Assembly (NCBI GenBank): GCA_016183235.1
Contig: JACPFA010000038.1
Span: 1 to 45,520, forward strand
Source: Deltaproteobacteria bacterium
Lineage (GTDB): Bacteria; UBA10199; DSSB01; JACPFA01
DNA length: 45,520 bases
Direction: 5' to 3'
A program made the position numbers and the translations under genes. Under the pieces are notes generated by a model that was not told the origin of the DNA, searched no databases, and saw only the letters and a list, made by a program, of their open reading frames with translations. How positions within the stretch are numbered: the first letter of the stretch is position 1; each line of letters starts with the position of its first letter. This document shows positions 1 to 45,520 of this stretch, in pieces.

Positions 1-138
1 CGCTAATTTCTTTTCCAAATGCCCGACCGTCGGCCGACAGCTGAATTCTCGAATCTCGCCGGTCTGTGAGTTTATTCCACAACCGTGGAATAAATTATCA
101 TCGACATCGATTGCAATAAAAAATATACCTTCATTCAT
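1..138 (-). CDS. IS110-family transposase, N-terminal fragment (runs off left edge)
   Basis: A minus-strand reading frame starts at an ATG (138-136), preceded at good distance by GGAGG (149-145), and stays open to the window edge for 46 codons. The N-terminus reads FFIAIDVDDNLFHGCGI followed by a Thr-Gly-Glu-Ile turn, then a CRPTVG-like segment. This resembles the first Asp-containing beta-strand of the RuvC-like DEDD domain of IS110-family transposases (the IDVxxxxxHG pattern). IS110 enzymes use a bridge RNA encoded in the non-coding part of the element to choose their target. The rest of the gene, including the Ser-containing Tnp20 domain, is outside the window. Family assignment rests on only 46 residues, so another RNase H-fold protein is possible. 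Confidence 0.55.
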   Translation of the reverse strand, partial: MNEGIFFIAIDVDDNLFHGCGINSQTGEIREFSCRPTVGHLEKKLA

Positions 139-165
139 TGATGGCCTCCTTTGCTTAAGTGTTGT

Positions 166-187
166 TGCAACAAACCATTTTGTTGCA
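166..187. repeat. Stem-loop just upstream of the IS110-type transposase
   Basis: TGCAACAAA (166-174) pairs perfectly with TTTGTTGCA (179-187) across a 4-nt loop. It lies 28 bp upstream of the transposase start. It could be part of the element's non-coding end, where IS110 bridge RNAs can be encoded, or a simple regulatory hairpin. The sequence does not decide between these. Confidence 0.5.
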
Positions 188-249
188 CTCTCTTATTGGG
201 CTAACCAGCGCCCGGTGGCAAGTGCTGAGGTCATCCATATCTTCTAATG

Positions 250-321
250 GGATTAGCGGGCACGGAAGCCTTCCGCGTTCTCGCCCAGAGGCGAGCCGCG
301 GCTTTCCGTGCCCGCTAATCC
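250..321. repeat. GC-rich palindromic element, family A copy 1
   Basis: The left arm GGATTAGCGGGCACGGAA pairs with the right arm over 18 bp, continuing as GCC/GGC after a one-base bulge. An inner stem (CTCGCC/GGCGAG) caps the hairpin. The same unit, including the right-hand flank CATTGGGGGCCCCGGCGA, recurs inside the 25136-25339 element. Together with the 423-513 palindrome it fills most of the 491-bp gap between the IS110 fragment and the tolC-like gene. No other gene is visible in that gap. Confidence 0.8.
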
Positions 322-403
322 GCATTGGGGGCCCCGGCGATTCCGCGATGGGTCGAAAAAGCTAACTCAACTGCAAAGTCGCCTCACTCTATTTTTATAT
401 AAT

Positions 404-417
404 CTCAAATATTTGAG
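404..417. repeat. 14-bp perfect palindrome
   Basis: CTCAAATATTTGAG is its own reverse complement. It sits between the two GC-rich hairpins in the region upstream of the tolC-like gene and could be a regulator site. There is no further support. Confidence 0.35.
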
Positions 418-422
418 AAGAA

Positions 423-513
423 GTCTTTTCGAGGTAGGGAGAGGTCAAGGGAGAGCCCGCGCCCGGTCGGCCTACTCGGGCTCTCCATTGGCCTCTCCCT
501 ACCTCGAAAAGAC
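423..513. repeat. Palindromic element, family B copy 1 (intact)
   Basis: Outer arms of 22 bp (423-444 and 492-513, beginning GTCTTTTCGAGG) are perfectly complementary. An inner 10-bp stem GGAGAGCCCG/CGGGCTCTCC (450-459/477-486) follows after a mispaired step. The same element occurs in inverted orientation at 13326-13611, where its loop is occupied by another repeat. It lies between the divergent IS110-type and tolC-like genes. Confidence 0.9.
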
Positions 514-629
514 GTGGCAATATCAGGGCTTTAAAATGTAAGGCGGTTGCTATAGGTTCAAGCCTATGATAGGAAAATGTTTTTCACAAAACACCCTTTC
601 GACGGGTCTATCATTTGCTTGGAACCTGC

Positions 630-2057
630 ATGCCGAAAATTTTGCGGAATTGTTTAAAAATTTGTTGGGTTTTGATGCTCTTATTGGCTGGTCCCATTGC
701 AAATGTTGCTGCTCAAGAATCTCTACCCGAATCTTTACCAGAGACGGAAAGTAGTTTTTTAAACAACGCCATCGATGCCAACCATGAACTTTTAGTAAGT
801 CTTGATGATTGTATTAGAATGGCCCTCCTTAATAATAAAGAAATTCGTGCTTCCGATTACGATATTGAGGCGGCGCAGTGGAAACTCCGCGAAGCCAAAG
901 CCGGTGGTATGCCTGTGGTGGAATATAGTGTTGAATTAGGCCCAGCCCCCACCGATATTGATGACGCCCTTGCGAGCATGTTTAATGGGAACATTACGTT
1001 AGCCAGTCGGTTTAGACTCGAGTTGGGTATTCCGGTTTATACCTTTGGGAAATTATCGATTGCCCAATCTTTGGCAAAAGATGGGGTTCAAGCTGAACGG
1101 GTTAAAAAAGAACAAAAAGAAAATGAAATTGTGGTTAAAGTTAAAAAACTTTATTGGGGGATTTTATTGGCGAGAGACCTCATTGCCTTATTGCAAGAGG
1201 CCGAGGGGCATTTAAGTGCCGAAATCCGGCGTAAAGAAAGTGATGAGAAAGAGCCCCCCGATCCTGTAGCCATTACCAAATTAAAATTATTTCGTTTCGA
1301 AACTTCTAAAAAGCTTTATGAAGCTGAGCAAAAAGAGCAATTAGCAGTAGAAGGTTTGCGCATTACCCTTGGTGTTTCTAAAAATTATAATTTGAGTATT
1401 TTAAACAGACATCTTCAGCCTACTAATTTTAATGTTAAAGAGTTTCAAAGTTATTTAAGTGGTGAGCGAAAAAATAACCCTGATGAAAAATTGCTTAATA
1501 TTGGCCTGCAAGCCAAAGAAAAACAATATCGCTTAGAAAAACGGGCCTTATTGCCCGACATTGGCGCTGGTGGCTTGTTTGAATTTGGTGTTTCCACCGA
1601 TCCCATTACCGGGCTGGCTGCAGATGATGACTTTAACAACCCCTTTAATTTTGTAAGAGCAGCGGTGGGGGTTCGGCTTAAAGGTAAACTCGATATCAAT
1701 GGCCAAGTTTCAAAAATTAAGCGTACTCAAGCCGAGTATTATAGTGCTGCCCTTAAAAAAAGTATTGCCAAAGAAGGGTTAGAGCTTGACTTGCGCAAAC
1801 AATTTGAAGAGGTAAAAAGGGCTAAGCAAGAACTGGAAGATTCTGATAAAGGCCGGCAATTAGCGCGCCAACTCGTTTTTTTGACTAAAAGTAACCTAGA
1901 TATTGGAATTGGTGAACCCAACGAATACGCCGATGCGTTGAAACAATACCTCATTATGCGAGGTCGTTATTTAGAAAGCACTTTTAATTATAATACAACG
2001 GTGGCTGAACTAGAAGCCAAAATTCAAAGCGCCAGTGAGTTGGTGCAAACGAGGTGA
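630..2057 (+). CDS. TolC-family outer membrane efflux protein
   Basis: This is an outer-membrane factor of the OEP/TolC superfamily, expected to form the trimeric channel-tunnel of an efflux or type I export complex. The 475 residues match the family size. ATG 630 starts a good signal peptide (basic MPKILRN, hydrophobic core WVLMLLLAGPIA, cleavage near VAAQ), and GGAA lies just upstream; an in-frame TTG at 615 is less likely. The rest alternates long charged coiled-coil helices (about 170-270 and 370-450) with beta segments, the usual duplicated OEP layout. The mlaC-like gene follows with a 2-nt gap and the phosphodiesterase overlaps that, so the three form an operon. No inner-membrane pump or periplasmic adaptor is next to it, so the substrate is unknown. 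Confidence 0.88.
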   Translation: MPKILRNCLKICWVLMLLLAGPIANVAAQESLPESLPETESSFLNNAIDANHELLVSLDDCIRMALLNNKEIRASDYDIEAAQWKLREAKAGGMPVVEYSVELGPAPTDIDDALASMFNGNITLASRFRLELGIPVYTFGKLSIAQSLAKDGVQAERVKKEQKENEIVVKVKKLYWGILLARDLIALLQEAEGHLSAEIRRKESDEKEPPDPVAITKLKLFRFETSKKLYEAEQKEQLAVEGLRITLGVSKNYNLSILNRHLQPTNFNVKEFQSYLSGERKNNPDEKLLNIGLQAKEKQYRLEKRALLPDIGAGGLFEFGVSTDPITGLAADDDFNNPFNFVRAAVGVRLKGKLDINGQVSKIKRTQAEYYSAALKKSIAKEGLELDLRKQFEEVKRAKQELEDSDKGRQLARQLVFLTKSNLDIGIGEPNEYADALKQYLIMRGRYLESTFNYNTTVAELEAKIQSASELVQTR

Positions 2058-2059
2058 TG

Positions 2060-2749
2060 ATGAAAAAAACAATTTTAAGCTACATGTCATTTTTATTATT
2101 CATCTTCTTTTTTAGCGCCGTTTCATGGGCAGCCCCCAAAGGTGACGGGGGGGAAGGGCAGGGTAACACCGTCAAACGTATGGGTAATATCAATGCAGCC
2201 CCTGGCACACCCACTCGAGCTATTTTAGATATCGAAGATAAAATGAAGTCTTATAAAACTCAAAAACCGCTTAGCGCGGCTGATGAAGAATACAATGCCA
2301 AAATAAAACGAGAAATCATTCAGGGCACCTTTGATTTAAGAGAGCTGTGCCGCCGTTCGCTTGATAAACATTGGGATCAACGCTCCGGGGCCGAGCAAGA
2401 TCAATTTGTCAATCTTATGTCGCGCATTCTTGAAAAAAAGGCCCTTTTTACCAGTGAACAAAGCAAAACAAGGGGTAAAAAATATGTGGTTAATTATCGA
2501 GGCGATAGTTTTTCGCAAGGGAATATGGCCATTTCAAAAATTCATATTCGCACCCAAGACAATAACGAGGTCAACATTCAATACCGGTTTCGCAAAGTGG
2601 GGTCGCAGTGGAGAATTTACGATGTAGTGGTAGACGATGCTAGCCTGGTTGATAATTATCGCTATCAATTCGATAGTATCATTAAAAAATATGGTTACGG
2701 CGAACTTGTCAACCGCATGAATAAAAAATTGATGGAACATGATGAATAA
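2060..2749 (+). CDS. MlaC/Ttg2D-family periplasmic phospholipid-binding protein
   Basis: MlaC carries phospholipids between the outer-membrane MlaA complex and the inner-membrane MlaFEDB ABC transporter; hopanoid-cluster HpnM is a related branch. The protein has a clear signal peptide (MKKTILSYMSFLLFIFFFSAVSWAA-type), then the family features FDLRELCRRSL, a middle VNYRGD segment and the C-terminal signature YDVVVDDASLVDNYR followed by FDSIIKK. Start codons stack as GTG 2054, ATG 2057 and ATG 2060; GAGG at 2051-2054 fits ATG 2060 best. The gene overlaps the downstream phosphodiesterase by 11 bp. No MlaD, E or F is adjacent, so it may serve a transporter encoded elsewhere. Confidence 0.88.
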   Translation: MKKTILSYMSFLLFIFFFSAVSWAAPKGDGGEGQGNTVKRMGNINAAPGTPTRAILDIEDKMKSYKTQKPLSAADEEYNAKIKREIIQGTFDLRELCRRSLDKHWDQRSGAEQDQFVNLMSRILEKKALFTSEQSKTRGKKYVVNYRGDSFSQGNMAISKIHIRTQDNNEVNIQYRFRKVGSQWRIYDVVVDDASLVDNYRYQFDSIIKKYGYGELVNRMNKKLMEHDE

Positions 2750-4145
2750 AAAACGTTGCATCATGATTTTGGCTGATGGGGCTCGTTACAGCACTTTCCA
2801 AAAGCTACTCCAACAAGGCCAATTGCCAGCTTTTGAAGAAATTTTTTTAAAAGAAGGCAAGCTCTTAAAAGGGGTTAGCGTTTTCCCTTCCACCACGGGG
2901 CCAGCTTATTTGCCTTATTTAACAGGGTGTTTCCCCGGCACCTGTAATATCCCCGGGATTCGTTGGTTTGATAAACAAGAATATTCTGCCTTCGTTTTTT
3001 CCACTTGCAAATTTCGCAGTTATGTAGGGCTAGAGAGTTATTTGATGGACCGCGATATGAACTCAAACATCCCCACGCTCTTTGAGCTCATCCCTAAATC
3101 TTTTAATATTTTCAGTGCGGTCAGCAAAGGCGCCAAACACCATGTCTCCCGGCATGCCAAAATTTGGTATTGGTTTTATTGTCATCTTACCGATCGCTGG
3201 GATGTAGCTGATAAGGCCGCTTTTCAAAAAACTTTGAAAATCATTGAGGGCGATTTTGAATTTTTATTCGTCGTGTTTCCTGGGATCGATGAATTTTCTC
3301 ATTTAAGTTCGCCCGAGCATCCCTCAACCTTAGAAGCTTATCAAAAACTCGATACCTATTTTGGCGAGGTGGGCACGCGTTTAAAACAATTGGGCAAATA
3401 CGATGACACCCTCTTTTTACTAGTAAGCGATCATGGGCTGTCGGAATGCCATACCCATTATGGAGTAGGGGAGATGTTAGAAACTCATGGGTTAAAAACG
3501 CTGTATCACCCTAAGGTTCATCGCTTACGCCTAGATGCGGCTAGTATGACTTCGGGCAATGCCATGACCCACATTTATTTCAAAGGGCAAAACCAGTGGG
3601 CCGAGCGCTTAACTCATGAAGCATTGCAGGGCCAATATGCAGAAATTTTAGCAGAACTTAGAAATGAACCCGCCGTTGGTTTAATGTTAACTCAAGCTGC
3701 CTCGGGTTGGATCAATGTTGAAAGTAAAATTGGCCAAGCCATTATCAAAGAAAATCCAGATTCAATTGAGTATCAGGTTTTAAAAGGGGACCCCTTTGGT
3801 TATTCTGCTTTGCCCACAAAAATGACCCAACAAGAGGCCTTAGCTCAAACCATCCATACGCAATATCCTGATGCTTTAGTTCAGATACCTCAGCTATTTC
3901 GTTCATCGCGTACCGGTGATGTGGTTTTAAGCGCTGCACCAGGCTATGACTTGCGTCTACGCTTTGAAAACCCCGAACACCAATCCGGCCACGGCGCTCT
4001 GCACGAACAACACATGCTTGTGCCAATCTTTATCAATGCCCCCGTCACTCAAGACTACGCCCGCAGCGTGGATGTGTTTCCCACCGTATTAAAATTAATG
4101 GGCTTAGAGATTCCTGATGGGATTGATGGAGAGGTTATTCATTAA
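2739..4145 (+). CDS. Alkaline phosphatase-superfamily phosphodiesterase/nucleotide pyrophosphatase
   Basis: This is a 468-residue metal-dependent phosphodiesterase of the type I phosphodiesterase/nucleotide pyrophosphatase group. Visible motifs are the N-terminal metal site ILADGAR, the nucleophile region STTGPAYLPYLTG (Thr in TTGPAY), a second metal site GIDEFSH, the third SDHGL and the C-terminal GHGALHEQHMLVP His ligand. No signal peptide is seen, so it may act in the cytoplasm. ATG 2739 lies inside the end of the mlaC-like gene, indicating translational coupling. Given its operon partners, a phospholipid or phosphoglycan headgroup substrate is plausible but unproven. Its last 11 bp overlap the convergent metallopeptidase gene. 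Confidence 0.85.
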   Translation: MMNKKRCIMILADGARYSTFQKLLQQGQLPAFEEIFLKEGKLLKGVSVFPSTTGPAYLPYLTGCFPGTCNIPGIRWFDKQEYSAFVFSTCKFRSYVGLESYLMDRDMNSNIPTLFELIPKSFNIFSAVSKGAKHHVSRHAKIWYWFYCHLTDRWDVADKAAFQKTLKIIEGDFEFLFVVFPGIDEFSHLSSPEHPSTLEAYQKLDTYFGEVGTRLKQLGKYDDTLFLLVSDHGLSECHTHYGVGEMLETHGLKTLYHPKVHRLRLDAASMTSGNAMTHIYFKGQNQWAERLTHEALQGQYAEILAELRNEPAVGLMLTQAASGWINVESKIGQAIIKENPDSIEYQVLKGDPFGYSALPTKMTQQEALAQTIHTQYPDALVQIPQLFRSSRTGDVVLSAAPGYDLRLRFENPEHQSGHGALHEQHMLVPIFINAPVTQDYARSVDVFPTVLKLMGLEIPDGIDGEVIH

Positions 4146-5193
4146 CTCGGGCGCAACCCGGTTGATCAACAAAACCAGGAGCAGCCATGTCAGTATAATA
4201 AGCTTTTACAAAGACATCTAACTTTCCATCTAAATAACTTACAACCATTGCATTGGCCCACCGATAATTTAAATTGCTGCCTTCCAAATGATGCTGAAGC
4301 CCAACTTCAATAAAGGCTTTTGAGAGTGTTGTATTAGCAAAGCCACCTTTTTGATAAGCACCCAGCTGTTGTTCGGTAAAACCAATACGAAACAATAAAT
4401 ACCGCGCCATCGTCATATAACCACGCACCTCGTTAGCCAAGGCTACTTGTTTGTTGACTTCCCCTAGACAGATCTCACTCCCCATTTCCAAGGTTTTTAA
4501 TACATAACTCCATGCAACCACACTGTCATAAGTAAAGGTTTTAATCTCTTGTTGGGCAAAATCTAAATTAAATGAAAATTTTGTGCGAACTTGGTTTGGG
4601 CTAGGGGCATGAGGTGATTTAGGAATAGTATGCTTGTGGCCATTGTCACATTTTAATTTCCATTCAACACTCCAATTTTCATTACGACGCTTTTCGGTGA
4701 GCAGATGATCCGTTTCATGAATTAACAAACTAGCCGGTGCCCCAGCCGTAACGATCATTTCATTATTTATTGGATCGTAAATGCCAATAAACCCTTCAGG
4801 AACTTCGCCTTCATTTGGGTAACGAAATTTAACATAAGGTAATTCTTCTTGGATTAATTTCAAATCAGCCAGCAATTCATCGTAGATTTTGGGCCGGTCT
4901 TGCATTTTTTCGAGAGCGGCAATATCGAGATTGATTTGCTTACTTAGCGTAGTTTTTTCAGGGTGATTGAAATTAGGAGCGGGTTTAAAGGTGGGTTCCC
5001 ATTCAATAAAGTCCCAAAAAGTAGAGGGATTTTGTTTGATGAATTCTTGGGCCTTTACAACACGATTTTCACCAGGCTTAATAGTAAATTTCTCAAAATT
5101 ACCCTGCTTTCCATCACCATCAAGATCAGCCCAATAAGTCGTCGGATTAATTTGATAAAATTCAGCTTTTTTTTTGAATTCCGGAGCTCCCAT
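4135..5193 (-). CDS. Putative zincin metallopeptidase with EF-hand-like loop
   Basis: I do not recognise the family. From ATG 5193, which is well placed after AGAAGG (a GTG at 5199 is less likely), the protein has 352 residues and no signal peptide. Residues 159-163 are HETDH, a perfect HExxH zinc motif in a helix-like context (LLIHETDHLL). A downstream NEVRGY could supply the third, gluzincin-type, ligand. Residues 23-34, DLDGDGKQGNFE, match the EF-hand/dockerin calcium loop DxDxDGxxxxxE. The segments FYQINPTTYWADLD and FIKQNPSTFWDFIE look like an internal duplication. Peptidase activity is inferred from the motif only. The gene is convergent with, and overlaps by 11 bp, the phosphodiesterase. 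Confidence 0.7.
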   Translation of the reverse strand: MGAPEFKKKAEFYQINPTTYWADLDGDGKQGNFEKFTIKPGENRVVKAQEFIKQNPSTFWDFIEWEPTFKPAPNFNHPEKTTLSKQINLDIAALEKMQDRPKIYDELLADLKLIQEELPYVKFRYPNEGEVPEGFIGIYDPINNEMIVTAGAPASLLIHETDHLLTEKRRNENWSVEWKLKCDNGHKHTIPKSPHAPSPNQVRTKFSFNLDFAQQEIKTFTYDSVVAWSYVLKTLEMGSEICLGEVNKQVALANEVRGYMTMARYLLFRIGFTEQQLGAYQKGGFANTTLSKAFIEVGLQHHLEGSNLNYRWANAMVVSYLDGKLDVFVKAYYTDMAAPGFVDQPGCARVNE

Positions 5194-5278
5194 ATCCACC
5201 TTCTTAATTTTATCCCACCCTGATTAAAGGCTTATCGTTTTCTAAACAAAACTGTTGCTCAGGTTAAAAATAGACACT

Positions 5279-5296
5279 TGACTGGTTAAATAGTCA
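5279..5296. promoter_or_regulatory. Dyad upstream of the phd-vapC pair (possible operator)
   Basis: TGACT and AGTCA form an 18-bp interrupted dyad 16 bp upstream of the antitoxin start. Type II antitoxins normally autoregulate through such a site. The left arm overlaps a TTGACT hexamer (5278-5283) that could be a -35 element. The short arms make this tentative. Confidence 0.35.
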
Positions 5297-5311
5297 TGAT
5301 AATGTATATCC

Positions 5312-5560
5312 ATGGCAAAGCCGCATAATTCCGGAATTAAGATTAGTGACTTTAAAACCCATTGTTTACGTTTGCTCGATGAAACGGGAAAGAAAGGCAA
5401 GGAGTATACGATCCTTAAAAAAGGCGTACCGTTGGCTCGAGTTGTACCTGTGAAAAAACCCAAAAAGATTGTTCGTAGAGGTTCTTTGAAAGGCCTAGCC
5501 ACTTTAGAAGGTGATATTGTTTATGTTAGTTTTAGCGAAGATTGGGACGTGTTAAAATAG
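5312..5560 (+). CDS. Phd/YefM-type antitoxin of a VapC module
   Basis: An 82-residue protein of the Phd/YefM fold. The N-terminal part (ISDFKTHCLRLLDE, then YTILKKGVPLARVVPV) matches the DNA-binding antitoxin domain, and the basic-to-acidic C-terminus would wrap and neutralise the PIN toxin. The toxin gene follows with its start overlapping the antitoxin stop (TAGTG). It is one of two closely spaced, convergent antitoxin-toxin pairs of the same type here. Expected role: neutralise the VapC RNase and repress the operon. Confidence 0.85.
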   Translation: MAKPHNSGIKISDFKTHCLRLLDETGKKGKEYTILKKGVPLARVVPVKKPKKIVRRGSLKGLATLEGDIVYVSFSEDWDVLK

Positions 5561-5958
5561 TGAAGATTTTGCTAGACACCCACATCCTACTTTGGTGGTA
5601 CCTCGATTCTCCAAAGATTTCTACTGAATATCTAAGAATTCTTGAACAAAAAGAAGCACAAGAACAACCCATAGGTCTTTCAATTATTTCTTTGTGGGAA
5701 ATTTCTAAACTTGTTTCATTAGGAAAATTCAAAATCAATTTTTCTCTTGATCAATGGTTTTTTGATCTTGAAGAAGATCCGCTTCTTCAAATTTATCCGT
5801 TAAGTGCAGGGGTCATTTTGGAGAGCAATCGCTTGGGTAATGAATTTCCTAAAGACCCTGCTGATCAACTCATTGCAGCAACAGCGCGTTATCATGAACT
5901 TCATCTCATGACAGTTGATAAACTTATCATTCAATCTAAAATGGTGGCCGTAGTATGA
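5560..5958 (+). CDS. VapC-type PIN-domain RNase toxin
   Basis: A 132-residue PIN ribonuclease. The GTG at 5560 overlaps the antitoxin stop and gives the canonical start KILLDTHILLWW, with the first catalytic Asp in LDTH. Other acidic positions are the Glu in SLWEISKL, the Asp pair in KDPADQLIAA and the late Asp in TVDKLI. VapC toxins cleave tRNA or rRNA when the antitoxin is degraded. An upstream in-frame TTG at 5542 would add six residues but lies inside the antitoxin gene. It ends 14 bp before the end of the convergent second VapC gene. Confidence 0.88.
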   Translation: MKILLDTHILLWWYLDSPKISTEYLRILEQKEAQEQPIGLSIISLWEISKLVSLGKFKINFSLDQWFFDLEEDPLLQIYPLSAGVILESNRLGNEFPKDPADQLIAATARYHELHLMTVDKLIIQSKMVAVV

Positions 5959-5972
5959 ACCCTGTCCTTTTG

Positions 5973-6335
5973 TTAGTGAGCAAGGGGAACTAGTTTTGAA
6001 GATAAGATTTTTTTGTCGCGAGTCAAAAGGGGGATTTTATGAACAACACTTGTGGCCGCAATGATTTCGTCAGCCGGATCTCCTTTAAAATCAAGTTGTA
6101 TGGATTGTTGGCAAATGGCTAAGTCTAAAGGAATGATTTCGATTCTTGCCAAAATTTGACGAAATTCCTTATCTTCTAGATCGTAATCAATTCGTTTGAG
6201 TTGGGATAGCTTGGCGATTTCCCATAAAACAATGGCAGAAATACACCATGGATTTTTGGAAAGTAGGCGTCTTTCAGATAGGTTTAAATCACCTGTTAAG
6301 GCATAGAGTAAAATATGGGTGTCAAGATTGAGCAT
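5973..6335 (-). CDS. VapC-type PIN-domain RNase toxin (second pair)
   Basis: This 120-residue PIN protein starts MLNLDTHILLYAL and keeps the acidic residues in LWEIAKL, GDPADEIIAA and LTRDKKI. It overlaps its antitoxin gene by 14 bp and is convergent with the first VapC gene. The two toxins share the LDTHILL start, the LWEI(A/S)KL core and the DPAD(Q/E)(L/I)IAAT segment, so they are paralogues or imports of the same subfamily rather than unrelated PIN proteins. Confidence 0.88.
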   Translation of the reverse strand: MLNLDTHILLYALTGDLNLSERRLLSKNPWCISAIVLWEIAKLSQLKRIDYDLEDKEFRQILARIEIIPLDLAICQQSIQLDFKGDPADEIIAATSVVHKIPLLTRDKKILSSKLVPLAH

Positions 6336-6540
6336 TCCATTTTACTCCGGTGGATAAAACTTCATCTTTAATTTTAAGCTTTCCCTTTAAGCGCCCAATC
6401 AATTGAGCAGAATCTGTGTTAAAAGGATAAATTTTAGCAATGGGTTTTCCTCGTTTGGTAACGAGCAAGCCATCGGAATCTAGTTGTTCTAAGATGGCAA
6501 GGCACTGTTCCTTGAATTTTGCAGCCCCAATTTTTTTCAC
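6322..6540 (-). CDS. Phd/YefM-type antitoxin (second pair)
   Basis: A 72-residue antitoxin: KIGAAKFKEQCLAILEQLD, then LLVTKRGKPIAKIYP, the Phd/YefM DNA-binding core, and a Lys-rich toxin-binding tail. It starts with GTG 6540 and has no visible Shine-Dalgarno. A promoter-like TAGACA-N16-TATAAT on the same strand would start transcription almost at the GTG, so a leaderless message is possible. It overlaps the toxin gene, as usual in these operons. Confidence 0.83.
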   Translation of the reverse strand: MKKIGAAKFKEQCLAILEQLDSDGLLVTKRGKPIAKIYPFNTDSAQLIGRLKGKLKIKDEVLSTGVKWNAQS

Positions 6541-6546
6541 AAAGCC

Positions 6547-6574
6547 ATTATACTATAGACAAATAAAATGTCTA
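6547..6574 (-). promoter_or_regulatory. Putative promoter of the second phd-vapC pair
   Basis: On the minus strand TAGACA (6574-6569) and TATAAT (6552-6547) are separated by 16 bp. Transcription would begin near 6540, at the antitoxin start codon. GACA/TGTC half-sites in the same stretch could serve as the antitoxin's operator. Confidence 0.45.
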
Positions 6575-6644
6575 GTCATTTTAAATGTCCATTATAATGC
6601 TTCACTCTTGCAGGGAGAGCGCTTGGGTTATTTTGTCAGCCGCG

Positions 6645-6800
6645 CTCCATCGGCGACCCTCATGGGACTAGCCGGCACGGACTTCCTGTCATTGCGAGCC
6701 CAACGGGCGTGGCAATCTCACCGGTTAAACAGAAGAGATTGCTTCGGCTGGCTGGCCTCGCAATGACAGAGGAGACCCCGCCGCATAAGCTAATGGCTTC
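6645..6800. repeat. Degraded family A element interrupted by a TCATTGCGAG element
   Basis: The segment starting CTCCATCGGCGACCCTCATG and running through ACTAGCCGGCACGGA matches the left arm of the family A element at 25183-25220. It is then broken by a TGTCATTGCGAG...CTCGCAATGACA element (6687-6768). The matching right arm is not recognisable. Apart from these repeats and the regulatory sites at either end, I see no gene between 6541 and 6886. Confidence 0.6.
6687..6768. repeat. TCATTGCGAG-type palindromic element (family C)
   Basis: TGTCATTGCGAG and CTCGCAATGACA bound an 82-bp unit. Inside are GGCAATCTC and GAGATTGC, which pair with each other. It is near-identical in its left half to the copy at 13442-13523. 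Confidence 0.85.
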
Positions 6801-6861
6801 CTCAACAATTTGAGCACTCTCCACCCGTCACTGAAGGGTTACAGATCAAGCAAAAATACCC

Positions 6862-6891
6862 TTGACCAAGTAGAGGAGTTATGTCTATGAA
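6862..6891 (+). promoter_or_regulatory. Putative tetR(fadR)-etf promoter
   Basis: TTGACC (6862-6867) and TATGAA (6886-6891) are 18 bp apart. The -10 runs into the first FadR-type operator, so bound repressor would block RNA polymerase. Transcription would start near 6898, about 33 nt before the tetR ATG. Confidence 0.45.
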
Positions 6892-6940
6892 TGAATCATC
6901 ATTCATTATGAATGGTGGTTCATTCAATTTATGGAAATAG
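6887..6940 (+). CDS. Possible 17-codon leader ORF overlapping tetR
   Basis: AGAGGAG (6872-6878) is followed 8 nt later by ATG 6887 (a second in-frame ATG lies at 6881). The ORF covers both operator palindromes and stops at TAG 6938-6940, ten bases into the tetR gene. Since tetR itself has no clear Shine-Dalgarno, coupled translation is possible. If transcription starts near 6898, as the promoter suggests, this ORF would not be made. Confidence 0.2.
   Translation: MNESSFIMNGGSFNLWK
6888..6905. promoter_or_regulatory. FadR-type TetR operator 1
   Basis: TGAATGAATCATCATTCA has perfect 7-bp arms (TGAATGA/TCATTCA). It fits the TGAATGA-N4-TCATTCA operator pattern known for Bacillus FadR, the TetR-family repressor of fatty-acid degradation. 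Its position immediately before a FadR-like gene supports autoregulation. Confidence 0.8.
6909..6926. promoter_or_regulatory. FadR-type TetR operator 2
   Basis: TGAATGGTGGTTCATTCA repeats operator 1 with one arm mismatch. The two sites are offset by 21 bp, two helical turns, so two dimers would bind on the same face of the DNA. It ends four bases before the tetR start codon. Confidence 0.75.
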
Positions 6941-7626
6941 CTAAAAACACATCAGAAAAGTACCAAAAGATCATCGAGGCCGCTACCAAGGTCTTTGCGA
7001 AAAAAGGTTTTTATAACTCCAAGGTGGCGGATATTGCTGCCGAGGCCGATGTGGCCGATGGTACCATCTACTTATATTTCAAAAACAAAGATGACATCCT
7101 TATCTCTATTTTTGAACACAGCATGGATGTGTTTATCTCAACGGTTAAAAAAACCTTAGAAACTTCATTAGATCCTGCCGAAAAGTTAGAACTATTTATC
7201 AAATTACATTTAGAACTCGTAGAAAAAAATCCTTATGTTGCCCAAGTTTTACAAATCGAATTAAGGCAAAGCTCAAAGTTCATGAAGGAATATGATGTTC
7301 GTAAATTTAAGGCCTATTTAGAAATTATTTCCGAAATTATTCAGCAAGGGCAAAGCAAAGGGGTCTTTAATAACAATTTAGATTTACATGTTTTGAGTCG
7401 GGCCATTTTTGGAGCAGTCGATGAAATGGCACTGGAGTGGATTTTACTTAAAAAGAAAAAATACACGCTCGAATCTTGTGCCAAACAATTGGCCAATGTT
7501 TTTATTAACGGTTTGAAGAAATGCAGTGAAGAAGAAAATAAAAAACATGATGTCATTGCGAGCGGTGTCATCCCCGCGAAGGCGGGGATCCATGATAACG
7601 AGCGTGGCAATCTCGAAAGGAGATAA
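6931..7626 (+). CDS. TetR-family repressor, FadR-like (fatty-acid degradation)
   Basis: Residues 10-57 form the TetR helix-turn-helix (IIEAATKVFAKKGF, then KVADIAAEADVADGTIYLYF), followed by a helical ligand domain expected to bind long-chain acyl-CoA. It resembles Bacillus FadR (YsiA), which likewise sits upstream of etfB-etfA. The two operators immediately upstream fit that family. The TetR body ends near GLKKCSEEENKK; the last ~25 residues (containing VIPAKAGIHD) are encoded by two nested palindromic repeats, and the stop is just past them. The etfB gene starts 1 bp later, with its ribosome site inside the tetR tail. No strong Shine-Dalgarno precedes ATG 6931. Confidence 0.88.
   Translation: MEIAKNTSEKYQKIIEAATKVFAKKGFYNSKVADIAAEADVADGTIYLYFKNKDDILISIFEHSMDVFISTVKKTLETSLDPAEKLELFIKLHLELVEKNPYVAQVLQIELRQSSKFMKEYDVRKFKAYLEIISEIIQQGQSKGVFNNNLDLHVLSRAIFGAVDEMALEWILLKKKKYTLESCAKQLANVFINGLKKCSEEENKKHDVIASGVIPAKAGIHDNERGNLERR
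7551..7615. repeat. Nested palindromic repeat encoding the TetR C-terminus
   Basis: The outer unit TGTCATTGCGAGCG...ACGAGCGTGGCAATCTC is split by an inner GTCATCCCCGCGAAGGCGGG-type hairpin ending GATCCATGAT. The same nested arrangement recurs at 35704-35766. The whole element is read in frame by tetR. Confidence 0.85.
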
Positions 7627-7627
7627 T

Positions 7628-8398
7628 ATGAAAATAGCTGTTTTAATTAAGCAGGTACCCGATACCGAAACTAAAATTAGAATCAAAGCCGATGGCAGCG
7701 GGATTGAAACCGATGGTATTAAATACATCATTAGCCCCTACGATGAATTTGCGGTGGAAGAGGCCATTCGTACCAAAGAAAAAAATGCGGGGAGTGAAGT
7801 GACAGTCATTTCGTTAGGGCCCGATCGTTGTGTCGAATCCATTCGTACTGCATTGGCCATGGGTTGTGACAAAGCTGTACATGTACAAGATGGTGGGCAA
7901 GACTTTGATAGTTTTCAAACGGCAACACTATTATCACAAATTATCAAAAACCAAGGGTTCGAAGTTGTTTTTACAGGCAAGCAAGCCCTCGATAAAGATT
8001 CTGGCCAAGTCACTCAAATGATTGCGGAGTTATTAAATTGGCCCCAAGTGACTGTTGTAGAAAAAATTGAGTGGCAAGGAAACGTTGCTAAGGTAACCCG
8101 GCGGGTGGCTGGAGGCGCCAAAGAAGTTTACGAAGTGCAGTTGCCTGCATTATTAGCCGCTGAAACTGGGCTTAATACCCCGCGCTATGCTTCACTGCCC
8201 GGGATTATGAAAGCAAAATCTAAACCCGTGGAAAAATTAAATGCTGCGGATTTGTTGGCTGGAGCAACCGCGAAAGTTACTTTAAGTAATTATCGCTTGC
8301 CTCCTGAAAAGGCGCCCGGGCGAATTTTGCAAGGCGAATTAGATAAAACCATTCCTGAATTGGTCAAATTATTAAGAGAAGAAGCCAAAATTATTTAA
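7628..8398 (+). CDS. etfB: Electron transfer flavoprotein beta subunit
   Basis: EtfB, 256 residues. It starts MKIAVLIKQVPDTETKI, the hallmark N-terminus, at ATG 7628 after AAAGGAGA. The AMP-binding region includes GCDKAVHVQDGG, then TGKQALDKDSGQVTQMIAELL, and the signature segment GAKEVYEVQLPALLA followed by NTPRYASLPGIMKAK. With EtfA it accepts electrons from acyl-CoA dehydrogenases. The SGQ/T segment is of the standard, non-bifurcating-looking type, but this should not be taken as proof. The ORF could be read from much further upstream, but that would run through the palindromic repeat and the tetR tail. Confidence 0.96.
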   Translation: MKIAVLIKQVPDTETKIRIKADGSGIETDGIKYIISPYDEFAVEEAIRTKEKNAGSEVTVISLGPDRCVESIRTALAMGCDKAVHVQDGGQDFDSFQTATLLSQIIKNQGFEVVFTGKQALDKDSGQVTQMIAELLNWPQVTVVEKIEWQGNVAKVTRRVAGGAKEVYEVQLPALLAAETGLNTPRYASLPGIMKAKSKPVEKLNAADLLAGATAKVTLSNYRLPPEKAPGRILQGELDKTIPELVKLLREEAKII

Positions 8399-8410
8399 AG
8401 GAGTCCAAAA

Positions 8411-9388
8411 ATGTCAAACGTATTAATTTTAGCTGAACACGAAAATGGTCGAGTAAAGAAATCTGCCCATGAACTTTTAAACATTGGCCAAAAGCTAGCA
8501 AGTCAAATCGGTGGCCAGGTTGAAGCCATGGTTATAGGCCAAGGTTTGAATGACCTCATTCAAGATTTAGGTTCTTTTGGAGCAAAAAAAGTTTATGCCG
8601 TCGAGAATGCGCAATTGACAAAATACAATACCGTTGGGTTTGCCAAGGCCTTAGCGGCCTCTGTTGAACAAGCTAAACCGAGCATTGTGCTGGTTTCGGC
8701 TTCTCCCTTAGGCAAAGATTTATTGCCTAGGGTAGCGGCAAAGTTGGGCTCTGGCCTTGCAAATGATGTGACCGATTTAAAAATTAATAATGGCAAATTG
8801 CTTGCCACTCGGCCGGTTTATTCTGGCAAGGCCTTGGTTGATGTGACGTTCAACACGGATTTGCAATTAGCCAGTGTACGGCCTAACAGCTTTGGTGCGG
8901 GTGAACCTCAAAGTGGGCAAACCGCCCAAATGGTTCCGGTCGCAGTTGATTTGGGCACACTCCCTGCCATGATGAAAGAGCTGGTTCAAGGTAAGTCAGA
9001 TCGCCCTGATTTAACTGAAGCAGAAATGATTGTTTCAGGTGGTCGGTCTTTAAAGTCAGCCGACAATTTTAAAATTCTTTTTGAATTGGCCGATGTCATT
9101 GGTGCATCAGTGGGTGCCTCCCGGGCAGCCGTTGATTCAGGCTATGCGCCGCATGACATGCAAGTTGGGCAAACGGGTAAAGTGGTTAATCCCAAGTTGT
9201 ATATTGCTTGTGGGATTTCCGGTGCGATTCAACACTTGGCTGGCATGCGCAATTCAAAAGTTATTGTGGCCATCAATAAAGATCCCGAAGCACCCATTTT
9301 TACCAAGGCCGATTATGGGATCGTGGCGGATTTGTTTCAAGCCGTGCCCCTGTTAACCACCGAGTTTAAAAAACTTTTGCAGGGTTAA
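8411..9388 (+). CDS. etfA: Electron transfer flavoprotein alpha subunit
   Basis: EtfA, 325 residues, twelve bases after etfB with AAAGGAG upstream. The C-terminal FAD domain is intact: [48 protein letters not shown], then GAIQHLAGM and [11 protein letters not shown]. It forms the FAD-carrying heterodimer with EtfB and passes electrons on, most likely to the FadF-type oxidoreductase encoded at 13256-11262. Confidence 0.96.
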
Positions 9389-9400
9389 TCCAGATTACCC

Positions 9401-9461
9401 TGTCATCCCGGGCTTGACCCGGGATCCATGATGGATTACCCGGCTTGACCAGGTAATGACA
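9401..9461. repeat. Paired GTCAT-type palindromes between etfA and the acyl-CoA dehydrogenase
   Basis: Two short hairpins stand head to head: CCCGGGCTTGACCCGGG and TACCCGGCTTGACCAGGTA. They are bounded by TGTCAT and ATGACA. The compound palindrome could attenuate or stabilise the transcript between the two genes. Confidence 0.8.
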
Positions 9462-9479
9462 TGAGAGAAAGGCAAATAT

Positions 9480-11255
9480 ATGTCATCTTATAAAAAAGGT
9501 GCTAGTTTCCTACTTGATGATGTTGGTTCTGAAGAGGTCTTTATTTTAGAAGAAATCGACGAAGCCACCAAGGCATTAGGCCAGACTGCTCACGATTTTA
9601 TCACCAACGATGTTTTGCCAAAATCCGATGCCATTGAGCGGCAAGAATCAGGTGTCTCTATTTCCTTGCTTAAAAAAGCCGGTGAAATTGGTTTGTTGAT
9701 GGCCGAAGTTCCTGAAAAATACAATGGCCTTGGTCTTAATAAAGTTGCTGCCACGGTGCTGGCTGAAAACTGTGTGGCACAAGGGTCTTTTTCAGTGACG
9801 ATGCTTTGCCATACCGGCATTGGTACCTTGCCCATCCTTTATTACGGAACCGAGGCCCAAAAACAAAAATATTTACCCAAGCTTGCTACCGGAGAATTTG
9901 TAGGTGCCTATGCGCTAACCGAGGCAGGTTCTGGCTCCGATGCCTTGGCAGCTAAAACTAAGGCTGTGCTTTCGGCCGATGGCAAACATTATATTCTGAA
10001 CGGCGAAAAGATGTTTATCACCAATGGGGCGTGGGCGGATGTCATTACCGTATTTGCCAAGGTCGATGGTGAAAAATTTACAGGATTTATTGTCGAGAAA
10101 GACATGCCGGGCGTTACCCATGGGCCTGAAGAAAAAAAGATGGGCATCAAAGGTTCTTCAACTACCACGATTGTTTTGCAAGATGCCAAGGTGCCGGTAG
10201 AAAATGTGTTAGGGCAGGTTGGCCGAGGGCATAAAATTGCGTTTAATGTTTTAAATGTTGGCCGGTGGAAATTAGGCGCAGCCAGTATTGGCAATTGTAA
10301 AAATGAACTGATGCACGCGGTTAAATATGTCAAAGAGCGCAAGCAATTTGGTCAGCCTTTGGCCGATTTTGAATTAATCCAAACCAAAATTGCTAACTGT
10401 GCGGTGCGTACTTTTGTGACTGAAAGTATGATGTACCGCTATGCCCACGATTTAGACCAAGCCCTTGCCACCTTAGATTCTAATGCTACCGATTATTACG
10501 ATCAATATTTGAAAGCCGTCGAGGCCTACAATATTGAGGCCTCTATTTGTAAAGTCTACGGTTCCGAGGCCAATGCCTTTGTGGCCGATGAAGCTGTGCA
10601 AATGCATGGTGGTTATGGTTTTATTCAAGAATATCCCGTGGAATCGGCCTATCGCGATTGTCGTATCACCCGCATTTTTGAAGGTACCAACGAAATCAAC
10701 CGTCTTCTTATCACGGGCACGCTTTTCAAACGAGCCATGTCAGGCGAAATGGACCTGATGGGTCCCATTCAAGAAGTGATTGGCCAATTAAAAACTGGTT
10801 TTACCATGAAGGGAGAGGGTGTTCTGGCTAATTCAATGAATAATGTGAACCAACTTAAAAAATTAACCCTCTATATTAGTGGGGTTGCGGTTCAAAAATA
10901 CATGGCCGACATTAAAGACCGGCAAAGTTTTTTGGCCGAGATTGCGGATTTTATCATTGAAGTTTACGCCGTCGATAGTGCACTGGCCCGTACTTTAAAA
11001 TTATTAAAAATCAACGATCAGGAAAAGGCGGCCATTCCTATGGCCATGGTTCGGACCTACATTACCGACAAATGTAATGAATTAGTTACCCGTGCTAAAC
11101 AATTTTGCGCCAACATTTGCCATGGTGATGAAGAGGGTTTTACAAAATACGAAAAGGCCATCGATCGAATTTTAAAACCCAAACCCCGCGACACTTTGAA
11201 CTTCCGTTTAGACATCGCAGCCCATTGTATCGAACACGATGGCTACGCCTTATAA
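9480..11255 (+). CDS. Acyl-CoA dehydrogenase, FadE-type with C-terminal extension
   Basis: FAD-dependent acyl-CoA dehydrogenase of 591 residues, about 200 longer than short-chain enzymes and like Bacillus FadE (YusJ). Residues ~30-400 hold the three classical domains: GAYALTEAGSGSDA (FAD-binding), FITNGAWAD, and the C-terminal YRDCRITRIFEGTNEINR. The Glu of FEGTNE is in the position of the MCAD catalytic base. Residues ~410-591 form an extra helical domain. It catalyses the first step of beta-oxidation and hands electrons to EtfAB. ATG 9480 follows AAAGG. No thiolase or hydratase gene is present in the window. Confidence 0.93.
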   Translation: MSSYKKGASFLLDDVGSEEVFILEEIDEATKALGQTAHDFITNDVLPKSDAIERQESGVSISLLKKAGEIGLLMAEVPEKYNGLGLNKVAATVLAENCVAQGSFSVTMLCHTGIGTLPILYYGTEAQKQKYLPKLATGEFVGAYALTEAGSGSDALAAKTKAVLSADGKHYILNGEKMFITNGAWADVITVFAKVDGEKFTGFIVEKDMPGVTHGPEEKKMGIKGSSTTTIVLQDAKVPVENVLGQVGRGHKIAFNVLNVGRWKLGAASIGNCKNELMHAVKYVKERKQFGQPLADFELIQTKIANCAVRTFVTESMMYRYAHDLDQALATLDSNATDYYDQYLKAVEAYNIEASICKVYGSEANAFVADEAVQMHGGYGFIQEYPVESAYRDCRITRIFEGTNEINRLLITGTLFKRAMSGEMDLMGPIQEVIGQLKTGFTMKGEGVLANSMNNVNQLKKLTLYISGVAVQKYMADIKDRQSFLAEIADFIIEVYAVDSALARTLKLLKINDQEKAAIPMAMVRTYITDKCNELVTRAKQFCANICHGDEEGFTKYEKAIDRILKPKPRDTLNFRLDIAAHCIEHDGYAL

Positions 11256-11261
11256 AGGTTT

Positions 11262-13256
11262 TTATTCAAGAGACTCAGCTAAATATTCAGCAAAGTCTTT
11301 CGTTTGAATCTTTTCTTCAACTTCTTTATCCCGCGTTGCGTCTCGCATCATGGTAAGACAGAAGGGGCATGCGCTGGCAATGCCTTGCGGATTAACCGTT
11401 TGCAAATCTTCTAAGCGCTTATGGTTCACCCGAGTGCCCGCCCGTTCTTCCATCCACATACGTCCACCGCCGGCACCGCAACAGCGGCCAATTTCGCGGG
11501 ATAGAGCTGCTTCTTTGACCTCTAAACCAGGGATGGATTTTAAGACATTACGAGGGGCGTCATAAATATTATTGTAACGACCTAAATAACAACTGTCATG
11601 ATAAGTAATGCTTTGCTTTAAGTCTTTGGTGGGTTTGATGCGGCCTTCTGCAATCAGGTTTTCAATAAATTCTGCATGATGCACAACCTTAAAATTTCCA
11701 CCAAACTGGGGGTATTCATTTTTCAAGGTGTTAAAACAATGTGGGCACTGGGCCAGCACCGTTCTGAATTTATATTTGTTCATGGTGGCGATGTTTTGTT
11801 TGGCCAAGGTTTGATATAAATATTCATTGCCAATTCGACGAGCCGAATCACCCGTGCAGGTTTCTTCGGGGCCAAGGATGGCAAAGTCAATGCCGGCTTT
11901 TTGTAAAATCTTAACCACGGCGACAGAAACTTTTTTGTTTCGATCATCAAAAGAGCCTGCACAACCCACCCAATAAAGCACATCAACTTCAGGCTTTTCA
12001 GAAAGTAGCGGCACGCCTAGGTCTTTAGCCCAAGCCGCGCGTTGATCAAACCCAATACCCCAAGGGTTGCCATTGGTTTCCATATTTTTAAAAGTATTCT
12101 GCACTTCGGTAGGGAATTCGCCCTTCATAAGCACCAAATGGCGGCGCATTTCTACAATTTTGTCGACATATTCAATCATGACGGGGCAAGCCTCTTCGCA
12201 AGCCCTACAAGTGGTGCAACTCCAAAGCACTTCAGGGTCAATGGGGTTGGGCACGAGGGAGTGATTGGCTTCATTGCGAATATTTTCATCTTTGCTCAAT
12301 AGCTTAGCCGTATTTTGGTAGGCATGTTCTTTAATATCGTTTAGAAATTTTTTAGGATTCAGCACCTTGCCAGTATTATGAGCCGGGCACTGCGCTGTGC
12401 ATCGCCCGCACTCCGTGCACGTGTACATGTCAAACACATCTTTCCAACTAAACTCCGTTAATTTATCGACGCCAAAGGTGGTGGCATTGGGATCTTCCAA
12501 GTTGATGGGTTCAAGCTCACCGTAAGGTCGCAAATTTCGCAAAAAGATGTTGGGAAGAGCGGTGATGATATGAAAGTGTTTGCCATAAGGTAAAAAGTTA
12601 AGAAAAACCAAAATCAGTGTGATGTGTATTAAAAAGGAAGCATTGCCTAAAATTGACAAAACCCCTTCGCTTAAAGAAAAGTTAGATAGCAAATTGGCTG
12701 TAGCAACGCTTAACGGGGCTTTCCAGGTTTCAGGATAACTGGTCAGTACAAATTCAGCACCATCAAAGAGCAAGTCGGTGATCATGAGGGTTGCGATAAA
12801 ACAAAGGATGATAACACCTTCTATAGAAAGGGTAATCCGTGCGGGTTTGGTAATGAGACGGCGAATCAAAAAAACAGCTACACCTAAAAGAACAAGTCCA
12901 GAAAAGACATCTTTGGAAAGATTGTAAACTCCACCGAGAATACCCGTAGTACCCAATAAAGGAAGATGAAAGCCTTCTGAAAACCCCATCCCAAACAGTG
13001 TGATCGTGCGTAACGAGACAACGCAAAAACCCCAAAAAATAAAGGCATGAAAAAGCCCAGGCACGGGGTCTTTTAAAATCATTCTGGATTGGGCAAAACC
13101 ATATTTTAAAACGGCGCCGATGCGTTGGGGGATCTTTTTAAGACGCTCCGGATCGGGTTTGGTAGCCAAATGGATGAGGCCATAGCGTGTGTAAATAGAA
13201 TACACAAAAACAGCAAGACCTAAGACGATGACGAGGGCAGTGAAGATAGGAAACAT
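11262..13256 (-). CDS. Membrane-bound ETF:(mena)quinone oxidoreductase, FadF/EMO-type FeS protein
   Basis: The proposed start at ATG 13256 gives MFPIFTALVIVLGLAVFVYS, the first membrane helix; a longer ORF reaches 13412 but runs into a palindromic repeat. About five membrane helices with candidate heme-ligand histidines (FHAFIFWG, LIHITLIL, KHFHI; NarI-like) are followed by two 4Fe-4S motifs (CTECGRCTAQCP and CTTCRACEEACP) and two CCG-type domains (VGCAGSFDD; CCGAGGGRMW). This is the heterodisulfide reductase-like FadF family, shown in other bacteria to link ETF to menaquinone. Its place beside etfBA and the dehydrogenase, though convergent with them, supports that role. Confidence 0.88.
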   Translation of the reverse strand: MFPIFTALVIVLGLAVFVYSIYTRYGLIHLATKPDPERLKKIPQRIGAVLKYGFAQSRMILKDPVPGLFHAFIFWGFCVVSLRTITLFGMGFSEGFHLPLLGTTGILGGVYNLSKDVFSGLVLLGVAVFLIRRLITKPARITLSIEGVIILCFIATLMITDLLFDGAEFVLTSYPETWKAPLSVATANLLSNFSLSEGVLSILGNASFLIHITLILVFLNFLPYGKHFHIITALPNIFLRNLRPYGELEPINLEDPNATTFGVDKLTEFSWKDVFDMYTCTECGRCTAQCPAHNTGKVLNPKKFLNDIKEHAYQNTAKLLSKDENIRNEANHSLVPNPIDPEVLWSCTTCRACEEACPVMIEYVDKIVEMRRHLVLMKGEFPTEVQNTFKNMETNGNPWGIGFDQRAAWAKDLGVPLLSEKPEVDVLYWVGCAGSFDDRNKKVSVAVVKILQKAGIDFAILGPEETCTGDSARRIGNEYLYQTLAKQNIATMNKYKFRTVLAQCPHCFNTLKNEYPQFGGNFKVVHHAEFIENLIAEGRIKPTKDLKQSITYHDSCYLGRYNNIYDAPRNVLKSIPGLEVKEAALSREIGRCCGAGGGRMWMEERAGTRVNHKRLEDLQTVNPQGIASACPFCLTMMRDATRDKEVEEKIQTKDFAEYLAESLE

Positions 13257-13325
13257 GGGGGCGGTATAACCCAGCAGTCCCAGGCGGGCAACAAAAATCA
13301 ATTTGCCCAAAACCCTACAAGTAGG

Positions 13326-13611
13326 TATAGTCTTCGAGAATTTTTTACTGAAGTCTTTTCGAGGTAGGGAGAGGCCAATGGAGAGACTTTTAGGAGGGCG
13401 GATCCAACGCATGCGCCTCAGGACAGGCTCCGGAGGGCATCTGTCATTGCGAGCCCAACGGGCGCGGCAATCTCACCGGTTAAACCGATGGGATTGTTTC
13501 GTCGCAGACTCCTCGCAATGACAGAGACCCTCATAGGCCGACCGGGCGCGGGCTCTCCCTTGACCTCTCCTTACCTCGAAAAGACTTCAGTAAAAAATTC
13601 TCGAAAACTAT
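13326..13611. repeat. Family B palindrome with an inserted family C element
   Basis: The outer arms (about 13326-13384 and 13553-13611) pair over roughly 55 bp with a few mismatches, from TCGAGAATTTTTTACTGAAG inward through TCTTTTCGAGGTA. The inner part is the 423-513 element in inverted orientation. Its loop is replaced by about 160 bp that contain a complete TCATTGCGAG element (13442-13523). It occupies most of the divergent gap between the oxidoreductase and lemA genes; no other gene is visible there. Confidence 0.9.
13442..13523. repeat. Family C palindromic element nested in family B
   Basis: Bounded by TGTCATTGCGAG and CTCGCAATGACA, 82 bp, the same length as the 6687-6768 copy. The two agree closely up to the GGTTAAAC segment and differ more in the right half. 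Confidence 0.85.
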
Positions 13612-13628
13612 ACATTCTAAACTCTCCG

Positions 13629-13663
13629 TGTCATTACCCGACTCAGATCGGGTAATCCATGAT
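13629..13663. repeat. Short GTCAT-type hairpin before lemA
   Basis: TTACCCGA and TCGGGTAA pair around a short loop, flanked by TGTCA and CCATGAT. It sits 15 bp upstream of lemA. Confidence 0.75.
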
Positions 13664-13678
13664 GATGAAAGGGGCGAT

Positions 13679-14293
13679 ATGAAAAAGTTTATTGGTGTTT
13701 TGGTTGTTTTGGGTGTCTTGGCTATTGCTGTGTTTGCGGTCATTAGTTGGGGGGTTGGAGTTTATAACCAAATTGTTCAACTTGAAGAGACCGTTAATGA
13801 AAAGTGGTCGCAAGTGCAGAATGTTTATCAACGGCGGGCTGATCTTATCCCTAACCTTGTGCAAACCGTGAAAGGCTATGCTGCTCATGAGCAAGAAACC
13901 TTAACGCAAGTTGTTGAGGCTCGGGCTAAGGCTACCTCTATTTCAGGTGATGCCTTAAAAAATTTGGTGAATGATCCTGCTGCGATGGCTAAATTTCAAG
14001 AAGCGCAAAGTGGCTTGAGCAGTGCTTTGTCGAAGTTAATGGTTGTGGTGGAGCGTTACCCTGATTTAAAGGCTAATCAAAATTTTCTTGAATTACAAAG
14101 TCAATTAGAAGGTACCGAGAACCGCATTGCTGTAGAGCGTAAACGATTTAATGAAGCGGCTCGTGAATACAATACTTATATTAAAAAAATCCCACAAAAA
14201 TTTGTGGCTTCTTACAAAGGGGCGAAGGAAAAGGCTTATTTTGAAGCCGAAGCTACTGCGCAAAAAGTTCCTACTGTGGATTTTGGGAAGTAA
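13679..14293 (+). CDS. lemA: LemA family protein
   Basis: A 204-residue LemA protein: an N-terminal membrane anchor (MKKFIGVLVVLGVLAIAVFA), then the extracytoplasmic helical bundle with the family signature YNQIVQLEETVNEKWSQV, YQRRADLIPNLVQTVKGYA and TENRIAVERKRFNEAAREYN. The start at ATG 13679 follows AAAGGGG; an upstream GTG (13628) would read the repeat. It is followed by two TPM-domain genes, a conserved LemA-YgcG arrangement. The function of LemA is not established. Confidence 0.93.
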   Translation: MKKFIGVLVVLGVLAIAVFAVISWGVGVYNQIVQLEETVNEKWSQVQNVYQRRADLIPNLVQTVKGYAAHEQETLTQVVEARAKATSISGDALKNLVNDPAAMAKFQEAQSGLSSALSKLMVVVERYPDLKANQNFLELQSQLEGTENRIAVERKRFNEAAREYNTYIKKIPQKFVASYKGAKEKAYFEAEATAQKVPTVDFGK

Positions 14294-14317
14294 TTTATTA
14301 TTTTAAGAGAACCTATA

Positions 14318-15151
14318 ATGTCATATATAGATCCCGGATCAGAGTCCGGGATGACGTCATGCCGGACTTTGATCCGGCATCCATTCATTTCATTCCGAGC
14401 CGTAAAAAAGAAGATTGCCACGCTTGCGCTCGCAATGACATTATTGTTTATCCCTCAGTTTGTCCATGCCTTCGATATTCCCTCCAAACCCGATAATTAC
14501 GTTAATGATTATGTTTCTTTGTTAGACCCTACCGACAAGGCTTATCTCAACACGCTATTGGCTGATTATGAAAAACAAACCTCTAATCAGATTTTTGTTG
14601 GGATTTTTAATAGTCTTGAAGGCGAAGTTTTAGAAGACCTTTCGATAAGCATTGCGGAGGCTTGGCGGGCCGGCCAATTAAAAAAAGACAATGGCGTACT
14701 CCTATTGATTTTTTTGAATGATCGCCAATTAAGGATTGAAGTGGGTTATGGCTTAGAAGGTATGCTCACCGATGCAAAATCTAAATCAATTATTGAACAG
14801 ATCTTGGTTCCGCGGTTTCGAACTCAACAATTTGGTTTAGGATTAAAAGAAGCCGTTGCCACGATGATGAAGACCATTGGCAATGAATTTAGCAACGAGT
14901 TTACTCAACAATACGGCCAAAATCTTGCTAAATTAAAGAAAAGACAAAAGCCAATCTGGGTTCCCCTTTTTGGATTACTTTTGTTTTTAATCATTATGGC
15001 TAACAGCCGCCATGGGCGAAGAGGTATTACCTTTGGAGGCTCGTCGGGTTCAGGGTTTGGAGGTTTTGGGGGATTTGGGGGCGGTGGCGGTGGTTTTGGT
15101 GGGGGTGGCGGGGGAGGTTTTGGCGGAGGAGGTGCCAGTGGGCGTTGGTAA
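14318..15151 (+). CDS. TPM-domain (YgcG-like) exported/membrane protein
   Basis: After a signal-like segment (VKKKIATLALAMTLLFIP, cleavage near VHAFD) comes a TPM domain (about 45-175: VNDYVSLLDP, LEDLSISIAEAW, NGVLLLIFLNDRQLRIEVGYGLEG). Then follow a membrane helix (VPLFGLLLFLIIMAN) and a Gly-rich tail ending GGGGASGRW. This is the classic YgcG layout beside LemA. ATG 14318 follows AAGAGA at good distance, but codons 2-40 lie in palindromic repeats that also encode the basic part of the signal peptide. ATG 14435 would leave a signal peptide without positive charges, so I prefer 14318, with TTG 14369 also possible. Confidence 0.85.
   Translation: MSYIDPGSESGMTSCRTLIRHPFISFRAVKKKIATLALAMTLLFIPQFVHAFDIPSKPDNYVNDYVSLLDPTDKAYLNTLLADYEKQTSNQIFVGIFNSLEGEVLEDLSISIAEAWRAGQLKKDNGVLLLIFLNDRQLRIEVGYGLEGMLTDAKSKSIIEQILVPRFRTQQFGLGLKEAVATMMKTIGNEFSNEFTQQYGQNLAKLKKRQKPIWVPLFGLLLFLIIMANSRHGRRGITFGGSSGSGFGGFGGFGGGGGGFGGGGGGGFGGGGASGRW
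14320..14440. repeat. Three palindromic units at the start of the TPM gene
   Basis: Two hairpins, GATCCCGGATCAGAGTCCGG-type and GCCGGACTTTGATCCGGC-type, lie head to head. They are followed by a reversed TCATTGCGAG element (ending CGCTCGCAATGACA). All are in frame within the coding sequence. Confidence 0.8.
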
Positions 15152-15572
15152 ATTTTTTTCAAATGAAGAAAAAGAAAAAATTATTTCGGCTATTCAAACC
15201 GCTGAAAAAAACACTTCGGGAGAAATTCGTGTTCACCTGGTAAAACATTTAAAGGGAGATATTTTGGAAGAAGGGAAAAAGATCTTTGCACAGTTGGGTA
15301 TGACTAAAACAGCCCAACGCAATGGTATCCTTTTCTTACTAAGCCTCAAAGATCATCAGTTTGCCATTTTAGGCGATCAAGGCATTCACGATAAAGTTCA
15401 TGCCGAGTTTTGGCAAATAATTCGCAATGAATTAGAAGGTTATTTTAAACAAGGGTTGTTCTCAGATGGTTTAGTGGCTGGCATTTTAAAATGTGGAGAA
15501 GAGCTCAAGCGCTATTTCCCTTACCAATCAGGGGATAAGAATGAACTGCCAGATTCAATTTCTTCGAATTAA
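15138..15572 (+). CDS. TPM-domain protein, short cytosolic form
   Basis: A 144-residue protein with one TPM domain (FSNEEKEKIISAIQTAEKNT, SGEIRVHLVKHL, RNGILFLLSLKDHQFAILGD, DGLVAGILKCGEEL) and neither signal peptide nor membrane helix. The best start is GTG 15138, 14 bp inside the preceding gene. Its ribosome site GGAGGAGG (15125-15132) is part of the Gly codons of the upstream protein. The pairing of one anchored and one soluble TPM protein after LemA is seen in many bacteria. It ends in a 4-bp convergent overlap with the caspase/HEAT gene. Confidence 0.82.
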   Translation: MGVGKFFSNEEKEKIISAIQTAEKNTSGEIRVHLVKHLKGDILEEGKKIFAQLGMTKTAQRNGILFLLSLKDHQFAILGDQGIHDKVHAEFWQIIRNELEGYFKQGLFSDGLVAGILKCGEELKRYFPYQSGDKNELPDSISSN

Positions 15573-18500
15573 TTTAAGGCTAGGGCTGCCAATGCTTGGT
15601 TGGCTGCAAACCGGATTTGTGGGATGGGGTCTTTTGCATATTTTTGGAGAACTTTTTTAGTTTCTTGATCATGGCTATGGTAGGCAAGAAGGAGTTTTGT
15701 TAACTCAAGTGCCTCTCTTCTCACCGATGCACGGGGGTGCGTGCTGAATTGATCTGATATTTTAAGCCGCTGTTCGTCAGAGACCTCATGGGAAAGAACC
15801 GCGAAGCGAAGTGTATTTTTAACTAGGTCAAGATTTTGAGAAGTTAAGAATTTTTCAAGTCGGGCCCATAGTCCGCTTGGCAAATGAATATCAGAATGAT
15901 TGTAGGTCATTTTTTGTAGGAAATAAACGACAGCAGGGCTTAAGGTTTCTTCATTGAGCAACGGGATGATATGATTAACCATTTCTTGGGTCGTGCCTTG
16001 ACCAAAATTTTTAATAAGATCTGCCTTCAGAGAATGATCAGAGGACCGTTTAAGCATTGTAAAACAAATGACTGTTTCTTCGGACTGAGTATCTGGGGAT
16101 GAGGGCTTAAACCGTAAATACCGATATATCTTAGCGTCAAGGAAAACGGGGGTTTTTTTTACAAGAGCAGGATCTCTCAAAATTGGGTGTAATACGGCAT
16201 CTTTTTCAAATAGAGCTGCATCGAGTAACCATGATTGTACGGTCACATTTTGGGATTGCCAAGCTGCAATATAGAAGTCTTTTCTTTCTTCGGGCGGAGT
16301 ACTTGCCAATTGCAATTGGTAATAAGCTAGGGCTAATTGTGGATCAGTATTGGCATCGATGGTTAAAGGGAACATTTGGGTATAGGTTTTCCAACTTAGT
16401 TTTTGCCTACTACGTAAGGCTGTTTGTAAAATAAGAAGCCGATCGGATGTTTTATATTGATTCCAAACTGTCCGAGCATAAGCCACCATTTTTTCTGTAA
16501 GTTTTTGGGTGCCTATCTTTCGATGAGCCCTGTGTTCTTCCATCGTAGCAACTAGCATCCAACGTTCAACGATTGCCACTACACGCTCAACATCATCGAG
16601 AGGGATTTTTTTGAGAAAATCGTCTAATTGTTCCCCATTGTTCAACACAAGATAGTGACTCAAAAGTTCAGCAGCAATTTCAGGATTAGGTAGTACAGCT
16701 AATTCATCCCTTAAGTTTTTCAAAATGTAAATTCCTACAAATTCATCTTTCAAACCCTGAAATGCTTGATAACGAACTCCACCATCAGCATCGCCTTTTG
16801 CTACGGCTAACAGGAACTCTTGGGAGGGCTGGTCATAAGCCAAGGTCTTAGCGGCTGCCTTTCGCACATGAATCCGGTCATGAATCAACAGCTCTTGCAG
16901 CCGAGTTCGCAGTGGTTCGCTTAAAGGCCCTCGTAAAGACGTCATGACTCTTGTAACCACCATCTCATCTTCATGTTCTAGCAGTGGGTCTAGAAGATTT
17001 TTATAACGTTCATAAGAACCAACGGGGAGTTTACTTAAGAGTAAAGTTAATGATGCAACAGGAATCTTGCCACCCTCAAACCAGGCCACCATTTCTTCCC
17101 AGCTGGGGGGTCTTGGGGACCAACTCAAGAGCGTTAATGCCTTTGCCCTGCCTTCTTCATGCGGCCCTACCATTTGTTGTTTAATCATTTTATCAAGCTT
17201 AGGGGAAGCTTGCTTTAGAACCTTTTGTGCTTCTTCATATCCTAGATTGAGAAATTCAGAAATAAGTACAAACATAGCTTGGGTTTTGAGGGGAGGAAGT
17301 TTTTGCATAACTTCATCAAACAAATGGGTTGCTTCAACACTAATTTTTCTTAGACGAAAGAGGGCTTTAATGGCGACCGCCTGCTGTTCATCACTAGATG
17401 AACGGAGAAATTGGGCAATGGTCTTAAATAATATTTTATCGCCTTGTTTTAAGACAGAAATTAATTTTGAAAGATCTGTGCGAGAAGAGGGATTACCAAG
17501 TTCTTTTGCAAGATCAACCCGAAAATAAGATTGGCTTCTCCACTCTGCAAATGATTCTAGAGCAACTAAGCGTATGCCAGGATCGCCGGAATGCAAGGCC
17601 TGAAGAAAGGCTTTTATTTGAGGGGCCGCTACAAGACTATGAAATTTAGGTAAGGCATAATATTCAAGCCCAGTCTGGGCAAGACCGCGTAATGCCCCAA
17701 CCACCGACTCACGCGGACCTTTTTTAGCTACTTCTTGCAAAAGTAGGGGCAAGGTGTCTAACTCTCGTTTTGCATAATGCCCCACGAGTTCAAGCTGTAA
17801 GCCCCTTGCTGCAGGTTCAGCCCATAAGGGAAGCGCAATTAATTGTGGAGCCAAATCATAGCTTAAGTCAAAATCTTCAGGCATGGCTAATAGTTTGCGA
17901 GCATCGTTGACAAAGGATTCAGGATTTTTTGTATTCAAAATTCCAAACCACAGCGGGAGTTTGGTTAAGACCTTTTCTCCATAGCGGTTCAAATATTGCA
18001 GAGTGAATGGGGTTGGAATTCCATCTTGTAAGAAGAGATGCTCGGCCAATCTTTTGTTAGTTATTTCAGGATTAAATGTTTCTCCAAAGTGGCGACTAAA
18101 TTCTTGTTGTAATTCTTCTAATGTAGCTAATTTGCGACGAACCTGTAAAACTTTGTTTCCTTCCATGTAAATAAGGATGGGCAACGATTGAGAAGAGATC
18201 GATTTATCATTCAATTGCTGCCCCACTTTGGCTGCTAAGGCTTCATCCGTGGTCCAGGAGTTATAGACCTTATAAATTGGAATAGTTGAACCTAGAGTTA
18301 CCTGAAAATTATCAAACTCTTGGGCTAATTGCTTACAAGCGCCACAACCAGGATCGGAAAGCATCAACAATTTTCTACCAGGGGCATCAATAGCCGCTGT
18401 TACGTCGGTAGCATCATGCAAGGGAATGGCCGAGCGACGGTAAGAACCTCGTAACCCTAAGAGATTTTCTTCGTTGTAATGTTGTAGGGCATAAAGAAAA

Positions 18501-19447
18501 GGCTCTCGCAAGGAAAGGATATCGGGTCTACCATCCAGATCAATCAACCGGTTAGCCGCCTCACGCCAATAGGGGATAAATCGCCCACATTGGGTGGTTT
18601 TTGTATCGGAAATAGGGGCTTGGGCTTCTAAATATTTAGAACCAACCAAGGTTTCTTCTAGGATTTGCGGGACAGGGCCACTAAAGCAGGGGTCAGCCAC
18701 AAACACAACCCCCATGACGGGTAAGCCCTTAAGTTGTTGAGCCAAACGTTTAACGCTATAATGTTGCCCCTGTGGAAAAATTAATTGCGGATCATCACCT
18801 TTTAAATCGCCATGACCGGTCCAATAAACCACCAATAGATCTTTAGGCCCAGCCTTGGCAGTAAGCTCGGCCATAGCGCTATCAACACCTTCTTGGCTTG
18901 CAGCAAAATAGCTACCACCCGCTAAAACAGGGGCAGAAGGCCCTACGAGGATTGTATTTTCCCAAGCCGTTCCAAAAAAACGCCAAGTCAGGGCCATTTC
19001 ATCAGCATTTGTTTGGTGAACTTTGTCTTGTTCATCTCCGTTAATATTTAAATGCCAAAGTTTTTCATGAGGTGGAAGATCTAGTGTTGCTTCAACGACA
19101 TCTTTACCGGAGGCGTGTTGGCCTTTCCAAATTTGATAATCTTCGTTCATCCCAAACTTGCGTGCATAAAATGAAATATCATCGGGGTAGCCTTGAGGGA
19201 GTTTTTCAAATTTTTCTTGGGTAACATTCTTGAGTTGAGCAGCGATGGAATCAGAATAAAATAAAGTCAGATAGGCACGAACTTCTTCGTTCGAATAAAC
19301 TTTATTTTTTGTGTAAAAATGATCGGCTTGTAAAACAGCTTCTATTTCTGCTTCGCTGATCTCAGCGGGCTTGCCATCTTCCCTAGCCAGGGTTTCGACA
19401 AATTCACGCAAATATTCATAACGAACAAAAAGAGCTTTCCCACCCAT
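15569..19447 (-). CDS. Caspase-like / thioredoxin-like / HEAT-repeat protein
   Basis: A 1292-residue protein with no signal peptide. Residues ~135-300 look like a clan CD (caspase/legumain-like) peptidase: a strand ending in LLVVYWTGHGD (His212) and VVFVADPCFSG (Cys254), spaced as in the His-Cys dyad. Residues ~355-455 resemble a thioredoxin fold with LSDPGCGACKQL (Cys368/Cys371) and a later LPILIY cis-Pro strand. From ~530 to the end, short helical pairs (for example VRYQAFQGLKDE, VRKAAAKTLAYD, IRFAANQALAAL) indicate HEAT repeats. A scaffold-sensing protease is a reasonable guess. ATG 19447 has no clear Shine-Dalgarno; a TTG lies three codons upstream. The exported-protein gene upstream is on the same strand. 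Confidence 0.75.
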   Translation of the reverse strand: MGGKALFVRYEYLREFVETLAREDGKPAEISEAEIEAVLQADHFYTKNKVYSNEEVRAYLTLFYSDSIAAQLKNVTQEKFEKLPQGYPDDISFYARKFGMNEDYQIWKGQHASGKDVVEATLDLPPHEKLWHLNINGDEQDKVHQTNADEMALTWRFFGTAWENTILVGPSAPVLAGGSYFAASQEGVDSAMAELTAKAGPKDLLVVYWTGHGDLKGDDPQLIFPQGQHYSVKRLAQQLKGLPVMGVVFVADPCFSGPVPQILEETLVGSKYLEAQAPISDTKTTQCGRFIPYWREAANRLIDLDGRPDILSLREPFLYALQHYNEENLLGLRGSYRRSAIPLHDATDVTAAIDAPGRKLLMLSDPGCGACKQLAQEFDNFQVTLGSTIPIYKVYNSWTTDEALAAKVGQQLNDKSISSQSLPILIYMEGNKVLQVRRKLATLEELQQEFSRHFGETFNPEITNKRLAEHLFLQDGIPTPFTLQYLNRYGEKVLTKLPLWFGILNTKNPESFVNDARKLLAMPEDFDLSYDLAPQLIALPLWAEPAARGLQLELVGHYAKRELDTLPLLLQEVAKKGPRESVVGALRGLAQTGLEYYALPKFHSLVAAPQIKAFLQALHSGDPGIRLVALESFAEWRSQSYFRVDLAKELGNPSSRTDLSKLISVLKQGDKILFKTIAQFLRSSSDEQQAVAIKALFRLRKISVEATHLFDEVMQKLPPLKTQAMFVLISEFLNLGYEEAQKVLKQASPKLDKMIKQQMVGPHEEGRAKALTLLSWSPRPPSWEEMVAWFEGGKIPVASLTLLLSKLPVGSYERYKNLLDPLLEHEDEMVVTRVMTSLRGPLSEPLRTRLQELLIHDRIHVRKAAAKTLAYDQPSQEFLLAVAKGDADGGVRYQAFQGLKDEFVGIYILKNLRDELAVLPNPEIAAELLSHYLVLNNGEQLDDFLKKIPLDDVERVVAIVERWMLVATMEEHRAHRKIGTQKLTEKMVAYARTVWNQYKTSDRLLILQTALRSRQKLSWKTYTQMFPLTIDANTDPQLALAYYQLQLASTPPEERKDFYIAAWQSQNVTVQSWLLDAALFEKDAVLHPILRDPALVKKTPVFLDAKIYRYLRFKPSSPDTQSEETVICFTMLKRSSDHSLKADLIKNFGQGTTQEMVNHIIPLLNEETLSPAVVYFLQKMTYNHSDIHLPSGLWARLEKFLTSQNLDLVKNTLRFAVLSHEVSDEQRLKISDQFSTHPRASVRREALELTKLLLAYHSHDQETKKVLQKYAKDPIPQIRFAANQALAALALN

Positions 19448-19481
19448 GATAAGCAATATTCGTAAAAACTAATTTTTAGTT

Positions 19482-19516
19482 GTGTAAAATTTGTATTTCT
19501 ATAAAACATTTTACAC
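19482..19516. promoter_or_regulatory. Inverted repeat upstream of the caspase/HEAT gene
   Basis: GTGTAAAAT and ATTTTACAC are perfect 9-bp arms 17 bp apart, 35 bp upstream of the start codon. No T-run follows on either strand, so it looks like an operator rather than a terminator. Confidence 0.5.
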
Positions 19517-19538
19517 CTATTATTTTTTTGGATGGTTT

Positions 19539-19994
19539 TTAGTTTAGTGGAGAGTAGGGTTTGTCTAAACTAATTTCGATAGATTCTGTGGGTGGGGCAA
19601 AGGCGTTGATGACTTGGTAGCCAATGCGGCTTTTATTTTGGGCATCGGTGTGTTCAACCAGAATAATGACATCTTTAAATTGAGTTTCAAAAAATAATTG
19701 AAAACTGCTGGGTTTGTTTAAAGTCGTTTGGGCTAAAGGTGCCGTGCCTTGAACGGGGCACAGCCCGCTGGCACAAGCAGTAGTTAATAAGGCTGAAACT
19801 TTAAAGTCACCGTTTTCATAATCTTTGAATAGAACTTTGCCGCTGATAGCCACACTGACAGGGTGCGGCGCGACCGTTTGAGAAACTACGGGTTCATCTT
19901 TTTTGTCTTTTTCGACTTCAATAACGCAAAACTTAGATCCCGTTGTAACCAAAAAGATATAGGCCAAACTGGCTAATAAAAAACGACCCTTCAT
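19539..19994 (-). CDS. Exported small protein, beta-sandwich-like
   Basis: I cannot name this 151-residue protein. An N-terminal hydrophobic segment (MKGRFLLASLAYIFLVTTG) indicates export or anchoring; the following SKFC is not a proper lipobox. After a charged linker (EVEKDKKDE) the rest alternates hydrophobic strands (VSVAISGKVLF, FKVSALLTTAC, FQLFFETQFKDVIILVEHTD) in the manner of a transthyretin/CarboxypepD_reg-like domain. Cys residues in TTACASGLCPV could form a disulfide. It lies just upstream of, and on the same strand as, the caspase/HEAT gene, so the two may be co-expressed. Confidence 0.6.
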   Translation of the reverse strand: MKGRFLLASLAYIFLVTTGSKFCVIEVEKDKKDEPVVSQTVAPHPVSVAISGKVLFKDYENGDFKVSALLTTACASGLCPVQGTAPLAQTTLNKPSSFQLFFETQFKDVIILVEHTDAQNKSRIGYQVINAFAPPTESIEISLDKPYSPLN

Positions 19995-20061
19995 ACCCTA
20001 ATTATCGTAACTCCTTGAAAAAAGGTTGCTATTTTAATAATTTTCTCTCTCATTAGTGATT

Positions 20062-21003
20062 ATGAATAAAACGGCTATCATATGGAACGAAAAATTTTTG
20101 CAACATGATACGGGCCTTGGGCATCCCGAAAGACCTGCCCGCTTGCAGGCTATTCATGAGGTATTGCAAGGGTATGGGAAAACCCTGGCTTGGCTTACCC
20201 CTGTTTTAGGGGCTAGAGTTGATATTGCTAGGGTTCATACCCAAACTCATGTTGAACAAGTTGAGTCTACCCAACAACGACCTCAATCTTATTTAGACCC
20301 CGATACGGTTACAAGCCAACAGAGTTGGGAGGCGGCCTTATTTGCCGTTGGCAGCACAATCGATGGTTGCCAAAGAGTGCTCGATGGAGAATTTGAGCAT
20401 GCCTTTGCCTTGGTGCGCCCACCTGGCCATCATGCTGAAACAGACCACGCCATGGGGTTTTGTCTCTTTAATAATATTGCGATTGCTGCAGCTCACTTAA
20501 TCGCGAGTCAGCATTTAAAAAAAATAGCGATCATTGATTTTGATGTGCACCATGGTAATGGCACCCAACATTCGTTTTATGATCGGGATGATATTTTTTA
20601 TGTTAGCACTCATCAATATCCTTTTTATCCAGGGACGGGATCGGCAAATGAAAAGGGAACCGGAGCTGGTGCAGGGTACACCCTTAACCTACCCATGGCA
20701 GCTGGGGCAGGGGATGAAGAATATAAAATGGCCTTTCAAAATAAAATTATTCCTACGCTTCAAACTTATCAACCAGAAATGATCTTAGTCTCAGCCGGTT
20801 ACGATGCGCATCGTTTAGATCCTTTGGCGAATATCAATTTAACGAAAGCAGGTTTTTATTCCATTGTTGCAATGATTCACCAACTCGCTCTTGATTGTTG
20901 CCAAGGGAAACAAGTCTATGTATTAGAAGGCGGGTATAGTTTGGAAGGTCTTAAAGAAGGGGTTCAGGCAACTTTAGATGTATTAACCAAAAAAAATATT
21001 TAA
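20062..21003 (+). CDS. Histone deacetylase-family (HDAC/AcuC-like) deacetylase
   Basis: A zinc-dependent class II HDAC-like deacetylase of 313 residues. Motifs: TGLGHPERPARL, VRPPGHHAE (active-site His pair), FCLFNNIAIAA, IIDFDVHHGNGTQ (Asp and His zinc ligands), STHQYPFYPGTG, SAGYDAHRLDP (second Asp ligand) and VLEGGYSLEGL. Bacterial members act on acetylated proteins, polyamines or other amides; the substrate cannot be read here. ATG 20062 is preferred over GTG 20056. The ribosome site is weak. Confidence 0.93.
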   Translation: MNKTAIIWNEKFLQHDTGLGHPERPARLQAIHEVLQGYGKTLAWLTPVLGARVDIARVHTQTHVEQVESTQQRPQSYLDPDTVTSQQSWEAALFAVGSTIDGCQRVLDGEFEHAFALVRPPGHHAETDHAMGFCLFNNIAIAAAHLIASQHLKKIAIIDFDVHHGNGTQHSFYDRDDIFYVSTHQYPFYPGTGSANEKGTGAGAGYTLNLPMAAGAGDEEYKMAFQNKIIPTLQTYQPEMILVSAGYDAHRLDPLANINLTKAGFYSIVAMIHQLALDCCQGKQVYVLEGGYSLEGLKEGVQATLDVLTKKNI

Positions 21004-21011
21004 TGGGGACC

Positions 21012-21147
21012 TCTAAAAACGACCCATCTGCAGAGCCTGTCCAGAGCGTAAGCGAAGGATTGCCCGCAAAGCCGCGATCCTCACGTATTTCCATATACGC
21101 TCCGGTCGCGTCTTTGCGGGCGCCTTGCATCTGGGCCCTTTTTAGAT
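21012..21147. repeat. Large inverted repeat between HDAC and cyclophilin genes
   Basis: The outer arms (CTAAAAACGACCCATCTGCA and the complement of GCATCTGGGCCCTTTTTAG) pair with some mismatches. An inner stem, GCCCGCAAAG with CTTTGCGGGC, is perfect. The unit fills the intergenic gap up to the cyclophilin ribosome site. Confidence 0.75.
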
Positions 21148-21174
21148 GCTAGTTTGCCGCCCAAGGAGAACGTT

Positions 21175-21678
21175 ATGACTCAATCCCGACCCAAAGTTTC
21201 AGAACCCAAAATTTCAACCGTTGAACCCAATAAAAAATATTTTGCCACCCTATCAACCGAGAAGGGGGATATTAAAGTTGAACTCTATGCTCAAGATGCG
21301 CCCCTTTCGGTAACCAATTTTATTCAGTTAGCCAAGGCGGGTTATTATGACGATCTCACTTTTCATCGGGTAGAACCGGGTTTTGTTGTTCAAGGTGGAG
21401 ATCCTTTAGGCAATGGCACGGGCGGGCCGGGTTACACGGTGCTTGCTGAAATTAAACGCAAACACCTGCAAGGGGCCTTGGCCTGGGCACGTACGGGCGA
21501 TCAAGTTAACCCAGAACGGCGATCGAGTGGTTCACAATTTTACATCACCTTAAAAGCCACCTCTTTTCTAGATGGCGCCTATACGGTGTTTGGTCAGACC
21601 ATCGAAGGTTTTGAGGTCGTCGAAAAGATTCAACGAGGCGATAAAATTCTAAAAGTTAAAATAGAAGAGGGTGCTTAA
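21175..21678 (+). CDS. Cyclophilin-type peptidyl-prolyl cis-trans isomerase
   Basis: A 167-residue cyclophilin. The core is complete: ATLSTEKGDIKVELY, APLSVTNFIQLAKAGYYD, LTFHRVEPGFVVQGGDPLGN (catalytic Arg in FHR), RSSGSQFYI and VFGQTIEGFEVVEKI. There is no signal peptide, so it works in the cytosol. ATG 21175 follows AAGGAGA (21163-21169); a longer frame from 21154 would start inside the palindromic repeat. Confidence 0.94.
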   Translation: MTQSRPKVSEPKISTVEPNKKYFATLSTEKGDIKVELYAQDAPLSVTNFIQLAKAGYYDDLTFHRVEPGFVVQGGDPLGNGTGGPGYTVLAEIKRKHLQGALAWARTGDQVNPERRSSGSQFYITLKATSFLDGAYTVFGQTIEGFEVVEKIQRGDKILKVKIEEGA

Positions 21679-21862
21679 GCCATTTAGCAACCTTTTGGGT
21701 TTTAGGCCGAAATAATTCTTGTCCAAAACAGTGTACAAATCAAAGAGGTTATTTAAATCAAAGGGTTATTTGATTTGACAGGTCCTAGATCTTTTGTTAC
21801 TTCCTGACTAAATATTCATTCAAACAGGACCTGAATCATTCGCCAAATGATAGGAGAAAGCT

Positions 21863-22621
21863 ATGAGAAGCCAATGGGTTGTACTTTGCCTTTGTTTATC
21901 CCTGCTTATACCTAGTTCTGGTTATGCCTTTGTGGGTGACCTGATTAGTAATGAAGACGCCCTTGTGGTAGAAGATGAGTTTCAAATTCCCAGTGGTGAT
22001 GTCATTGAAGTTCCTGTTTTAGAAGTAGAGCCTTTAAAACAAAAACCGGTTTTTGATAAAGTTACAACGAGCGCCTCACTTTTCTTCTATAAAGACGGTA
22101 ATGAGATTGTCCCGGTGGTTGACACCTCCACCTTTTTCAAAGATTTTCGTGCATTGAGCATGTGGCCTTTACAAGGGATTGTGACGAGTCAATATGGGGT
22201 GCGACGTGGTGGGAAAAAAGTCGTTGCTACTAAAGGCAAAAGGCGGGTCAAACTTTTTTATTCTCGCCACCATGCTGGCGTTGATATTGCGGCTCCGATT
22301 GGTTCGCCTATCGTATCACCGAGTGAGGCCGTGGTTGCTTTTGTGGGTCTCAAAGGTGGTTATGGTAAGACGGTCATTTTAGATCATGGCAAGGGTGTTA
22401 CCACTCTTTACGGCCATAATTCAGAAATCTATGTTGATGCTGGAGAAAAAGTGAAAGCCGGCGAACTCATTTCTCGCGTTGGCATGACCGGTCATAGCAC
22501 AGGCCCTCATCTTCATTTTGAAATTCGTCAGGGTGGCAAGGCCGTTAATCCTATGAATTATATCAAAGGATTGCCAGTGCCCGAGGAATCTATCCGAACA
22601 GCTCAATACAAAACCTACTAA
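21863..22621 (+). CDS. M23-family (LytM) peptidoglycan peptidase
   Basis: A secreted 252-residue zinc peptidase. Signal peptide: MRSQWVVLCLCLSLLIPSSG with cleavage near GYAF. The M23 domain runs from about residue 125 to 240 with the zinc ligands in HHAGVDIAAP (HxGxD) and HLHFEIR, and a second catalytic His in YGHNSEIYV. The other features (GSPIVSPSEAVVAFVG, GYGKTVILDHG) are standard. It should cleave peptidoglycan cross-links or activate an amidase. The 184-bp gap before it has AT-rich sequence without a clear element. Confidence 0.93.
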   Translation: MRSQWVVLCLCLSLLIPSSGYAFVGDLISNEDALVVEDEFQIPSGDVIEVPVLEVEPLKQKPVFDKVTTSASLFFYKDGNEIVPVVDTSTFFKDFRALSMWPLQGIVTSQYGVRRGGKKVVATKGKRRVKLFYSRHHAGVDIAAPIGSPIVSPSEAVVAFVGLKGGYGKTVILDHGKGVTTLYGHNSEIYVDAGEKVKAGELISRVGMTGHSTGPHLHFEIRQGGKAVNPMNYIKGLPVPEESIRTAQYKTY

Positions 22622-22625
22622 AATA

Positions 22626-22817
22626 TTATTCCGTTGGGGTTGAAGGGGTGATGTCGTCGTCAAGCTCTTGCGGGTTAATTTCTAAAACGTTACCTTGTTC
22701 GTCAACAAGGCCTTTCAGGTAAGCTTCGATTTGGTTGGGTGCTAACAGCCCGGTAGATACTAATTTGTCTCGAACTCGCACATCAAATTCTTTTTCTTTG
22801 GTTTTATAAATCAACAT
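22626..22817 (-). CDS. Small conserved-looking hypothetical protein (63 aa)
   Basis: ATG 22817 is preceded by AGGAGA at a usable distance. The product (MLIYKTKEKEFDVRVRDKL, then LLAPNQIEAYLKGLVDE, ending in an acidic Thr/Pro-rich tail) has a helix-turn-helix-like central part (RDKLVSTGLLAPNQIEAYL) but no motif I can name. It lies 52 bp downstream of the DisA-like gene on the same strand and may share its transcript. Confidence 0.6.
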   Translation of the reverse strand: MLIYKTKEKEFDVRVRDKLVSTGLLAPNQIEAYLKGLVDEQGNVLEINPQELDDDITPSTPTE

Positions 22818-22839
22818 AATTAATTTTTCTCCTTATGCT

Positions 22840-22871
22840 ATGGATCCTCCGCCTTCGCGGAGGATGACATT
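22840..22871. repeat. Short GTCAT-type hairpin
   Basis: ATCCTCCGCCTTCGCGGAGGAT is the core of this REP-like hairpin, bounded by ATGG and GACAT. It separates the small gene from the DisA-like gene. Confidence 0.75.
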
Positions 22872-23733
22872 ATGGACGTTCGATTTCGAGGAGTGATTTA
22901 CCTTCTTTAAATACTCGGATATTTCCTGTGGATTCGCTAATAACGATGGCAAGAGCGTTTGTCAAGGCCGTTATCCCAGCCGCCGCCACATGTCGACTGC
23001 CCAAACCAATTTGCACCTCGGTATTAGACCCTGAGGCCCCCAAGTAACGACCTGCGGTTACCAAGGTGCCATCTTCTGCAATAATAAAAGCACCGTCTAA
23101 TGCACTAAATTCACGGATCGTTTCTTGTAAATCAGGGTTGAGAATATTGCAGTCTTTGGCTTCATAACCTTTGAAGGGGTTAATGATAAGCTGTTTACTC
23201 AAGGTCAAAACTTTTTCATGATCGCCCACGACAAAAATAGTGCCGACTCTTTTCCCTTCGCGGCCTTTAGCGGCCAATTCCATCGCTAAATTAAGTAATC
23301 TTTCTACAATGGCTGGATTGACCGTTTTAGAAAGCCCCAAGACCTGTTTGCTGCTAATGCCTTCATATTCTTTGCCGATTTCAAAATATAAGATTCGGTC
23401 AAACAGTTTATTTTCATGGTTTCCCGCCACAAAAACAACTTTATCTCCATTTTTGATAAGATTGGTAAAGATGGCATAAGCCAGGGCAACATTAACCAAA
23501 CCCGTTCGACCCAAATTGACCCTTGGCAAGGTAACCACGTGAGAAAATTTCTTTTGAATGACTTCAAGCTCTGGGCCTTGAGCCTCGCTAACCACCACCA
23601 ATTGAAAACCGCCTGTCTTTTCGGGAGGGGTATAGTCACCTAAAACGTCAAGATGAATAAAGACAAAGCCAGCTTTGATTGATTTGGCAATGTCAAAACT
23701 GTTTTTCAAAATGACTTTGTTGATGAGTTTCAT
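22870..23733 (-). CDS. DisA_N-domain protein (putative diadenylate cyclase) with altered RHR motif
   Basis: A 287-residue protein without membrane helices. The C-terminal ~110 residues are a DisA_N/DAC domain: LDGAFIIAEDGTLV (DGA motif), GLGSRHVAAAGIT in place of the usual GTRHRAA, and ALAIVISESTGNIRVF. DAC domains make c-di-AMP from two ATP. Here the second Arg of RHR is Val, so activity is uncertain. The N-terminal ~180 residues (KLINKVILKNSFDIAKSIKA, VVFVAGNHENKLFDRI, VGTIFVVGDHEKVL) show an alpha/beta pattern; VGTIFVVGDHEKVL is typical of the segment before some soluble DAC domains. Known relatives often act beside potassium or osmolyte control; nothing nearby shows that. Confidence 0.8.
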   Translation of the reverse strand: MKLINKVILKNSFDIAKSIKAGFVFIHLDVLGDYTPPEKTGGFQLVVVSEAQGPELEVIQKKFSHVVTLPRVNLGRTGLVNVALAYAIFTNLIKNGDKVVFVAGNHENKLFDRILYFEIGKEYEGISSKQVLGLSKTVNPAIVERLLNLAMELAAKGREGKRVGTIFVVGDHEKVLTLSKQLIINPFKGYEAKDCNILNPDLQETIREFSALDGAFIIAEDGTLVTAGRYLGASGSNTEVQIGLGSRHVAAAGITALTNALAIVISESTGNIRVFKEGKSLLEIERP

Positions 23734-23758
23734 ATCAATTCAATCTAGATTGCTTGAC

Positions 23759-23800
23759 CATCATGGATCCCGGATAAAGTCCGGGATGACACGGGTTCGC
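23759..23800. repeat. Short GTCAT-type hairpin
   Basis: ATCCCGGATAAAGTCCGGGAT forms a short-loop hairpin next to partial TTCGCAATGACAC sequence. It lies between gdhA and the DisA-like gene. Confidence 0.75.
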
Positions 23801-23809
23801 AATGACACA

Positions 23810-25087
23810 TTACGGGAACATGCCTCGCAGTAACATGGCTGTTTTTACTTTTTCGATGCCTACCATTAACGCTGCCATTCGCATATTAACTTTGTTTTTT
23901 TCAGAAAAATAATAAACATTTTGAAAAGCCTTGGACATAATTTTATGCAAATTTTTATCGATTTCGTGTTCATCCCAAAAAAAGGATTGTATATCCTGCA
24001 CCCATTCAAAATAACTAACCGTCACGCCACCGGCATTGGCCAATATATCAGGGATAAGAAAAATATCCCCACGATCCTCAATCACTTGATCAGCCGCTGT
24101 GGTAAGAGGGCCATTAGCTCCTTCAACAATTATTTTACAACGTAATAATTTGGCTTCTTTGGCATCGATGGTACTTTCAGTAGCGGCAGGAACAAAGACA
24201 TCACAATCCAAAGAAAAAAATTCTTTGAGGTTTAAGACCTCTGCACCAGGTAATCCCTTTAAAGATTTATTTTCTAAAAGGTGTTTTTCAAGAGAGATGT
24301 AATCAAACCCTTGAGCATTGAAATAACAACCTGAAACATCACTGATCCCAACGACCTTGCAACCCAATGAAATCATTTTTTTGCAAACCGCACTGCCTAC
24401 ATTACCAAAACCTTGTATGATGACCTTGGTGTCTTCATCAATTTTCAACTTTAGAAATTTAATGGCTTCAAGGAGGGTATACACTAAGCCAAAACCGGTG
24501 GCATCTTTTCGCCCGACTGAGCCACCGATTACGACGGGTTTTCCGGTTACGACTTCAGGAATGGCATAGCCCTTCAACTGGCTATAGGTATCCATGATCC
24601 ACGACATCACTTGTTCATTGGTCCCCAAATCAGGGGCTGGGATGTCAACCTCAGGGCCGATAAAATTGATAAACTCGGTTGTGTAACGGCGGGTGAGTCG
24701 CTGTAATTCTTGCCGGCTTAAAGGCGTGGGGTCAATACAAACTCCGCCTTTGGCCCCACCTAGGGGTAACCCTACCAACGAGCATTTCCAAGTCATGAGC
24801 ATGGCGAGCGCACCCACTTCACCCAAAGAAACGTTTTTATGATAGCGGATGCCTCCTTTGTAAGGGCCCAAGGTGTCATTATGCTGGACCCGATAACCGG
24901 GCACAACCTGCACACTCCCATCATCCATACGAAAGGGGATGCTTACCAACATGGCTTTGTCTGGGACACGGAGCCGATTAAAAACATTCCGATCCAAATT
25001 TAAATGGTTGGCGGCAATTTCAAACTGGTGTTGGACCTGTTTAAAAAAGGGGTCGTCCCATTCTTTAAAGTTAAATTGTTCAGTCAT
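23810..25087 (-). CDS. gdhA: Glutamate dehydrogenase (Glu/Leu/Phe/Val family)
   Basis: A 425-residue enzyme for reversible oxidative deamination of glutamate to 2-oxoglutarate. Motifs: YRVQHNDTLGPYKGGIRYH, MTWKCSLVGLPLGGAKGGV (catalytic Lys in PLGGAKGG), PAPDLGTNEQVMSWIMD, the NAD(P) Rossmann loop IQGFGNVGSAVCKK, and VEGANGPLT with ILANAGGVTVSYFEWVQ. The size and the GGSVGRKDATGFG segment fit the ~420-residue hexameric class. AGAAGG precedes ATG 25087. The name glutamate dehydrogenase, rather than a Leu/Phe-specific relative, is the most likely of the family. Confidence 0.92.
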   Translation of the reverse strand: MTEQFNFKEWDDPFFKQVQHQFEIAANHLNLDRNVFNRLRVPDKAMLVSIPFRMDDGSVQVVPGYRVQHNDTLGPYKGGIRYHKNVSLGEVGALAMLMTWKCSLVGLPLGGAKGGVCIDPTPLSRQELQRLTRRYTTEFINFIGPEVDIPAPDLGTNEQVMSWIMDTYSQLKGYAIPEVVTGKPVVIGGSVGRKDATGFGLVYTLLEAIKFLKLKIDEDTKVIIQGFGNVGSAVCKKMISLGCKVVGISDVSGCYFNAQGFDYISLEKHLLENKSLKGLPGAEVLNLKEFFSLDCDVFVPAATESTIDAKEAKLLRCKIIVEGANGPLTTAADQVIEDRGDIFLIPDILANAGGVTVSYFEWVQDIQSFFWDEHEIDKNLHKIMSKAFQNVYYFSEKNKVNMRMAALMVGIEKVKTAMLLRGMFP

Positions 25088-25135
25088 TACCTTCTATTGT
25101 GCCTGATTTTAGAAATAATGAAAACTAATTTGACG

Positions 25136-25339
25136 AATACTTTATCATGCAAAGTTGGCAGGACTCCGTTGAGGGAGCCAACGCTCCATCGCCGACCCTA
25201 ATGGAGCTAGCGGGTGGGAAGCCTTCCGCGGAGCAAAGCTCCGCGGCTTTCCTCACCCGCTAGCTCTCATTGGGGGCCCCGGCGATTCCGCTGACGGCTC
25301 CCTCAACGGAGTCCTGCCAACTTTGCATGATAAAGTATT
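25136..25339. repeat. 204-bp MITE-like palindrome with 44-bp perfect arms (contains family A)
   Basis: The outer arms 25136-25179 and 25296-25339 are complementary at all 44 positions (starting AATACTTTATCATGC). Nested inside is a family A unit with arms GAGCTAGCGGGTG and a perfect CCGCGGAGC/GCTCCGCGG cap. It occupies most of the 303-bp divergent gap between gdhA and dsbD. Only AT-rich sequence remains on either side for promoters. Confidence 0.93.
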
Positions 25340-25390
25340 TTAGAGTTTCCTATTGTATAACGTCTGAAAATCATTAAAATACTCTCGATT

Positions 25391-26980
25391 ATGTTTAAAA
25401 AATGTCTCTTGGGAATATTGGCTGTTCTTTTTTCAAGTTATGCTTTAGCGACCCCTCCTGATCAAAACCCCTTTAGCCTTAATTTAGACGATAGCCCTAA
25501 GCAGTTGGTGGTGGGGGATGCTTTAACCCTAGAGTTTCGAATCACGGTTCCCCCAGGGTATTTTGTTTACCACGAAAAGACTTCTCTGGTCTTAGATCCA
25601 TTGCCTAACTTTCTATCGGCTAAAATTGAATTGCCTCCACCCGAAGATCATTTTGATAAATTATTTGGTAAAAAAACTAAGGCCTATCTTTCCGATTTTT
25701 CTATTCTCGTAAAATTAACCGCCAATGCTCAAATGACTCCAAGTCTGCATACCTTGAAAGGCACACTCCGCTATCAAGGATGTTCTGACGAATTTTGTTA
25801 CCTCCCGGTTAAACAAAATTTATCTATTCCCCTACAATTTGTAACCAAGGGGTCAGGTGCACTCACTTCAAATTATTCGGAGCCTTCTTTTTTTGATCAA
25901 GTTTGGAATCTCCTGGAGGAGGTTGACCCCAACAAACTTTTAGACCTCAATCGTGGGTTGTTGTTGTTGTTAGCCTTTTTGGCGGGCATGGTGACCTGCT
26001 TCACCCCTTGTGTTTTGCCCATTATTCCGCTCACCATGGCCTATGTAGGCGCACTGCAAAATGGAGTGCGCCACGGAGCGCGGTTTTTTTTTCTTTTTTT
26101 AGGCATGGCGGTTTCTTACAGTTTGTTGGGTTTGCTGGCCGCGAGTTTGGGGCTTAGCCTTGGGTTTCTCTTTCAGTCGCGTATTTTTTTGCTAGTCATC
26201 ACAGGGTTGTTTCTTTTGTTTGCCTTCAGCCTTTTTGGTTGGATTCACTTGGCTCTTCCTACTGTTTTACAGAACCGTCTCTTAAAATTAGGGGGGAACA
26301 GCAACCACGGTGCTTTTTTAGTAGGGCTGACCTTTGGGTTGGTTGCTTCTCCTTGTGTTGGGCCTTTGGTGGGGCCTTTTCTCATTATTGCTGCAAAAAA
26401 GCAGAGTCAATTTTTTGGGTTCACGTTATTGCTTAGCTATGGCTTAGGCATGGGGCTTTTATTTTTTGTTTTAGCCAATGCCTATGGCCGAGTTTACAAA
26501 AAATTAAAGGGTCCCTGGGTTCGGCTTTTAAAAAATGCAGTTGCGATAACCCTCCTGTTTCCCGCTTTCTTTTATGGGTATACTTTTTATAGGACATTAG
26601 GTTTTCACACCCCGCAGGCAGATTTTTGGATTCATAGTTTAGAAGATGGTTTGGCTCAGGCTGCCCAAGAGAAAAAACCAATCCTCATTGATTTTTATGC
26701 AGACTGGTGCCCGCCTTGTTTAGAATTAGAGCACAGCACTTTTTCCAATCCTTTGGTTCAACAAAAAGCCAAAGACATCATTATGATTAAAGTTGACTGC
26801 ACCTTAGAATGTGAGCAAGCCCAAGTTCGGTATAATGTGGTGGGTATGCCCACGATACTTTTTTTAGATCATCAAGGCAATCGAATGGGCGAGCTTACGG
26901 TGATGGGGGGTAGTGTTAAACCGAAAAAAATAATTTCGCTCATGGATCAAGCTTTAGAAAAAAATCGAGCCATACCATGA
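25391..26980 (+). CDS. dsbD: Thiol:disulfide interchange protein DsbD
   Basis: A 529-residue DsbD that carries reducing power from cytosolic thioredoxin across the inner membrane. Signal peptide MFKKCLLGILAVLFSSYALA; N-terminal alpha domain with the Cys pair in GCSDEFCYLPV; a central eight-helix membrane domain with CFTPCVLPIIPLTMAYVG and VASPCVGPLVGP; and a C-terminal thioredoxin domain with DFYADWCPPCLELE and VVGMPTILFLD. All three Cys pairs are present. The sensor kinase gene starts within its stop (ATGA). Confidence 0.95.
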   Translation: MFKKCLLGILAVLFSSYALATPPDQNPFSLNLDDSPKQLVVGDALTLEFRITVPPGYFVYHEKTSLVLDPLPNFLSAKIELPPPEDHFDKLFGKKTKAYLSDFSILVKLTANAQMTPSLHTLKGTLRYQGCSDEFCYLPVKQNLSIPLQFVTKGSGALTSNYSEPSFFDQVWNLLEEVDPNKLLDLNRGLLLLLAFLAGMVTCFTPCVLPIIPLTMAYVGALQNGVRHGARFFFLFLGMAVSYSLLGLLAASLGLSLGFLFQSRIFLLVITGLFLLFAFSLFGWIHLALPTVLQNRLLKLGGNSNHGAFLVGLTFGLVASPCVGPLVGPFLIIAAKKQSQFFGFTLLLSYGLGMGLLFFVLANAYGRVYKKLKGPWVRLLKNAVAITLLFPAFFYGYTFYRTLGFHTPQADFWIHSLEDGLAQAAQEKKPILIDFYADWCPPCLELEHSTFSNPLVQQKAKDIIMIKVDCTLECEQAQVRYNVVGMPTILFLDHQGNRMGELTVMGGSVKPKKIISLMDQALEKNRAIP

Positions 26981-28872
26981 TCAATGCCAATGCTATTCTT
27001 GAAGACATTAAACTCCCTGACTACAAAGAAAGACATGTCTTTACAGGCAAACTACGTTTAGTCATTTTTTTGATTTTTTGGGTGTTAGGTGCTACTTACT
27101 TTCGAGGAGTTTGGGCATCTTATGCTGTCATTCCGCTGATGATCAGCCTTAGTTTCCTGATTACGGGGATTTGTTACAATAATATTCTTCAAAATAAATA
27201 TATTCTTACTTCTTTTATCTTGGAGATGCTGGCCGACTTATTGAGCATTAGCCTCGTTGTTTATATGACCGGAGGTGGCGAAAGCTCTTATTTTACTTTG
27301 TATATGATTTATGTGTCGGCCGCTGGGATGTTTTATTCGCCACGGATTGCCTTGCTAGCGGCCGTATTTTCTGTTTTGTCTTATGCCATTTTAGTTTTAG
27401 GGATTCACCATCAATGGATTCCACGCTTTGTTTATCCTCAACCGTCGTCAGCCTGGATGGCTTGGTTGCCTCAAACCCACTATTTAAACTTGAGCCTAGC
27501 CATCGTTTTTATCCCGGTTATCGTTTATGCGGTCAAGATTAGTTATTATTTTATTTCTCTTAAAGAAAGGGCTTTAGAAGTTCGCAATAAACAATTGTTA
27601 GCCCTTAATCGCATCAGTCGCACCATTAAACGGGCTACATCTTTAGAAGATGTTATTCAAAATGTCTTGAGCGGGGTTATTGAAGGTTTGGGTTACCAAG
27701 TTTGTTTTTTGGTATTGGTTGACAAACGGGAAGGGAATATTCGCTTTCATGTGCCTAAGGGCAATCCCTATATTCAACTCATTGAAGAAAAATTTGGGGT
27801 TTCACTTAAAGAATTAGAGTTACCTAATCTCGATGCCAACTCTATTTTTCAAGCGATCAAGCGCAATCGTATTGTCTTTCGACAAAAATTATCTGAACTT
27901 GTCGTAGGCATAGAACCTGCGCTCTTGGAAAATAGTGCCAATGCAATTCAACAAGAGATGGGTTTTAAAAAATTTGTGATTACCCCCTTAGTTGCTGAAC
28001 GAAAAATTATTGGAGCCCTCGTGGGGGTAAGCATCCACGAATTTATTGATCAATCAAGCGTGGGTATTTTAGAAAGCTTTACCGATCAATCCGCCCTTGC
28101 CATCGACAGTGCTATTCTCATTGAAGAATTAAAAATCAAAAATGTGGAACTAGAGAGGGCCAATAAAATCAAAAGTGAATTTTTGGCCGTGATGAGCCAT
28201 GAATTGCGGACCCCTCTAACTGCCGTCATTGGGTTTTCTGAACTTTTATTAGAAGGGGTGTTGGGGGAAATGAATCATGATCAAAAAGATAGCCTAAAAG
28301 AAGTTTTGAAAAATGGCGAGCACCTCTTGGGGCTCATTAATAGTGTGTTAGATCTTGCCAAGGCCGAGGCTGGCAAAATGGAGCTTAACCTAGAGCCGCT
28401 TAATTTAAACGACATTGCGGTTGATGTTAAAAATTCGGTTATTCCACTCCTTGATAAAAAGGGTCTTAATCTTGACCTCATTATTTCAGAGGACTTGCCC
28501 CTAATGTATGCCGACATGCGAAAGATGAAACAGATTTTGTTGAATCTACTTTCTAACGCCATTAAATTTACCCCTGAAGGGGGGAAAATCATTTTAAGCA
28601 CCCATTATTCGGAAAACAAATTTATTATTCAAGTTAAAGACACTGGGATTGGTATCGCCAAAGCAGATTTAAACAAAATTTTCGATGTCTTTCATCAAGT
28701 TGATAGCTCTCATACACGTAAATATCAGGGCACAGGGTTGGGGCTAGCTCTAACTAAGCAGTTTGTAGAACTTCATGGTGGACGGCTTTTGGTCGACAGT
28801 GATTTAGGGCAAGGGTCGCAGTTTACAGTAGAAATTCCCAGGCAAATCCCAGTGGATAATGCGCAAGTGTAA
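26977..28872 (+). CDS. Membrane sensor histidine kinase with GAF domain
   Basis: A 631-residue kinase: about five or six membrane helices in residues 25-200, a GAF domain (about 220-385, from LNRISRTIKRATSLEDVIQN), a HisKA domain with His408 in MSHELRTPLTAVIG, and an ATPase domain with LLNLLSNAIKFTPEGG (N box), VKDTGIGIAKADL (G1) and GTGLGLALTKQFVELHGG (G2). It is coupled to dsbD by a 4-bp overlap, hinting at envelope or redox sensing, but no response regulator is next to it. Its stop codon is the first part of the 28870-29101 inverted repeat. Confidence 0.93.
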   Translation: MINANAILEDIKLPDYKERHVFTGKLRLVIFLIFWVLGATYFRGVWASYAVIPLMISLSFLITGICYNNILQNKYILTSFILEMLADLLSISLVVYMTGGGESSYFTLYMIYVSAAGMFYSPRIALLAAVFSVLSYAILVLGIHHQWIPRFVYPQPSSAWMAWLPQTHYLNLSLAIVFIPVIVYAVKISYYFISLKERALEVRNKQLLALNRISRTIKRATSLEDVIQNVLSGVIEGLGYQVCFLVLVDKREGNIRFHVPKGNPYIQLIEEKFGVSLKELELPNLDANSIFQAIKRNRIVFRQKLSELVVGIEPALLENSANAIQQEMGFKKFVITPLVAERKIIGALVGVSIHEFIDQSSVGILESFTDQSALAIDSAILIEELKIKNVELERANKIKSEFLAVMSHELRTPLTAVIGFSELLLEGVLGEMNHDQKDSLKEVLKNGEHLLGLINSVLDLAKAEAGKMELNLEPLNLNDIAVDVKNSVIPLLDKKGLNLDLIISEDLPLMYADMRKMKQILLNLLSNAIKFTPEGGKIILSTHYSENKFIIQVKDTGIGIAKADLNKIFDVFHQVDSSHTRKYQGTGLGLALTKQFVELHGGRLLVDSDLGQGSQFTVEIPRQIPVDNAQV

Positions 28873-29101
28873 TGCCTTAAGTTTAGGGGTTTAACTTTCC
28901 TCAACCCGTGCGGAGTTTATCCTGAGGCTTGGCGAAGGACTCCTCGTATTCACACTTAAAAAACGTTGGGTTGTATGAAGTTAGTGTATTCCCTCTGGTC
29001 ATACCCTAACTTCAACAAACCATACGTTTTTTAAGCGCTCATGACTCGTCGCTCTCGCACAAAGGGTTTCGGAAAGCTAAACCCCTAAACTTAAGGCATT
29101 A
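28870..29101. repeat. 232-bp inverted repeat between the sensor kinase and guaB
   Basis: Outer arms of 31 bp (starting TAATGCCTTAAGTTTAGG) pair with one mismatch. A second, less perfect arm pair follows inside (ACTTAAAAAACGT with ACGTTTTTTAAG, then GAAGTTAG with CTAACTTC). It begins at the stop codon of the kinase gene. The middle has no coding sequence that I can support. It looks like a MITE or a very large hairpin. Confidence 0.88.
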
Positions 29102-29103
29102 CA

Positions 29104-29131
29104 GAAGTTAGGAATGAGAAGTTAGGAATGA
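29104..29131. repeat. Two tandem 14-bp repeats upstream of guaB
   Basis: GAAGTTAGGAATGA occurs twice without a gap, just after the inverted repeat and just before the putative guaB -35 box. It could be an activator site or a replication-slippage product. Confidence 0.7.
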
Positions 29132-29133
29132 GG

Positions 29134-29162
29134 TTGACTGTAAGTAAAAAAATGTCTAATAA
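29134..29162 (+). promoter_or_regulatory. Putative guaB promoter
   Basis: TTGACT (29134-29139) and TAATAA (29157-29162) are 17 bp apart. The predicted transcription start falls at or next to the guaB ATG (29169), and no Shine-Dalgarno lies before that ATG, so the message may be leaderless. Confidence 0.5.
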
Positions 29163-30641
<1,479 letters not shown>

Positions 30642-30650
30642 ATTATGGCT

Positions 30651-30721
30651 GTCATCCTCCGGCTTGACCGGAGGATCCATTATTGATGATAGTGGATCCC
30701 CCGAACAAGTCGGGGGATGAC
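30651..30721. repeat. Paired GTCAT-type palindromes between guaB and guaA
   Basis: Two hairpins, ATCCTCCGGCTTGACCGGAG and CCCCCGAACAAGTCGGGGG, stand head to head and are bounded by GTCAT and ATGAC, so the whole also folds as one long stem. It reads open in the guaA frame but is best left out of guaA. Confidence 0.85.
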
Positions 30722-30733
30722 AAGAACGACAAA

Positions 30734-32266
30734 ATGGACAAAGTTTTAATCCTTGATTTTGGTTCGCAGTATACCCAACTCATCGCTAGAAGAATCCGCG
30801 AGTTTCATGTTTATTCGGAAATACAACCCTATAACTACCCCCTTGCTAAAATAATTGAATTTGCTCCCAAAGCCATCATCTTATCAGGAGGTCCCGCCAG
30901 TGTTTTAGGTGATGATGCACCTTCACTCCCAATAGAGGTACTCAATCTAGGCATTCCGCTCTTAGGGGTTTGCTATGGTATGCAACTCCTCACGAAGCTT
31001 GCCGGTGGAACCGTAGCCAAGGCTCAATTTCGAGAATACGGCCGGGCTACCCTCAAAGTAGTCGAGCCTAGCGGGCTCTTTGAAGGGATGAAGAGTTCGA
31101 GTACGATTTGGATGAGTCATGGCGATTCGATTTTAACCTTGCCACCCCATTTTATTAAGTTGGCGGAAAGTATTGATGCGCCTATTGTGGCCATGGCCTT
31201 TCCAGCTAAAAAAATCTACGCCTTGCAGTTTCACCCTGAGGTTAGTCATACCGAAGAAGGGGCACTCATCTTAGAAAATTTTCTATTTAAAATCGCTGGG
31301 TGTAACCCCAATTGGAACATGAGTTCTTTTGTAGAGCGTACTCTACAAGAAATTCGCAAAACAGTAGGGCATGAAAAGGTGATTTGCGGGGTCTCAGGGG
31401 GTGTAGATTCTACGGTCACTGCCGTGCTTATTCACAAGGCCATTGGTGATCAACTCCAATGTATTTTTATCAACAATGGTTTGCTGAGAAAAAAAGAAGC
31501 TGAAAAGGTTATTTCAACTTTCGCTAAAAATTTTCATATCCCCCTGCATTATGTAGATGCCAGTGCTCGCTTCTTAAAAAAATTAGCCGGCATTGTTGAT
31601 CCCGAAATGAAGCGAAAAATTATTGGTAATGAATTTATTTTTATTTTTGAAGAAGAAGCAAAAAAATTTGCTGCAGCACAATTTTTGGCCCAAGGCACCT
31701 TGTATCCCGATGTGATTGAAAGTGTGTCTTTTAAAGGCCCGTCGGCTGTCATTAAGAGTCATCACAATGTGGGTGGTTTGCCTAAAAATATGAAATTTAA
31801 ATTGGTTGAACCCTTAAAGGAACTCTTTAAAGATGAGGTTAGGAGGGTTGGCGAAACTTTGGGGATTAGTCGAGAATTAACGCATCGGCACCCCTTTCCT
31901 GGGCCAGGCCTTGCCGTACGGATTTTAGGGCCGGTGACGCCAGAAGGTGTTGCTTTATTGCAAGAAGCCGATGATATTATCGTGAGCGAAATTAAGACGG
32001 CGGGTTTCTATGATAAAGTTTGGCAAGTCTTTGGGGTGTTATTACCGGTCAAATCAGTGGGCGTGATGGGGGATGAAAGGACTTACGCCAATGTCTTGGC
32101 CATTCGCTGTGTGCAGAGCACCGATGGTATGACAGCCGATTGGGTGCCATTGCCTTTTGATTTACTGTCAAAAATGAGTAACCGAATTATTAATCAAGTG
32201 AGTGGAATTAATCGAGTCGTTTACGATATCTCTTCCAAACCGCCTTCAACCATTGAATGGGAGTAG
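30734..32266 (+). CDS. guaA: GMP synthase (glutamine-hydrolysing)
   Basis: Makes GMP from XMP, ATP and glutamine. The 510 residues fit the family. The glutamine amidotransferase half has GVCYGMQLL (Cys nucleophile) and [11 protein letters not shown]; the ATP-pyrophosphatase half has [12 protein letters not shown] (PP-loop); and the C-terminal dimerisation domain has [13 protein letters not shown] and the usual [11 protein letters not shown] end. The start [10 protein letters not shown] at ATG 30734 agrees with relatives; a longer frame from 30683 is repeat-encoded. There is no strong Shine-Dalgarno. Confidence 0.97.
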
Positions 32267-32271
32267 CCTAA

Positions 32272-35200
32272 GTGTTTACGCACCTCCATGTTCATTCTCA
32301 ATATTCCTTGCTCGAAGGGGCTATCAAAATTAATAGCCTGATTGAGCAAGTTAAACAATTAGGCATGAATTCGGTGGCTATCACAGATTCAGGCAATTTG
32401 TTTGGGGCGGTTGAGTTTTACGAGACGGCCATCAAAGCGGGTATTAAACCCATTTTAGGCGCCGAAATTTATTATCTTACTCAAGGGGCTCTTCAACAAA
32501 AAGAAACAAAACGTAAAGATGGTCTTTTGGCCAATTTAGTTTTGTTGGTGATCAACGAAGTTGGATATAAAAATTTATGTCGATTGCTGACGATCGCTCA
32601 TCTCGAAGGATTTTATTACAAACCACGCCTAGACAAACAAACTCTAGCCCAACACCACGAAGGGCTTTTTGCTTTATCGGGGACTTTGAAGGGAGAAGCT
32701 CACCACCATTTGCTTGAACAAAACCCTCACTTGGCAAAAACGGCACTTGAAGAGTTGGCCAGCTTCTACCCCAATCGCTTATTTTTAGAAATTCAAGATC
32801 ATGGTCTGCCCCAAGAAAAATTATTGCGCCCTGAGTTAATTCGTTTAAGCCAAGAAACTGGCATTCCTTTAGTGGCTACCAATGACTGCCAATATCTTTT
32901 GGCGCAACACCAGAGTGCCCATCAAGTTTTACATTGTATTAAAGTGGGGCGCACTCTCAAAGAAGAAGAAGATCGAGCGGTTTTTACCACCGACCAATTT
33001 TATTTAAAATCCCCTGAAACCATGCAAAAAGCCTTTCAAGATTTGCCGGAGGCCTTGGCCAACACTCAAAAAATTGCTGAAAGTTGCGAATTTAAATTTA
33101 CCTTTGATCAATATTATTTCCCTAAATACGAATCTGTTGAAAATTTAAGCACCGAGGAACTTTTAACCAAAAGAACCCAAGTTGGATTTAGCCATCGTTG
33201 GGAAAAGGTTCAACATCAATACCCTGCTGAAAAACAAGCAAGCCAATATGAGATTTATCAAAAGCGAATTGAAGAGGAGCTTGCTGTTATTTTAAAAATG
33301 GGGTTTGCCGGCTACTTTATTATTGTTGCTGATTTTATTAATTTTGCAAAAAGTGAAGGTATTCCGGTTGGCCCTGGGCGCGGGTCTGCGGCAGGTTCTT
33401 TGGTTGCCTATTGTCTCAACATTACCGACATTAATCCCATGCCCTTTGACTTACTTTTCGAACGGTTTTTAAACCCCGAGCGCATTAGTATGCCCGATGT
33501 GGATATTGATTTTTGCATGAAGGGGAGAGACCGGGTCATTGAATATGTTACGCAGAAATATGGTAATGTTTCACAAATTATTACCTTTGGGACACTCAAA
33601 GCCAAAGCCGTGGTGCGCGATGTGGGCAGGGTGTTGGATATTCCCTATGGGGAAGTCGATCGTATTGCAAAGCTCATTCCCAATGCCCTTAATATTACGC
33701 TTGAACAAGCTTTGAAAGAAGAGCCGACCCTGCAAGAATTGCTGCAAAACAATCAGCAGATTCGTCAACTCATTGAAATCGCCAAAACCTTGGAGGGCCT
33801 TACCCGCCATGCCTCAACCCACGCGGCTGGGGTGGTGATTGGTGATCGAGCTTTAACCGAATACCTGCCACTTTATCATGGCACTCACGATGAAATTGTT
33901 TCTCAGTTTGATATGAAGGCCGTTGAAAAAATCGGCCTCGTTAAGTTTGATTTTTTAGGGCTTAAGACCTTAACCGTTTTAGATATTGCACGCAAAATTA
34001 TTAAACGCGTTCAAAATATCGACATTCATTTTGATGAAATCCCTTTAGACGATGTTAAAGTTTATGAACAACTTTGCAGTGGTGACTCTTTGGGGATTTT
34101 CCAATTAGAATCCTCAGGCATGCAAGACCTGCTGGTTCGCCTTAAACCCAACCGTTTTGAAGACCTGATTGCGTTGGTGGCCCTTTATCGACCTGGCCCC
34201 TTGGGAAGTGGCATGGTGGATGATTTTATCAATCGCAAACACGGTAAAACAAAAGTTGCTTTTGAATTGCCACAATTAGAATCCATCCTAAGTGACACCT
34301 ACGGGGTTATCCTCTACCAAGAACAGGTCATGAAGATTGCAGCGGTGTTGGCCAATTTTTCGTTAGGCGAAGCTGATTTGTTAAGACGGGCCATGGGCAA
34401 GAAAAAAACCCAAGAGATGGCCAAGCAACGGGAACGTTTTTTGAAAGGCTCTACCGATAATCATATCCCTCGAAAAAAGGCTGAAAAGATTTTTGATTTG
34501 ATGGCTAAATTTGCTGAGTATGGTTTTAATAAATCTCATAGTGCGGCCTATGCCCTCGTTTCTTATCATACCGCTTATTTAAAAACCCATTATAACGTTG
34601 AGTATATGGCGAGCGTGCTTACCCACGAAATGGGCAATACCGATAAAATTTTAATTTACATCAACGATTGTAAAGAACATGGCATGACCCTTTTGCCGCC
34701 TGATATCAACGAAAGTTATCGTTATTTTTCAGTCAATCAAGATCGGCAGATACGTTTTGGTTTGGCAGCAGTCAAAGGGGTAGGGGATGCAGCTATTACG
34801 GCTATTATTGAAGTGCGAGAAAAGGTTGGTAAATTTAACAACCTTTTTCACCTTTGTGAATGGGCTGACACACGGAAGGTTAATAAAAAAGTCCTCGAGG
34901 CTTTAATTAAATGCGGTGCGTTTGATCGCATCGATGCCGATCGGGCTTCAATGCTTGCCAACTTAGATGGGGCCTTGGAATGGGGCAATAAACGCCAAAT
35001 GGAAAAAACCGTGGGGCAGGTCAATATGTTTACTCAAAGCCCAACTTTGGCACGCGTAAAACCCTGGGGTGAAAAAGAGCGCTTAACCTTCGAAAAAGAG
35101 GCCTTAGGTTTTTATATTACGGGCCACCCTTTAGAACGTTACCAAGGCCAAATTAAAAATTTAACAAAATATTCTATCCAAAATTTAAAAGAGGCCCAAG

Positions 35201-35703
35201 ACAAAGAACAGGTAACTATTTGCGGGGTGGTGAGTAGTTTAAAAATGATTCGCACCAAGCAAGGCAAAAAAATGGCGTTTGTTAATCTAGAGGATTTAAC
35301 CGGTTCTTTAGAGGTGATTGTCTTTAGCGAGTGTTATCAAAACGCTGTGCGATTTTTAGAAGGGGATATTCCGCTTTTTGTTAAAGGTCGGGTAGATGCC
35401 GGAGAAGACAATATAAAAATTATTGCTGAAGAAATATTACCCTTAGATAAAGTTCGTTTATTGAAAACTCGAAGCATTCATTTTAAAATCGAGAAAATTT
35501 TAGCGAGTCAGCACGCCTTGGAACAACTTAAAAAGATTCTTTTAGATTATCCTGGTCATACCCCAGCCTATTTGCACCTCTTGGCTCCAGGGCAACAAGA
35601 AACCATTCTGTCTCTACCCAGCGAGTTGTCGGTTGATATTAATGATACTTTTATTCAAAAAATAGAGGACCTATTTGGGACAGATAGTGTGATTTTACAC
35701 TAA
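32272..35703 (+). CDS. dnaE: DNA polymerase III subunit alpha
   Basis: Replicative DNA polymerase, 1143 residues. An N-terminal PHP domain (FTHLHVHSQYSLLEGA, VAITDSGNLFGAVEFY), the palm with GPGRGSAAGSLVAYCL and the catalytic ISMPDVDIDF, then FGTLKAKAVVRDVGRV, the helix-hairpin-helix region, and an OB-fold (about 980-1070: VTICGVVSSLKMI, MAFVNLEDLTGSLEVIVF) are all present. The start is GTG 32272, six bases after guaA, so it may be cotranscribed with it. The PHP domain keeps HLHVHS histidines. Confidence 0.97.
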   Translation: MFTHLHVHSQYSLLEGAIKINSLIEQVKQLGMNSVAITDSGNLFGAVEFYETAIKAGIKPILGAEIYYLTQGALQQKETKRKDGLLANLVLLVINEVGYKNLCRLLTIAHLEGFYYKPRLDKQTLAQHHEGLFALSGTLKGEAHHHLLEQNPHLAKTALEELASFYPNRLFLEIQDHGLPQEKLLRPELIRLSQETGIPLVATNDCQYLLAQHQSAHQVLHCIKVGRTLKEEEDRAVFTTDQFYLKSPETMQKAFQDLPEALANTQKIAESCEFKFTFDQYYFPKYESVENLSTEELLTKRTQVGFSHRWEKVQHQYPAEKQASQYEIYQKRIEEELAVILKMGFAGYFIIVADFINFAKSEGIPVGPGRGSAAGSLVAYCLNITDINPMPFDLLFERFLNPERISMPDVDIDFCMKGRDRVIEYVTQKYGNVSQIITFGTLKAKAVVRDVGRVLDIPYGEVDRIAKLIPNALNITLEQALKEEPTLQELLQNNQQIRQLIEIAKTLEGLTRHASTHAAGVVIGDRALTEYLPLYHGTHDEIVSQFDMKAVEKIGLVKFDFLGLKTLTVLDIARKIIKRVQNIDIHFDEIPLDDVKVYEQLCSGDSLGIFQLESSGMQDLLVRLKPNRFEDLIALVALYRPGPLGSGMVDDFINRKHGKTKVAFELPQLESILSDTYGVILYQEQVMKIAAVLANFSLGEADLLRRAMGKKKTQEMAKQRERFLKGSTDNHIPRKKAEKIFDLMAKFAEYGFNKSHSAAYALVSYHTAYLKTHYNVEYMASVLTHEMGNTDKILIYINDCKEHGMTLLPPDINESYRYFSVNQDRQIRFGLAAVKGVGDAAITAIIEVREKVGKFNNLFHLCEWADTRKVNKKVLEALIKCGAFDRIDADRASMLANLDGALEWGNKRQMEKTVGQVNMFTQSPTLARVKPWGEKERLTFEKEALGFYITGHPLERYQGQIKNLTKYSIQNLKEAQDKEQVTICGVVSSLKMIRTKQGKKMAFVNLEDLTGSLEVIVFSECYQNAVRFLEGDIPLFVKGRVDAGEDNIKIIAEEILPLDKVRLLKTRSIHFKIEKILASQHALEQLKKILLDYPGHTPAYLHLLAPGQQETILSLPSELSVDINDTFIQKIEDLFGTDSVILH

Positions 35704-35766
35704 CTGTCATTGTGAGCAATGTCATCCCTGCGAAGGCAGGGATCCATGATGCCGTGGCAATCTCGA
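35704..35766. repeat. Nested palindromic repeat before hflX
   Basis: An outer TGTCATTGTGAGCA...CGTGGCAATCTC unit is split by a GTCATCCCTGCGAAGGCAGGG hairpin ending GATCCATGAT. This is the same nesting as at 7551-7615. It lies directly between dnaE and hflX. Confidence 0.85.
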
Positions 35767-35774
35767 TTGGTACT

Positions 35775-37037
35775 ATGTTTGAAGCAGCTTTTCTAATTGG
35801 AGTAAAATTTCCTAATACCACCCGGGAGGAGTGTGAAAATTCTCTGACCGAGTTACAAAATCTCACTCAAACTTCCGATGCCAAGGTGGTAGGCCAAACC
35901 TTTCAAGATTTAAAAACGAGTCATCCAGCAACTTTTTTAGGGAAGGGGAAAATATCCGAAGTTGCTCAAGCCCTTTGCTCCCGTAAGTGCAACCTGGTGA
36001 TCATTGATACAGAATTGAGCCCGGCCCAAAACAAAAATCTACAAGAGGCCCTTAAAGTTAAAGTGGTCGATCGTACGGGTTTAATTCTTGATATCTTTGC
36101 TAAACACGCCAAAACCAAAGAAGGTAAGATGCAAGTTTCATTAGCACAGTGCCTCTATACCCTGCCAAGATTAGTGGGTATGTGGGAACATTTTAGCCGG
36201 CAACAAGGGGGTATTGGCGTGCGGGGGCCGGGTGAAACTCAACTCGAAGTCGATCGCCGCCGGATACGCGAAAAGATGGCCCACATTCGTAAAGAACTTC
36301 AACAAATTAAAAAAACGAGAACCGTACATCGCGCGCAACGCGAAAGCGTGCCCATCCCCCTTGTGTCGATTGTTGGCTATACCAATGCGGGCAAATCAAC
36401 TTTGCTCAACACCCTGACTCAAGCGGGAGTTTTAGTCGAAGACAAACTTTTTGCCACCCTTGATCCCACGGTTCGCCGATATCGCCTGCCTTCCGGCCGC
36501 AAGATTTTATTGGCCGATACGGTGGGTTTTATCAGTCGTTTACCCCATGAATTAGTTGAGGCCTTTAAATCAACGTTTGAAGAGGTTTCGCGAGCCACTT
36601 TGCTTTTACATTTGATTGATGTTTCAAATTCCAATTGGAGAAAACAAGCGCAAGTTGTGCGGCTTGTCTTACGAGAAATGGATTTGCACCGCAAACGCAG
36701 CTTAAATATTTATACTAAAGTTGATTTAGCCCCAGAATTTAAAACCAAAAATGGGATTTTAATTTCAAGCCTTAACAAACAAGGGCTTGATGAACTAGTG
36801 CAGGCCATCGATGATGCTTTATCGACTCGAGAAAAGATTTACCAATTTCAGGTACCTTACGACGCAATGCAAGTTTTACCTATGCTTTACGAATGTGGCC
36901 GAGTTTTAGAAAGAAAAGACCAAAAAGAAGGTATACAATTCAAAGTGTCACTAAACACCAAATTCAGAAAAATAATTGAATCTCAAATAGGTCTAAAAAT
37001 AAAAAAGATGAATGTCATTCTGAACCCAGCAGGGTGA
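35775..37037 (+). CDS. hflX: Ribosome-associated GTPase HflX
   Basis: HflX splits stalled or stressed ribosomes. The N-terminal domain has GKGKISEVAQAL and VIIDTELSPAQNKNL, the Gly-rich linker GIGVRGPGETQLEVDRRRI is typical, and the G domain has GYTNAGKSTLLNTLT (G1), FATLDPTVRRY (G2/G3 region), LADTVGFISRLPHELVEAF and NIYTKVDL (G4). The start is best at MFEAAFLIGVKF (35775); an in-frame extension to 35712 reads the repeat. No good ribosome site is visible. The last seven or so residues and the stop codon lie inside the following palindromic repeat. Confidence 0.94.
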   Translation: MFEAAFLIGVKFPNTTREECENSLTELQNLTQTSDAKVVGQTFQDLKTSHPATFLGKGKISEVAQALCSRKCNLVIIDTELSPAQNKNLQEALKVKVVDRTGLILDIFAKHAKTKEGKMQVSLAQCLYTLPRLVGMWEHFSRQQGGIGVRGPGETQLEVDRRRIREKMAHIRKELQQIKKTRTVHRAQRESVPIPLVSIVGYTNAGKSTLLNTLTQAGVLVEDKLFATLDPTVRRYRLPSGRKILLADTVGFISRLPHELVEAFKSTFEEVSRATLLLHLIDVSNSNWRKQAQVVRLVLREMDLHRKRSLNIYTKVDLAPEFKTKNGILISSLNKQGLDELVQAIDDALSTREKIYQFQVPYDAMQVLPMLYECGRVLERKDQKEGIQFKVSLNTKFRKIIESQIGLKIKKMNVILNPAG

Positions 37038-37094
37038 AGAATCTTCCATTTCGTAATCCGAAGTGGAAGATTCTTCGCTTTGCTCAGAATGACA
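37013..37094. repeat. TGTCATTCTGA-type palindrome, also possible bidirectional terminator
   Basis: TGTCATTCTGA and TCAGAATGACA bound the unit, and an inner stem GAAGAATCTTCCA/TGGAAGATTCTTC is perfect. It begins inside the hflX coding sequence and ends six bases before the convergent CsgG-like gene, so it could end transcription from both sides. Confidence 0.8.
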
Positions 37095-37099
37095 AAGAA

Positions 37100-37789
37100 T
37101 TAATAAGCAATCTTATTCGTCAGTTTTACTGAGCAGTCATGAATGGCTGAAGCGATGGTTTGACCTAAAGGTGACTTTACAAAGAAATCACCACCAACCC
37201 CAAAGCCTGCGCCGCCACCACCTGAAATGCGAAAATCAACTTTGCTCTTGCAAACTTGTTCGCTAGCCATGATTTCGCTAGTTGAACTGTCGTAAATACG
37301 GCAGGTCATGCAAAATTTGCTGGCTTTCGGGCTAATCCGACCAAAACCAAAGCCACCCCAACTACCACCTAAGCCTGCTATAGTACCACCAATGTTATCT
37401 TTAGAAGCACCGGTCATTGCAAAGGAGATTAATTTGCCAGCTAATTTTACGTCTTTGGAGCGAGCTACGTTTTGCCCAGGCTTAGCGTGGGTTTGGCGCA
37501 GGTATTGCTCCCGTTCAAAGCCTTGGCTTACCGAATAACCACCCCGTTCCAGCACCCGATAGCAGCCCGAATTGACCAATTCATTCACCACCACATCGCG
37601 GGCATTCATGGAAAAATCATTCCAATCGATGGAAATATTTTCGGTTCTAAAGGTATCGACCGCTACACTCATTTTTTCAGAACAACTTGGATATGCTAGG
37701 TTACTTTTTTTAGAAAGGGCATTGTGGGGAACCATGGCTAACACAGCAACGAAAGCTACGCTTAACCCCAAAGAGTAATAATTTTTCAT
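37100..37789 (-). CDS. CsgG-like exported protein
   Basis: From ATG 37789 the 229-residue product has a signal peptide (MKNYYSLGLSVAFVAVLAMV, cleavage near ALS; no lipobox). The middle matches the CsgG/TolB-N-like pattern: MSVAVDTFRTE, then MNARDVVVNELVNSGCYRVLERGGYS, and later DVKLAGKLISFAMTG. CsgG forms the outer-membrane export pore for curli, but no curli subunit or CsgE/F gene is near, and many CsgG-like proteins have other roles. Gly-rich stretches (SGGGGAGFGVGGDFFVKSP) lie in the C-terminal part. The ORF could extend to 37825 but that is not supported. Confidence 0.72.
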   Translation of the reverse strand: MKNYYSLGLSVAFVAVLAMVPHNALSKKSNLAYPSCSEKMSVAVDTFRTENISIDWNDFSMNARDVVVNELVNSGCYRVLERGGYSVSQGFEREQYLRQTHAKPGQNVARSKDVKLAGKLISFAMTGASKDNIGGTIAGLGGSWGGFGFGRISPKASKFCMTCRIYDSSTSEIMASEQVCKSKVDFRISGGGGAGFGVGGDFFVKSPLGQTIASAIHDCSVKLTNKIAY

Positions 37790-37810
37790 AACGAATTGAC
37801 CTCCAGGAAA

Positions 37811-37955
37811 TGTTGAAAAACTCACTTTCTGTCATCCCTGCCCCCGATCAGGTCGAGGGTAAACTCCAGCAGGGATCCAGTGATTTTAAAAAGTGCTGGA
37901 TTCCCGCCGGAGTTTACCCCTGCGCAGGCAGGGGCGGGAATGACATTTTTCAACA
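37811..37955. repeat. Compound palindrome between csgG-like and pgsA-like genes
   Basis: TGTTGAAAAA and TTTTTCAACA are perfect outer arms. Inside are GTCATCCCTGCC and its partner, and GGGTAAACTCC with GGAGTTTACCC. The order suggests a GTCATCCC-type hairpin opened by a GTAAACTCC insertion. It lies in a divergent gap. Confidence 0.82.
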
Positions 37956-38060
37956 AGCCCATAATAATATTTTTTATAAATAGCAAATATAAATAACGTA
38001 TACTAACATGCCTACCGCCCTTAAAGACACCTAAGCTGCTTGAAAGGTTAAAATTTCCTT

Positions 38061-38633
38061 ATGACATGGGTAACCTTGCCTAATTTGATTACCATCTTTC
38101 GGCTTTGTTTAATTCCCTTTTATCTCTATTTTTTCATTCAGGGCCAATACCGCCTAGCCATTATCATTTTTGCATTGGCGGGGATCTCAGATGTGGTGGA
38201 TGGGGGACTAGCCCGCTACTTTAAGCAAAAAACCCGCTTTGGTTCCATCATGGACCCAGCGGCCGATAAGATTTTGATGTTATCGACCTATTTAACCTTA
38301 GGGCTTACGGGCTTTATCCCCATGTGGGTGAGTTGCCTGGTTATCTTGCGCGATTTATGGATTGTATTGGGCATTTTTTATTTAAAGGCCCAAGCCAAGG
38401 TCTTTAATTTTTCAGCCACTCAATTGAGTAAGTTGAATACCTTTTTTCAGCTTTTCACGGCCTTAGGCTTCTTTTTAAAGGCCTTTCAGGGGCAAGAAAG
38501 GATTGCCTGGTTACAACCTATTGAACCCTGGCTTTACCCTGGATTACAATGGATCATGTGGATCATGGTTTTAACCACTGTTTTATCAGGCCTACAGTAT
38601 ACCCAAAAAGGGCTAAAAATTCTTAACACCTAA
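38061..38633 (+). CDS. CDP-alcohol phosphatidyltransferase (phosphatidylglycerophosphate synthase-like)
   Basis: A 190-residue integral membrane enzyme with the family signature DVVDGGLARYFKQKTRFGSI then MDPAADK, i.e. D-G-x2-A-R-x8-G-x3-D-x3-D with both metal Asp pairs. The start MTWVTLPNLITIFRLCLIPF is typical of PgsA. It probably makes phosphatidylglycerophosphate from CDP-diacylglycerol and glycerol-3-phosphate; a cardiolipin synthase of the eukaryotic type is the alternative. The metallophosphoesterase gene follows after four bases. Confidence 0.9.
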   Translation: MTWVTLPNLITIFRLCLIPFYLYFFIQGQYRLAIIIFALAGISDVVDGGLARYFKQKTRFGSIMDPAADKILMLSTYLTLGLTGFIPMWVSCLVILRDLWIVLGIFYLKAQAKVFNFSATQLSKLNTFFQLFTALGFFLKAFQGQERIAWLQPIEPWLYPGLQWIMWIMVLTTVLSGLQYTQKGLKILNT

Positions 38634-38637
38634 ACTC

Positions 38638-39726
38638 ATGGGCATTTTTAAAAATAGAAAATACAAAGTCATCGTTAGCGATTTTCATTTAGGCAAGGGG
38701 CGAAGAAACCCCGATGGATCTACTAATTTAATAGAAGACTTTGATGCCGATCGCGAATTTATTGCCCTGATGGATTATTATCTCAAAGACACTTTTAAAA
38801 ATGCACACGTTGAACTGGTGTTAAACGGAGATTTTTTTAATTTATTGCAAATTGACTATCGTAATCGTTTTACCGATTTTATCACTGAGGCCGATGCCCT
38901 GCATAAGACCATGAGCATTCTGCATGGGCATAGTGAGCTTTTTGATAAATTAGCCGAATTTTCCCAAAGCCCAAACCATCAGGTCATTTTTATTTTAGGC
39001 AATCATGATCCAGGGCTATTATGGCCTGGGGTGCAAGCGGCGCTTCGGAAAAGATTGCAGGGTCAAGTGGACTTTCGCATGGAATCTTATGAAGAAGATG
39101 GGGTGTATATCGAGCATGGCAATCAATATTATGCCGATAACCGGTATGATCGAAGCCAATATTTTTTAACCAAAAAACTCCCGGAGCCTATTATTAATCT
39201 GCCCTTTGGCAGTTTTTTCATTATTCACTATTTAAACGAAATCAAAAAAGAGCGCCCGTATTTCGACAAAATCTATCCGATGCGGGCTTATTATCGCTGG
39301 GCCTTTATTCATGATACCTGGTTTGCCATCAAGGCTATTTTAAAATTTATATTTTTCTTTTTTTGGTTTCATCTTAAACCCAATCCCGCCAAGAAGATAA
39401 ATTTAATCCAATCATTGCAAATTATTAAAGAAGCGCCAATTCACCCCAAACTCGATCGGGAAGCTAAAAGAATTCTTTTTTCGAAACAAGATATTCACAT
39501 TGTAGTTTTTGGCCATACCCACGCTTGCGTGCATCGCCAATTTTCTCCGGGTAAAGATTATTTTAACACCGGCACTTGGAATGAGCGAATCAGCTTAGAG
39601 TTGGGTTCGCTGGGCAGGGCCAAGCGGCTGACCTATGTGCACATTGACCAAGAAGAGGGGAAGCCCCCGCAAGGGTTTTTGCGTGAATGGAAAGGGAAGA
39701 GCGATGTCTTTGCCGAGGTCTTTTGA
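38638..39726 (+). CDS. Calcineurin-like metallophosphoesterase
   Basis: A 362-residue protein with the dimetal motifs VIVSDFHLGKG, LVLNGDFFNLL, FILGNHDPGLLW, YIEHGNQY and VVFGHTHACV. The first motif and the size resemble UDP-2,3-diacylglucosamine hydrolase-like and related phosphatases. A hydrophobic stretch (ILKFIFFFFWFHL, about 238-250) suggests membrane contact. Because it follows the phosphatidyltransferase closely, it might dephosphorylate PGP or another lipid intermediate; this is inference. Its 3' end overlaps the lipB start. Confidence 0.85.
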   Translation: MGIFKNRKYKVIVSDFHLGKGRRNPDGSTNLIEDFDADREFIALMDYYLKDTFKNAHVELVLNGDFFNLLQIDYRNRFTDFITEADALHKTMSILHGHSELFDKLAEFSQSPNHQVIFILGNHDPGLLWPGVQAALRKRLQGQVDFRMESYEEDGVYIEHGNQYYADNRYDRSQYFLTKKLPEPIINLPFGSFFIIHYLNEIKKERPYFDKIYPMRAYYRWAFIHDTWFAIKAILKFIFFFFWFHLKPNPAKKINLIQSLQIIKEAPIHPKLDREAKRILFSKQDIHIVVFGHTHACVHRQFSPGKDYFNTGTWNERISLELGSLGRAKRLTYVHIDQEEGKPPQGFLREWKGKSDVFAEVF

Positions 39727-40345
39727 GGTTATTAAACTAGGGTTAAAAACTTACCCGGAAGCCTTGAGTCTTCAACAAGAATATTTGGCAGAAAGAATTT
39801 CTGGTAAAATCAAAGATAGATTATTGATCGTTGAACACCCACCCGTGATTACAGAGGGACGGCAAACTTCTAGTGCCGATTTCTTTTTTACCCCCGCTTA
39901 TTACCAAGCAAAAGGTGTTGAGGTTTATAAAACCAATCGGGGAGGGCGTTTGACTTATCATGGCCCCGGTCAATTAGTGGTTTATTTTATCTTTTCGCTG
40001 AGTGATCGAAAATTATCGGTGCCACAATTTGTCAAAAACGTCGAAAAGGCGATTATGGCTGTGCTGCGGGAGTTTCAAATTAAGGGCGCAACAATCCAAG
40101 GCATGCCCGGAATTTTTGTAGGTCATAAAAAGATCGCCTCGCTTGGTTTCCACATCCACAAAGGGGTAAGCATGCATGGCATAGCCATTAATGTTCATAA
40201 TGACCTGACCCCATTTAGTTGGTTCAATCCCTGCGGCATGCCTGAGAGTTATCAAATTACTTCCCTATCCAAAGAACTTGCCAAGCCCATCTTATTGCCA
40301 CGAGTTACCCAAAGTTTGGTTGCTGCATTGGACTATTATTTTTAA
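39704..40345 (+). CDS. lipB: Octanoyl-[acyl-carrier-protein]:protein N-octanoyltransferase
   Basis: Attaches octanoate from ACP to lipoyl domains, the first step of lipoate synthesis. The 213 residues have LIVEHPPVITEGRQ, YKTNRGGRLTYHGPGQLVVY, the catalytic Lys in HKKIASLGFHIHKG and the catalytic Cys in FNPCGMPES. ATG 39704 gives the expected start MSLPRSFEVIKLG and overlaps the metallophosphoesterase by 23 bp; AAGGGAAGAG lies upstream. Confidence 0.95.
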   Translation: MSLPRSFEVIKLGLKTYPEALSLQQEYLAERISGKIKDRLLIVEHPPVITEGRQTSSADFFFTPAYYQAKGVEVYKTNRGGRLTYHGPGQLVVYFIFSLSDRKLSVPQFVKNVEKAIMAVLREFQIKGATIQGMPGIFVGHKKIASLGFHIHKGVSMHGIAINVHNDLTPFSWFNPCGMPESYQITSLSKELAKPILLPRVTQSLVAALDYYF

Positions 40346-40378
40346 AATAGCTGTCATTCTGACCCCGCAAGTGTATAC

Positions 40379-40394
40379 ATTACGTATACGTAAT
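40379..40394. promoter_or_regulatory. 16-bp perfect palindrome upstream of the 40466 gene
   Basis: ATTACGTATACGTAAT is its own reverse complement and ends about 24 bp upstream of the -35-like box of the sigma-28-type promoter. It looks like an operator for a dimeric regulator. Confidence 0.55.
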
Positions 40395-40417
40395 CTATGA
40401 TTTTTGAGAGGTTCGTC

Positions 40418-40445
40418 CAAACTATTTTGGTGGATTGGCCGATAA
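40418..40445 (+). promoter_or_regulatory. Sigma-28 (FliA/SigD)-like promoter, copy 1
   Basis: CAAA (40418-40421), 16 bp, then GCCGATAA (40438-40445), an exact match to the FliA -10 consensus. The larger surrounding block (CCAAACTATT ... TGGCCGATAAGCTTA ... AAGGGGG) is shared with the region before the 43308 gene. Confidence 0.55.
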
Positions 40446-40465
40446 GCTTAGCAAGGGGGAAAGCT

Positions 40466-41134
40466 ATGGCAACGATCAAAACAAAAGATTACGACCCAAT
40501 TTTAATAGCAAACATGGCCCTAAAGCATCTGAAGCCAAAAGATAATGAGGCAAAATCAGATCTTTTTAATAAAGCCAAGGAATTAGCTACAGAGGTAGTC
40601 GATCAGGTTGATGGTGAGCATCTAGAAGGTGGGGGAAAGGTCGGCGAGCTAACCTCATCTGAGAGGAGAGAAACCTGGAAAAGGGTTTATCAGACGCTAA
40701 AAGCAGACAATTATCGTGTTAATCCACTTTGGAAAAAACCACCTACACTCATTGTTGAAAAAGGAAAATTTGTAGAAATTAAAGAAGGCAGTGATCGGCC
40801 TCTTCGTGTGGTTGTTAAAAATGGTGGCTTTCTCACTTTGTCACCAGGAATATCCGAACCCAGAACTAGCCTTTTTGTTGAAGAAGGGGGAACAGCCATT
40901 GTCGGTGCAAATGTTTTGCTCGGCAGTGCTGCTGTTGAAGGCGGAGGATCCATTGAAATAGAAAAGAACGCTCATATTCGAAATCTGCATTCAGAAGTAG
41001 AGGCCACTCTTATGCCAGAAGCAGCTTTAGCTTGTTACTCGCTTGTAAGCCCGGAACAAGTTGATCCATCATGGACTGACTGCGAGGTCAGAGCAACTGA
41101 TGCTAGATCAAAAGACATTTCACAAAAAGATTAG
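40466..41134 (+). CDS. Hypothetical protein with beta-solenoid-like C-terminal half
   Basis: No family recognised. ATG 40466 follows AAGGGGGAAAG (a longer frame from 40397 would run through the promoter). Of 222 residues, the first ~100 are helical and charged (ALKHLKPKDNEAKSDLFNKA, SSERRETWKRVYQTLKAD). Residues ~105-185 show short repeating hydrophobic turns with Gly (TLIVEKGKFVEIKEG, LRVVVKNGGFLTLSPG, SLFVEEGGTAIVGANVLL, AAVEGGGSIEIEKNAHI), like the strands of a bactofilin or other beta-solenoid. There is no signal peptide. It shares an upstream block with the 43308 gene and so may be co-regulated with it. Confidence 0.7.
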   Translation: MATIKTKDYDPILIANMALKHLKPKDNEAKSDLFNKAKELATEVVDQVDGEHLEGGGKVGELTSSERRETWKRVYQTLKADNYRVNPLWKKPPTLIVEKGKFVEIKEGSDRPLRVVVKNGGFLTLSPGISEPRTSLFVEEGGTAIVGANVLLGSAAVEGGGSIEIEKNAHIRNLHSEVEATLMPEAALACYSLVSPEQVDPSWTDCEVRATDARSKDISQKD

Positions 41135-41153
41135 CAAAAAGATTGAACCCAAC

Positions 41154-41546
41154 TTATTTACCGGGAGTCGTGGCAATATGAGGGAAGGCTTTGAGTATTT
41201 TTTTATCGGTGGTTAGTAAGCGGAGGTCTAAATCTTTAGCAAGTGTGACAAATTCGCAATCGTAAGCTGAACATGATGATTCTTGGGCTAACAATAAAAC
41301 TTGTTCTGAGGAAACAGCATATTCTTTTCCACGAAAATAACTTTCTATTTCCTTTGCTAAGGCTAAGGCTATGTCGATAGTCATAAGTTTGCGTTGTAAA
41401 TAAGTAGCCAATACATTGCGAAATTCTGAGCGCCAAAGCAGGGGAGCAACCCAATCGGAGTCTTTTTTAAAAGCTTTTTCGGCTTGCGAAGTGAATTCCC
41501 CTGGGATCCAGAGATAGGCAATGATATTGGTATCAACGACGATCAT
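41154..41546 (-). CDS. VapC-type PIN-domain RNase toxin (third pair)
   Basis: A 130-residue PIN domain: MIVVDTNIIAYLW (first Asp), LLWRSEFRNVLATYL (Glu), SSCSAYDCEFVTLAKDL (Asp/Glu pair) and LLTTDKKILKAFP (last Asp). It is of a different subfamily from the two PIN toxins at 5.5-6.3 kb and is paired with a ribbon-helix-helix antitoxin by a 4-bp overlap. Confidence 0.88.
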   Translation of the reverse strand: MIVVDTNIIAYLWIPGEFTSQAEKAFKKDSDWVAPLLWRSEFRNVLATYLQRKLMTIDIALALAKEIESYFRGKEYAVSSEQVLLLAQESSCSAYDCEFVTLAKDLDLRLLTTDKKILKAFPHIATTPGK

Positions 41547-41782
41547 GGCCGCCCTTGCTTCTTAAGATTTACCAAATCTGAATTTTTGATATAGCCCCTG
41601 ATCCTACTTCTAAGTTTTTGGGCACGCAATAACAGAGAATCTGGATCAATCTTTTGACTTTTAAAGTTGGTCTCTAAATAAGCAATAATTTCACTATTAA
41701 GGCTGCGGTGATGACGTAGGGCTTGTGCTTTTAGTTTTTCATGCAGCAGATTGGGCAAATTTTTAAGAGTGATAGTAGCCAT
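41543..41782 (-). CDS. Ribbon-helix-helix (FitA/VapB-like) antitoxin
   Basis: A 79-residue antitoxin: MATITLKNLPNLLHEKLKAQ is the RHH strand and first helix, RHHRSLNSEIIAYLETNF the second, followed by a C-terminal toxin-binding tail. AAAGGAGG lies upstream of ATG 41782. A perfect palindrome upstream is a likely operator, since RHH antitoxins repress their own operon with the toxin. Confidence 0.87.
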   Translation of the reverse strand: MATITLKNLPNLLHEKLKAQALRHHRSLNSEIIAYLETNFKSQKIDPDSLLLRAQKLRSRIRGYIKNSDLVNLKKQGRP

Positions 41783-41802
41783 GAACTTCCTCCTTTACAA
41801 AA

Positions 41803-41826
41803 TGGTTTCATTATGGAACCATAATG
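41803..41826. promoter_or_regulatory. Operator-like palindrome of the vapBC pair
   Basis: CATTATGGAACCATAATG (41809-41826) has perfect 8-bp arms and a 2-bp centre. It overlaps a second, nearly perfect 19-bp dyad, TGGTTTCATTATGGAACCA (41803-41821). The site is about 20-45 bp upstream of the antitoxin start. Confidence 0.7.
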
Positions 41827-41886
41827 CATTTAAAGAAAAAGATCAAGCCCCTGATGGTTTTGATGCTTCCCATTATACTTACATCT

Positions 41887-43134
41887 TCATAAAGCAAGGT
41901 GCATTATCCCCTTACCAGGGGGAATATCATGGAAGCGTTTGTCATGTGTTGGTATGTTGTGCATGAAAAGATTTTTCACAACCTCGAGGCGTAACGGGAC
42001 GATGAGTATATCTTGCGAATCCCGCGCCTCATTGGGAACTCCTAGATTGCTAATGATAGCCTTAGTTGCCTCGTTCATAGGGAACACAATATAGGTACTT
42101 TTGTCATCTCCAACCTGCTTGTTGACATATGAGTCCCATCGTGGTTTGGACTCCGACCATTTGGATTCGGGCTGTTGCAACTGTGGAACCAGGGCGATAA
42201 ATATCGGTTTGTCTTGTGGCGCCGAGTGGATCGCCTGTTTGAGTTCGCCATAGTGGCGCATCATAGAAGAAATAAGAAAGTCATCATTGGGATTTGATAG
42301 CCCGGGCTGCCGGAGGATCTTTTTTAAGCCTTCCGATGCGACATTGGTATTTAATAGTTCTTTTAACTGGTCGGGAGGAACATTCTCAAGACCGAATTCA
42401 ACCCGCGGTGAAGTTATCAAGTTGCGGATACAGTTTTTTGAATCATCACCTGCACCAACTAGTACTTCTATCGAATCAAAAGAGAGATTGTGAAAATCGA
42501 CAAGGGGGCCTTTACTCCGATCAGGTAGAACCCCCCGTTTTTTTGCGGAGATGGTAACGGGATTGGTATCTTTAGGATCTAAGACAAATGCGACCGGTAT
42601 GCCCCTCTCGGCCTGCTCTATGCCCTGATTTGAAACATGTTTCGGGTTGCCCAGAATATTGGGCATTAGTGCGGATAAATATGTGGGGTCTTTGTTTGAT
42701 TCACTACCCACGTAAATCACATCTATTCCATTGTTTGTGGCCCAATCACGAAGCTCGTGACAGTTATGGCACCAATATTCACCAAAGATGACGAGAACCT
42801 TTCGTCCGCCTTGTGTCGCCTCCTTCACGGCGGCACCAAAATTCTTGATGGCTTCTGCGGTATTTCTGTAGCTGACCTTACGTAACGTCCCAGGTTGCGG
42901 CGGTGCAGTATCTTGCGGTCCGCCGGCGTGGTTCGTGTAGGCTGCCGAGTTGCCAAAACGGGCTGCTCGGAGTTGCCCTTCGTTAGGCATCCGCGGTGCG
43001 GCAGGTTGTGGATGGGTTAATCCACCCGGCGGGTTTACGGTGTCTGCGGTATTCGTAGTAGCTGCCGGTTGATCTGTGGGTGTAGTGGGTGTATAGGTCA
43101 CTGCAGGCGAAGAACCGACTTTCACCTCTGGCAT
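41887..43134 (-). CDS. Thioredoxin-like protein with disordered N-terminus and WCHNC motif
   Basis: Function unknown. ATG 43134 follows AAAGGAGG. Of 415 residues, 1-90 are Pro/Thr/Ala-rich and probably unstructured, with no signal peptide. Residues ~90-210 look like a thioredoxin fold: AAVKEATQGGRKVLVIFGEY then WCHNCHELRDWA (CxxC = CHNC) with IDVIYVG and GIPVAFVLDPKD (cis-Pro strand), as in DsbD-C/thioredoxin_7 domains. The remaining ~200 residues have no motif I recognise; helical (LKQAIHSAPQDKPIFIALVP) and strand segments alternate. The lack of a signal and its position among unknown accessory genes make it an orphan of unclear location. Confidence 0.72.
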   Translation of the reverse strand: MPEVKVGSSPAVTYTPTTPTDQPAATTNTADTVNPPGGLTHPQPAAPRMPNEGQLRAARFGNSAAYTNHAGGPQDTAPPQPGTLRKVSYRNTAEAIKNFGAAVKEATQGGRKVLVIFGEYWCHNCHELRDWATNNGIDVIYVGSESNKDPTYLSALMPNILGNPKHVSNQGIEQAERGIPVAFVLDPKDTNPVTISAKKRGVLPDRSKGPLVDFHNLSFDSIEVLVGAGDDSKNCIRNLITSPRVEFGLENVPPDQLKELLNTNVASEGLKKILRQPGLSNPNDDFLISSMMRHYGELKQAIHSAPQDKPIFIALVPQLQQPESKWSESKPRWDSYVNKQVGDDKSTYIVFPMNEATKAIISNLGVPNEARDSQDILIVPLRLEVVKNLFMHNIPTHDKRFHDIPPGKGIMHLAL

Positions 43135-43206
43135 ATTGCCTCCTTTGCTGTCAAAAACTTTTATCGCAAGAAAGGAAAGAGTAAGTTGCTTACTTAAGTT
43201 GTTGCG

Positions 43207-43241
43207 AGGTTCAAACTGTATACTTGTAGTATGCAGAACCT
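43207..43241. repeat. Imperfect dyad upstream of the 43308 gene
   Basis: AGGTTC and GAACCT enclose CTGTATAC and GTATGCAG, which pair with one mismatch. It lies between the divergent 43134 and 43308 genes, upstream of the sigma-28-like box, in the same relative place as the palindrome before the 40466 gene. Confidence 0.4.
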
Positions 43242-43262
43242 ACTCTGTTTAAAGGTTTTACC

Positions 43263-43289
43263 CAAACTATTCACCAAGCTGGCCGACAA
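43263..43289 (+). promoter_or_regulatory. Sigma-28 (FliA/SigD)-like promoter, copy 2
   Basis: CAAA (43263-43266), 15 bp, then GCCGACAA (43282-43289), one base from the FliA -10. The surrounding block (CCAAACTATT ... TGGCCGACAAGCCTA ... AAGGGGG) matches that of the 40466 gene and ends in the same GGGGG ribosome site. Confidence 0.55.
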
Positions 43290-43307
43290 GCCTACAAAGG
43301 GGGCGTT

Positions 43308-44996
43308 ATGTCTTGTTATAAAGTTGAGGGAAGATCACAACCCGTCTGTGATTCCGTAAAAGAAGCTAGTGATTTGGGAGAGGCCATGGCGTTTGATGCC
43401 GCTCTTGTTGGTGTGGCTAGTGATGTTGCCGATGTTGGATATCAGTTTGGGAAAGGGTTTTATAAAGGGCTGGAGAATGCTGCTGCAGGTTCCTTTCATA
43501 TTGCCTGGAAAATTTTTTCCCCCCGTAGTAGTTTTTTGGAACATATAGACGGTATCAATGAGTTTGTTTATGGATCTGCCAATGCAGTAAGTGGTGGAGT
43601 TTTGTATTGGGTTGTGAACGAAGGCCTGGGGATTGACGTTCCTTATTTTACACCGCTTCCAGGAGTAAATACAGTCGAAGATGCCGGGGCTGCCGCTGCG
43701 AATATTGCCATGGTTGCAGGTCCAGTGGCATACGTTGCCGTTAAAGTACCGCTCAAAGCGAATCTTGCGGTCCAAATGGAAAGCCCCAAGGTAGCTCGAG
43801 CTCGAGTTCCAACAGAGGCTGAGTTTCTAAAAAGGTGGGGGGACCCTGGTGAGATTGTTAGAAAAGCTCTAGCTGCAGCTGAAGAAGAGCTTCTCAAAGC
43901 GAAGCCTGCTTCCGTTCAAGTTGATGATGGCCTTCCATCAACCCGAGTACAAACAAAAACACCAAACGTAAAAGTAGTAGAAGCAACATCATACGATGTA
44001 TTGTCAACGTTGATTCAAAAGGAGAGGGATAGTAATAGCGTCTGCGCTGATGTTCTCAATTACGTAAGAGATCACCACGATGAAGTTACAATGACGCATG
44101 TTGAAGCGTTAGTCGCCCTTTTGCGAAAAAGCAGGGCAACACAGGTCTTAGTAGAGCTTGCAAGACTACGACCTGATTTGGCAACATCCATTATCGATCA
44201 TCTTATTGGCCAAGGAACCCTCAATGCCATTAGGGTGCTGGGTTACATTTTCAACACTCATCCAGAATATGTTACCATCGAACATATTTACAGGATATTT
44301 GTGGAATTACCCAACCCCAAAGAATACTATGATTTAACGAATGATTGGCTTAGCATAAAACTCCAGATCGGCGCAAATGAATCGACAGCCCTCCAACAAC
44401 TTGTGGCTCTGCAATATCCGGATCAACTGCGTGAACTCGGTGATCGATTGGTGGATGCATTTGAATGTAATGTTCACCTAGAAAATGCCTTAACGCCATT
44501 GATAAAAGGCGATAGAATTCTTCTTTCGGGGCTAAGTCCCTGGTTAAAAAGACAGGCCCTCCGTAGAAATCTTTGGGTAGAGCCTTTGGCTAAAGGCCTG
44601 GTTGAACGTGCCCTAGCAAGAGGGCACTACGCAGATGTTATGTTTGATGATCTCAAAAGTAGATATTTAGTAGCAGAAGACATTTTAGCCTGGATCCGCC
44701 AAACCGATTTTTATGCCGATGAAAGCCATGGCAGGAGATTATACGAACTGGCAAAAGATAACCCGGCGTTGCTTGGCCCTGAAATCATTCAAGAGTTATT
44801 AGCCAACCCACATTTAGTTCGGGTATTAACAGAAATTGCTTTTCAAAAGCCTGACCTGTTAACAGCGGCTGATTATCTAAAGCTTGTGAGGAGTTTGATT
44901 GATCAGAATCAATTACCTTTACTAGCCAAACTACCCAAGGACCTTGCACTAAGATTCGATCCTCATTTGATAGATACCTTAGATGAAACAGAATAG
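43308..44996 (+). CDS. Large hypothetical protein, helical with a hydrophobic Gly/Ala-rich segment
   Basis: No family recognised. ATG 43308 follows AAAGGGGG. The 562-residue product has no signal peptide. Residues ~25-165 contain Gly/Ala-rich hydrophobic stretches (AVSGGVLYWVVNEG, then DAGAAAANIAMVAGPVAYVA) like segments before toxin domains or in membrane-inserting proteins. From ~235 on it is a string of amphipathic helices (VLNYVRDHHDEVTMTHVEAL, VLVELARLRPDLATSIIDHL) as in an alpha-solenoid. The reading frame stays open for 61 codons beyond the TAG 44994-44996, and that stretch resembles the upstream part (LVEEALAQR versus LVERALARG). The gene may therefore be truncated by a recent amber mutation. 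Confidence 0.7.
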   Translation: MSCYKVEGRSQPVCDSVKEASDLGEAMAFDAALVGVASDVADVGYQFGKGFYKGLENAAAGSFHIAWKIFSPRSSFLEHIDGINEFVYGSANAVSGGVLYWVVNEGLGIDVPYFTPLPGVNTVEDAGAAAANIAMVAGPVAYVAVKVPLKANLAVQMESPKVARARVPTEAEFLKRWGDPGEIVRKALAAAEEELLKAKPASVQVDDGLPSTRVQTKTPNVKVVEATSYDVLSTLIQKERDSNSVCADVLNYVRDHHDEVTMTHVEALVALLRKSRATQVLVELARLRPDLATSIIDHLIGQGTLNAIRVLGYIFNTHPEYVTIEHIYRIFVELPNPKEYYDLTNDWLSIKLQIGANESTALQQLVALQYPDQLRELGDRLVDAFECNVHLENALTPLIKGDRILLSGLSPWLKRQALRRNLWVEPLAKGLVERALARGHYADVMFDDLKSRYLVAEDILAWIRQTDFYADESHGRRLYELAKDNPALLGPEIIQELLANPHLVRVLTEIAFQKPDLLTAADYLKLVRSLIDQNQLPLLAKLPKDLALRFDPHLIDTLDETE

Positions 44997-45182
44997 CATA
45001 AACTCTATTTAACCAAGCTTGTTGAAGAGGCTCTAGCTCAGCGAGTCATGCAAAACCGCCAAGTAAAATCCAAAAAGAAATTTAAACTTCATATGTTTAA
45101 AGGTAAGGGGGTGCAGCCCGGGGTTGATCTTGATAGCACAGCATCCCTGTTAGATATTATGGAGCCTCATGCTGGCTCTTAA
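44997..45182 (+). other. In-frame continuation of the 43308 ORF after an amber stop
   Basis: In the same frame as the 43308 gene, 61 codons follow the TAG before a TAA (45180-45182). The translation is Lys-rich and ordinary (KLYLTKLVEEALAQRVMQNR, then KSKKKFKLHMF and a tail ending MEPHAGS). There is no ribosome site before the first internal ATG (45048), so it is not an obvious separate gene. It looks like a lost or read-through C-terminus. Confidence 0.55.
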
Positions 45183-45186
45183 GGTG

Positions 45187-45223
45187 AAAAAAAAGGCATG
45201 CTAATGGATCCCATTAGCATGCC
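45187..45223 (-). terminator. Rho-independent terminator
   Basis: GGCATGCTAATGG (45195-45207) and its complement (45211-45223) form a perfect 13-bp stem with a 3-nt loop. On the minus strand it is followed by eight T residues (45194-45187). It ends transcription of the Cys-rich gene that stops at 45248. The plus-strand gene may also use the hairpin. Confidence 0.88.
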
Positions 45224-45247
45224 TGGATGAAAATTGTTTCTAGCCTA

Positions 45248-45520
45248 CTACGGACGTATGTTTCTAAGAAGACACGTGCGGTAGTACTCTGTCTCATAGC
45301 CGATGAACTGGGTACCATCCTCACATGACTCGTGGACATAGCTATCATAAGAGCTAATCTCGCAACTTGCATAAACATTTCCACTGCATTGTTCTAAGGC
45401 TTCATCCACAGCTAAGTTAGCAGCAGCTTCCCAGGCATCACTACAACTATGGGAAAACTTCCTCAATACTCGCTTAGCATGCGCTTTGGCCCTCTGACAG
45501 GGGTCAAGACTCGAGAGATC
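45248..45520 (-). CDS. Cys-rich protein, C-terminal part (runs off right edge)
   Basis: A minus-strand frame is open from the right edge to a stop at 45248, 90 codons. A TTG at 45466 could be mistaken for its start, but the upstream codons (DPCQRAKAHAKRVLRKFS) continue the same composition, so the true start lies beyond the window. The visible part has seven or so Cys residues spaced along helices and loops (SCSDAWEAAANLAVDEALEQ, VYASCEISSYDSY, ESCEDGTQFIG, YRTCLLRN), suggesting an exported, disulfide-bonded protein. I do not recognise it. The terminator that follows supports this strand. Confidence 0.65.
   Translation of the reverse strand, partial: DLSSLDPCQRAKAHAKRVLRKFSHSCSDAWEAAANLAVDEALEQCSGNVYASCEISSYDSYVHESCEDGTQFIGYETEYYRTCLLRNIRP

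Follow-up and report, generated by a model that had tools for sequence, protein, structure and literature searches.

Does one bacterial gene really join a caspase-like protease, a thioredoxin and a long helical array, and what might such a protein do? The question is raised by the window, by which we mean the whole stretch of 45,520 nucleotides that was analysed. The features of the gene, and of the small gene beside it, are as follows.

15569 to 19456, minus strand: whole gene, with N-terminal extension, C13-like protease, thioredoxin and HEAT solenoid (open reading frame, homologues)
19073 to 19456, minus strand: N-terminal extension, residues 1-128, common to the window protein and its paralogue L016 only
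18422 to 19072, minus strand: clan CD (C13-like) peptidase domain, residues 129-345 (profiles, Foldseek)
18812 to 18814, minus strand: catalytic His215 (TGHG), aligned with the legumain T-N/D-HG motif
18686 to 18688, minus strand: catalytic Cys257 (DPCFSG), aligned with legumain EACESG
18587 to 18589, minus strand: second conserved cysteine, Cys290 (family GSxGExxxC), a proposed redox partner, present in 16 of 16 members with CxxC
18077 to 18421, minus strand: thioredoxin-fold domain, residues 346-460 (Pfam, profile-profile comparison, PDB)
18335 to 18346, minus strand: thioredoxin active site C371-G-A-C374 (alignment)
18179 to 18181, minus strand: probable cis-Pro426 (SLPILIY), which pairs with the invariant Pro of thioredoxins
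15572 to 18046, minus strand: HEAT alpha-solenoid, residues 471-1295 (Pfam, structure model, Foldseek)
19539 to 19994, minus strand: small exported-looking protein, judged from the synteny of its homologues to lie outside the system

Three domains in one polypeptide

From a TTG start, the reading frame at 15569-19456 runs for 1,295 amino acids; the nearest in-frame ATG, at 19447, lies three codons on and gives 1,292. Motif residues are counted here from the TTG (His215, Cys257, Cys371, Cys374), and the His212, Cys254, Cys368 and Cys371 of the original prediction are the count from the ATG. With no signal peptide recognisable by eye, the protein is most likely cytosolic. Taken as a single sequence it gave modest support: in Pfam, HEAT_2 scored above the cut-off and Thioredoxin_2 and Peptidase_C13 below it, and a phmmer search of the whole protein against PDB chains returned no match. 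The domain assignments became secure when homologues were brought in. The three-part layout is real, being found in two paralogues of the same genome and in 16 fusions with an intact CxxC from 12 genomes of the phylum. One paralogue (L013/L016, 1,376 amino acids) has the N-terminal extension, TGHG, SDQCYSG, WCEVC and a helical tail; the other (L015/L017, 880 amino acids) has TGHG, TDTCQSG, WCVPC, HEAT repeats and a barrel-like end.

The N-terminal extension is about 130 amino acids long. Residues 34-45 of L016 form an EF-hand-like loop, DQNLDGKLSEEE, whose counterpart in the window protein is degenerate; a Pfam scan of the extension for an EF-hand was negative, and the loop pattern occurs in L016 only. 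A similar acidic loop, DxNxDGxISxxE, lies inside the protease domain of most members, and also in the ordinary bacterial caspase homologues L152, L154 and L156.

On its own, the protease domain of the window protein matched Peptidase_C13 below the cut-off (E 0.13, 12.2 bits), while two other members, L018 and L026, passed the gathering threshold (25.5 and 25.0 against 22.8). A profile of the family reached legumain (E 3e-6, the match that places it in C13), metacaspase-4 (2e-5) and GPI8 (1.7e-4), and a profile made without the window protein and its closest paralogue still detected the window protease (E 2e-19, Z = 100,000). The structure model is confident in the protease core alone (residues 121-260, block pLDDT 53-91, mostly above 70), and Foldseek matched it to GPI8, legumain, asparaginyl ligases and MALT1. 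When the family was aligned with legumain, TGHG paired with TNHG, DQCYSG with EACESG, and the Glu of GSxGE with that of NPRES; NGDxxxRHxxN paired with NGWYNYRHQAD, a first stretch that alone scores below zero. The His (HG) and then the Cys (xC) lie on successive strands of the caspase fold, as in clan CD. The clan CD assignment first made from the motifs is therefore borne out by the fold match and by the family profile, and the His-Cys dyad is present in all 16 family proteins with an intact CxxC.

The thioredoxin domain has diverged, and more residues separate its CxxC from its cis-Pro than is usual in thioredoxins. Alone, it matched PF13098 (Thioredoxin_2) weakly (E 0.01), and a leave-out profile of the family thioredoxins did not reach it; we thus ran a separate profile-profile test. 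The window protein and L016 matched 13 unrelated thioredoxins with 98.6% probability (E 1.2e-15) over both CxxC and cis-Pro, and a PDB search with the same two domains found protein disulfide isomerase A4 (E 2e-8). These matches back the fold, and with it the reading of CGAC as a thioredoxin-like motif. The CxxC follows strand 1 and the cis-Pro precedes strand 3; in the structure model, this half is of low confidence (pLDDT about 25-48). Another thioredoxin-like domain is found elsewhere in the window, at 41887-43134 on the minus strand (EYWCHNCHE, Thioredoxin_7, E 5.9e-6 in Pfam), behind an N-terminus that looks disordered.

As for the tail, Pfam found HEAT_2 (E 4.8e-11), and a single-sequence model of the last 825 amino acids shows the helical hairpins of such repeats, with about 49 helices at a mean pLDDT of 58. 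The Foldseek matches listed for it are HEAT solenoids: importin-beta, karyopherin-beta2, SF3B1 and the PP2A A subunit. The predicted array is confirmed, at a length (about 825 residues) slightly above the roughly 750 first given. Other family members end in HEAT repeats, TPR-like repeats or barrel-like domains. The barrel-like C-termini are beta-rich in L017, L018 and L184, with similar ones in L143, L149, L153 and L155; in L185 the barrel is placed before the thioredoxin. They end in an aromatic residue and have the look of outer-membrane barrels, in host proteins with no obvious signal peptide. A Pfam scan of two of them found no domain.

Distribution of the fusion and its gene surroundings

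Protease-thioredoxin fusions with an intact CxxC were found as 16 proteins in 12 of the 46 genomes searched of the candidate phylum, all from a single class. The caspase-domain profile detected family members in 21 of the 46 at E <= 1e-10, and at E <= 1e-5 it matched 22, ordinary caspase homologues included. When a two-domain profile was run against 385 genomes, matches over both domains occurred inside the phylum only; among the roughly 340 genomes from other phyla it found no fusion, the best matches covering one domain, and none of the best 16 caspase matches outside the phylum carried a thioredoxin. The viral contigs searched held no member, and a wider contig scan, swamped by ordinary thioredoxins, gave two true relatives. 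The members L030 and L031 come from metagenome-assembled genomes titled 'Deltaproteobacteria bacterium'. The fusion is so far limited to one poorly known bacterial phylum.

The gene at 19539-19994 had been put forward as a possible partner or substrate of the protease. It does look like a small exported protein, and it is adjacent, on the same strand, across a gap of 82 bases. Its homologues in G001, G002, G003, G004 and G007, however, lie on other contigs than the protease or in genomes free of the family (as in G003 and G004), in a block of LemA, TPM, small lipoprotein, TatC and HDAC genes (in these loci, TatC and the homologues were identified by reading their translations). The G004 locus (L181) runs Fe-S protein, LemA, two small lipoproteins, TatC, HDAC, an order that matches the window. 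Since the block of these relatives lacks the protease, the small gene belongs to the block. The protease gene stands between the TPM genes and 19539-19994, and only in the window genome is it found inside such a block. Its paralogues have no neighbour resembling 19539-19994, and a comparison of neighbouring genes across the family found none shared. The expected conserved neighbourhood is thus missing, and we give almost no credence to a two-gene unit of the protease and the exported protein.

The block itself, with Fe-S protein, LemA, two TPM genes, small lipoproteins, TatC and HDAC, was seen at 11262-21003 of the window and in L181 and L178. Further on, 22870-23733 (minus strand) encodes a diadenylate cyclase (DAC domain) that weakly matches DacZ-type sensors, possibly a c-di-AMP enzyme.

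A link to bacterial immunity had also been suggested by analogy with TPR-CHAT. An effector of phage defence or cell death akin to TPR-CHAT/Craspase, whose HEAT array would be the sensor and whose protease the executioner, would agree with a caspase-like protease sitting on a repeat scaffold and with the one weak PADLOC match (HEAT-ARM), which fell in the repeats of a paralogue. PADLOC gave no meaningful match to the protease, however, and no Cas or other defence gene was seen adjoining it, nor was a gRAMP/Cas7-11 gene recognised among the window reading frames read. Its surroundings are housekeeping genes, with no neighbours common to the family. Pfam found neither CHAT nor TPR in the window protein, whose protease is, by sequence, nearer to family C13 (legumain, GPI8) than to TPR-CHAT. 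These findings speak against the immunity link, and we regard such an effector as highly improbable.

Cysteines of the protease and of the thioredoxin

Cys290 (family position C159) stands just after the S1-pocket motif of legumain (Glu loop). The 16 proteins whose CxxC is intact all keep equivalents of His215, Cys257 and Cys290, the cis-Pro is kept in every complete one, and the protease precedes the thioredoxin in all of them, in 12 genomes. This constancy argues against a plain shuffling of modules, in which thioredoxin, HEAT, TPR-like, barrel-like and caspase domains would recombine with no specific mechanism and the thioredoxin would be mainly structural or binding. Shuffling would account for the thioredoxins without a caspase (L183, L185 and window 41887-43134), for the varied tails, and for the thioredoxin fold that lacks CxxC in L146, L148 and L149 and is weak in L153 and L155. 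On balance we hold it to be rather unlikely.

Of the eleven family proteins with no CxxC, eight are missing the second Cys and two the catalytic Cys; the remaining one, L144, has both. L144 keeps the dyad and the second Cys with no thioredoxin in cis, which counts against the switch proposed below; its genome, G031, also codes for a separate thioredoxin-HEAT protein with CxxC, L183, and the two may be a split version of the fusion. Three close relatives that are missing a protease Cys are also missing CxxC or the thioredoxin. In L142 (G036), exactly the dyad is lost among 17 conserved positions (H to Q, C to E), together with the first Cys of the CxxC, in a thioredoxin that is well preserved elsewhere (E about 1e-33). 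In L019 (G034) the catalytic Cys has become Asn and the whole thioredoxin is gone. L146 (G031) still has the dyad, but its second Cys is gone, as are both cysteines of its CxxC.

As a control we looked at other conserved positions. In the distant members N13, D15, H24, N27, T88, D128 and P164 (family numbering) are lost together with CxxC, so part of the association between the second Cys and CxxC merely separates two subfamilies. The caspase-domain tree is poorly resolved: each trait changes six times on the best tree, but its well-supported branches hold only one independent pair of changes, and we therefore claim no statistical significance for the coupling. An unqualified co-evolution of the second Cys and CxxC, weakened by both observations, was set aside. 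The coupling of CxxC to the protease cysteines is suggestive and not proof. The joint losses lend indirect support to the redox gating of the protease by CxxC that had been proposed at the outset, and the co-varying control positions take part of that support away.

Since the thioredoxin cysteines persist only in proteins that keep those of the protease, the protease may hold a built-in redox switch. Our tentative preference, held at a little under even confidence, is that the thioredoxin in cis acts on the protease's own thiols and that the HEAT array chooses the target. Under oxidising conditions Cys257 would be locked, in the simplest case through a disulfide to Cys290, at the side of the S1 pocket, and otherwise through a mixed disulfide that it forms with the thioredoxin. 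The CxxC of the same chain, recharged by thioredoxin reductase, would then reduce the locked Cys257 and release protease activity, while the HEAT array (TPR-like repeats in other members) would bind a partner or substrate and set what is cut. It is the disulfide, the direction of switching and the target that we infer, beside the observed anatomy, conservation and joint loss. A cytosolic thioredoxin cycle is plausible, since the window genome encodes a thioredoxin reductase (above the cut-off) and no signal peptide was apparent. In animals, thioredoxin reduces oxidised or nitrosylated caspases, in a reaction between separate proteins.

A different division of labour would have the thioredoxin reduce the disulfides of a substrate held by the HEAT array, and not the protease thiols, after which the protease would cut. 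C13 peptidases cut exposed loops, the loss of CxxC alongside a dead protease is equally expected from such a machine, and a thioredoxin-HEAT protein without the protease exists (L183). It leaves unexplained why L146, with its dyad intact, lost CxxC together with the second Cys, and disulfides are rare in cytosolic substrates; we consider it unlikely. To return to the built-in switch, a more specific form is possible, and we hold it more tentatively still: the family would be phylum-restricted, self-reducing proteases whose cis thioredoxin makes and breaks a disulfide joining the catalytic Cys to the second Cys at the substrate pocket. If true, one polypeptide would turn the redox state of the cell into proteolysis of a scaffold-held target. 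A natural single-chain version, and relatives with joint cysteine loss, make redox control in clan CD testable by point mutation.

Comparison with known proteases

A search of mostly open-access literature found no precedent for the protease-thioredoxin fusion. A survey of bacterial caspase homologues lists 35 accessory domains, HEAT_2 included and thioredoxin absent (PMC8283722), and two others do not mention a thioredoxin accessory domain (PMC5756287, PMC7475262). The accessory domains in these homologues are mostly scaffolds or ATPases, and a fused thioredoxin would be, as far as the searched literature shows, the first built-in redox regulator among them. Bacterial orthocaspases (C14) likewise join a caspase-fold protease to a repeat scaffold; in those of cyanobacteria HEAT lies N-terminal to the protease (PMC8283722). 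A Nodularia metacaspase has a DsbA-like neighbour (PMC4933709).

TPR-CHAT/Craspase also places a caspase-like protease on an alpha-solenoid. The window protein is C13-like and not CHAT, no RNA-guided partner was recognised beside it, and TPR-CHAT is not known to carry a thioredoxin. The 2-Cys type III metacaspase of a diatom resembles the proposed switch in being a clan CD peptidase under redox control by two extra cysteines (PMC8455989); its regulatory pair, however, lies away from the active site, oxidation raises its activity, and it has no thioredoxin in cis (PMC8455989).

Legumain and GPI8 have several features in common with the family, namely the fold, NGxxxxRHxx(N) after strand 1, T-x-HG, xxC-x-(S) and the Glu of the S1-pocket loop. 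The window protein differs from them in being bacterial, without a signal peptide or the pro-domain of legumain, and in carrying one more conserved Cys behind the Glu loop, with a thioredoxin and a solenoid in cis.
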